Source: Pectinatus brassicae (lineage in GTDB: Bacteria > Bacillota > Negativicutes > Selenomonadales > Selenomonadaceae). Taken from it: a stretch of 38,374 nt of DNA. The DNA is taken from positions 1 through 38,374 of the forward strand of contig NZ_JACHFH010000028.1 of NCBI RefSeq assembly GCF_014201835.1. Reading direction: 5' to 3'. Below the pieces are notes generated by a model. It saw only the letters and a list, made by a program, of their open reading frames with translations. It was not told the origin of the DNA and ran no database searches. The first letter of the stretch is position 1; every line of letters begins with the position of its first letter. The translations under genes were made by a program, and so were the position numbers. Shown here one piece after another: positions 1-38,374 of the stretch.

Positions 1-85
1 ATCTCTATATGCATATTTCTATACATACTGACTAGTTTGGTCGCCTAACTCACGACTAAAGTCACGAGTGTGCGGCTCCCATTTA
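1..85. mobile_element. IS200/IS605-like element end (partial)
   Basis: The first 85 bases do not continue the adjoining nitroreductase gene. They contain an imperfect hairpin at 49-68, CTCACGACTAAAGTCACGAG, with a CTC..GAC stem, a TAAA loop and a 2-base internal mismatch. Subterminal hairpins of this look are typical of IS200/IS605 (tnpA/tnpB) elements. On the minus strand the gene runs into TTGAT at 86-90 and then changes; TTGAT is the insertion target of ISDra2-type members of this family, which insert just 3' of it without target duplication. I therefore read this as probably the left end of an element lying mostly outside the window. No transposase can be seen, and the left/right assignment is uncertain because tnpB 3' ends can carry similar sequence. 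Confidence 0.55.
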
Positions 86-382
86 ATCAAAAAATAATAC
101 CGTACCATAAGCAGCAGCAAAACTATCTATTTTAGCTTCTGTTGGCGCAAATTTATCAGCTGGCACAATACCGCGTAAAGTATCCTTGGTTATCTGCCAA
201 ATTTTATTATGATTATCATTTAATGCCACTACTACTCTTGCCGACTGCATATTAAATGATGATGGTACCTCTTTTGTCATTTTTTCAACTACTGCGATTA
301 TCTGCGATGGCAATACATCAATATTTTTTCCTAACGCGTAATTAGTCCGACGATTTGTTACAGCTTCCTGAAAACATCTCAT
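83..382 (-). pseudogene. Nitroreductase family protein, C-terminally truncated
   Basis: This is the N-terminal half of a nitroreductase-fold NAD(P)H/FMN oxidoreductase of the small HBN1/Frm2/YdgI-like group. Visible family features are the start region NRRTNYALGK (FMN phosphate-binding Arg pair), PSSFNMQSARVVV at about 40-52, and the closing AAYGTVLFF. Family members run to about 200 residues and continue with the flavin/dimer region, but this frame stops at 99 residues, one codon after the sequence switches into the IS200/IS605-like end. The start has a strong RBS (GGAGGA, 6 bases from ATG). It lies 29 bases downstream of the aldehyde dehydrogenase and probably shares its transcript. The product would lack half the fold and is very likely non-functional. 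Confidence 0.8.
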
Positions 383-411
383 TATTAGTCCTCCTCATAT
401 AATAAGTTTTA

Positions 412-1887
412 TCAATACAACCCTGTTAATTCTTCACTTGTATCAATGAAAATATTTTTTACCTGTGTATAATTATCTAAAATCATTTTATGTGTTTCAC
501 GACCAATACCTGATTTTTTATAGCCGCCAAATGGAGCATGTGCCGGCAGATTATTATAGTTATTTATCCACATACGGCCTGTTTCTACAGCTTTGGCTAC
601 ACGCAGAGCACGATTTATATCCTTTGTCCATACCGCTCCACCCAGACCATATTCACTGTCATTAGCCATATCCACTACTTCTTGTTCATCATGGAATTTT
701 ATAAAGCAAACAACCGGCCCAAAAATTTCTTCCTGCGCCACACGCATATTATTAGTAACATTACCAAGAATAGTCGGCTGCATAAAAGCACCATTTTTTA
801 ATTCATCTGTTGTTATTTTTTTACCGCCAGTTACCACTACAGCTCCTTCATTTGTGGCAATATCAATATAAGATAGGATTTTTTCCAATTGTCTTTGACT
901 AATCTGGCTGCCCATCATCGTAGTTTTTTCCAATGGCATACCAACTTTAACCGCTTCAAATTTTTCTTTAACAGCTGCTAAAAATTTATCATAAATAGTA
1001 TCTTGAACAAATACACGGGAACCTGCACAGCAAACCTGTCCTTGATTAAATAAAATTCCCATGCATACACCTTCTACAGCTTTTTCCCATGGTGCATCCT
1101 CAAAAAATATATTAGCCGATTTACCACCTAATTCCAATGTTGCTGGTATTAGTTTATCAGCAGCTGCTTTAGCTACATCATAGCCAACTTCGGTCGAGCC
1201 AGTGAACGCCAGCTTTTTAATATCAGGATGTTCCAGTATATAATTTCCTGTAGTTGAACCTTTACCCGTTATAATATTTAATACCCCTGCTGGCAATACG
1301 TCCTGCAGCAATTTTCCTAATTCCAACACACTAAGGGAGGTTTCACTAGAGGGCTTAAATACAATGCAATTGCCCGCAGCCAAGGCTGGGGCTAATTTCC
1401 ATGCTGCCATTAAAAATGGAAAATTCCAAGGAACAATCTGTGCTACAACCCCTAGTGGTTCATTTATAATTAAGCTTAATTTATCATTATCTATAAAAGA
1501 CGCGGAGCCTTCCTGAACTCTAATTGCTCCGGCAAAATAACGAAAATGATCACTAGCCATTGGTATATCAATGGCTGCTGTTTCTCTTATGGGCTTGCCA
1601 TTATCAATACTTTCAACAGCTGCTAACCTATCTTTATTTGCATCGATTATATCGGCAATCTTAAGTAAAAGATCCGCCCGCTGGGCAGGACTCGTTTTTT
1701 TCCATGCGGGAAAAGCTTTCCAACCTGCTTTTACTGCCAAATCTACATCTTTCTGTGATGCATTAGCACAAGCTGCCAATATTTTTCCCGTAGCTGGACA
1801 AACAGTATTATATGTTTTGTTGTCTTCTGCCGCTATCCATTCACCGTCAATAAACAGTTTATATTCTTGATCCACTTTGATATCCAT
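412..1887 (-). CDS. NAD(P)-dependent aldehyde dehydrogenase
   Basis: Full-length (491 aa) soluble enzyme of the aldehyde dehydrogenase superfamily, oxidising an aldehyde to the carboxylic acid. The expected residues are present: PWNFP at 153-157 (catalytic Asn155), KPS at 178-180 (cofactor-binding Lys), FTGSTEVG at 229-236, ELGGKS at 252-257 (general base Glu252) and GQVCCAG at 283-289 (nucleophile Cys286). The N-terminal FIDGEW resembles betaine-aldehyde or DhaS-like enzymes, but substrate cannot be decided from sequence. The start is supported by AAAGGTGG 7 bases upstream and by a good promoter at 1940-1968. The truncated nitroreductase follows 29 bases after the stop. Confidence 0.93.
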   Translation of the reverse strand: MDIKVDQEYKLFIDGEWIAAEDNKTYNTVCPATGKILAACANASQKDVDLAVKAGWKAFPAWKKTSPAQRADLLLKIADIIDANKDRLAAVESIDNGKPIRETAAIDIPMASDHFRYFAGAIRVQEGSASFIDNDKLSLIINEPLGVVAQIVPWNFPFLMAAWKLAPALAAGNCIVFKPSSETSLSVLELGKLLQDVLPAGVLNIITGKGSTTGNYILEHPDIKKLAFTGSTEVGYDVAKAAADKLIPATLELGGKSANIFFEDAPWEKAVEGVCMGILFNQGQVCCAGSRVFVQDTIYDKFLAAVKEKFEAVKVGMPLEKTTMMGSQISQRQLEKILSYIDIATNEGAVVVTGGKKITTDELKNGAFMQPTILGNVTNNMRVAQEEIFGPVVCFIKFHDEQEVVDMANDSEYGLGGAVWTKDINRALRVAKAVETGRMWINNYNNLPAHAPFGGYKKSGIGRETHKMILDNYTQVKNIFIDTSEELTGLY

Positions 1888-1939
1888 TAATATACCACCT
1901 TTATTATAAAATGAAATGCATTCTCAATAACTAATTATT

Positions 1940-1968
1940 ATTATATTACTATGTTTTACTATTTTCAA
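1940..1968 (-). promoter_or_regulatory. Sigma-70-type promoter of the aldehyde dehydrogenase gene
   Basis: Read on the minus strand, TTGAAA (1963-1968) and TATAAT (1940-1945) are separated by 17 bases. Five of six -35 bases and all -10 bases match consensus. Transcription would start about 45 bases before the start codon. Confidence 0.7.
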
Positions 1969-2040
1969 CATATTTTTTGTAATTTATTTATCTTTTTATA
2001 CTTAATTATTAAAAGTAACTAGAATGATAGAATTTTACTA

Positions 2041-2082
2041 TAATATAAAAGAGATTCTCATATGAGAATCTCTTTTATATTA
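2041..2082 (-). terminator. Intrinsic terminator of desulfoferrodoxin gene (42-base perfect palindrome)
   Basis: A perfect inverted repeat with two 21-base arms meeting without a loop base at 2061/2062. It begins ten bases after the desulfoferrodoxin stop codon. The core GAGATTCTCAT pairs with ATGAGAATCTC and is followed on the minus strand by TTTTATATTA. A-tracts and T-tracts on both sides could let it act in both directions. Confidence 0.8.
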
Positions 2083-2091
2083 GGACGAACT

Positions 2092-2466
2092 TTAAAAGTC
2101 AGTTTTCCATAAACCATGTAAATTACAATATTCATAAACAGTGCCGCTAGCTGCACTGCAAAATTCAGCCTTAGGTTCTTCACCAGGTTTTAGGAATTGG
2201 ATTTTTACACGCGAATCTGCCACTAATGCAATCCATTGAATATAGTGCTCATCCTGCATTGGATGTAAGGTTGACCCAACAGCAACTTCTACTTTTTCAC
2301 CATTCTTGGTTACTACAGGAACGTGCTTTTCCTGCGCGGCATCAGTTGTATTGGCTGTAAGCTTTGCCATTGGTTCGCCGCAGCATACTAAGGTTCCGCC
2401 ACCATTATTCATAACCGCCACAATATTACCACATTTTGCACAACGATAAAAAACAAATTCATCCAT
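2092..2466 (-). CDS. dfx: Desulfoferrodoxin (superoxide reductase)
   Basis: A 124-residue 2Fe-type superoxide reductase that reduces superoxide to peroxide without making oxygen, typical of anaerobes. The N-terminal desulforedoxin-like domain holds centre I through Cys9, Cys12, Cys28 and Cys29. The C-terminal domain holds the catalytic square-pyramidal iron (centre II), with ligands visible as His48 (KHVP), His68 and His74 (HPMQDEH), Cys114 and His117 (CNLH). All ligands are intact and the length is normal. The RBS GGAGGG lies 8 bases before ATG, and a promoter with an extended -10 is at 2557-2567. It stands alone between two terminators. PerR control is common for this family, but I cannot show a PerR box here. 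Confidence 0.97.
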   Translation of the reverse strand: MDEFVFYRCAKCGNIVAVMNNGGGTLVCCGEPMAKLTANTTDAAQEKHVPVVTKNGEKVEVAVGSTLHPMQDEHYIQWIALVADSRVKIQFLKPGEEPKAEFCSAASGTVYEYCNLHGLWKTDF

Positions 2467-2556
2467 CTTAAAATCCCTCCATAATTAATTTGTATTATTA
2501 GATTAATACCATTACACAATCAACATCTTTTATGTAATAATAATTTTCTGTAGATA

Positions 2557-2567
2557 ATTATACCACA
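2557..2567 (-). promoter_or_regulatory. Extended -10 promoter of desulfoferrodoxin gene
   Basis: Minus-strand TGTGGTATAAT: a perfect -10 with a TGn extension and the upstream TRTG element known in Gram-positive promoters. No good -35 is seen. An 11-base AT-only inverted repeat at 2571-2596 covers the -35 region and could be an operator, although it is of low complexity. Confidence 0.5.
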
Positions 2568-2685
2568 TTTAATAAAATAAATAAATTTATTTTATTGTAA
2601 TTTTTTAATTAATACAATAATTTTTATCTATATTCTTTGGGTTACCAATTCTATATTATTTTCTAATATCCTCTTGATTAATTTT

Positions 2686-2725
2686 GATAAATAAAATCCG
2701 CCTTTTTAGGCGGATTTTATTTATC
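2686..2725. terminator. Bidirectional-looking intrinsic terminator
   Basis: A perfect 17-base stem (2686-2702 with 2709-2725) and a six-base loop, with CCGCC/GGCGG at the tip and A/T-rich flanks. It follows the decayed minus-strand gene at 2753-3004, which suggests that gene was once a real transcription unit. Confidence 0.7.
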
Positions 2726-2752
2726 AGTATACTCTTTTGCTGCTTCAATAAT

Positions 2753-3004
2753 TCATTTTAAGCGCATTGCGTCTTGCAAGGACTTCACTGCTATTTCCAG
2801 TTGATTTTCTAAAAGACGTAATCTATTTGCTATTTTTATTTCATTTCTCTGACGATAAATAATTTGATCTGTTTTTACCTGTATCAGTATATTTTCCAAT
2901 CGCCTTTTTTCTTCTTCTACATCAGAAAATATTTTTAATATATTAAAGACCCCTTTACTAAAAAGTTTTTATTGTGACGCTAAAAAATATATTATTACAA
3001 CCAT
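2753..3004 (-). pseudogene. Small TM plus coiled-coil protein gene with an in-frame stop
   Basis: The 700-base stretch between desulfoferrodoxin and cfa holds one coding-like frame. From ATG at 3002-3004 it reads a hydrophobic helix (MVVIIYFLASQ), hits TAA at 2969-2971, and in the same frame continues for 71 codons as a charged heptad-like helix (for example DVEEEKRRLENIL, then RLRLLENQLEIAVKSL) to TGA at 2753. The two halves look like a membrane-anchored coiled-coil protein of 83 residues broken by one nonsense mutation. I do not recognise the family. A weak TTG start at 2899 would still give a 48-residue product. The terminator at 2686-2725 follows it. The rest of the stretch shows only AT-rich sequence. 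Confidence 0.4.
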
Positions 3005-3171
3005 GATAGCAATTAAAGTCCTTTTTTAATATACTTTCCTGTAAAAACAATTAGCAAAATGATTATTCATCTTAAAAAAATAATATAATTACTACTCTAT
3101 TAAGATAATCTTAAATATAATTTTATTTTCTGTCAATACGTAAATTAAATAAATATCTATTAATAATGATT

Positions 3172-4362
3172 TTATTCCTCATACATATATTCATCAGTCA
3201 TCGGCAATTTATTATTTACACCTTTGCTGAGAACATATTGAACCACATCAATATTACCAGTCCTAAAAGCTGACGCACATCCGGAAAGGTATAGTCCCCA
3301 CATCCGCTTAAATTTATCATCATATTTTTCTGGTAAAGTGTCCTTACACTCGATAAAATTTTTGTACCACTCATCAAGCGTGCGGGCATAGTGACGGCGC
3401 AGACTTTCCATATGAATCAAATAAAAATTAAAATCCGGGAACAATGCGACTGTTTCACGTACCGTAGGCACATAACCACCTGGGAAAATATATTTTTTTA
3501 TCCAAGCATTAGTAGGCGCTTCTGTAAAGCCCATTATTGAATGCAATAAAAATAAACCGCCGTCTTTAAGTAACGTATTGGCTTTATTTAAATATAAAGG
3601 CAAAAATTCTTTCCCCACATGTTCAAACATACCAATACTGATGATTTTATCAAATTGATATTTCTTATGATCTAAATCCATGTAATTTAATAATATTACT
3701 TTAACCTTATTTTCTAATCCTAGTTCTTTTATTTTAGCAGTGGCACCAGCATATTGCTCTTCACTCAAAGTAATTCCGGTAGCATTAACACCATATTTTT
3801 GTGCAGCTCTAATAATAAGCCAGCCCCAGCCACAGCCAATATCCAACAATGTTTCATTTTCTCTAAGTAATAATTTTTGTAAAGAATGATCTATTTTATG
3901 TAATTGGGCTTCATCCAAAGTATCTGTTGGCCGCTTAAAATATGCGCAGGAATAAGACATTGTACTATCAAGCCATTTACGGTAAAAATCATTTCCTATA
4001 TCATAATGACTATGAATATTTTCCTTTTCTATTTCTTCTACTCCAGAAAACATTTTTTTTCGTAAACCATCTAAATCGTATTTTTTTGCATCACCTGTTT
4101 GATTTTTAAACATTGTAGCGATTACTGCATCAAGGGAACCTTCAAAGTCTATACTGCCATCCATATAGGCCTGACCCAATGCTAATACTAAATTGGAGCT
4201 GATATCTTTTATATCAGACATATTTGGTTCTCGATGAAATATGATTTTAAAGCTTGATTGCTCACTGCCATAATCTACTTCTTCGTCATCCCAAAAGCGA
4301 ACCGTAAAACCACCCTTATTCCATAGTTTTAATGCCGCTTTTAATGCCGCCTTTTTCAACAT
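3172..4362 (-). CDS. cfa: Cyclopropane-fatty-acyl-phospholipid synthase
   Basis: A 396-residue S-adenosylmethionine-dependent methyltransferase that adds a methylene bridge to cis double bonds of membrane phospholipid acyl chains. Family signatures: HYDIGNDFY at 119-127, the MSYSCAYF segment at 135-142, the SAM-binding loop LDIGCGWG at 173-180, and a later GMFEHVG. The N-terminal lipid-binding region (about 1-110) is present and the length matches the bacterial family (E. coli Cfa 382 aa). The RBS AGAGG lies 8 bases before ATG. The 270 bases upstream hold AT-rich promoter-like sequence and the terminator of the next gene. It appears to be a single-gene unit. Confidence 0.95.
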   Translation of the reverse strand: MLKKAALKAALKLWNKGGFTVRFWDDEEVDYGSEQSSFKIIFHREPNMSDIKDISSNLVLALGQAYMDGSIDFEGSLDAVIATMFKNQTGDAKKYDLDGLRKKMFSGVEEIEKENIHSHYDIGNDFYRKWLDSTMSYSCAYFKRPTDTLDEAQLHKIDHSLQKLLLRENETLLDIGCGWGWLIIRAAQKYGVNATGITLSEEQYAGATAKIKELGLENKVKVILLNYMDLDHKKYQFDKIISIGMFEHVGKEFLPLYLNKANTLLKDGGLFLLHSIMGFTEAPTNAWIKKYIFPGGYVPTVRETVALFPDFNFYLIHMESLRRHYARTLDEWYKNFIECKDTLPEKYDDKFKRMWGLYLSGCASAFRTGNIDVVQYVLSKGVNNKLPMTDEYMYEE

Positions 4363-4593
4363 ACGAATCGCCTCTTTAATACTTTTTCTAAATTAATTAC
4401 TGTCATAAGTAAATTTAAAATTATTAACTAAACTATCTTTTGTATACTCATAAAAAAATTTGATAAGACACATAAAATTGTTAACTAGGAAACTTTAATT
4501 TTACATATGTACACTAATACGTATTTAGTTTAGCACTATTTTTTTATGATTACAAATAAATGAATTTTTAATATTGTTCGATTTCTTTAATAA

Positions 4594-4627
4594 TAAAAAA
4601 ACTGCCACATATTTGACTATGTGACAG
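4594..4627 (-). terminator. Intrinsic terminator of DUF4446 gene
   Basis: Minus-strand CTGTCACATA pairs with TATGTGGCAG (one G-U pair) around a six-base loop and is followed by seven Ts (4594-4600 on the plus strand). It starts ten bases after the stop codon. Confidence 0.85.
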
Positions 4628-4636
4628 CTTCACTAT

Positions 4637-5134
4637 TTATGCCATTGCTTTATTTAATGCTTCCTGTTCTTCCTGCGAAAGCTTATAGGAAGAATTGCCT
4701 TTATCTATAGGTTTCATGTACGTAGTTGAACTGCTGCGGCTAAATATGCTGGATAATATAATTCCTGTATTTGTCTGATCCAAAAGTGCTACCGCATAGC
4801 TTAAATCGCCGCCGACATCCTCAAAAGCCGCGAATCGTACTATTCCTACACGTTGTATTGTTGTTTGCAAAATAGCATGTATTGCTTCATTATCGATTTC
4901 TATATCTCTATTTTGACTTTCAATTTGTTTTACTTTAGCAATATGCTCCAGCAGCATTTTCTCTAGGTCAGCCGATTCTATTCCTGTCATCATTTTTTTA
5001 TATTTTTTCTTCATATTGCTTAACTTAACCAATAATATAATTGCAACTACATACACTAATAACAGCAACACTGCCATTCCTATAACTGCATATGTTATTT
5101 CCAAATTAGAAAAACCATTCATGCCAATCATCAT
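4637..5134 (-). CDS. DUF4446 family membrane-anchored protein
   Basis: 165 residues: one N-terminal transmembrane segment (about 13-37, rich in Leu/Val/Ile), a basic coiled-coil-like stretch (KKKYKKMM, about 42-50), then a conserved soluble domain with VRFAAFEDVGGDLSYAVALLD and SRSSSTTYMKPI, the signature of DUF4446. Its function is unknown; the family is often found near parAB in Firmicutes, as here (88 bases after parB). It has its own promoter at 5189-5218 and terminator at 4594-4627, so co-transcription with parB is not required. The start is not fully settled: the AAAGGAG site is 11 bases from the in-frame ATG, while a closer ATG seven bases after that site is out of frame. Confidence 0.88.
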   Translation of the reverse strand: MMIGMNGFSNLEITYAVIGMAVLLLLVYVVAIILLVKLSNMKKKYKKMMTGIESADLEKMLLEHIAKVKQIESQNRDIEIDNEAIHAILQTTIQRVGIVRFAAFEDVGGDLSYAVALLDQTNTGIILSSIFSRSSSTTYMKPIDKGNSSYKLSQEEQEALNKAMA

Positions 5135-5188
5135 TCATTTGTACGCTCCTTTATAATATCGAATATATTCATTTTATAAATACGCCAT

Positions 5189-5218
5189 ATTATACCACAT
5201 ATTGTCTTTATTTATCAA
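5189..5218 (-). promoter_or_regulatory. Promoter of DUF4446 gene
   Basis: Minus-strand TTGATA (5213-5218), 18-base spacer, TATAAT (5189-5194) preceded by TGTGG. It has the same 11-base extended -10 as the desulfoferrodoxin promoter. Confidence 0.65.
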
Positions 5219-5221
5219 AAT

Positions 5222-6133
5222 TTATACAAAAAATTGTGTATTATCATTATCATTTATTTTAGATTTTTTTTGCTGCAAAAGGATTTCAACAATTCTATCC
5301 AAATCTGACTCTGTAAGAAATTCTATTTCAATCTTACCAGCCTTCTTACCCGTTTTTATTTTTACTTTATTGCCAAACAACATTTTTAACTTATCTTCCG
5401 CATCATTAATAAAAATATCCTTTATTGGCAAAACACTTTTTGTATCTTCTATAAAATAATCTTTATTATTATCTATTTTTTTGACTAGTTTTTCTGCATC
5501 GCGCGCTGATAATTCATTGGCAATTATATACAAGGCTGTTTGTTCCTGCAAATTTTTATTCTCAATAGACAATAATGGTTTTGCCTGCCCCATATTTAGA
5601 TTACCCTTATTTATTTGTTCTTTAACAATATCCGACAATTGTAACAGCCGTAAAAAGTTGGCAACATGACTACGGCTTTTCCCTACATATTGTGCTAATT
5701 CACTTTGCGTTATGCTGCATTCCTGTAAAAGATTATTATACGCTGTTGCTTCCTCTAAGGCATTTAAATCTTCTCTTTGTAGATTTTCTATCAGTGCAAT
5801 TTGTGCTGTCTGCTTATCATCATAATTCCTAATTACTGCTGGAATAACTTTTTTATCTGCCTTTTTTGAAGCTTTTAGGCGACGTTCACCAGCTATTAAC
5901 TGATATTTTTCACCCACTTTTCGCAGCAGAACTGGCTGTAATACCCCATATTGTTTTATCGATTGAGCTAATTCATCCAACCCTGTATCATCAAAATTTT
6001 TTCTTGGCTGAAATGGATTACTCTCTATCAAGGCTATATCAATATCCGCAATTTTTTCTTTAAAATCAGGTTCAGCATCTTTTAACAATGCCCCTAATCC
6101 TTTTCCTAATCCACTGTGTACTTTTTTAGCCAT
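5222..6133 (-). CDS. parB: Chromosome-partitioning protein ParB (Spo0J)
   Basis: 303 residues. ParB is a CTP-dependent DNA clamp that loads at parS, spreads, and recruits SMC for origin segregation. Domains: an N-terminal lysine-rich ParA-stimulating tail (KKVHSGLGKGLGALL, 3-17), the CTP-binding ParB/Srx domain with GERRLKAS at 82-89 and ENLQRE at 116-121, a helix-turn-helix parS-binding domain (SELAQYVGKSRSHVANFLRLL, split around 145-165), and a C-terminal dimerisation domain. It overlaps parA by 8 bases, so the two are translationally coupled. Two parS-like sites lie within 1.7 kb upstream, at 6570-6585 and 7804-7819. Confidence 0.97.
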   Translation of the reverse strand: MAKKVHSGLGKGLGALLKDAEPDFKEKIADIDIALIESNPFQPRKNFDDTGLDELAQSIKQYGVLQPVLLRKVGEKYQLIAGERRLKASKKADKKVIPAVIRNYDDKQTAQIALIENLQREDLNALEEATAYNNLLQECSITQSELAQYVGKSRSHVANFLRLLQLSDIVKEQINKGNLNMGQAKPLLSIENKNLQEQTALYIIANELSARDAEKLVKKIDNNKDYFIEDTKSVLPIKDIFINDAEDKLKMLFGNKVKIKTGKKAGKIEIEFLTESDLDRIVEILLQQKKSKINDNDNTQFFV

Positions 6134-6884
6134 TCTTTATGACCTCCTCTGCCAAATCCTTATAAGCAATAGCACCTTTGGAATCTGCTGCATATTCATT
6201 GATCGGACAGCCATAAGAAGGAGCTTCACTCAAACGCACATTACGAGGAATCATTGTCCTATATACTTTATCAGGAAAATGTTTTTTTACTTCCTCTGCA
6301 ACTTGTGCCGATAAATTAGTGCGGGCATCATACATAGTTAACAAAACACCCTCCAATGATAATTTCTCATTAAGGTTTTCATGCACTAATTTAATCGTAT
6401 TAAGAATTTGTGTCATTCCTTCCAATGCATAAAATTCACATTGCAGCGGTAATATGACTGAATCAGCTGCTGTTAATGCATTAATTGTCAATAATCCTAA
6501 TGATGGCGGACAATCGATGATTATATAATCATAAGCATTTTTAATTTTGTCCAACGCTTTTTTTAATTTTGTTTCACGTGAAAACATTGATACCATTTCC
6601 ACTTCGGCTCCAGCCAAATCTATCAATGCGGGCAGTACTTTAATTCCACCATTTGTTGCTACTATAATTTCTAATATATTTTTTTCCCGTAATAATAAAT
6701 CATATAATGATAATTTTATTTGTCCCTTTTCTATGCCACAACCACTGGTAGCATTTCCCTGCGGATCTGTATCTACCAATAAAACCTTATAACCTCTATC
6801 CACTAATGCTGCACTTAAATTTATTGCCGTTGTAGTTTTACCCACACCGCCTTTTTGATTAGCCAATGCAATTATTTTTGCCAT
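6126..6884 (-). CDS. parA: Chromosome-partitioning ATPase ParA (Soj)
   Basis: 252-residue deviant Walker-A ATPase of the Soj/MinD group. It works with ParB in origin segregation, and in Bacillus it also regulates DnaA. The deviant P-loop KGGVGKTTT lies at 11-19 with the signature Lys11, Walker A' DTDPQGNAT at 39-47, and Walker B IIIDCPPSLG. The length is that of the chromosomal (non-plasmid) type lacking an N-terminal HTH. The RBS AGAAGGTG lies just before ATG. A parS-like palindrome is embedded in the coding sequence at 6570-6585. The gene is divergent from the methionine synthase activation gene across 226 bases. Confidence 0.97.
   Translation of the reverse strand: MAKIIALANQKGGVGKTTTAINLSAALVDRGYKVLLVDTDPQGNATSGCGIEKGQIKLSLYDLLLREKNILEIIVATNGGIKVLPALIDLAGAEVEMVSMFSRETKLKKALDKIKNAYDYIIIDCPPSLGLLTINALTAADSVILPLQCEFYALEGMTQILNTIKLVHENLNEKLSLEGVLLTMYDARTNLSAQVAEEVKKHFPDKVYRTMIPRNVRLSEAPSYGCPINEYAADSKGAIAYKDLAEEVIKNG
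6570..6585. promoter_or_regulatory. parS-like ParB-binding site inside parA
   Basis: TGTTTCACGTGAAAAC matches the bacterial parS consensus TGTTTCACGTGAAACA at 14 of 16 positions, with the 12-base palindromic core TTTCACGTGAAA intact. Origin-proximal position and embedding in a par gene match known chromosomal parS sites. Confidence 0.8.
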
Positions 6885-7024
6885 ATTAACACCTTCTTTT
6901 TTATTATAAAACTATTTTCCACGATATTTTTTTATTTTCCTGCCAACTTTAAATTAATTTTAGTAAACATATATCCAGATAAAGTTTTTAGCTATTACCC
7001 TAAATAATTATTTTATGATAAAAT

Positions 7025-7086
7025 ATATTATACTTTTAGTTATAAAAAGTATAATATAACATATATTTATAACTATATGTTATATT
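7025..7086. repeat. Two overlapping inverted repeats in the parA / metH-activator intergenic region
   Basis: Two perfect 13-base stems: 7025-7037 with 7045-7057 (loop 7038-7044), and 7053-7065 with 7074-7086 (loop 7066-7073). They share 7053-7057, so both cannot form at once. A TATAAT lies at 7050-7055 on the plus strand. They could be operators for the divergent promoters or alternative leader folds; the sequence is almost entirely A/T, so chance is a real alternative. Confidence 0.4.
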
Positions 7087-7119
7087 TTAAAATTAAACTA
7101 AACCAATGAGGTGATTCAT

Positions 7120-7785
7120 TTGCCAATATATAATGCACCATTAGGCAGTATTGACCCCAAAGAAACTCGCCGCTATGCCGGACTTAGTATCGCTGATTTT
7201 GATGAAAATACGATTAGGCAAGCCTGTAACGATATGCTTTATATAGCCAACCCACGTGGCAGCTGGAATCTCTATAACTATGATAACACAACTGGTACAG
7301 TTTTATCAGAAAAACCCTTCAAAATATATGGTACAAAAATCTTAAAACATCTCAGCCATTGTGAAAAAGTAATTATACTCGCTGTAACTATTGGTGATGA
7401 AGTTGAAAAAATTATTGAACAGTCTTTTCAAGACGGCTCTTATGTCTATGCCCTGTTACTCGATGCTGCCGCTACTACGGCGGTAGAACAAGCTGCTGAT
7501 AATTTGGAAAAAAACATTGAGCCTCGCGTTGCTTCCATGGGCTATAAACGAATTTGGCGTTTTAGCCCTGGCTATGGAGACTGGGATATAAACTGCCAGC
7601 CGGAAATGCTGTCATTATCAGCTGCCCGTGCGATTAATATCACTTGTACCTCTTCAATGATGCTTTCTCCCCGTAAATCTGTAACTGCAATTATTGGTCT
7701 TGTTCCTAAAACTGATGAATTTTCACCGCAAAAACCTTCTTGTTCCACCTGTTCACAAATTGACTGTCCTTCCCGGCTCAAATAA
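7120..7785 (+). CDS. Stand-alone methionine synthase reactivation-domain protein
   Basis: About 221 residues resembling the C-terminal AdoMet-binding activation domain of cobalamin-dependent MetH. That domain reductively remethylates cob(II)alamin that has lost its methyl group, using AdoMet. The family signature is RFSPGYGDW (Arg..Gly-Tyr), about 40 residues before PEMLSLSAA. A C-terminal Cys motif (SCSTCSQIDC) follows and might bind metal. I choose TTG at 7120 as start because GAGGTG sits six bases before it; the GTG at 7111 has no spaced RBS. The next gene is a MetH lacking this domain, so the two probably form one split enzyme. Confidence 0.88.
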   Translation: MPIYNAPLGSIDPKETRRYAGLSIADFDENTIRQACNDMLYIANPRGSWNLYNYDNTTGTVLSEKPFKIYGTKILKHLSHCEKVIILAVTIGDEVEKIIEQSFQDGSYVYALLLDAAATTAVEQAADNLEKNIEPRVASMGYKRIWRFSPGYGDWDINCQPEMLSLSAARAINITCTSSMMLSPRKSVTAIIGLVPKTDEFSPQKPSCSTCSQIDCPSRLK

Positions 7786-7803
7786 TTAATAAAATATAAT
7801 GCA

Positions 7804-7819
7804 TGTTTCACGTGCAACA
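7804..7819. promoter_or_regulatory. parS-like ParB-binding site
   Basis: TGTTTCACGTGCAACA matches the parS consensus at 15 of 16 positions. It fills the short gap between the MetH activation gene and metH, 1.2 kb from the site inside parA. Confidence 0.85.
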
Positions 7820-7833
7820 ATTGAGGTATGTAA

Positions 7834-10218
7834 ATGATTAATATTTTTGATGGTGCTACTGGCACAATTTTACAAGCACAAGGTATTTTAAAAACAGGCA
7901 TGTGCCCTGAATTGCTAAATCTACAAGAGTCTGCCGCAATAATTAAAATGCACAAAGATTATATAACTGCTGGATCTACAGTTATTGAAACCAATACATT
8001 TGGTGCCAGCAGTATAAAATTAGCCCATTATAATTTAAGTGATAAAGTACGAGAAATAAATCTTGCTGCTGTAAAGAACGCCCGCTCTGCTGCTGATGGT
8101 AAGGCTAAAATTGCTGGTTCAATGGGGCCTACTGGTAGATTTATTGAACCATTGGGTGATATCTCATTTGATGAAGTATACAATGTCTATTTTACCCAAG
8201 CTTCCATTTTGGCAGAGGGTGGTGTTGACTATCTACTTATTGAAACATGTATCGACTTACAAGAAATGCGTGCCGCTCTTCTGGCCTGCAAGGCCGCGGC
8301 TCCACAAATCCCTGTAATCTGTCAAATGTCTTATTCTGAAGACGGGCGCACTGTAACAGGTACAGATGCCCAAACAGCCGCTATTACTTTGGAAGCCATG
8401 GGGGCCAGCATAATTGGAGCCAATTGTTCCACTGGCCCTGAGCAATTAATTCCTATAGTAAAAACTTTGGCCCAAAATTGCCGCTGTCCCATAAGTGTTC
8501 AACCCAATGCCGGCATGCCCCATTTAGTTGACGGCAAAACAATTTTCCCTATGAGTCCTGCTGATATGGGCAAATGGGCACCAAAATTAATCGAAGCAGG
8601 TGCCACATTTATTGGTGGCTGCTGTGGAACAACACCTCAACATATTGCAGCTGTAAAAGAAGCTGTTACAGGCTTATCAATCCCTGCCCGCACTGCTCCT
8701 TCCGCCCATCTAGCATTGACCAGCCGTTCTAAAACCATTTTTGTCGGCAGCGATTTACCTACTCGCCTTATCGGTGAAAGAATAAATCCCACTGGCCGTA
8801 AAAAATTAGGTGCAGAAATAAAAAATGGCTCCTTTTTATCGGTAAAAAAAGAAGCCGTAGAGCAAACTAATGCCGGTGCAGATATCTTAGATGTAAATAT
8901 GGGAGTAGCTGGTATCGACCAGGTTGCCGCCATGGAAAAAGCTATAAGAGAAGTTTCACAAATAGTAGCCACCCCCCTTGCTATTGACACCAGTGATCCA
9001 GCCAGTTTAGAGGCAGGTCTCAAAGCATATCCGGGGCGTGCCCTTATCAATTCTGTATCTGCTGAGCCAGACCGTTTAAAATATTTTTTACCATTAGCCA
9101 AAAAATACGGTGCAGCTATTTTATGTCTGCCGCTTTCCGATAAAGGACTTCCTAAAACGGCCGCTGCTCGTATTGAGATATTGCATACGATAATTAATGA
9201 GGCCAAAAAACATGGTCTAAAGGATTCCGATTTTATGCTTGATGGTCTTGTCATGACCATCGCAGCTGATAAAACCGCTGCACTTGAAGTATTGCAGGCA
9301 TTGAAATTATATCGCAGTGAATTTGGTTATCCGGCAACTATGGGCTTATCAAATATTTCCTTTGGGCTGCCTAATCGCCCGCTCATAAACAGCACTTTTT
9401 TTGCCATGTGTCTGGCTGCCGGCTTAGATGCGCCTATTATGAATCCCTACGATGAATCCATGAAAAATTCTTTATTAGCCTCAGCAGCAATTATTGGCAA
9501 GGATCCCAGCGGACAACATTACAGCCTTATCTATAGTTCTCAGTCGCAGGAAAATACATTACCTGTCAATACCCCTGCAGATACTAATGATATTATTGCT
9601 GCCATCAAACACTGCATAATAACAGGCGAAAAAGAAAATGTTGCCGCTATGGTCGAAACAGCCTTGAAGGACGGACATTCTTCCAATGAAATAACTGAAG
9701 ATGCCCTGACCGCTGCCATGAATGATGTCGGCAAATCATTTGCTGCAAAAAAAATATTTTTACCGCAGGTAATGCTTTCTGCCGAAGCAATGCGCGAAGC
9801 TTTCTTAAAAATAAAAGAAGTTCTGCCAGCGCAAGCTGTTACCAGTAAAGGGACTGTCGTAATCGCTACCGTAAAAGGCGATATTCACGATTTAGGTAAA
9901 AACATTGTATCTGCCCTATTGGAAAATAATGGCTTTAACCTTATTGATTTAGGCAAAGATGTTGATGCTGAAGAAATTGTCCGGGCTGCTCTAGAAAATA
10001 ATGCTGATATTGTGGGACTTTGTTCGCTAATGACCACCACAATTTCACAAATTGATGATGTCATTGCTGCTCTCAAAAAAGCTGGTTCCAAAGCCCAAGT
10101 TATTGTGGGTGGTGCTGTACTGACGCAAGAATATGCTGATTCTGCGGGTGCTGATGCCTATGCCCAAGATGGTGTTATTGCTGTAAAATTAGCCAAAGCA
10201 TTACTTAAAATCAGTTAA
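7834..10218 (+). CDS. metH: Cobalamin-dependent methionine synthase, without reactivation domain
   Basis: 794 residues; transfers the methyl group of 5-methyltetrahydrofolate to homocysteine through methylcobalamin. Domain order: homocysteine/zinc barrel (about 1-285; zinc ligands Cys198 in GANCSTGPEQL and Cys263-Cys264 in GGCCGTTP), pterin-binding domain (about 310-570; starts LIGERINPTGRKKLG), B12-binding cap and Rossmann domain (about 590-794; DIHDLG at 683-688 with cobalt-ligand His685, SLMTTT, GGAVLT). The C-terminal activation domain of E. coli MetH (1227 aa) is absent and is supplied by the preceding gene, 48 bases upstream. The RBS GAGGT lies six bases before ATG. A shared terminator follows. 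Confidence 0.95.
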   Translation: MINIFDGATGTILQAQGILKTGMCPELLNLQESAAIIKMHKDYITAGSTVIETNTFGASSIKLAHYNLSDKVREINLAAVKNARSAADGKAKIAGSMGPTGRFIEPLGDISFDEVYNVYFTQASILAEGGVDYLLIETCIDLQEMRAALLACKAAAPQIPVICQMSYSEDGRTVTGTDAQTAAITLEAMGASIIGANCSTGPEQLIPIVKTLAQNCRCPISVQPNAGMPHLVDGKTIFPMSPADMGKWAPKLIEAGATFIGGCCGTTPQHIAAVKEAVTGLSIPARTAPSAHLALTSRSKTIFVGSDLPTRLIGERINPTGRKKLGAEIKNGSFLSVKKEAVEQTNAGADILDVNMGVAGIDQVAAMEKAIREVSQIVATPLAIDTSDPASLEAGLKAYPGRALINSVSAEPDRLKYFLPLAKKYGAAILCLPLSDKGLPKTAAARIEILHTIINEAKKHGLKDSDFMLDGLVMTIAADKTAALEVLQALKLYRSEFGYPATMGLSNISFGLPNRPLINSTFFAMCLAAGLDAPIMNPYDESMKNSLLASAAIIGKDPSGQHYSLIYSSQSQENTLPVNTPADTNDIIAAIKHCIITGEKENVAAMVETALKDGHSSNEITEDALTAAMNDVGKSFAAKKIFLPQVMLSAEAMREAFLKIKEVLPAQAVTSKGTVVIATVKGDIHDLGKNIVSALLENNGFNLIDLGKDVDAEEIVRAALENNADIVGLCSLMTTTISQIDDVIAALKKAGSKAQVIVGGAVLTQEYADSAGADAYAQDGVIAVKLAKALLKIS

Positions 10219-10232
10219 ATATACTGTCCATT

Positions 10233-10274
10233 ATAAAAGGCTATGAAAACATAAAAATTTTCATAGCCTTTTAT
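10233..10274. terminator. Bidirectional terminator between metH and pfkA-like gene
   Basis: A perfect 17-base stem (10233-10249 with 10258-10274) with an eight-base loop, GGCTATGAAAA/TTTTCATAGCC and A4/T4 flanks. It lies between two converging stop codons. Confidence 0.85.
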
Positions 10275-10277
10275 TAA

Positions 10278-11243
10278 TTACTGTGCCAATATTTGAGCAA
10301 TGCGTATATATTCTTCATCAACTGTTTTTTTATTATTTACCGCATCATTTAAATTTATTGTCACTATATCATTTTTATTATAACCAAAAACTATATTGTA
10401 TAACCCTGACAATAATGCCAATGCGGCTTTTTCTCCCAATTGACTGGCTCTTACTCTGTCATTAACCGTAGGCGCTCCACCATGTAAAATTAAATCCAGT
10501 ACAGAAATTCTCGTATCGAGTTTCGTTTCCTCAGCGATGGTTTTACCAATAGTACTTATATCACTACAGCCATCAGCAACAACTATTAAACTATACGTTT
10601 TTGCTGCCGCATGACGTTTCTTTAAGTTTTCAACTAATTTTTTTAAATCGGTTTTTACCTCAGGTATTAAAACATATTCTGCCCCGCCGGCAATGCCTGC
10701 TGCCAATGGCAACCAGCCATATCTTCGTCCCGCAACTTCCACAACTATTACTCGTCTATGCGACGATGCAGTATCGCGCAGTTTATTAAGCGCCTGTACT
10801 ATTGTATTGGCAGCTGTATCACAGCCAACAGTATAGTCAGTACCCCAAATATCATTTTCAATCGTTGCCGGTATGCCAACTATAGGAAAATCATATTCAT
10901 CACTAAATAATTTAGCTCCTTTCATAGTTCCATCACCACCGATGACAACCATTCCGTCAATACTGTGTTTTTTTATATTCTCAAATGCCTTTTTCCGACC
11001 TTGCATTGTTTCAAACTCCGGGCAAAAACTTGTCCCTAAAAAAGTTCCCCCGCGCTGAATTTTATCACTGACTGCTATTGAATCAAGCAAAGTGATCTTA
11101 TCGCTGATAAGTCCATAAAAACCATCCTGCACTCCCCATACCTTAGCTTTTTCAAATAATGCGGTGCGAGTTACAGCTCTTATGGCCGCATTCATCCCTG
11201 GATTATCCGTTCCGCTAGTCAATACTGCGATATTTTTTATCAC
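10278..11243 (-). CDS. PfkA-family phosphofructokinase paralogue with altered active-site motifs
   Basis: 321 residues, the length and fold pattern of bacterial ATP-dependent 6-phosphofructokinase: GMNAAIRAV at 16-24, GGDGT at 102-106, GTDYTVGCDTA at 134-144, SSHRRVIVVEV at 160-170, and PTVNDR near 258-263. Several normally invariant residues differ: TSGGD is TSGTD (Thr12), GTIDND is ATIEND (Glu129 in place of the catalytic Asp127 of E. coli), the fructose-6-phosphate Glu222 is Asp224, and QRGG is LHGG (Arg243 replaced near His254). It could be a slow kinase, an enzyme for another sugar phosphate, or a regulatory paralogue. The start is GTG, six bases after GGAGGG. Confidence 0.8.
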   Translation of the reverse strand: MIKNIAVLTSGTDNPGMNAAIRAVTRTALFEKAKVWGVQDGFYGLISDKITLLDSIAVSDKIQRGGTFLGTSFCPEFETMQGRKKAFENIKKHSIDGMVVIGGDGTMKGAKLFSDEYDFPIVGIPATIENDIWGTDYTVGCDTAANTIVQALNKLRDTASSHRRVIVVEVAGRRYGWLPLAAGIAGGAEYVLIPEVKTDLKKLVENLKKRHAAAKTYSLIVVADGCSDISTIGKTIAEETKLDTRISVLDLILHGGAPTVNDRVRASQLGEKAALALLSGLYNIVFGYNKNDIVTINLNDAVNNKKTVDEEYIRIAQILAQ

Positions 11244-11416
11244 ATATATCCCTCCTAAAATATGTACTGATATCCTACTAAGACTATCTTACAGCTCTTA
11301 TCAACTTGACAAAAGCATATTTAAAATGATAAAGTGTGCTCATACAAATATTACATATCATAATACAATAAAGCATTATCTCTATAGAACCATTCGCTAA
11401 ATATTGATTGTAAACC

Positions 11417-11425
11417 TGCTATAAT
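11417..11425 (+). promoter_or_regulatory. Extended -10 promoter candidate for AICAR transformylase gene
   Basis: TGCTATAAT is a perfect TGn-TATAAT extended -10 without an obvious -35. It would give a leader of about 100 bases that contains the hairpin at 11471-11497. A second weaker candidate, TTGACA, lies further upstream near 11304. Confidence 0.4.
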
Positions 11426-11470
11426 AAATCTATTTCCAAATAATTTTTACATTATCTTTTAGTCAGTCCC

Positions 11471-11497
11471 AATCATCCTATTTATGGATGATTTTTT
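11471..11497 (+). terminator. Leader terminator-like hairpin (possible attenuator)
   Basis: AATCATCC pairs with GGATGATT around a seven-base loop and runs straight into TTTTTT. It sits 34 bases before the start codon of the AICAR transformylase gene and after its likely promoter. No antiterminator or known riboswitch core was recognised. It could instead end transcripts coming from upstream. Confidence 0.45.
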
Positions 11498-11530
11498 AAT
11501 TAATATCGATTATAAAAAGGAGACTCGATT

Positions 11531-12706
11531 ATGAACTCAATGGAACTAAAATATGGCTGTAATCCAAATCAAAAACCGGCTAAAGTATTTATGAAAGATG
11601 ACCAATCTTTACCCTTTACTGTCTTAAATGGTCGTCCAGGCTATATCAATCTACTGGATGCTTTTAACAGCTGGCAGTTGGTACAGGAATTAAAAAAGGC
11701 TACCGGCCTGCCTGCTGCGGCATCATTTAAACACGTAAGTCCAGCCGGGGCAGCTGTAGGACTTCCATTATCTGATTTATTAAAAAAAGTTTATTTTGTT
11801 GAAGGAATTGAATTAACACCTTTAGCTACAGCTTATATCCGCGCTCGCGGTGCCGACAGAATGTCATCTTATGGTGATTTTGCTGCTTTATCGGACGAAT
11901 GTGACGCTGCTACAGCCTCCTTTTTAGCTAGAGAAGTTTCTGATGGAGTAATAGCTCCATCTTATTCTGCTGAAGCATTAGAAATATTGAAAAAGAAACG
12001 TAAAGGGACTTATCTTGTTTTGCAGATGGATGAAAATTATAAAGCTCCAGCTGCAGAAACTAAGGAAGTATTTGGTATTACCTTTGAACAGAAACGCAAT
12101 GATTTATTAATAAACAATGAATTATTGACATCTATTCCTACGATAAATAAAAACATGACTGACGATGCTAAACGTGATCTCACAATAGCACTTATAACCT
12201 TAAAATATACACAATCAAATTCTGTATGTTACAGTAAAGATGGGCAAGCCATTGGTATTGGTGCTGGTCAGCAATCACGTGTTCATTGTACACGTCTGGC
12301 CGGCAGCAAAGCTGATATTTGGCATTTACGTCAGCATCCTAAAGTTCTTAATCTGCCATTTAAGCAGGATGTACGCCGTCCTGATCGTGATAATGCTATT
12401 GATATATATATTTCTGATGAATATATGGATTTATTAGGCAATGATGATTGGCAGCGTGTCTTCACAGAAAAGCCTGCTATTTTAACTAAAGAAGAAAAGG
12501 ACAACTGGCTCAAACAAATAACAGGCGTAGCACTTGCTTCCGATGCCTTTTTCCCATTTGGTGATAATATTGAACGCGCCCATAAAAGCGGCGTTAGCTA
12601 TATTGCTCAAAGCGGCGGCTCTATACGTGACGATAATGTTATTGAAACATGTGATAAATATAATATAACAATGGCCATGACCGGCATTCGTTTATTCCAT
12701 CATTAA
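11531..12706 (+). CDS. Stand-alone AICAR transformylase
   Basis: 391 residues matching only the formyltransferase half of PurH: it converts AICAR and 10-formyltetrahydrofolate to FAICAR, the penultimate step of IMP synthesis. Family motifs are the opening LKYGCNPNQKPA, KHVSPAGAAVG at 67-77 (Lys67-His68 correspond to the catalytic Lys-His pair), NYKAPAAE, GAGQQSRVHCTRLAG, and ASDAFFPFGDN. The N-terminal IMP cyclohydrolase domain is missing, so a separate cyclohydrolase is needed elsewhere. This short form is known in several anaerobic Firmicutes. The RBS AAAGGAG lies upstream, with a hairpin in the leader and a strong terminator after the stop. Confidence 0.88.
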   Translation: MNSMELKYGCNPNQKPAKVFMKDDQSLPFTVLNGRPGYINLLDAFNSWQLVQELKKATGLPAAASFKHVSPAGAAVGLPLSDLLKKVYFVEGIELTPLATAYIRARGADRMSSYGDFAALSDECDAATASFLAREVSDGVIAPSYSAEALEILKKKRKGTYLVLQMDENYKAPAAETKEVFGITFEQKRNDLLINNELLTSIPTINKNMTDDAKRDLTIALITLKYTQSNSVCYSKDGQAIGIGAGQQSRVHCTRLAGSKADIWHLRQHPKVLNLPFKQDVRRPDRDNAIDIYISDEYMDLLGNDDWQRVFTEKPAILTKEEKDNWLKQITGVALASDAFFPFGDNIERAHKSGVSYIAQSGGSIRDDNVIETCDKYNITMAMTGIRLFHH

Positions 12707-12710
12707 TTTA

Positions 12711-12764
12711 TAAATAAAGCCAGACATCCTAAATTATTATTTATGGATATCTGGCTTTATTTAT
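12711..12764 (+). terminator. Intrinsic terminator of AICAR transformylase gene
   Basis: A 19-base stem with one mismatch (AAAGCCAGA..ATCC with GGAT..TCTGGCTTT) around a 15-base loop, directly after the stop codon. Confidence 0.8.
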
Positions 12765-12774
12765 ATGACTTCCT

Positions 12775-13029
12775 AAAAAAGAAGAATTATCCACAAATCA
12801 TCAATTAAATTTGTGGATAATTCTTCTTTTTTCTACATTTATAAATTTTATTATTATGCTTAAACCCATAAATAATACGACTTTATACTCTAAAAAAATA
12901 TATTGCATTATAGAATATATGCTTGTGGATAAGTTTTATAATTGTTAACAAATTATTAACAGTTTTTATCATTTATCCACTAGTTATCCACAATATCCAC
13001 AGCAAAAGCTGTGGATATTGTGGATAACT
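12775..13029. other. Distal DnaA-box cluster with two long perfect hairpins
   Basis: Eight DnaA-box matches in 255 bases. Exact TTATCCACA: 12787-12795 (+), 12812-12820 (-), 12924-12932 (-), 12984-12992 (+), 13019-13027 (-). One mismatch: 12973-12981 (+), 12993-13001 (+), 13010-13018 (-). A perfect 24-base stem (12775-12798 with 12809-12832) carries the first two; a perfect 22-base stem with an AAAA loop (12982-13003 with 13008-13029) carries four. AT-rich sequence lies between them. The cluster lies downstream of rsmG, about 7.4 kb from dnaA. It may be an additional origin element or a DnaA-titrating site; the first hairpin, with A6/T6 flanks, could also serve as a second terminator. Confidence 0.8.
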
Positions 13030-13049
13030 GCTTACTTTATCAACTTTTT

Positions 13050-13715
13050 TTATAAACCTATATTAAAAACTCTATCTATAAAATCACTAGCCTGCCTATC
13101 AATACTGCGGTTATCAGCAGAAACTTTTACCAGCTGACCTTTTGTTGCCATTACTGCATTATATATAGTTTCTTCCACACTGCCTGGTATAACATCTTCC
13201 CAATTTTTTATTGAGTATACATTCTGTCTAACTGTATTAGATGGCTGACCTGTTACTTCCAGCTCACATAAAAACTGTATCTGACGACTTTTCGGCCTGA
13301 TATAATAATGATCCAGTAAATAACTTACCTGGTCTGGCACATTAGAATAATTTTCGTCCGGCTGATCTTTTTTATTGGCATCAACAAGTTGAATCCAAAC
13401 ATCCATTATTTCTTTTTTAGTATATGGTTCATATATCCATCTTGCCGTTTTTCTATCTAAATAATAATAAAATCGCTTATCCTTAGCAATCAAAACATAA
13501 CGTTTTTTATTGCTGGCTTCTTCTTTTTGCACCTTTTGCCAAATAGCAGCATCTTTAGTGTTAATTGTCTTATCCTGGCTAATTTGGGGCACATCTGGCG
13601 TTGTTTTTTCCGTACTTGCCTTTGTCTGTATCTCATTAGCTGCTGATGCTGTTCGTGAAAAATAAGGATTAAATAAAAAAACTGCACATATAACTATTAC
13701 TAAATATTTACCCAT
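13050..13715 (-). CDS. Secreted protein of unknown function
   Basis: 221 residues. The N-terminus has a clear Sec signal peptide: MGK, a hydrophobic core to about residue 17, then TASA before Ala25, a likely signal peptidase I site. The mature protein has a Lys/Thr/Gln-rich linker (about 26-65) and one domain with Tyr-rich segments (RFYYYLDRKTARWIYEPYT, HYYIRPKSRQIQFLCELEV) and VWIQLVD. This pattern resembles the surface-adhesin protein E-like secreted domains found repeatedly in Negativicutes, but I cannot confirm the family. It follows rsmG by 28 bases and may be the last gene of that operon. The DnaA-box hairpin starts 20 bases after its stop. Confidence 0.75.
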   Translation of the reverse strand: MGKYLVIVICAVFLFNPYFSRTASAANEIQTKASTEKTTPDVPQISQDKTINTKDAAIWQKVQKEEASNKKRYVLIAKDKRFYYYLDRKTARWIYEPYTKKEIMDVWIQLVDANKKDQPDENYSNVPDQVSYLLDHYYIRPKSRQIQFLCELEVTGQPSNTVRQNVYSIKNWEDVIPGSVEETIYNAVMATKGQLVKVSADNRSIDRQASDFIDRVFNIGL

Positions 13716-13743
13716 AATAAATGCCTCTCCGTTTTAATAATTT

Positions 13744-14460
13744 TTACAATGGATTTCTCTCCGGCGTTCCTGCTTTACGTGGATATACTGCTGGTGTTTG
13801 CTTTTCTTTATGGACATAAATTATCGCCCTGATATCATCAATTCCCGGCAATTTTACCGGTTTAACCTTCTCTATACTGCTGCCTAATACTTGCAACGCA
13901 TTATTAGCTTGTTCTATTTCTTCTTTATACTGCCTGCCTTTTAACGCTACCAAATACCCGCCTATCTTAACAAACGGCAATGTATATTCACTCAAAACTG
14001 ACATTTTAGCAACAGCCCGTGAAAAAGCAATAGTATATTTTTCCCGGTATTTTTTTTGCCGGGCAACTTCTTCAGCACGGCCATGAACAAGCTTCACATC
14101 CTTTAATCCTAAGGCATCAGTTACCAGCTGTAAAAATTTAATTCGTTTATTAAGTGAATCCAGTAACGTCAATTTCAAATCAGGCAGCATAATTTTTAAT
14201 GGAATACTGGGAAAACCTGCGCCTGTTCCTACATCAATAGCTCTGGCATTTGCTGGCAGCAACGATTCATCCCAGGCACTTAATGAATCAACCATATGCT
14301 TTACAGCAACTTCTTCTGGTTCAGTTATTGCTGTAAGATTTATTTTCTTATTCCATTCTAGCAATAATTCATAGTAAATATTAAATTGTTCTAACTGCCT
14401 GTCATTTAATATTATGCCATACTCCTGTGCCTTTAATTCCATTAATTTGGCAAAATCCAT
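13744..14460 (-). CDS. rsmG: 16S rRNA (guanine-N7) methyltransferase RsmG
   Basis: 238-residue SAM-dependent methyltransferase (formerly GidB) that modifies G527 (E. coli numbering) of 16S rRNA in the 530 loop. The motif-I SAM loop is AIDVGTGAGFPSIPLKI (about 89-105); other family segments are NLTAITEPEEVAVKHMVDSL and AFSRAVAKMSVLSEY. The length is normal. Its ATG overlaps the mnmG stop in TAATG, so it is translationally coupled to mnmG, the usual arrangement. Confidence 0.97.
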   Translation of the reverse strand: MDFAKLMELKAQEYGIILNDRQLEQFNIYYELLLEWNKKINLTAITEPEEVAVKHMVDSLSAWDESLLPANARAIDVGTGAGFPSIPLKIMLPDLKLTLLDSLNKRIKFLQLVTDALGLKDVKLVHGRAEEVARQKKYREKYTIAFSRAVAKMSVLSEYTLPFVKIGGYLVALKGRQYKEEIEQANNALQVLGSSIEKVKPVKLPGIDDIRAIIYVHKEKQTPAVYPRKAGTPERNPL

Positions 14461-16337
14461 TATTGTTTTTCCCTTCGGTTATGTTGTTCCATATAAATTA
14501 AAAGTATCGATATGTCTGCCGGTGAAACACCAGATATTCTAGCAGCCTGCCCTACAGAAATAGGACAAATCTGCTGTAATTTTTCCCGTGCCTCATCACG
14601 CAAATTAGCCACATCAGCATAATCTATATCAGCAGGAATTTTTTTACTTTCCAGCTTTTCCATTCTTTCTACCTGCTCTTGTTGTTTTACTATATACCCT
14701 TCATAATTAGCAGTAATCTCTATTTGCTTTTCTACCTCAACAGAAATTTTAGGTATATCAAATATTTCCTGCAAGCTGTTATAAGTAATTTCTTTGCGTT
14801 TTAATAAATCATATAACGTTAAACTGGAACGTATTTCCGACAAATTATTATTGAGTAATAATTCGTTTGTCTCCTTGTTAGGATTTACTTTTGTAGTCTG
14901 CAATAATTTTGTTATTTCTTGTATCTTGGTTTTTTTATTAGTAAATCGTTCATAGCGTGCATCGTTTACTAAACCTATCATACGCCCCTTTTCGGTGAGA
15001 CGCATATCAGCATTATCCTGGCGTAATATTAAGCGATACTCCGCTCTTGAAGTCATCATTCGATAAGGTTCATTTGTCCCCTTAGTTACTAGGTCATCAA
15101 TCAATACACCCAGATACGCTTCTGAACGTTTCAAAATTAAAGGTTCTTTATCTTTTATTTTTAAAGCTGCATTTATACCAGCAATAAGTCCTTGTGCCGC
15201 GGCTTCTTCATAGCCTGATGTACCATTAGCCTGTCCGGCTGAAAAAAAGCCTTGAATATTTTTATGTTCTAAAGAAGGCTGTAGCTGTAATGGATCAAGA
15301 CAATCATACTCAATAGCATAGCCTGGACGCATTATTTTTACATTTTCCAATCCCGGTATCGTCTGCAAAAAAGCAAACTGCACATCTATAGGCATACTGG
15401 TCGACATACCTTGAACATACATTTCATTGGTATTTAATCCTTCCGGTTCAATAAACAATTGATGTTTGTCCTTATCAGGAAAACGTATTATTTTAGTTTC
15501 GATTGATGGGCAGTATCTAGGCCCAACGCCTTCGATTATTCCATTAGCCATTGGAGCTCTATCTATATTATCACGTAAAATTTTATGTGTATTTTCATTG
15601 GTATAAGTCAGCCAGCAGGGAACCTGCTCACGCGTAACTTCATCACTCATAAAAGAAAAATTACGGCATTCGTCATCACCGGGCTGAATTTTCATCTTAC
15701 TAAAATCCAAGGAACGCTTATCAACACGTGCTGGGGTTCCCGTCTTAAACCGCATTAATTTTACACCAATATTCAATAAAGATTCTGATAAAGCCATCGC
15801 TGCGCGCTGGCCAATCGGCCCGCCATCATATGTTTTTTCACCTATTATTATTCGCCCGCGTAAATAAGTTCCCGAAGCTAAAACAACAGCTCTGCAGGTA
15901 TATACTTCACCTGTTTCTATTTGTACGCCGCTAACTTTATCATTCTCCGTTAATATTTTTTCTACTAATAGTTGTTTCACGTCGAGATTTTCCTGATTCT
16001 CGCATACTTCTTTCATCCTGTTTTGATAATTTTTTTTATCAGCCTGAGCTCTTAATGCTTGCACAGCAGGTCCCTTGCTTGTATTAAGCATACGAAATTG
16101 AATACATGTTTTATCGGCATTTATGCCCATTTCTCCGCCTAATGCATCAAGTTCACGCACTAAATGACCTTTAGCCGGCCCCCCTACCGATGGATTACAT
16201 GGCATTAAGGCAATATTATCCATATTCAAAGTAGTAAGCAATGTCCTGCATCCAATACGAGCAGCTGCCAAACCTGCTTCTACGCCAGCATGGCCTGCTC
16301 CAATAACTATAACATCATAATCTCCGGCTATAAACAC
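14460..16337 (-). CDS. mnmG: tRNA U34 carboxymethylaminomethyl-modifying protein MnmG (GidA)
   Basis: 625-residue FAD/NADH-binding protein that, with MnmE, installs the cmnm5 group at wobble U34 of certain tRNAs. The FAD dinucleotide fold [12 protein letters not shown] is at 11-22; further signatures are [28 protein letters not shown] and [13 protein letters not shown], and the C-terminal helical MnmE-binding domain is intact. The start is GTG, about six bases after GGGGGA. It lies 37 bases after mnmE and overlaps rsmG by one base, so mnmE-mnmG-rsmG forms one unit. Confidence 0.97.
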
Positions 16338-16374
16338 GTTCGTTCCCCCAAAATATCAAAACTTTTATAATATA

Positions 16375-17763
16375 TTATTTACCGATACAAAAACGGCTAA
16401 AAATTTCATCAATTATATCTTCATTAACTGTATCACCGATAATATCACCAAGCTTTTCCCAAGCTGAGCGCAAATCAATAACAACTAAATCTTCCGGTAT
16501 CTCGTCATCGAGGCCCTTGATGGCATCCTGCAAATGCGCATCAGCATTTTTTAACGCATTAATTTGACGAACATTATTAACATATTCACCTTCATGTCCA
16601 ATGGCATTGCCTGCATATACAATGTTTTTTATCGCTGCGGTTAATTCATCAAGACCTTGCTCTTTCACCGTTGATATATGTATTATACTATTTAACTCGC
16701 AACTTCCGGCAATATATGATTCATCAATCGTCTGCGGCAAATCATTTTTGTTTATCACTATAAGGGCTTTTTTCTGTTTTACTAATTCTATTATTTCTTT
16801 ATCATCATCATCAAGTTCTTTACTGCCATCAAATAAGGCTATTATTAAGTCAGCTTTATCAATATAAAGACGCGCTTTATCAACGCCGATTTTTTCAACT
16901 TTATCACTTGTCTGTCTTATTCCTGCCGTATCAATAATTCGCAGTGGCACTCCGTCGATATCAGCATATTCTTCAATGCTGTCACGGGTAGTTCCCGGCA
17001 CATCAGTTACAATTGCCCTGTCCGTACGCAGTAATAAATTTAATAAGCTGGATTTGCCAACATTTGGTTTACCAACAATTGCTGTAATCAATCCATCACG
17101 TAAAATCCGACCCGTATTGGCCGTAGACAGCATTGCTTTTATTTTCTCCCGCAATTCACCAATTTTTTCCATTACTTGTATATTGTCAATGGCATCAACT
17201 TCCTCTTCGGGAAAATCAATAATAGCTTCATAATGAGCAATCATTTCCAACAGGGGTTCACGTATTTGTCCAATATGAGATGAAAAATAACCTGACAAAT
17301 GTCCATTAGCCGCACGCAAAGCCGCATCAGTTTTTGCTTTTATTATATCCATTACAGCCTGTGCTTGCGCCAAATCCAATCTGCCGTTTAAAAATGCTCT
17401 TTTAGTAAATTCACCTGGTTCTGCCAAACGAGCTCCATGGGAAAGTACCAAGGCCAATATATTTTTTAATGGCATCATTCCGCCATGGCATTGTATTTCA
17501 ACCACATTTTCTTTTGTGTATGAATGTGGCTTACGCATTAATAAACATATAACTTCGTCAATAATTTTTTCATCAGCGGCAATAATTTTACCATAGATTG
17601 CACGATAAGAATGACGATCTGCCAATGGCCGTTCATTTATTGCTACAAAAATTTCATCAACTATCGCTATCGCATTTTCACCACTAATACGAATGATACC
17701 TATGCCACCCTCGCCAACAGGTGTTGCAAGAGCTGCAATAGTATCATTTATCTCTTTACTCAA
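16375..17763 (-). CDS. mnmE: tRNA modification GTPase MnmE (TrmE)
   Basis: 462-residue partner of MnmG. The N-terminal formyl-THF-binding domain (about 1-120) leads into a helical domain and an inserted G domain: G1 GKPNVGKSS at 231-239, DVPGTTRDS at 254-262, G3 DTAG at 278-281, and NKND for G4. The C-terminal CIGK (459-462) carries the essential Cys. The start is TTG at 17761-17763, with GGAGG seven bases upstream; no better start exists. The jag terminator lies just before it, so it may use its own promoter or read-through. Confidence 0.97.
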   Translation of the reverse strand: MSKEINDTIAALATPVGEGGIGIIRISGENAIAIVDEIFVAINERPLADRHSYRAIYGKIIAADEKIIDEVICLLMRKPHSYTKENVVEIQCHGGMMPLKNILALVLSHGARLAEPGEFTKRAFLNGRLDLAQAQAVMDIIKAKTDAALRAANGHLSGYFSSHIGQIREPLLEMIAHYEAIIDFPEEEVDAIDNIQVMEKIGELREKIKAMLSTANTGRILRDGLITAIVGKPNVGKSSLLNLLLRTDRAIVTDVPGTTRDSIEEYADIDGVPLRIIDTAGIRQTSDKVEKIGVDKARLYIDKADLIIALFDGSKELDDDDKEIIELVKQKKALIVINKNDLPQTIDESYIAGSCELNSIIHISTVKEQGLDELTAAIKNIVYAGNAIGHEGEYVNNVRQINALKNADAHLQDAIKGLDDEIPEDLVVIDLRSAWEKLGDIIGDTVNEDIIDEIFSRFCIGK

Positions 17764-17816
17764 TTTTTTCCTCCATTATACAATATAACATTTTAATAAT
17801 ATTATAACAGATAACC

Positions 17817-17846
17817 AAAAAAGCTGCCCTTATTTCAGACAGCTTT
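17817..17846 (-). terminator. Intrinsic terminator after jag
   Basis: Minus-strand AAAGCTGTC pairs with GGCAGCTTT (one G-U pair), followed by TTTTTT. It separates the rpmH-to-jag operon from mnmE. Confidence 0.75.
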
Positions 17847-17859
17847 ATCATAAATAAAT

Positions 17860-18495
17860 TTATTTTTTATTTTTTATATCAACAACAATCTTGCGATAAG
17901 GTTCTTCACCGTCACTATAAGTTACTATATCAGTTTCATCCTGCAAAGCTATATGTATAACCTTACGTTCATGACGATTCATTGGTTCTAAAATTACTTT
18001 GCGTTTGTTAGTTCTAACCTTATCGGCAATGCGCTCAGCTAAATGTTTTAGTGTGTCTTCCCGACGCTCACGATAATTTTCAACATCTAATACAATGTGT
18101 TTTCTGTCTTCAGCAGAATCTTTGTTTGCTGCTAAATTAGTTAAATATTGCAAAGCATCCAGCGTTTGTCCATGTTTGCCAATCATAATGCCCATGTTTT
18201 CACCGCTGAGTTCAAACAATGTCCCTATATCTGTTTCACGCTGTACTTTATCCACATGCATATTCATTGCTGTAAATATACCTGTCAAAAAATTATCAGC
18301 CTTTTCCTCTGGTGATAATTCCCTCACTGTTGCCCTAATTTTTGCTACCTTATTACCTATAAGACCAAAGAATCCCTTTGAAGGTTCTTCCAAAACTTCA
18401 AATACAACACGTTCAGCAGGTAAATTTAATTCTGTAAGAGCATTTTTTTTGGCATCATCTATATTACGTCCTGATACTTCAATAAACTTCGCCAT
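17860..18495 (-). CDS. jag: RNA-binding protein Jag/KhpB
   Basis: 211 residues in the standard order: Jag-N domain (3-52, with GFFGLIG), KH domain with GKHG at 107-110 in IGKHGQTLDALQYL, and R3H domain with Arg174 and His181 in NRHERKVIHIAL. In Gram-positives Jag/KhpB pairs with KhpA to bind RNA and affects cell elongation; it is regularly encoded after yidC, as here (20-base gap). Likely co-transcribed from the rpmH promoter and ended by the terminator at 17817-17846. Confidence 0.95.
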   Translation of the reverse strand: MAKFIEVSGRNIDDAKKNALTELNLPAERVVFEVLEEPSKGFFGLIGNKVAKIRATVRELSPEEKADNFLTGIFTAMNMHVDKVQRETDIGTLFELSGENMGIMIGKHGQTLDALQYLTNLAANKDSAEDRKHIVLDVENYRERREDTLKHLAERIADKVRTNKRKVILEPMNRHERKVIHIALQDETDIVTYSDGEEPYRKIVVDIKNKK

Positions 18496-18515
18496 ATTAT
18501 CGAGAAGCCTCCTTA

Positions 18516-19181
18516 TTATTTAGTTGGCTGTTCTTCGTTGCGATACATCCACCATTGCTGTACTACCTGCATAAAGTTCATTACAACCCAGTATAAAACC
18601 AACCCACCAGCAAATTTTAAACTTATCCAGCCAATAAATATCGGCATTGCAAACATCATTACTTTCATTTGAGCTGCCTGCGGAGAGGTTCTTGATGTCT
18701 GCCATTGTGTTAAAAATGTAGTCAAAGCCGATAAAACAGGTAAAATATATAATGGATCTGGGTTCGCTAAATTTGGTACCCATAAAAATGATGGATCATG
18801 TGTAAAATGAACACTTTGCAAAGCATAAAACATTGCCATCAAAATTGGCATCTGCGCAACTAATGGTAAACAGCCTGCCAATGGATTAACGCCAGCATCC
18901 TTATATATCTGACCCATTTTCTGCTGTAATTCCTGTGGTTTACCCTTATATTTTTCCTGCAGTTCTTTTATTTTGGGCTGCAGATCCTGCATGGCTTTCA
19001 TTGACTTAACCTGCTTAACAGTCAACGGATACAACAACATTTTAATAACAACAGTCATTAAAATAATTGCTAATCCATAATTACCAACACCAATTATTTG
19101 GGTAAAATCATAAAAAAATCCTAATATAGTCTCTAATATCTGCACTATTGGGTGAAATAACGAAGAAAAGAATCCACTCAA
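18516..19181 (-). CDS. yidC: Membrane protein insertase YidC/Oxa1
   Basis: 221 residues, five predicted transmembrane segments (near 22-50, 105-125, 143-160, 170-185 and 190-205). It inserts and folds inner-membrane proteins. Family segments: YPLTVKQVKSMKAMQDLQPKIKELQEKYK (split over residues 52-80) forming the cytoplasmic hairpin, and NPLAGCLPLVAQMPI. There is no signal peptide or lipobox, unlike Bacillus SpoIIIJ, and no large periplasmic domain, unlike E. coli. The groove Arg of Bacillus appears as Lys47, a variant I believe is common in clostridial homologues. It lies between yidD and jag. Confidence 0.95.
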   Translation of the reverse strand: MSGFFSSLFHPIVQILETILGFFYDFTQIIGVGNYGLAIILMTVVIKMLLYPLTVKQVKSMKAMQDLQPKIKELQEKYKGKPQELQQKMGQIYKDAGVNPLAGCLPLVAQMPILMAMFYALQSVHFTHDPSFLWVPNLANPDPLYILPVLSALTTFLTQWQTSRTSPQAAQMKVMMFAMPIFIGWISLKFAGGLVLYWVVMNFMQVVQQWWMYRNEEQPTK

Positions 19182-19209
19182 TTCATCACATCCTAAATTT
19201 TTTATTCAT

Positions 19210-19422
19210 TTATTTAACGGGATCATAGCCGCCTTTATGAAACGGATGACATCGCAGTATCCGTTTTATCGCCATAAAGCCGCCTTTTTTTACCCCATAT
19301 TTTTCAATTGCGATAACAGCATATTCCGAACAAGTCGGAATATACCGACACGAGGGCATTGTCAGCGGCGATATAAAATTACGGTAAAAAAATATCAGAT
19401 TAAGAACTAATTTTTTTATCAT
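19210..19422 (-). CDS. yidD: Membrane protein insertion efficiency factor YidD
   Basis: 70 residues; a small membrane-associated protein that assists YidC-dependent insertion. Diagnostic features: an amphipathic N-terminal helix ([16 protein letters not shown]), then [11 protein letters not shown] with Cys25 and Cys31, the basic [17 protein letters not shown] with Cys58, and the terminal GGYDPV. It overlaps the 3' end of rnpA by 23 bases in another frame, the usual compact arrangement. Confidence 0.97.
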
Positions 19423-19780
19423 TTTTTCGCACAGCTTTCGTAATTCCCGCTTTTTTTACCAGCTTATTAAACGATTTATTAATCGTATCATAATCGGCTG
19501 TAACCGCAGCCATTCTTGCTACCAGCAATATACAACAATTATCATTTATATTTATCGTATTCTTACGATAAATTTCACGCAAAATTCTTTTTAAATGATT
19601 GCGGGTAACAGCATTACCAAGTTTTTTGCCTGCAGCAAAACCTACTTTATGGTTATATTTATTATTATATATAATATGCATCACGATGTAACGATCGGAT
19701 AACGTCTTAGAGTTTCGATAAATATGCTGAAACTCCTCATTATACTGCATTATTATTTTCTTTTTTAATTTTTGATTCAT
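19400..19780 (-). CDS. rnpA: Ribonuclease P protein component
   Basis: 126 residues starting at MNQKLKKK. RnpA binds the RNase P RNA and the tRNA 5' leader. The RNR motif is visible as [18 protein letters not shown], with [13 protein letters not shown] before it. I prefer the ATG at 19780 because GGAG lies four to five bases upstream; an in-frame ATG at 19837 adds 19 residues that fall in a GC-rich hairpin and do not look coding. It follows rpmH and overlaps yidD. Confidence 0.93.
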
Positions 19781-19800
19781 TTTACTCCAGATTTTGGGCC

Positions 19801-19832
19801 GACAGTCCCCGCAGCTTCTGCCCGGGGATGTC
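19801..19832 (-). promoter_or_regulatory. GC-rich hairpin in the rnpA leader
   Basis: On the transcribed strand, GACA-TCCCCG-CAG pairs with its complement across a CTT/AAG loop with small bulges, giving a stem of about 13 pairs. It is strikingly GC-rich in an AT-rich region and ends about 20 bases before the rnpA start. It lies between rpmH and rnpA and could be an RNA processing or translation-control element. No known RNA family was recognised. Confidence 0.5.
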
Positions 19833-19898
19833 CCCATTGCACGATTTTTTTTTAAAAGACTACACTTATTCTATAGGCAATCAATTATAATTTCGTGC

Positions 19899-20033
19899 TT
19901 ATGCAGATAATTTTTTTCTGCCACGAGCGCGTCTTCTTTTTAAAACTAAACGGCCGCCCTTTGTTTTCATACGTTCACGAAATCCATGAGTTTGTTTTTT
20001 CCAATGATTGTTAGGTTGAAAAGTTCTTTTCAC
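19899..20033 (-). CDS. rpmH: 50S ribosomal protein L34
   Basis: 44 residues, the standard L34 length: [43 protein letters not shown] (whole protein read by eye, middle omitted). The start is GTG at 20031-20033, six bases after AAGGAGGTG. It is the first gene of the rpmH-rnpA-yidD-yidC-jag operon, driven by the consensus promoter at 20080-20108, and points away from dnaA across the origin region. Confidence 0.97.
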
Positions 20034-20079
20034 AACTTACACCTCCTTATGTTGATAAAAAGATAATTTGCTATATGAA

Positions 20080-20108
20080 ATTATAGACTACAAGGCTTAT
20101 AGTGTCAA
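20080..20108 (-). promoter_or_regulatory. Consensus promoter of the rpmH operon
   Basis: Minus-strand TTGACA (20103-20108), a 17-base spacer and TATAAT (20080-20085): a perfect sigma-70/sigma-A promoter, with TSS about 40 bases before the rpmH start. Confidence 0.92.
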
Positions 20109-20428
20109 CAATACAAAATAATTATTGATAACTTTATTATGTTTTGATAATATGGTATATACATATCCACATCTTTATCCACATATATCTTAATTATTAA
20201 CATACTTATCAACAACCTGTCAATCCCTTATTTTATAGCATTATAAAAAATGATAGTTATTAACAGTCCCTTATTGATAACTATTTATCAGTATTAATAA
20301 GTTATCAACAGTTGTGTATAACTTTGTGGATAACTTTTTTTGTGGAATTAATACATTTTATATAAATTTATCATGGCAAAAGTAATTTTTTTACTTTTTT
20401 ATTCTACAGCACAGAAAGGATCTTATTA
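20109..20428. other. oriC, upstream DnaA-box cluster (rpmH-dnaA intergenic)
   Basis: The 395-base gap between rpmH and dnaA carries DnaA boxes at 20163-20171 (ATATCCACA), 20175-20183 (TTATCCACA), 20206-20214 (TTATCAACA), 20302-20310 (TTATCAACA), 20313-20321 (TTATACACA, minus) and 20325-20333 (TTATCCACA, minus). The rest is AT-rich. This is the upstream half of a bipartite oriC of the Firmicutes type and probably also autoregulates dnaA. A weak 8-base hairpin, AAAAGTAA/TTACTTTT at 20378-20398, lies in the dnaA leader. Confidence 0.9.
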
Positions 20429-21850
20429 ATGGAGAAGGCACAATTACATGCTACCTGGGAGGAAATACTAAAAAAATTAGAAAATTCTCTATCAAAAATG
20501 GTTTGCGATACATGGTTAAAACCAATAACACCAATAACATTAACAACAACAACTTTAGAGCTTGGTACACCTACTGATTTTTCTAAAGACTGGATTGAAA
20601 AACATTATATGCAGCTTATTATTGATGCCAGTTATGAAGTAACCAAAGCAAAGTTAAGTATTAGTATAACAAGTTTTCACTTGCAAGATGATACTGCTGA
20701 GGAAAACGATACTCAGATCCCTTTAATTTACTCAGCGCCTGTATCAGCTCCAACACAAAATATTTCTTCACCTAGTATCAGTAATATTAAACCAAACGCC
20801 CCGCTGCCTATAACCCCTGGTGATTCTTCTTCATTAAATCCCAAATATACCTTTGAAACATTTGTTACTGGTAATTCAAATCGTTTTGCCCATGCAGCAG
20901 CTTTAGCTGTAGCTGAATCACCATCTAAAGTATATAACCCATTTTTTATGTATGGTGGTGTTGGCTTGGGAAAAACACATTTGATGCATGCCATTGGTCA
21001 TAAAATATTACAAAATAATCCTAATATGCGCGTATTATATATTTCCAGTGAAAAATTTACAAATGAACTAATAAATTCGATTCGTGATGGGAAACCAGAG
21101 GCATTTAGACAAAAATATCGCAATATTGATGTTCTTTTAGTCGATGATATTCAGTTTTTATCGAAAAAAGAACATACCCAGGAAGAATTTTTCCACACAT
21201 TCAATACGCTGCATGATGCAGATAAGCAAATAATAATATCCAGCGACCGTCATCCTCGGGAAATTCAAACACTTGAAGATAGATTGCGTTCTCGTTTTGA
21301 ATGGGGTTTAATCACAGATATACAAGCACCTGATTTAGAAACACGTATTGCTATTTTAAGGAAAAAAGCTTTGTTAGAAAATTTAACGGTACCTAATGAC
21401 GTAATGGTTTATATCGCTAGTCGAATCGACAACAATATTCGTGAACTTGAAGGCGCATTAACAAGGGTAATGGCTTATGCTTCACTCAATAAACAAATAA
21501 TCACAAAAGATTTAGCAGCTGATGCCTTAAAAAATGTATTTACAAATAATGAAACACGAACGGTAACATTGGAACTAGTTCAAGAAATTGTATCTTCGTA
21601 TTTTAAAATAGATATAGCAGAATTAGTAGCGAAAAAACGAACACGCAATTTAGCATTTCCAAGACAAATTGCTATGTATTTATGTCGTGTGCTTACAGAT
21701 GCATCATTGCCAAGAATTGGTGAAATATTTGGTGGAAGAGATCATACAACGGTGCTCCATGCCTACGATAAAATCAGCACCGGAATAAAAACCGATAAAA
21801 AATTGGATATGACAATAAAAGAACTTACTAATCGAATAAAAAATCTCTAA
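20429..21850 (+). CDS. dnaA: Chromosomal replication initiator DnaA
   Basis: 473-residue AAA+ initiator that binds DnaA boxes and opens oriC. Domain I (about 1-80, helicase-interacting) is followed by a Ser/Pro/Thr-rich linker (about 90-137). Domain III has Walker [10 protein letters not shown] at 176-184, Walker [10 protein letters not shown] and the sensor/Arg-finger region [12 protein letters not shown]. Domain IV ends with the DnaA signature [15 protein letters not shown]. The start ATG has GAAAGGA eight bases upstream. It is flanked on both sides by DnaA boxes. Confidence 0.99.
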
Positions 21851-22114
21851 AAGAGAAAAATTTTTTTAAAAAATAAGTTATCCACAAAATGTTATCTTTT
21901 CATGTATAAAGTGTTTATTTTTTGTGTATAACTTTATGAATAAATTAAAATTGTTAATATGTGGATAACGTTACTCAACTTATTAACAATTTATCAACAG
22001 CAAAAATCTTATCAACAGTGAATAAATTAGACTTATCAACATTTTCACAGCCCCTATTACTAATACGACTAACCTTATATATGTATATAATAATAATAAA
22101 TAAGGAGAAAACTA
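21851..22114. other. oriC, downstream DnaA-box cluster (dnaA-dnaN intergenic)
   Basis: DnaA boxes at 21878-21886 (TTATCCACA), 21923-21931 (TTATACACA, minus), 21960-21968 (TTATCCACA, minus), 21991-21999, 22009-22017 and 22033-22041 (all TTATCAACA). The last three are regularly spaced at 18 and 24 bases. In Bacillus the unwinding element lies in the equivalent dnaA-dnaN gap, so this is the likely melting half of oriC. The dnaN promoter probably lies at its right edge, near a TATAAT at about 22085. Confidence 0.9.
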
Positions 22115-23233
22115 ATGAAATTTACATGTCCTAAAAATGAGCTTGCCAAAGCCATACAAATAAACATTAAAGCCATATCTAACAAACCGCAAATGCCTAT
22201 TCTATCAGGAATATACATACACGCAGAAAATAATTTATTAGAGATTCAATCAACTGATTACGATATAGGTATCGTATGTAAAATTGAAGCTGATATTGAA
22301 GAAGAAGGTTCGCTCGTCTTATCAGGCAAATATTTTTCTGATGTTATCAAAACATTACCTGGGGATAACATAGAACTTTCATCCTCTAATCTACAAAACA
22401 CAGTTATCATTAAGTCTAACAGCGCCAAATTTAATTTACTAAGTATGTCTTCTTCCGATTTTCCTAAAATAAAACAATTGGAAAGTGACAATCATTTCAC
22501 TATTCGCAGCAATATATTAACGGAATTAATCAAAAAAACCTCATTCGCCTGTGCTACAGAAATGATACGTCCTATATTTACAGGCTGTCTTTTAGATATA
22601 AACAGTGTAAGTCTTGTTATGGCAGGTACTAATACGCATAGATTATCCGTAAAAAAAGAAATTCTCGATAATTATGATACTAATTTAACAGCTAAATTAG
22701 TCATTCCAGCAAAACTCTTAAATGACTTATCAACATTACTGACTTCTGATATTCCGGTTGATGTCAATGTTGTTTATACACATAATCAAATTAGCTTTTC
22801 TTATGACAATATTTATATTGTTTCTCGCCTTATCGAAGGTCAATTTCCTGACTATAATAATGTTATTCCGCCAGCTTTTTCCACAACAGTAACCATTAAA
22901 ACACATGATTTTCAAAGTGCTATTGATCGTGTTTCCCTTATATCACGCTCTAACCAATATAATATTATTAACCTTGACTTCACTAGTGATACTTTACTTC
23001 TTTCATCAGATAATCCTGAAATAGGTAAAGCTGAAGAAAGTATTAATGTTAAACTAGCGGGCTCACCTTTAAATATATCTTTTAATGCTAAATATATATT
23101 GGATGTCTTAAAATACATTAATTCTGATGAAATCTATTTTTCTTTTAACAGCGAAACAAGCCCGGTACAAATTAAGCCAACTGATGATGATATGTATATT
23201 TATGTAGTTACACCTGTTCGTCGCAATAAATAA
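22115..23233 (+). CDS. dnaN: DNA polymerase III beta sliding clamp
   Basis: 372 residues; a dimeric ring that tethers the replicative polymerase. Three repeated clamp domains are discernible: opening MKFTCPKNELAKAIQ, SKPQMPILSGIY-like segment at about 20-32, central FACATEMIRPIFTGCLLDI, and the C-terminal VQIKPTDDDMYIYVVTPVR (peptide-binding pocket and MPVR-like end, here TPVR). The RBS AAGGAG is seven bases upstream. A strong terminator follows, so recF is transcribed separately. Confidence 0.97.
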   Translation: MKFTCPKNELAKAIQINIKAISNKPQMPILSGIYIHAENNLLEIQSTDYDIGIVCKIEADIEEEGSLVLSGKYFSDVIKTLPGDNIELSSSNLQNTVIIKSNSAKFNLLSMSSSDFPKIKQLESDNHFTIRSNILTELIKKTSFACATEMIRPIFTGCLLDINSVSLVMAGTNTHRLSVKKEILDNYDTNLTAKLVIPAKLLNDLSTLLTSDIPVDVNVVYTHNQISFSYDNIYIVSRLIEGQFPDYNNVIPPAFSTTVTIKTHDFQSAIDRVSLISRSNQYNIINLDFTSDTLLLSSDNPEIGKAEESINVKLAGSPLNISFNAKYILDVLKYINSDEIYFSFNSETSPVQIKPTDDDMYIYVVTPVRRNK

Positions 23234-23242
23234 ATTTATGCT

Positions 23243-23278
23243 AAAAAAGACACTTCGCTTAATGAAGTGTCTTTTTTA
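23243..23278 (+). terminator. Intrinsic terminator of dnaN
   Basis: AAAAAAGACACTTC pairs perfectly with GAAGTGTCTTTTTT around a seven-base loop. Confidence 0.9.
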
Positions 23279-23336
23279 CTTGCTTTTTTTATGCTATGAT
23301 GATATTTGGAAATTTATATAGCATTGAGGAATTATA

Positions 23337-24449
23337 ATGAATATTGGCTCCATTTTTTTACGTAATTTTCGTAATTACAAAGAACTAAAATTAAATTTAT
23401 CGCCTTCTTTAAATATATTTATTGGCAATAATGCCCAAGGTAAAACCAATATTATTGAATCTATTTATTATGCAGCATTAGGAACATCCTATCGCATAAA
23501 AAATGATAATGATTTAATTAATTGGCAGGACAATGAGGCTTTTATAAATATTGATTTTACTAGACTTGATATTGATAATAATATTAAATTTCATTTAAAT
23601 AAACTTAAACGCCGTCAAATTTTACTTAATGGTGATAATATAAGACAAAAGGATTTGCCTGGTACATTAACAACAGTTTTATTTTCCCCGGAAGATTTAT
23701 TAATAATTAAAGGAGCACCAGCCTTAAGGCGTCGTTTTTTAGATATAGAATTATCACAAACAAATTTATCGTATTATAATAATTTAGTAAAATTTAATAA
23801 AATTATTGTTCAACGCAATAATTTATTAAAAAAAATTCGTGAACATAAACAAAAAGCCGAAATGCTCGATATGTGGGATGCTCAATTAATTCCAGCAGCC
23901 TCTTTTATTTGGGAAAAAAGATGGGAGGCTGTCAAAAAGATATCTTCTTTTGCTGCTGTAATGCAGGATAATATTTCTAATAATCAAGAAAAATTGTTAA
24001 TTAAATATAAGATATTTGCTTTTGAAGATATTGCTAATGTTTCTGGTATAGAAGAAGCCTATAAAGATAAATTATATGCAAATAGGTTTAATGATATAAG
24101 ACGTGGGGCTACTGGTATAGGCCCACATCACGATGACTTGGAATTATTTGTTAATAATATAAATTTAAAGAACTTTGGTTCGCAGGGACAACAGCGTACA
24201 GCGGTATTATCATTGAAACTTGCTGAACTAGAATATATTAAAGATACATTAGGGCAGTATCCGGTATTGCTATTAGATGATGTTATGAGTGAACTTGATA
24301 TAAACCGCCGTGAAAAAATGGTTTTATTCTTCCGTGATAAAAATATTCAAACATTTATAACAGCAACTGATAAAGATATGTTTTCTAATATCAGCAAGGC
24401 CAAATTATATAGCGTTACAGCTGGAAATGTTGAGGTAATAAATGGCTAG
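23337..24449 (+). CDS. recF: DNA replication and repair protein RecF
   Basis: 370-residue SMC-like ABC ATPase that loads RecA at gaps with RecO and RecR. Walker A GNNAQGKTN at 30-38; signature-type RRRFLDIELSQ; the Q-loop/ABC segment GSQGQQRTAVLSLKLAE; Walker B PVLLLDDVMSELD. The start is ATG with GAGGA upstream. Its last 8 bases overlap the DUF721 gene, so the two are coupled. The yaaA (S4 domain) gene often found between dnaN and recF is absent. Confidence 0.97.
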   Translation: MNIGSIFLRNFRNYKELKLNLSPSLNIFIGNNAQGKTNIIESIYYAALGTSYRIKNDNDLINWQDNEAFINIDFTRLDIDNNIKFHLNKLKRRQILLNGDNIRQKDLPGTLTTVLFSPEDLLIIKGAPALRRRFLDIELSQTNLSYYNNLVKFNKIIVQRNNLLKKIREHKQKAEMLDMWDAQLIPAASFIWEKRWEAVKKISSFAAVMQDNISNNQEKLLIKYKIFAFEDIANVSGIEEAYKDKLYANRFNDIRRGATGIGPHHDDLELFVNNINLKNFGSQGQQRTAVLSLKLAELEYIKDTLGQYPVLLLDDVMSELDINRREKMVLFFRDKNIQTFITATDKDMFSNISKAKLYSVTAGNVEVING

Positions 24450-25350
24450 AAGAAGAAAAAAAAATAATGAATTTATAAATGTTGGCGAAGTTATTCCGCG
24501 AGCTATAAAACATCTTGCCAAATTTCCTGAATATAAACTATATCTTATTAAGCATTATTGGACTGATATTGTAGGTAAAGAAATCGCTGCCCATACTGAA
24601 CCGAAAAATTTTTCTTTTGGTATACTAGATATTGGTACAGCTAACAGTGTGTGGGCCAATAATCTTTTATATATGAAATACGATATTATTGACAAAATAA
24701 ATAATGAATTAAAATATAAGGTCATTAAAGACATAAGATTTTCTTATGGCAAAATGGGCAGCAATAAAGTTTTACCTGTCCGTATGCAGGAACAAAAGGA
24801 TATAAAAAGAATACTAGCTAATATTAAATTAAATGCTGTCGTGCAAAAACAAATTAGTGATGACGTAGCAATTATAAAAGACGAAGAACTGTCCGATAAG
24901 ATAAAAAATATTATGCTCATTAATAAAAAAATGAATGAGCTAAAAAAAAGCAAAAATTGGCATGAATGCAAAAGCTGTGGGGCACTATGTCCAAGCACGG
25001 AAATTTATTGCAGTATTTGTGAAAGATCTGTTCGCCATGAAAGACAAAGTCAGATACGGCAGCTATTAATGACCAAACCATGGGCTCGTTATGGTGAAAT
25101 AAAAAATTATGTTCCTAATTGCACCAAGGAAATGGTAAATGATGCCAGAAGCAGCTTAGTGCAAAAACTAGCTGCTGATTTAAATTTTGATAATTGTGAT
25201 AGTATTCAAATAAAAATGCTGGTAATGTTATATAAAGCACTGCCGCCAGAGCAAATAAATGAAAAAGTTGTATATGAAAATATCAATCGCTTAAAATATG
25301 ACTTAAAATATGATGAAATGAAGAAACTTAATAAAAAGAAAGGGGGATAA
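24442..25350 (+). CDS. DUF721/DciA-like protein with C-terminal zinc ribbon
   Basis: 302 residues. The N-terminal 110 residues match DUF721 (DciA-like): VGEVIPRAIKHLAKFPEYKLYLIKHYW, WTDIVGKEIAAHTEPKNF and the VWANNLLYMKYDIIDKIN helix (each split here from a longer run). DciA is the widespread DnaB helicase-loading or helicase-operating factor. After a charged helical linker comes a four-Cys ribbon (Cys176-x2-Cys179, Cys190-x2-Cys193, plus Cys183) and a further helical region with PWARYGEIKNYVP. Plain DciA proteins are shorter and lack the ribbon. It is coupled to recF by an 8-base overlap and ends one base before remB. Confidence 0.85.
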   Translation: MARRRKKNNEFINVGEVIPRAIKHLAKFPEYKLYLIKHYWTDIVGKEIAAHTEPKNFSFGILDIGTANSVWANNLLYMKYDIIDKINNELKYKVIKDIRFSYGKMGSNKVLPVRMQEQKDIKRILANIKLNAVVQKQISDDVAIIKDEELSDKIKNIMLINKKMNELKKSKNWHECKSCGALCPSTEIYCSICERSVRHERQSQIRQLLMTKPWARYGEIKNYVPNCTKEMVNDARSSLVQKLAADLNFDNCDSIQIKMLVMLYKALPPEQINEKVVYENINRLKYDLKYDEMKKLNKKKGG

Positions 25351-25351
25351 T

Positions 25352-25594
25352 ATGTTTTTACATATTGGTTATAATATAACAATACCATTAAAAAGTATCA
25401 TCGCTATTTATAATTTACAGGGAAATAAAAATAAGTCATTTCTTTCGTCTATGCGCCATAAAAATAAAGTAATTGATTTATCTGACAGGGCACCTAAATC
25501 ATGTATAATAACTGACAGTAAAATATATTTATCATCTATTTCTGTGAACACATTACAGAAAAGAAATACAGAAAACACTTTATTTGGAGATTGA
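25352..25594 (+). CDS. remB: RemB/YaaB-like DUF370 protein
   Basis: 80 residues that align by eye with Bacillus YaaB/RemB: MFLHIGYNITIPLKSIIAIYN at the start (split here), APKSCIITDSKIYLSSIS in the centre and TLQKR near the end. RemA/RemB-type DUF370 proteins are small DNA-binding regulators; in B. subtilis RemB affects extracellular matrix genes and lies between recF and gyrB. Here it follows the DUF721 gene immediately and precedes a glycosyltransferase by 3 bases. The RBS is AAAGGGGG. Confidence 0.85.
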   Translation: MFLHIGYNITIPLKSIIAIYNLQGNKNKSFLSSMRHKNKVIDLSDRAPKSCIITDSKIYLSSISVNTLQKRNTENTLFGD

Positions 25595-25597
25595 TAA

Positions 25598-26554
25598 ATG
25601 TCTAATGATACAATACATATCGCTTTAGGGGTAGATAATAATTATTTTCCTTATGCGGGAATTTTAATTACATCGATATTATTAAATTCACCAGAAAATA
25701 ACATAATATTTCATATTGCCCTAAATGAAATATTATCAGATGACAATAGGAAAAAATGCAGTAAATTTAATAATATCTATAAAAATGCCCAGATAAAAAT
25801 ATATGATTTGTCTGAGCAAATAGATAAACTGCCTAATTTATCTATTTATACGGATAAAAGATTTAATAAATCAATTTTACTAAGATTATTATTACCAAAG
25901 ATGTTGGATACGGCGATAAAGAAAATAATATATATTGACGCTGATATGTTATGTATTAATAATATCGAAACTTTATGGAATATGGATATTGCTGCTAATA
26001 TAATTGGAGCATGTCCCTATAAAGAAAAAAATGGCCAAGAGCAAATTAAGCGATTGGGATTAAAAAATAACCAGTATTTTAATTCCGGGATGATGATAAT
26101 GAACTTACGGGCATGGCAGGAAAAAAATATAACAGAAATTATCGTTGAATGTTATAGTAAATTTTATGAATTTTTTTTACTGCCTGATCAGGATGCCATA
26201 AATATTGTTTTACAGGGGAATATCCAGAAGTTATCCTTTAAATTTAATAGAATGCTGGCAGCAAATAATCGATTATTAGCGGCTTATGAACGAGATGATA
26301 TTTTACTGCATTTTGTTAATGAAGCTAAGCCATGGCTTGATGGCAATACAGCTGCAATTGATGAATTATACAAAAAATATATGCATCAATCATTATGGAA
26401 CGATATTAAGTTTATAGAACCAGATACAGCCGAATTAATGATATTGGCTGGGGAAAATTATGAGCAAAAAAAAGATTATAAAAAGGCGGCTCACTATTAT
26501 AAAAAAGCGGCTAAACAGCTTTTTACCGAAAATTTGCAAGATAATAATGATTAA
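25598..26554 (+). CDS. Family 8 glycosyltransferase (LPS-type)
   Basis: 318 residues of GT8, retaining glycosyltransferases such as LPS glucosyl/galactosyltransferases RfaI/RfaJ. Visible: IHIALGVDNNYFPYAGIL at the start, the metal-binding DAD at 114-116 in YIDADMLCI, NSGMMIMNLRAW at about 162-173, LPDQDAIN, and HFVNEAKPW. The last 45 residues look like one TPR-like helix pair (YEQKKDYKKAAHYYKKAAK). The acceptor and sugar are unknown. It is tightly linked to remB, an unusual place because gyrB normally follows. It may act on the outer-membrane glycolipid of a diderm Firmicute. Confidence 0.88.
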   Translation: MSNDTIHIALGVDNNYFPYAGILITSILLNSPENNIIFHIALNEILSDDNRKKCSKFNNIYKNAQIKIYDLSEQIDKLPNLSIYTDKRFNKSILLRLLLPKMLDTAIKKIIYIDADMLCINNIETLWNMDIAANIIGACPYKEKNGQEQIKRLGLKNNQYFNSGMMIMNLRAWQEKNITEIIVECYSKFYEFFLLPDQDAINIVLQGNIQKLSFKFNRMLAANNRLLAAYERDDILLHFVNEAKPWLDGNTAAIDELYKKYMHQSLWNDIKFIEPDTAELMILAGENYEQKKDYKKAAHYYKKAAKQLFTENLQDNND

Positions 26555-26592
26555 GCTAAATTTAATTTATAGTAATATAATATGAAATTATT

Positions 26593-26620
26593 TTATGATT
26601 TTATTGAATTGTGGTATAAT
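26593..26620 (+). promoter_or_regulatory. Promoter of PTS IIA-like gene
   Basis: TTATGA (26593-26598), 16-base spacer, TATAAT (26615-26620) extended as TGTGGTATAAT. It shares the 11-base extended -10 with the desulfoferrodoxin and DUF4446 promoters. Confidence 0.6.
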
Positions 26621-26645
26621 AATTTAAAAATAAGGCGGTGTAATA

Positions 26646-26996
26646 ATGAAATATACTTTTGAAGTAATATCTGTTGGTGAAAATGTCTTAAATTTTGTTA
26701 AAACTAATAACAGTGTTAATATTTTTGATGAAGGCTGCAGTGAAGGCTTAGCTGCAATGTCAATAGTTCATACTAAAAATAAGCTTATGGCAGATATAAC
26801 AGCTGGTGATACTTTAGAGTGGGGTGCCTATAAGTTTAAGATAGTTGATATAGGCAATGCAGTTAATGACAACATAAAGGAACTTGGTCATTGCACTATT
26901 GTATTTAATGGAAAAGTTAATTTGCCAGGGCAAATGGCAGTAGAGGGAATGTATATTCCGCATTTTCGCATTGGTGAAGCAGTAAGTATATATTAA
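26646..26996 (+). CDS. Orphan PTS glucitol/sorbitol-type IIA protein
   Basis: 116 residues matching the GutA/SrlB IIA family of the phosphotransferase system: AAMSIVH with His42 in the position of the phosphorylated His, AGDTLEWGAYKFKIVDIGNAV (split here), NIKELGHCTIVFNG at 76-89, the family hallmark, and LPGQMAVEG. The length is close to E. coli SrlB (123 aa). No IIB, IIC, dehydrogenase or regulator gene is nearby; neighbours are a glycosyltransferase and sucCD. It may serve a distant sorbitol system or act as a regulatory phospho-acceptor. The RBS AAGGCGG is weak. Confidence 0.82.
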   Translation: MKYTFEVISVGENVLNFVKTNNSVNIFDEGCSEGLAAMSIVHTKNKLMADITAGDTLEWGAYKFKIVDIGNAVNDNIKELGHCTIVFNGKVNLPGQMAVEGMYIPHFRIGEAVSIY

Positions 26997-27125
26997 ATTA
27001 TTTATGCTATTTTATTTTGCCGTTATATAACGGTTAAATAAAGTAGTATTATTTGTTCCGCATTATTTTTTTGTAAGAAAATTTATAAAATAAAAATAAT
27101 TTTATTTTTAGATTGGGGTGTTTAA

Positions 27126-28295
27126 ATGAATATTCATGAATATCAAGGTAAAGAAATTTTTCGCTCTTATGGTGTTAATGTTCCAGAAGGAAAACCCGTT
27201 TTTTCTCCAGAAGAAGCTGTTAAGGCAGCAAAAGATCTAGCACAGGACGTAATTGTGGTAAAGGCACAAATTCATGCTGGTGGACGAGGTAAGGCTGGTG
27301 GTGTAAAAATTGCTAAATCGGTTGATGAAGTGGAAATTTATGCTAAAGAGCTTTTGGGAAAAGTCTTAGTAACTAAACAAACAGGCCCTGCAGGAAAAAA
27401 AGTAAACCGTCTTTTAATTGAATCAGGCTGTAATATAGATAAAGAACTTTATTTAAGTTTGACAGTAGACAGAGCTACTGCACAAATTGTAATGATTGGT
27501 TCTGAAGCCGGCGGCATGGAAATAGAGGAAGTTGCCGAATCTGCTCCGGAAAAAATCATAAAAGAATATATAGATCCATTTATTGGATTAACAGCATTTC
27601 AGGCTCGCCGCATGGCTTTTAAATTAAATATGGAAGCTGGACTTATAAATAAGGCAGCAGCATTAATGATGAACCTCTATAAGGTATTTGTCGAAAAAGA
27701 TTGTTCTTTGGTAGAAATTAATCCTTTAGTTATAACTAAGGACAAAGATGTTATGGCACTTGATGCCAAGCTTAATTTTGATGACAGTGCCTTATATCGT
27801 CATGCTGATATAACGGCTTTACGTGACGAAACGGAAGAAGATCCTAAGGAAAGAGAAGCTGCTTTACTGGGACTTAATTACGTAAATCTTGGTGGCAATG
27901 TAGCATGTATGGTTAATGGTGCAGGCTTGGCTATGGCAACTGTCGATATTATAAAGCACTATGGCGGAGAACCAGCTAATTTTCTTGATGTAGGCGGTCA
28001 GGGTTCAGCTGAAGATGATGCCAAGGCTTTTAAAATAATGACGGCTGATGGACAGGCTAAAGGCATTTTTGTAAATATTTTCGGTGGTATAAATAAATGC
28101 GATATAATTGCTGAAGGTATTGTCGAAGCGAATAAAATGCTGGGGCTAAAAATACCTATTGTCGTTCGTTTGGATGGAACCAACTTCAAAGAAGGACGGG
28201 AGATTTTGCAAAAAGCCAATATTCCTAATCTTATTATGGTGGAATCAATGACTGAAGGTGCAAAAAAAGTTGTTGAACTTGTAAAAAATGCATAA
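27126..28295 (+). CDS. sucC: Succinyl-CoA ligase beta subunit
   Basis: 389 residues; with SucD it interconverts succinyl-CoA and succinate with ATP or GTP formation. ATP-grasp domain: [17 protein letters not shown] at the start, [15 protein letters not shown] at 46-60, LVEINPLV at about 197-204, and the C-terminal ligase/flavodoxin domain with [11 protein letters not shown] and [10 protein letters not shown]. Length matches E. coli SucC (388 aa). The RBS GGGGTG lies before ATG. The 129 bases upstream hold a perfect 14-base palindrome, CCGTTATATAACGG, at 27020-27033. In propionate- or succinate-forming anaerobes this pair can serve energy metabolism outside a full TCA cycle. Confidence 0.97.
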
Positions 28296-28313
28296 TTAAA
28301 GGAGGGTTTTTTG

Positions 28314-29216
28314 ATGGGAATCTTTATTGATAAAAATACTAAAGTTATAGTTCAGGGGATTACAGGCAAGCAGGCACTATTTCATACTAAGAATATGTTG
28401 AATTATGGTACAAATATAGTTGCTGGGGTAACGCCAGGTAAGGGCGGACAAACTGTTGAAGGTGTTCCTGTATTTAATACAGTAGAAGAAGCTAAAGCGA
28501 AAACAAATGCTAATGCTTCAGTAATATTTGTTCCGGCAAAATTTGCTGCTGATAGTATTTTAGAAGCAGTAAACAGTGAATTAGACGTAGTAGTCTGCAT
28601 TACTGAACATATACCGGTACAGGATATGGTAAAAGTGCGTCATTACCTTAAAGGTAAAAAAACACGGGTTATCGGACCAAATTGTCCCGGTTTAATGACA
28701 ACTGATGAATGCAATATAGGAATTATCCCAGGAACAATACATAAGAAAGGGCATATAGGGATTATTTCTCGTTCTGGTACATTAACATATGAAGCAATGT
28801 ATCAAATGAGTAATGCCGGTATTGGACAAAGCAGTATTATTGGTATTGGCGGTGACCCGATAAAAGGTACGGATTTTCTTGATGTATTAGAAGCTTTTAA
28901 TGCTGATGATGAAACTAAAGCCGTATTGATGATTGGTGAAATAGGCGGGAATGCTGAAGAAGATGCCGCTGCCTGGATAAAAGCTAATATGAAAAAACCA
29001 GTAGCCGCATTTATAAGTGGTCGCCAGGCTCCTCCGGGAAAACGTATGGGTCACGCTGGTGCTATTATCTCCGGCGGTAAAGGTTCAGCGGCTGATAAAA
29101 TTAAAGCGCTTAATGCCGCTGGTATAGAAGTTGCTGATACAGTTGCCCATATGGGTGAAACAATGATTGATACTCTTAAAAGAGCTGGCATTTATGATGA
29201 ATGCCATAATGGCTGA
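28314..29216 (+). CDS. sucD: Succinyl-CoA ligase alpha subunit
   Basis: 300 residues; partner of SucC. CoA-binding Rossmann domain with [11 protein letters not shown] and GVTPGKGG, then [19 protein letters not shown] and the phosphohistidine loop [14 protein letters not shown], with catalytic His at about 247. The ATG at 28314 is preferred over TTG at 28311 because GGAGGG is then seven bases away. It follows sucC by 18 bases and is closed by the terminator at 29255-29288. Confidence 0.97.
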
Positions 29217-29254
29217 TACTTTTTTATATAGCGAATAAAATAACATAAACAAAT

Positions 29255-29288
29255 AAAAAGATACGGCGATTTTTGTCGTATCTTTTTT
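29255..29288 (+). terminator. Intrinsic terminator of sucCD
   Basis: AAAAAGATACGGC pairs with GTCGTATCTTTTT (one G-U pair) around a seven-base loop, with a T6 run at the end. Confidence 0.85.
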
Positions 29289-29443
29289 AGTGTTATAAGC
29301 TGTAATATAAACAGATTTTATTAAGAGAAGGAAAAATTATAAGATGCGATGCTTTTGTTTAATACTTGTGATAAAATAGAAAGGCGACTGCAAAAAAATA
29401 ACATTAAAAATGATAATATATTACCCATAAAAAGGAGATTACA

Positions 29444-31057
29444 ATGGGAGATTTACAAACTGAGATACAAAAAAGAAGGACGTTTGCCATAATTTCACAT
29501 CCAGATGCTGGTAAAACGACACTTACAGAAAAATTGCTGTTATATGGAGGAGCTATCCATTTAGCAGGTTCAATAAAATCCCGCAAAACACAGCGTCATG
29601 CCGTGTCTGACTGGATGGAAATAGAAAAACAGCGTGGTATATCTGTAACTTCAAGTGTGCTGCAATTTGACTATGCTGGCTGCCGCATAAATATTCTTGA
29701 TACGCCAGGCCATCAGGATTTTAGTGAAGATACTTATCGTACTTTAATGGCAGTAGATAGTGCTGTAATGGTTATGGATGCAGCTAAAGGGATCGAAGCA
29801 CAGACTAAAAAATTATTTAAGGTATGTAAACAAAGAAATATACCAATATTTACATTTGTAAATAAATTGGATAGATATGGTAAAGCACCACTTGATTTAA
29901 TGACTGAAATAGAAGATGTTTTAGGTATAAGAGCATATCCGATGAATTGGCCGATTGGTATTGATGGACAATATCATGGTGTTTATAATCGAATAAAAAA
30001 ACAAGTGGAATTATTTGCTGCTGATGACAGCCATGGACAAAAGGAAAGAGAATCAATTATTTTAGCCATGGATGACCCTGAATTAAAAAATAAGCTGGGT
30101 GAAGATATCTATCAAAATCTGCTCGATGATATTGATTTGATAAATGAAGCTGGTGAGGAATGGGATGACGGCAAAGTTGCCAATGGTGAATTAACACCGA
30201 TGTTTTTTGGTAGTGCCATGACTAATTTTGGTGTAAGAAACTTTTTAGAGGAATATTTGCGCTTGGCACCAGCACCACAGGCACATATATCGACTGAGGG
30301 TGAAATTAAACCGGAAGATAAAGAGTTTTCCGCATTTGTATTCAAGATTCAGGCTAACATGAATCCGGCGCATCATGACAGATTGGCCTTTATTAGAATT
30401 TGCTCTGGTAAATTTGAGCGTAATATGCAGGTTTTTCACATGCAGGGAAATAAAAATATAAAACTTTCCCAGCCGCAGCAATTTTTAGCTCAGGACAGAC
30501 AGATTATTGATGATGCTTATCCTGGCGATATTGTTGGCTTATTTGATCCGGGGATATTTGGTATAGGTGATACTATTTGTGAGGGAAAAAACAGATTTAA
30601 ATTTGCTGATTTTCCAGTATTTCCACCAGAACGTTTTGCGCGTGTTGAGGCTAAGGATACCATGAAACGTAAGCAATTTATTAAAGGTATAACCCAGCTA
30701 ACCCAGGAAGGTGCAGTGCAGTTATTTGAGCAGCCAGGAACTGGTATGGAAAGCTATATAGTAGGAACAGTCGGACAACTGCAGTTTGATGTACTGGAAT
30801 ATCGTTTAAAAAATGAATATAACGTGGATATTGTCATAACAATGCAGCCGTTTGAAGTAGCCAGATGGCTGGAATTTAAAAATGGCAGTATGGTTAAGCC
30901 GGAAAATTTACGCGGAGCTGATCGAGGCATGTTTGTTAACGATATGAAGGGACGACCAGTATTACTCGTTAATAATGAATGGGCCTTAGGCTGGATAGTA
31001 GATAATAATCCTGATTTATTATTACACAATGTACCACCAGATAAAGCTGAAATATAA
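29444..31057 (+). CDS. prfC: Peptide chain release factor 3
   Basis: 537-residue translational GTPase that recycles RF1/RF2 after termination. G1 HPDAGKTTLTEKL from 19, switch region GISVTSSVLQFDY, G3 DTPGHQDF, G4 NKLDR. The RF3-specific insertion and the segments DWMEIEKQRGIS and GSAMTNFGV distinguish it from EF-G. The length is normal for RF3. The RBS AAAGGAG is upstream. It is a single-gene unit with its own terminator. It is not tetracycline-resistance-type: the overall match is to RF3. Confidence 0.96.
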   Translation: MGDLQTEIQKRRTFAIISHPDAGKTTLTEKLLLYGGAIHLAGSIKSRKTQRHAVSDWMEIEKQRGISVTSSVLQFDYAGCRINILDTPGHQDFSEDTYRTLMAVDSAVMVMDAAKGIEAQTKKLFKVCKQRNIPIFTFVNKLDRYGKAPLDLMTEIEDVLGIRAYPMNWPIGIDGQYHGVYNRIKKQVELFAADDSHGQKERESIILAMDDPELKNKLGEDIYQNLLDDIDLINEAGEEWDDGKVANGELTPMFFGSAMTNFGVRNFLEEYLRLAPAPQAHISTEGEIKPEDKEFSAFVFKIQANMNPAHHDRLAFIRICSGKFERNMQVFHMQGNKNIKLSQPQQFLAQDRQIIDDAYPGDIVGLFDPGIFGIGDTICEGKNRFKFADFPVFPPERFARVEAKDTMKRKQFIKGITQLTQEGAVQLFEQPGTGMESYIVGTVGQLQFDVLEYRLKNEYNVDIVITMQPFEVARWLEFKNGSMVKPENLRGADRGMFVNDMKGRPVLLVNNEWALGWIVDNNPDLLLHNVPPDKAEI

Positions 31058-31067
31058 TGATAAATAA

Positions 31068-31100
31068 AAAAAAGTGAGAAATTTATTTTCTCACTTTTTT
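31068..31100 (+). terminator. Intrinsic terminator of prfC
   Basis: AAAAAAGTGAGAAA pairs with TTTCTCACTTTTTT around a five-base loop, 10 bases after the stop. Confidence 0.88.
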
Positions 31101-31203
31101 ATTTTATGTTAACCTTAGTGGTAATAAGCATTTACACTGATACTACACTAATATAGTATAATGTAAATATTAAGTAAAAAATTAAAGAATAATGAGTGTA
31201 AAT

Positions 31204-31232
31204 TTGACATACTAACAACTTTACTGTAATAT
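31204..31232 (+). promoter_or_regulatory. Promoter of ablAB
   Basis: TTGACA (31204-31209), a 17-base spacer and TAATAT (31227-31232). The -35 is consensus and the -10 is close. The start would be about 35 bases before ablA. Confidence 0.8.
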
Positions 31233-31244
31233 TAAGTTGTTAGT
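31211..31244. promoter_or_regulatory. Operator-like inverted repeat on the ablA promoter
   Basis: ACTAACAACTT and AAGTTGTTAGT are perfect 11-base arms separated by 12 bases. They span most of the spacer and enclose the -10, so a bound dimer would block RNA polymerase. Because the repeat extends past the start site, only the right arm is transcribed; an RNA hairpin is thus unlikely. Confidence 0.6.
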
Positions 31245-31274
31245 TAATTATTTGGGCCAGGAAAGGATGATACT

Positions 31275-32540
31275 ATGAGCCTAACTCTAGAAATGAAGTC
31301 CAATCACCCAATAGAGGTTGAAAAAGAACAGTGGAATGACTGGCACTGGCAGTTTAAAAATCGCATTATGGATTTAGAAAGTCTTAAAAAAAATATTAAA
31401 TTAAGCAATGATGAAGAAGAAGGTGTAAAGAATTGTCTACAGACATTGCGGATGGCAATTACTCCTTACTATGCCTCATTAATTGACAGTAATGATCCCG
31501 ATTGTCCAATACGCAGACAGGCGATTCCATCAGCACAGGAATTATGTAATTCACAATATGATTTGGAAGATCCATTAGCCGAAGACAGTGATTCGCCGGT
31601 ACCAGGAATAACGCATCGTTATCCAGATCGAGTTCTTTTTTTAATTACAAATCAATGTTCAATGTATTGCCGACATTGTACGCGAAGACGATATGCTGGT
31701 ACAACAGATAAACCGCGGCCGGTAAAAGAAATGTTGGCAGCTATTGAATATATAAAAAATCATACGGAGATAAGAGATGTATTAATTTCAGGCGGAGATC
31801 CGTTTGTGCTTAATGATGAATATTTGGAAAACATATTAGGAAGATTACGAAAAATCGAACATATAGAAATTATCAGATTTGGCACAAGGACCCCTGTCGT
31901 TATGCCGCAGCGAATTACCGATAATTTATGTAATATGCTAAAAAAATACCATCCAATATGGATAAATACGCATTTTAATCATCCTAGAGAAATTACGCCA
32001 GCAGCAAGGGCCGCTTGTGAAAAATTGGCTGATGCTGGTATACCCTTGGGCAATCAAACGGTTTTATTAAAAGGCGTAAATGACTGTCCTTATATAATAA
32101 AAAAATTAATGCAGAAATTAGTGCAGATAAGAGTTCGTCCCTATTATATGTATCAGTGTGATTTATCAAATGGTATTGAACATTTTAGGACTTCTGTTGC
32201 TACAGGCATTGAAATAATGGAAATGCTGCGTGGTCATACATCGGGTTTTGCAGTGCCAACTTATGTAATTGATGCACCAGGAGGCGGTGGCAAAATACCT
32301 ATTGGACCGCAGTATCTTATTTCTATGTCAGAGAATAAAGTTATTTTACGTAATTATGAAGGAATTATAACAACGTATGACCAACCAATAGATAAGGAAA
32401 GTAGTTGTCATAAATGCGGTCTTTGCCATGAGATACCTGATAATAATAATAAAACTGGTTTAGAAAAATTATTTAGTGAACAGGCAAGAAGTTTGGTTCC
32501 AGCTAATAATTATCGTCGCAAACGCCGTAACAATACTTAA
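31275..32540 (+). CDS. ablA: Lysine 2,3-aminomutase
   Basis: 421-residue radical-SAM, PLP enzyme that converts L-lysine to beta-lysine. The iron-sulfur CxxxCxxC is NQCSMYCRHC with Cys128, Cys132 and Cys135; the PLP Lys is Lys340 in DAPGGGGKIP; zinc-binding Cys are Cys271 and the CHKCGLC cluster at 378-384. Length agrees with KamA (416 aa). The following gene is the beta-lysine acetyltransferase, so the role is osmolyte synthesis rather than lysine fermentation. The promoter at 31204-31232 carries a strong inverted repeat. Confidence 0.95.
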   Translation: MSLTLEMKSNHPIEVEKEQWNDWHWQFKNRIMDLESLKKNIKLSNDEEEGVKNCLQTLRMAITPYYASLIDSNDPDCPIRRQAIPSAQELCNSQYDLEDPLAEDSDSPVPGITHRYPDRVLFLITNQCSMYCRHCTRRRYAGTTDKPRPVKEMLAAIEYIKNHTEIRDVLISGGDPFVLNDEYLENILGRLRKIEHIEIIRFGTRTPVVMPQRITDNLCNMLKKYHPIWINTHFNHPREITPAARAACEKLADAGIPLGNQTVLLKGVNDCPYIIKKLMQKLVQIRVRPYYMYQCDLSNGIEHFRTSVATGIEIMEMLRGHTSGFAVPTYVIDAPGGGGKIPIGPQYLISMSENKVILRNYEGIITTYDQPIDKESSCHKCGLCHEIPDNNNKTGLEKLFSEQARSLVPANNYRRKRRNNT

Positions 32541-32568
32541 CAAAAAATTATATTTGAGGTGAAAATAG

Positions 32569-33447
32569 ATGCAGGCAGTTATTAGAGAGACCGAGAAAAA
32601 GAAGGAAAAAAATTTTTATGTAGAAAAATCAGCACAAGAGCTGGAAGTTAAATTCTTAGTGGATTTTATTAATAAGCGGTTGAAAATAATAAAATATCGC
32701 TGTAATGATTATGATATGTTGTGCCGGGAGATTGATCGAATGGCAAAAAAATATAATTTAACAAAAATTTTACTTACAGCCAAAGAAGATGACTGGCAGA
32801 AATTTTTTGTCAGAGATTTTATATTAGAATCGTTACATCCTGCATTATTTTCAGGGCAGCCTGGCTATCATATGTCCCAATTTACATCAATTGACAGATT
32901 AAAATCCGATGTATATTTTTTAGAAAAAAATATACTAAAAAAAATACAAGAAAGTTATCCTCACAAATTAAAAAAAATAGCAGATGCTTATATAATTGAT
33001 AATGTTAAGGACAATGATATCAATCAATTACTTAATTTATATAAAACGGTATTTACAACATATCCAACACCAATAAATGATAGAGAGTATTTAAAAAAAT
33101 CTTTATATATGAATCATATATTTAAAGTTATCCGCCATCAAGGAAAAATAGTAAGTGCGGCATCATTGGATATAGATAGGAGTACAAATAGCGCAGAATT
33201 AACTGATTGTGCCACTTTACCTGAATATAATGGTCAGGGGTTAATGGCGGCATTAGTCTGTGCCTTAGAACAGGAAGCAAAAAAGATAGGTCTGCATACA
33301 GTTTATACTATGGCTAGAGCGCGTTCTATAGGAATAAATAAGGTGTTTTATAACAACCAATATAAATATTATGGCTGTCTTATCAATAATTGTGATATCT
33401 GCGGACAGTTTGAGGACATGAATTTATGGTCAAAAACTATTAGCTGA
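32569..33447 (+). CDS. ablB: Beta-lysine N6-acetyltransferase
   Basis: 292 residues; acetylates beta-lysine with acetyl-CoA to give N-epsilon-acetyl-beta-lysine, a compatible solute of methanogens and some bacteria. The C-terminal half is a GNAT domain with LTDCATLPEYNGQGLMAALV (acetyl-CoA loop, Gln-Gly-Leu), YTMARARSIGIN and a closing GQFEDMNLWSK; these match the AblB family. The N-terminal half is the family-specific extension. It lies 28 bases after ablA, with a GAGGTG RBS, and ends at a strong terminator. Confidence 0.92.
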   Translation: MQAVIRETEKKKEKNFYVEKSAQELEVKFLVDFINKRLKIIKYRCNDYDMLCREIDRMAKKYNLTKILLTAKEDDWQKFFVRDFILESLHPALFSGQPGYHMSQFTSIDRLKSDVYFLEKNILKKIQESYPHKLKKIADAYIIDNVKDNDINQLLNLYKTVFTTYPTPINDREYLKKSLYMNHIFKVIRHQGKIVSAASLDIDRSTNSAELTDCATLPEYNGQGLMAALVCALEQEAKKIGLHTVYTMARARSIGINKVFYNNQYKYYGCLINNCDICGQFEDMNLWSKTIS

Positions 33448-33461
33448 ATGTATAAATTTTT

Positions 33462-33499
33462 ATAATACTGTATTTTGCATACAGTATTATTTTTTTTTA
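33462..33499 (+). terminator. Intrinsic terminator of ablAB
   Basis: ATAATACTGTAT pairs with ATACAGTATTAT around a five-base loop and is followed by about ten Ts. Confidence 0.9.
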
Positions 33500-33676
33500 C
33501 CATATTGCGCTAAAAATTAAAGTATTATAAAATATATAACTGTTATTATTAAATATATAAATATTATAGAGAAAGGATAGCAAATTTATTAAGTTGTACA
33601 GCTGATAATATTAAATTATTATATTAGAATTTTTTGTAAAATAGCACAATAATATTTTTAGGAGGACTTATCTTTA

Positions 33677-34873
33677 ATGAATCTTTCATTTAAAATCTTT
33701 ATAGCTTTAATTTTAGCAATAATTGTCGGACTTTTTACCGGGCATGAATATGTACCATTTTTCAATGCATGGGTGGCACCAATTGGTACGATGTTCATTA
33801 GTTTGATTAAAATGATTATAGTACCAGTTGTATTATCATCATTGATTGTAGGGGTAACCAGTTTAGGCGACACAAAAAAATTAGGGCGTATAGGTATAAA
33901 AGTAATTTTATTATATTTAATAACTACGGCTTTTGCGTTAGTTATAGCGTTAATAATAGCTAGTTTGGTGCATCCGGGCTCTGGTTTGGAGTTAGCTGCG
34001 GCTAAGGCACCGACAGTAAAACAGTCACCAGGCTTTATGGCAGTACTAGTAAATATGATTCCAACTAATCCGATAATGTCTATGGCTAAAGCAGATATGC
34101 TGCCGATAATAATATTTGCCCTGTTTGTGGGAACAGCTATTACAGCAGTAGGAGAAAAAGCTAATACATTATTGTCATTTTTTGATGGTTTAGCTGAAGT
34201 CAGCTATAAAATAATTGGCATGGTTATGGAAGTTGCTCCAATTGGTGTATTTGCTTTACTGGTTCCAGTGGTAGCAGCCAATGGACCTAAAGTATTATTG
34301 CCATTACTATCGGTTATTGCCTGCATATATGTAAGCTGTATTATTCATGCAATAGTAGTATATGCTAATATTGTTCGCTTTGTAGGAAAATTTAGTCCGA
34401 TAAAATTCTTTAAAGGCATGACGGAAGCGATGTTGATCGCTTTTACTACTTGCAGCAGTGCTGCAGCTTTGACCATAAATATGAAAAACTGCCAGGAAAA
34501 ATTAGGCGTTAAAAAAGAAATCTGTAGTTTTACGTTACCGCTGGGAGCGACTATTAATATGGATGGAACAGCAATATATCAAGGGGTATGTGCTGTATTT
34601 ATAGCTACCGTTTATGGAATTCATCTGACAATGCCGCAAATGGTCATGATTGTATTGACTGGTACTTTAGCATCGATAGGAACAGCGGGTGTCCCTGGTG
34701 CTGGTCTTATAATGCTGGCACTTGTACTGCAGACAGTTGGTTTGCCGATGGAAGGGCTGGCTTTAGTCGCTGGTATTGACCGTATTTTAGATATGAGCCG
34801 TACTTGTCTTAATATTACAGGTGATGCCGCAATGACCGTGGCTATCGACTATAGTGAACGCAATCATAATTGA
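33677..34873 (+). CDS. Dicarboxylate/amino acid:cation symporter (DAACS family)
   Basis: 398-residue inner-membrane carrier of the GltP/GltT/DctA type, with about eight transmembrane helices and two re-entrant loops. Family signatures: the first serine-rich loop TTCSSAAALTINM, PLGATINMDGTAIYQGV (substrate and sodium region, split from a longer run), GTLASIGTAGVPGAG as the second hairpin, and DRILDMSRTCLNITGD near the C-terminus. Likely substrates are glutamate, aspartate or C4-dicarboxylates; not decidable here. The RBS GGAGGA is ten bases before ATG. The following terminator is shared with the converging AGCS gene. Confidence 0.93.
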   Translation: MNLSFKIFIALILAIIVGLFTGHEYVPFFNAWVAPIGTMFISLIKMIIVPVVLSSLIVGVTSLGDTKKLGRIGIKVILLYLITTAFALVIALIIASLVHPGSGLELAAAKAPTVKQSPGFMAVLVNMIPTNPIMSMAKADMLPIIIFALFVGTAITAVGEKANTLLSFFDGLAEVSYKIIGMVMEVAPIGVFALLVPVVAANGPKVLLPLLSVIACIYVSCIIHAIVVYANIVRFVGKFSPIKFFKGMTEAMLIAFTTCSSAAALTINMKNCQEKLGVKKEICSFTLPLGATINMDGTAIYQGVCAVFIATVYGIHLTMPQMVMIVLTGTLASIGTAGVPGAGLIMLALVLQTVGLPMEGLALVAGIDRILDMSRTCLNITGDAAMTVAIDYSERNHN

Positions 34874-34875
34874 TA

Positions 34876-34930
34876 TAATAAAAAAAGCCGGAATAACTAT
34901 GAAAAATAGTTATTCCGGCTTTTTTTATTA
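34876..34930. terminator. Bidirectional terminator between the two symporter genes
   Basis: A perfect 25-base stem (34876-34900 with 34906-34930) and a GAAAA loop, with AGCCGGAATAACTAT at the top and A/T tracts below. It serves the converging DAACS and AGCS genes. Confidence 0.92.
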
Positions 34931-34955
34931 TGTACGTTTATGTTAGAAAATAATA

Positions 34956-36371
34956 TTATTTATTATTTTTCCACCAGACAATACCATCTTGTTTAGGCAG
35001 GGTATCGGCAGTAAATACAGGCGCCTTTATGCCGGCTTTTTTCTGTTTGGTATAATCTTTGAGAGCAATACAGGCTTGTTTAGCAAGAAATAAAATAGCG
35101 ATAATATTGGTTATAGCCATTAAAGCCATAAATAAATCGGCTAAATTCCATACAAGGCTTAGCTGGGCAATAGAACCAAAGAATACCATTACAGCTACAA
35201 GGATACGGAAAAGATTTAAATATAAGCGATTGGAAGTAAGATGCTTAATATTTATTTCACCATAATAATAATTGCCAATAATGGAAGTAAAGGCAAATAA
35301 AAAAACAAGAATAGCAATAGCACTTACGGCAATATCACCAAAATACATTGATAAATCATGCTGGATAAGTTCTACACCAGTTAAACCAGCAGAATTATAA
35401 TCACCAGTAATAAGAATAATAAAAGCAGAAGCGGAACAGATGAATAAGGTATCGACAAATACACCAAAGGCCTGAATGAGTCCTTGCTGTACAGGATGGC
35501 TGACATCGGCAGTAGCGGCAGCATTAGGAACAGAACCCATACCAGCTTCATTGGAGAATAAACCGCGTTTTATACCAGTCATAATTGCAGCACCAAGCCC
35601 GCCGCCGGCAATTTGCTGAATACCCCAGGCACTTTTAAAAATAGTGGCAAATACGCCCGGTAAGGCAGTGAAATTAAATAAGCAAATACCAAGAGCGGTT
35701 AATATGTATAGACCAGCCATTAATGGAACTAAAATTTCGGTTACTTTAGCAATGCGGGATATACCGCCAAATACCATTAGTGCTGATAGTAAGGCAATTA
35801 CAATACCACTCATGGTTCTGTCAATGCCAAAGGCTGTTTGCAGGGATAAGGTTATGGTATTAGCCTGAACTGAATTAAAAATAAGACCATATGTAATACT
35901 GATTAATATAGCAAAAAATACGGCAAAAAATGGCGAATGAAGGGCATTTTTTATGTAATAAGCGGGGCCGCCTAAAAAGCCGCCTTTGCCGTCAGTGCGG
36001 GGAACTTTATATATCTGGGCTAAGGTACTTTCGACAAAACCAGTAGCAGCACCTAAAACAGCTATTACCCACATCCAGAAAATAGCACCCGGACCACCGG
36101 TAACGATAGCAATAGCAATACCAGCAATATTACCAACACCAACACGTGAGGCTGTACTAACACAAAATGCCTGGAAAGAAGAAATATTATTACCGTCAGT
36201 TTTAGTACCGACACTGCCGGTTATTAACTTAAACATTTCCTTAAAATATCTTATTTGTACAAAGTTGGTTCTTATCGTGAAAATAAGGCCTGAGCCAATT
36301 AATAAGATGATAAGTACATAACTCCATAAGATATCATTAATCTGTGATACAAGATTATTAACTATATCCAT
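34956..36371 (-). CDS. Alanine/glycine:cation symporter (AGCS family)
   Basis: 471-residue sodium- or proton-coupled amino acid carrier with about eleven transmembrane helices. Signatures: FQAFCVSTASRVGVGNIAGIA (split from a longer run) near 65-85, GPGAIFWMWV, the NEAGMGSVPNAAATADVSHP region near 270-290, and GLIQAFGVFVDT. The length is typical. The start ATG has AGGACGG upstream. It is oriented against the leading strand here, like the exporter next to it. Substrate inference is alanine or glycine from the family only. Confidence 0.94.
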   Translation of the reverse strand: MDIVNNLVSQINDILWSYVLIILLIGSGLIFTIRTNFVQIRYFKEMFKLITGSVGTKTDGNNISSFQAFCVSTASRVGVGNIAGIAIAIVTGGPGAIFWMWVIAVLGAATGFVESTLAQIYKVPRTDGKGGFLGGPAYYIKNALHSPFFAVFFAILISITYGLIFNSVQANTITLSLQTAFGIDRTMSGIVIALLSALMVFGGISRIAKVTEILVPLMAGLYILTALGICLFNFTALPGVFATIFKSAWGIQQIAGGGLGAAIMTGIKRGLFSNEAGMGSVPNAAATADVSHPVQQGLIQAFGVFVDTLFICSASAFIILITGDYNSAGLTGVELIQHDLSMYFGDIAVSAIAILVFLFAFTSIIGNYYYGEINIKHLTSNRLYLNLFRILVAVMVFFGSIAQLSLVWNLADLFMALMAITNIIAILFLAKQACIALKDYTKQKKAGIKAPVFTADTLPKQDGIVWWKNNK

Positions 36372-36594
36372 TAAAACACCGTCCTATAAAAATATTATGT
36401 GCTTACAAGTATTTTGCACAGAATATATTATATTCGTCTTAAAAAGTAAATATCCTTTAAAAATTAATAAAAAATTTTAAAAAACTTATATTTTATTTAA
36501 TAGAGGGATGCTTTTATCATTAAATAATTAAGATTTATATAAAAATGTAAATCTTGTATAAAGTATATTTTTATAGTATATATCCATAAAAATA

Positions 36595-37924
36595 TTAGTT
36601 TAAAATAGTATGTAATTTTTTTGCTAATAGTAAATTGAAATGTTTTTGTTTGTCCCGGCTCAAGTATTTACGGGCAAAAATATTGGGAATAGCAACACCG
36701 ATCGCTATTGCTAATATAGTCAGACTGGCAATAATGCCATCCTGGAATATATGCATAAAGGCCAAAGTATCCATATCATTAACATTAATGATGCCAAACA
36801 TGAGTCGGTACATTAATACACCGGGGATCATAGGAATAACAGAAGGTAATGTTATTATATGAATCGGTGCATGAACATAATGAACGGCTTTTATGGCAAT
36901 AATACTTATGAGCATAGCACCAATAAATGAACCAATAGGTAATCCCATGTTTAAATTAAAATTAATGAAATTTCTGGTGCAGACAGAAATTATGCCGCCA
37001 AGGGCAACTACCCATAAAAGACGCTTGGGGACATTAAAAATAGTAGAAAAGCCAACGGAAGCAATGGCGGCTGCTATTGCGTAGATAAGATAAGAACTGT
37101 CAGGACGAGTATTTATAATTGTGAAATCATTGACTTGACAGATTTTAATCGCTAAAACAATGCCGAAGCTCATGCTGCCGACCATTAAAGCAGTATTAAT
37201 GGCTCGAGTCATGCCGGATACAATATAGTTAGAAAGAAGATCATCAACTGAATTGATAAGGGGAATGCCCGGAACTATAAATAAAGAGCAAGCTAACAGC
37301 GGATGCCAGGGAGTAGTCGAACCAGGAATAAAGTGTGTTAGATATGCCAGCGTCGTTGCGCTAAAAGAAGCAATAGCAATAGAAGCATAAGGATTTATGT
37401 CCAATTTATTGCAATAAAATCTTATACGAAAACCAAGGGATGCACAGATTGCTGTATAAAAAAAGCTCAGCCAGTCACAGCCAAATAATTTACAAAAACC
37501 ACCGCAGGCAAAGCCCGCTCCAATAGCAATAATAATTGGTGAATATTGCTTAGGGGTAGAAGTTATTTTTATAAGATCATTTTCATATTCATTTAGTGAA
37601 TAATTTTTTTCCATGGCCCGCCAGGATAATTTACTTATTGCTGATATTTTTTTTAAATCAACAAGATGTTTATTGCATTTTTTAAATTTAGTTATGGAAT
37701 AATTGCCATCGCTTAAGTTAATCATTATTGTTGTAAAGGTTATATGTATATGCAGTTTTTTTTTCAGGAATCATCATAAAAGCAGCAACACGTTTCATGG
37801 TCCGCGTTATTCGAGTAGAATCGGCAGCACTTTCCATAAGAATTTGACCTGTTTTTAATATTAGGAAAAGTTTTCTGCCTATATCTGAATAGGAATTTTC
37901 ATTACAGGGGGTAGTAGATAGCAT
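36595..37924 (-). pseudogene. Threonine/serine exporter ThrE, split by a frameshift at an A9 tract
   Basis: The N-terminal 68-residue frame (37924 to 37718) carries the start of the ThrE domain: LKTGQILMESAADSTRITRT. The larger frame (ATG at 37725, 376 aa, to 36595) carries the rest: KFKKCNKHLVDLKKIS, ten or so transmembrane segments, and both the DUF1212 and DUF3815 halves (PGIPLINSVDDLLSNY; LPSVIPMIPGVLMYR). Removing one A from the A9 run (T9 at 37756-37764 on the plus strand) joins them as EKKLHIHITFTTIMINLSDG, giving about 442 residues, a full-length two-domain exporter. It may be a pseudogene, a phase-variable or slippage-decoded gene, or a sequencing error. Confidence 0.8.
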
Positions 37925-37962
37925 AAAATATCAAACCTTTTTTATAATTTATTTCATGAATA

Positions 37963-37990
37963 ATTGTAGTCAGAAAAAAAAAACAGTCAA
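37963..37990 (-). promoter_or_regulatory. Promoter of the thrE-like gene with T10 tract in the spacer
   Basis: Minus-strand TTGACT (37985-37990), 16-base spacer containing ten Ts, TACAAT (37963-37968). Spacer length would change with slippage of the T-tract. The leader is about 32 bases and holds a weak AAAGG RBS. Confidence 0.55.
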
Positions 37991-38110
37991 ATTACTATAG
38001 TAAATAAAAATCATTCTTAAATGTAATATATAATTTCTACTAGTAATAAATAATAAAAAAAGCTATAATTTAATCATAGTTAATTATTATAAAAAAATAT
38101 ATAAATAAAA

Positions 38111-38374
<264 letters not shown>

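Follow-up and report, generated by a model that had tools for sequence, protein, structure and literature searches.

A dense cluster of DnaA boxes that lies outside oriC in Pectinatus brassicae, 7.4 kb from dnaA (measured between 13029 and 20429, where dnaA starts), is probably an oriC-proximal regulatory site of the kind represented by the DnaA-box clusters (DBCs) of Bacillus subtilis and datA of Escherichia coli, which would keep DnaA off oriC; we assign this reading a probability of roughly 60%. The cluster was analyzed within a window of 38,374 nucleotides (the whole stretch of DNA under study, from contig NZ_JACHFH010000028.1), and it is notable for its density, fixed spacing and position. 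These properties are directly established, as are its box content, its conservation and the absence of an origin signature. Among the readings offered in the initial annotation of this DNA, that of a DnaA sink controlling initiation is the best supported, as the cluster is conserved, origin-proximal, the densest in the assembly and one of several such sites.

The cluster comprises eight DnaA boxes at 12787-13027 (241 bp), five of which match TTATCCACA, the DnaA-box consensus of Firmicutes, exactly, while three contain one mismatch. Six boxes are embedded in two perfect, unstranded hairpins, which are the second and third longest of the five listed perfect inverted repeats of at least 19 nt in the window (arms no more than 80 bp apart). 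Hairpin 1 (12775-12832; 24-nt arms at 12775-12798 and 12809-12832, loop of 10) consists of an A-tract, a stem and a T-tract, and contains a single inverted pair of exact boxes positioned 25 bp apart (12787-12795 on the + strand and 12812-12820 on the - strand). Hairpin 2 (12982-13029; 22-nt arms at 12982-13003 and 13008-13029, loop of 4) contains four boxes: an outer exact pair spaced by 35 bp (12984-12992, +; 13019-13027, -) and, inside it, two one-mismatch boxes of sequence ATATCCACA (12993-13001, +; 13010-13018, -). The remaining two are a one-mismatch box, TTATCCACT, at 12973-12981 (+) and an exact box standing alone at 12924-12932 (-), which is exact in four of the five genomes of the genus and missing in G002 (G and L numbers are our handles for genomes and loci). 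The spacings between opposed boxes in the cluster are 25, 35, 37, 26 and 17 bp. The box and inverted-repeat searches thus agree with the initial annotation, which had counted eight boxes, five of them exact, had placed six in perfect 24- and 22-base stems, and had located the cluster 7.4 kb from dnaA in addition to the usual clusters on both sides of that gene. The latter correspond to an oriC1-type cluster upstream of dnaA (20050-20333, unstranded, seven boxes with up to one mismatch) and an oriC2-type cluster between dnaA and dnaN (21878-22041, unstranded, six boxes with up to one mismatch). The cluster had also been placed between the AICAR transformylase gene and the block ending in rsmG, which calls for a small correction. 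Its convergent neighbor is indeed the AICAR transformylase gene (11531-12706, +; PRK07106 type by profile match), but on the other side a 221-aa open reading frame (13050-13715, -) intervenes before rsmG. This frame is the last gene of the rnpA-yidC-jag-mnmE-mnmG-rsmG run, and the cluster sits where that run ends, 1.4 kb past the 3' end of mnmG. Searches of Pfam and NCBIfam at E 0.001 gave no match to this unassigned 221-aa protein; judged by eye it carries a signal peptide and looks secreted, and many genomes of the family have a homologue close to rsmG or to the AICAR transformylase gene.

The density of the cluster far exceeds what base composition produces. The maximum number of boxes (up to one mismatch) was three in any 260 bp of 300 first-order Markov versions of the window, and again three in 20,000 simulated 360-bp segments of local composition. 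In the 2.85 Mb assembly, five of the 72 exact boxes fall within these 241 bp, making it the densest exact-box group, and the next separate group contains three; under a uniform model, 4.1e-9 groups of this kind would be expected across the genome. In G004, a near-complete genome of the same genus (main contig 2.6 Mb), the densest group is likewise the orthologous cluster, which has five exact boxes in 260 bp as compared to a maximum of three in 20,000 uniform placements, and the dnaA flanks of that genome carry two and three exact boxes. A chance or compositional artefact of an AT-rich genome, for which one could cite the AT-rich nature of TTATCCACA and its 72 exact copies against 35 for a reversed control, is refuted by these counts and by the recurrence of the cluster at this locus in 12 genera, and its probability is virtually nil.

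Within the genus, the cluster is conserved in the window's own genome and in all four others, and conservation is concentrated in the boxes: 42 of 72 box columns in the alignment are invariant, as compared to 48 of 283 other columns. The arms of hairpin 1 are invariant beyond the boxes as well (AAGAAGAA/TTCTTCTT in 5/5 genomes), and its boxes are 25 bp apart in four genomes and 23 bp apart in G002, where both read TTATCAACA. The outer boxes of hairpin 2 retain their 35-bp spacing in all five species while the sequence between them changes, such that the interior is no longer palindromic in G001 and G003. The base pairs that flank these outer boxes vary by species, yet stay complementary in four of the five (there are none in G003). 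Cruciform formation, which the palindromic layout had suggested to the initial annotation, is consequently doubtful for hairpin 2, since every genome keeps the outer spacing, including the two that have lost the inner symmetry; hairpin 1, which is also terminator-like, may form one.

A search of close relatives had been proposed as a check on the cluster, and its conservation extends from the genus to the family. Defining presence as at least three boxes (no more than one mismatch) in 260 bp, we found that 19 of 45 Selenomonadaceae genomes, representing 12 of 28 genera, carry the cluster at this locus, and the other 26 lack it there. Seventeen of the 19 have it next to the 3' end of the AICAR transformylase gene, and two (G018 and G024) next to the 221-aa frame. 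The 45 derive from 49 genomes of the family, including the window's own, after G005, G014, G034 and G040 were left out for want of an AICAR transformylase match, and the locus of G026 contains a run of N, making its box count a lower bound. The 38 family loci analyzed (654 kb) contain 16 clusters at this site, spread over 15 of the loci, and only six elsewhere off the recognized oriC flanks. Among these six, L098 probably represents the flank of dnaA in G033, and L103 corresponds to the mgtC site described below. Arrangements at the site vary, and two boxes 12 bp apart followed by an opposed box 33 bp on recur in G018, G033 and G046. On a tree of the AICAR transformylase the presence label requires 8 changes, as compared to about 15 when shuffled; presence is therefore grouped by kinship, with repeated gains or losses, on a tree that is built from one protein by a quick method, leaves 17 of 42 inner branches open and includes one row (G048) that is only 27% filled.

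The distribution also relates to the distance from dnaA. The two genes share a contig in 26 of the 45 genomes. Of these, 16 have the AICAR transformylase gene no more than 11 kb from dnaA, and 12 of them carry the cluster; of the 10 in which the gene lies farther away, one does (p 0.004). Distances in this test were taken by hand (those of G033 and G038 run over contig ends, which were taken as joined), kinship is uncorrected, and independence is overstated because five of the 12 near genomes belong to one genus. G029 carries the cluster at a distance of 40 kb from dnaA. Among the 26 genomes that lack it at this site, G009, G019, G027 and G037 have their AICAR transformylase gene no more than 11 kb from dnaA; the cluster is therefore dispensable in the family. 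The two g7 genomes, which are without the cluster here, have box groups about 1 kb beyond recF (G038:C1:4971-5177, L200; G010, L201 8996-9025), which are possibly its relocated counterpart. Together with the near/far pattern, these groups indicate that the cluster tends to follow the origin neighborhood and not the gene. That it merely trails the AICAR transformylase gene can be dismissed, as G018 and G024 carry it by the 221-aa frame and it is absent in 9 of the 10 far genomes.

How might such a cluster act? Judging from its boxes, DnaA is predicted to occupy it, and several DnaA molecules would bind in opposed orientations at the fixed spacing set by the inverted box pairs. At 7.4-7.5 kb from dnaA the cluster is duplicated almost immediately after initiation, and the two new copies would either hold DnaA (titration) or draw it into complexes that alter its nucleotide state. 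In both cases less DnaA would be available at oriC, preventing early refiring. A negative effect on initiation is thus suggested by analogy with the B. subtilis DBCs and E. coli datA. DnaA-box clusters outside oriC were reportedly described in B. subtilis by Okumura et al. in 2012. With several consensus boxes packed into a few hundred bp that lie apart from the dnaA-flanking oriC, the window cluster has the make-up of a DBC, and it shares with the DBCs the TTATCCACA consensus, dense boxes outside oriC and the occurrence of several such sites per chromosome. It differs in the fixed spacing of its boxes and in their arrangement as inverted pairs within perfect hairpins, and the likeness is drawn from the general features just named. 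According to two reviews, removal of six DBCs from B. subtilis leads to early initiation (PMC5295017, PMC13220808), although the first of them (PMC5295017) also plays down the role of the DBCs. With datA, the cluster shares its non-coding nature, its position on the oriC side of the chromosome and its early duplication. The action of datA, which stimulates DnaA-ATP hydrolysis, depends on IHF, for which it has a site between its boxes. It is located ~470 kb from oriC in the description of datA and DARS in PMC5742627. Literature searches yielded, among the matches listed, nothing on this cluster and nothing on the origin of this family in a query for Negativicutes oriC and DnaA; Selenomonadaceae combined with DnaA box returned no match, and a query for palindromic DnaA boxes outside oriC led to Campylobacter. 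A 2026 review (PMC13220808) describes the existence of B. subtilis regulators that keep ATP-DnaA and ADP-DnaA in balance as unknown. With its conservation, very high density, fixed spacing and place next to the origin, the cluster offers a small defined DNA with which such control could be tested directly, in a family in whose 10 sampled genomes YabA was not found and whose relatives without the cluster are natural controls.

The cluster is one of several such sites. Of 121 family genomes, 84 contain exact boxes in opposed pairs, as compared to 3 for a reversed control. A second cluster, flanked by a FakA-like gene and a gene for menaquinone biosynthesis (presumably mqnA), is orthologous in all five genomes of the genus (G000:C3:57305-57550, L278; orthologues L210, L211, L212 and L214); its distance from dnaA, which can be measured in G001, G003 and G004, is about 161-177 kb. 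A third, between an NRAMP gene and mgtC, is orthologous in four of the five and has no counterpart in G002. The region upstream of mgtC shows a recurring architecture: in a search of 33 of the 49 genomes, MgtC was found in 22, and 16 of these have at least three boxes, and up to nine, in 260 bp. Examples include G011, G028, G019, G039, G045, G030 and G018, among others (L292, L304, L298, L299, L294, L296, L303). These clusters often have two directly abutting boxes, and a tight three-box (+)11(-)12(-) group, close in layout to the E. coli DARS core, occurs in G019, G028 and G030; the mgtC clusters are perhaps more striking than the window cluster. In G004, all exact-box groups lie within 200 kb of dnaA except one (two boxes at 787 kb), and G033 has a group of three exact boxes 693 kb from dnaA. 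YabA was not detected in any of 16 genomes searched, 10 of them from this family, while the B. subtilis and Lactococcus lactis controls were positive.

One alternative is that the cluster is a DARS-like or datA-like switch, in which opposed and tandem boxes would build a specific DnaA complex with ADP-releasing or ATP-hydrolysing activity, so that the site would set the nucleotide state of DnaA and do more than bind it. We consider this explanation unlikely, with a modest chance of being correct. In favor of it, three-box groups with a tandem pair 12 bp apart and one opposed box recur in the family, the opposed spacing being 22 bp in 29 of 121 genomes and 33 bp in 21 of 121 (up to two mismatches; a reversed-pattern control gave 0 in both cases, and only some of the sites are placed relative to oriC). 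DARS cores share this combination of opposed and tandem boxes, box I being opposed to boxes II and III (PMC5742627), and in E. coli K-12 we measured the cores of DARS1 and DARS2 as (+)14(-)12(-), with DARS2 boxes containing one to two mismatches. The opposed spacing here is, however, 22, 25, 33 or 35 bp as compared to 14 bp in both E. coli cores. The window cluster has more boxes in another order and contains neither a 12/22 nor a 12/33 group, and the tight three-box pattern gave 0 matches in G000. We therefore do not count it among DARS elements, as its geometry differs from the 14/12-bp core. In addition, tight three-box groups occur directly upstream of dnaA in G013, G017, G018, G019, G025, G041, G044 and G045, so this topology is not diagnostic. 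A broader proposal is that the family, in whose sampled genomes YabA was not found, runs DnaA through distributed, geometry-coded sites (the rsmG end, fakA-like/mqnA and mgtC), where DnaA complexes assembled on opposed boxes and 12-bp tandem boxes would switch its nucleotide state. A datA/DARS-like circuit would then have evolved among didermic Firmicutes, and the window cluster would be its origin-proximal member. We regard this proposal as speculative and give it a small, though real, chance of holding.

The make-up of hairpin 1 raises the question of whether the cluster serves transcription. It would then combine a bidirectional terminator (hairpin 1) with a DnaA roadblock between convergent operons, and its boxes would have no role in replication. 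The A-tract, stem and T-tract of hairpin 1, together with its location between convergent genes, agree with this idea, and on the - strand it matches the intrinsic terminator consensus of a GC-containing stem followed by a T-tract. A terminator scan flagged hairpin 1 on that strand and hairpin 2 weakly on the + strand (three found, as compared to 0.5 in shuffles), and the RNA fold of hairpin 1 has -24.9 to -27.9 kcal/mol in five species. Its conservation past the boxes would suit a terminator as well, and under the main reading, too, hairpin 1 has probably fused with a terminator that serves both the AICAR transformylase gene and the rnpA-to-rsmG operon, which converge on it. This make-up can account for the arms that extend beyond the boxes, but not for the rest. 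It leaves unexplained the lone box at 12924 as well as hairpin 2, where a T-tract towards the - strand is missing; other genera share the boxes and not the stems, and in some of them (L059, L075 and L098, by eye) the boxes follow a separate hairpin 3' of the AICAR transformylase gene. A purely transcriptional role is thus improbable. An imperfect hairpin also follows the AICAR transformylase gene in the window (12709-12765, +; 28-nt arms, 86% complementary); it has a T-rich tail by eye, was not flagged in the terminator scan and is possibly the gene's own terminator. No known Rfam RNA was found, as all 23 matches at E up to 1 scored under their own gathering thresholds.

It is very improbable that the cluster forms the third part of a tripartite oriC, in which DnaA bound here would loop to the unwinding site between dnaA and dnaN and assist initiation. 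Its proximity to the origin, its wealth of DnaA boxes and its conservation are compatible with such a part, and the origins of B. subtilis and Clostridioides difficile are already two-part (PMC7561715). The dnaA-flanking clusters of the window resemble those bipartite origins, including a DnaA-trio-like run (CTA TTA CTA ATA CGA CTA; 22054-22071, +) that was read by eye with the C. difficile trio quoted in PMC7561715 for comparison. This run is followed by an AT-rich stretch (22054-22105 together) and likely marks the unwinding site, in a window in which AT-rich stretches are widespread. In contrast, no trio was seen beside the boxes of the third cluster when all three clusters were read by eye; only the dnaA-dnaN cluster has one. 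The cumulative skew reaches its minimum in the window at 23016, within dnaN. Genes on either side of the third cluster have a negative fourfold-site skew, among them the AICAR transformylase gene, which is oriented head-on (-0.51), and metH (-0.56). GC skew does not change sign at 12.8-13.0 kb, and because it is negative or near zero through recF and beyond, the switch is broad and in any case not at the cluster. Moreover, 26 of 45 relatives do without the cluster at this site. The initial annotation had pointed to the enterobacterial oriC beside mnmG (gidA) and considered a relic or active origin element, with GC skew as a means of mapping initiation; neither the skew nor the trio bears this out, and nor does the position of the cluster, with 1.4 kb separating it from the mnmG 3' end. 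A second origin is ruled out by the skew, the trio and the relatives that lack the cluster. A relic of an enterobacterial-type gidA origin is not supported; 22 loci from other families of the same class (20 of them including dnaA) contain only two clusters off the dnaA flanks. As none of these loci holds the AICAR transformylase gene and only four hold the 221-aa frame, the same site is loosely defined in this comparison. In L086, four one-mismatch boxes lie within mnmE. In L095 (G062, another family), three exact boxes occupy 30 bp (3020-3049) in the interval from parA to rsmG, adjacent to a parS-like site; they may be an independent cluster at a comparable position. In the window itself, parS-like sites with two and one mismatches to the consensus are found at 6570-6585 and 7804-7819, respectively, beside parA/parB (5222-6884).
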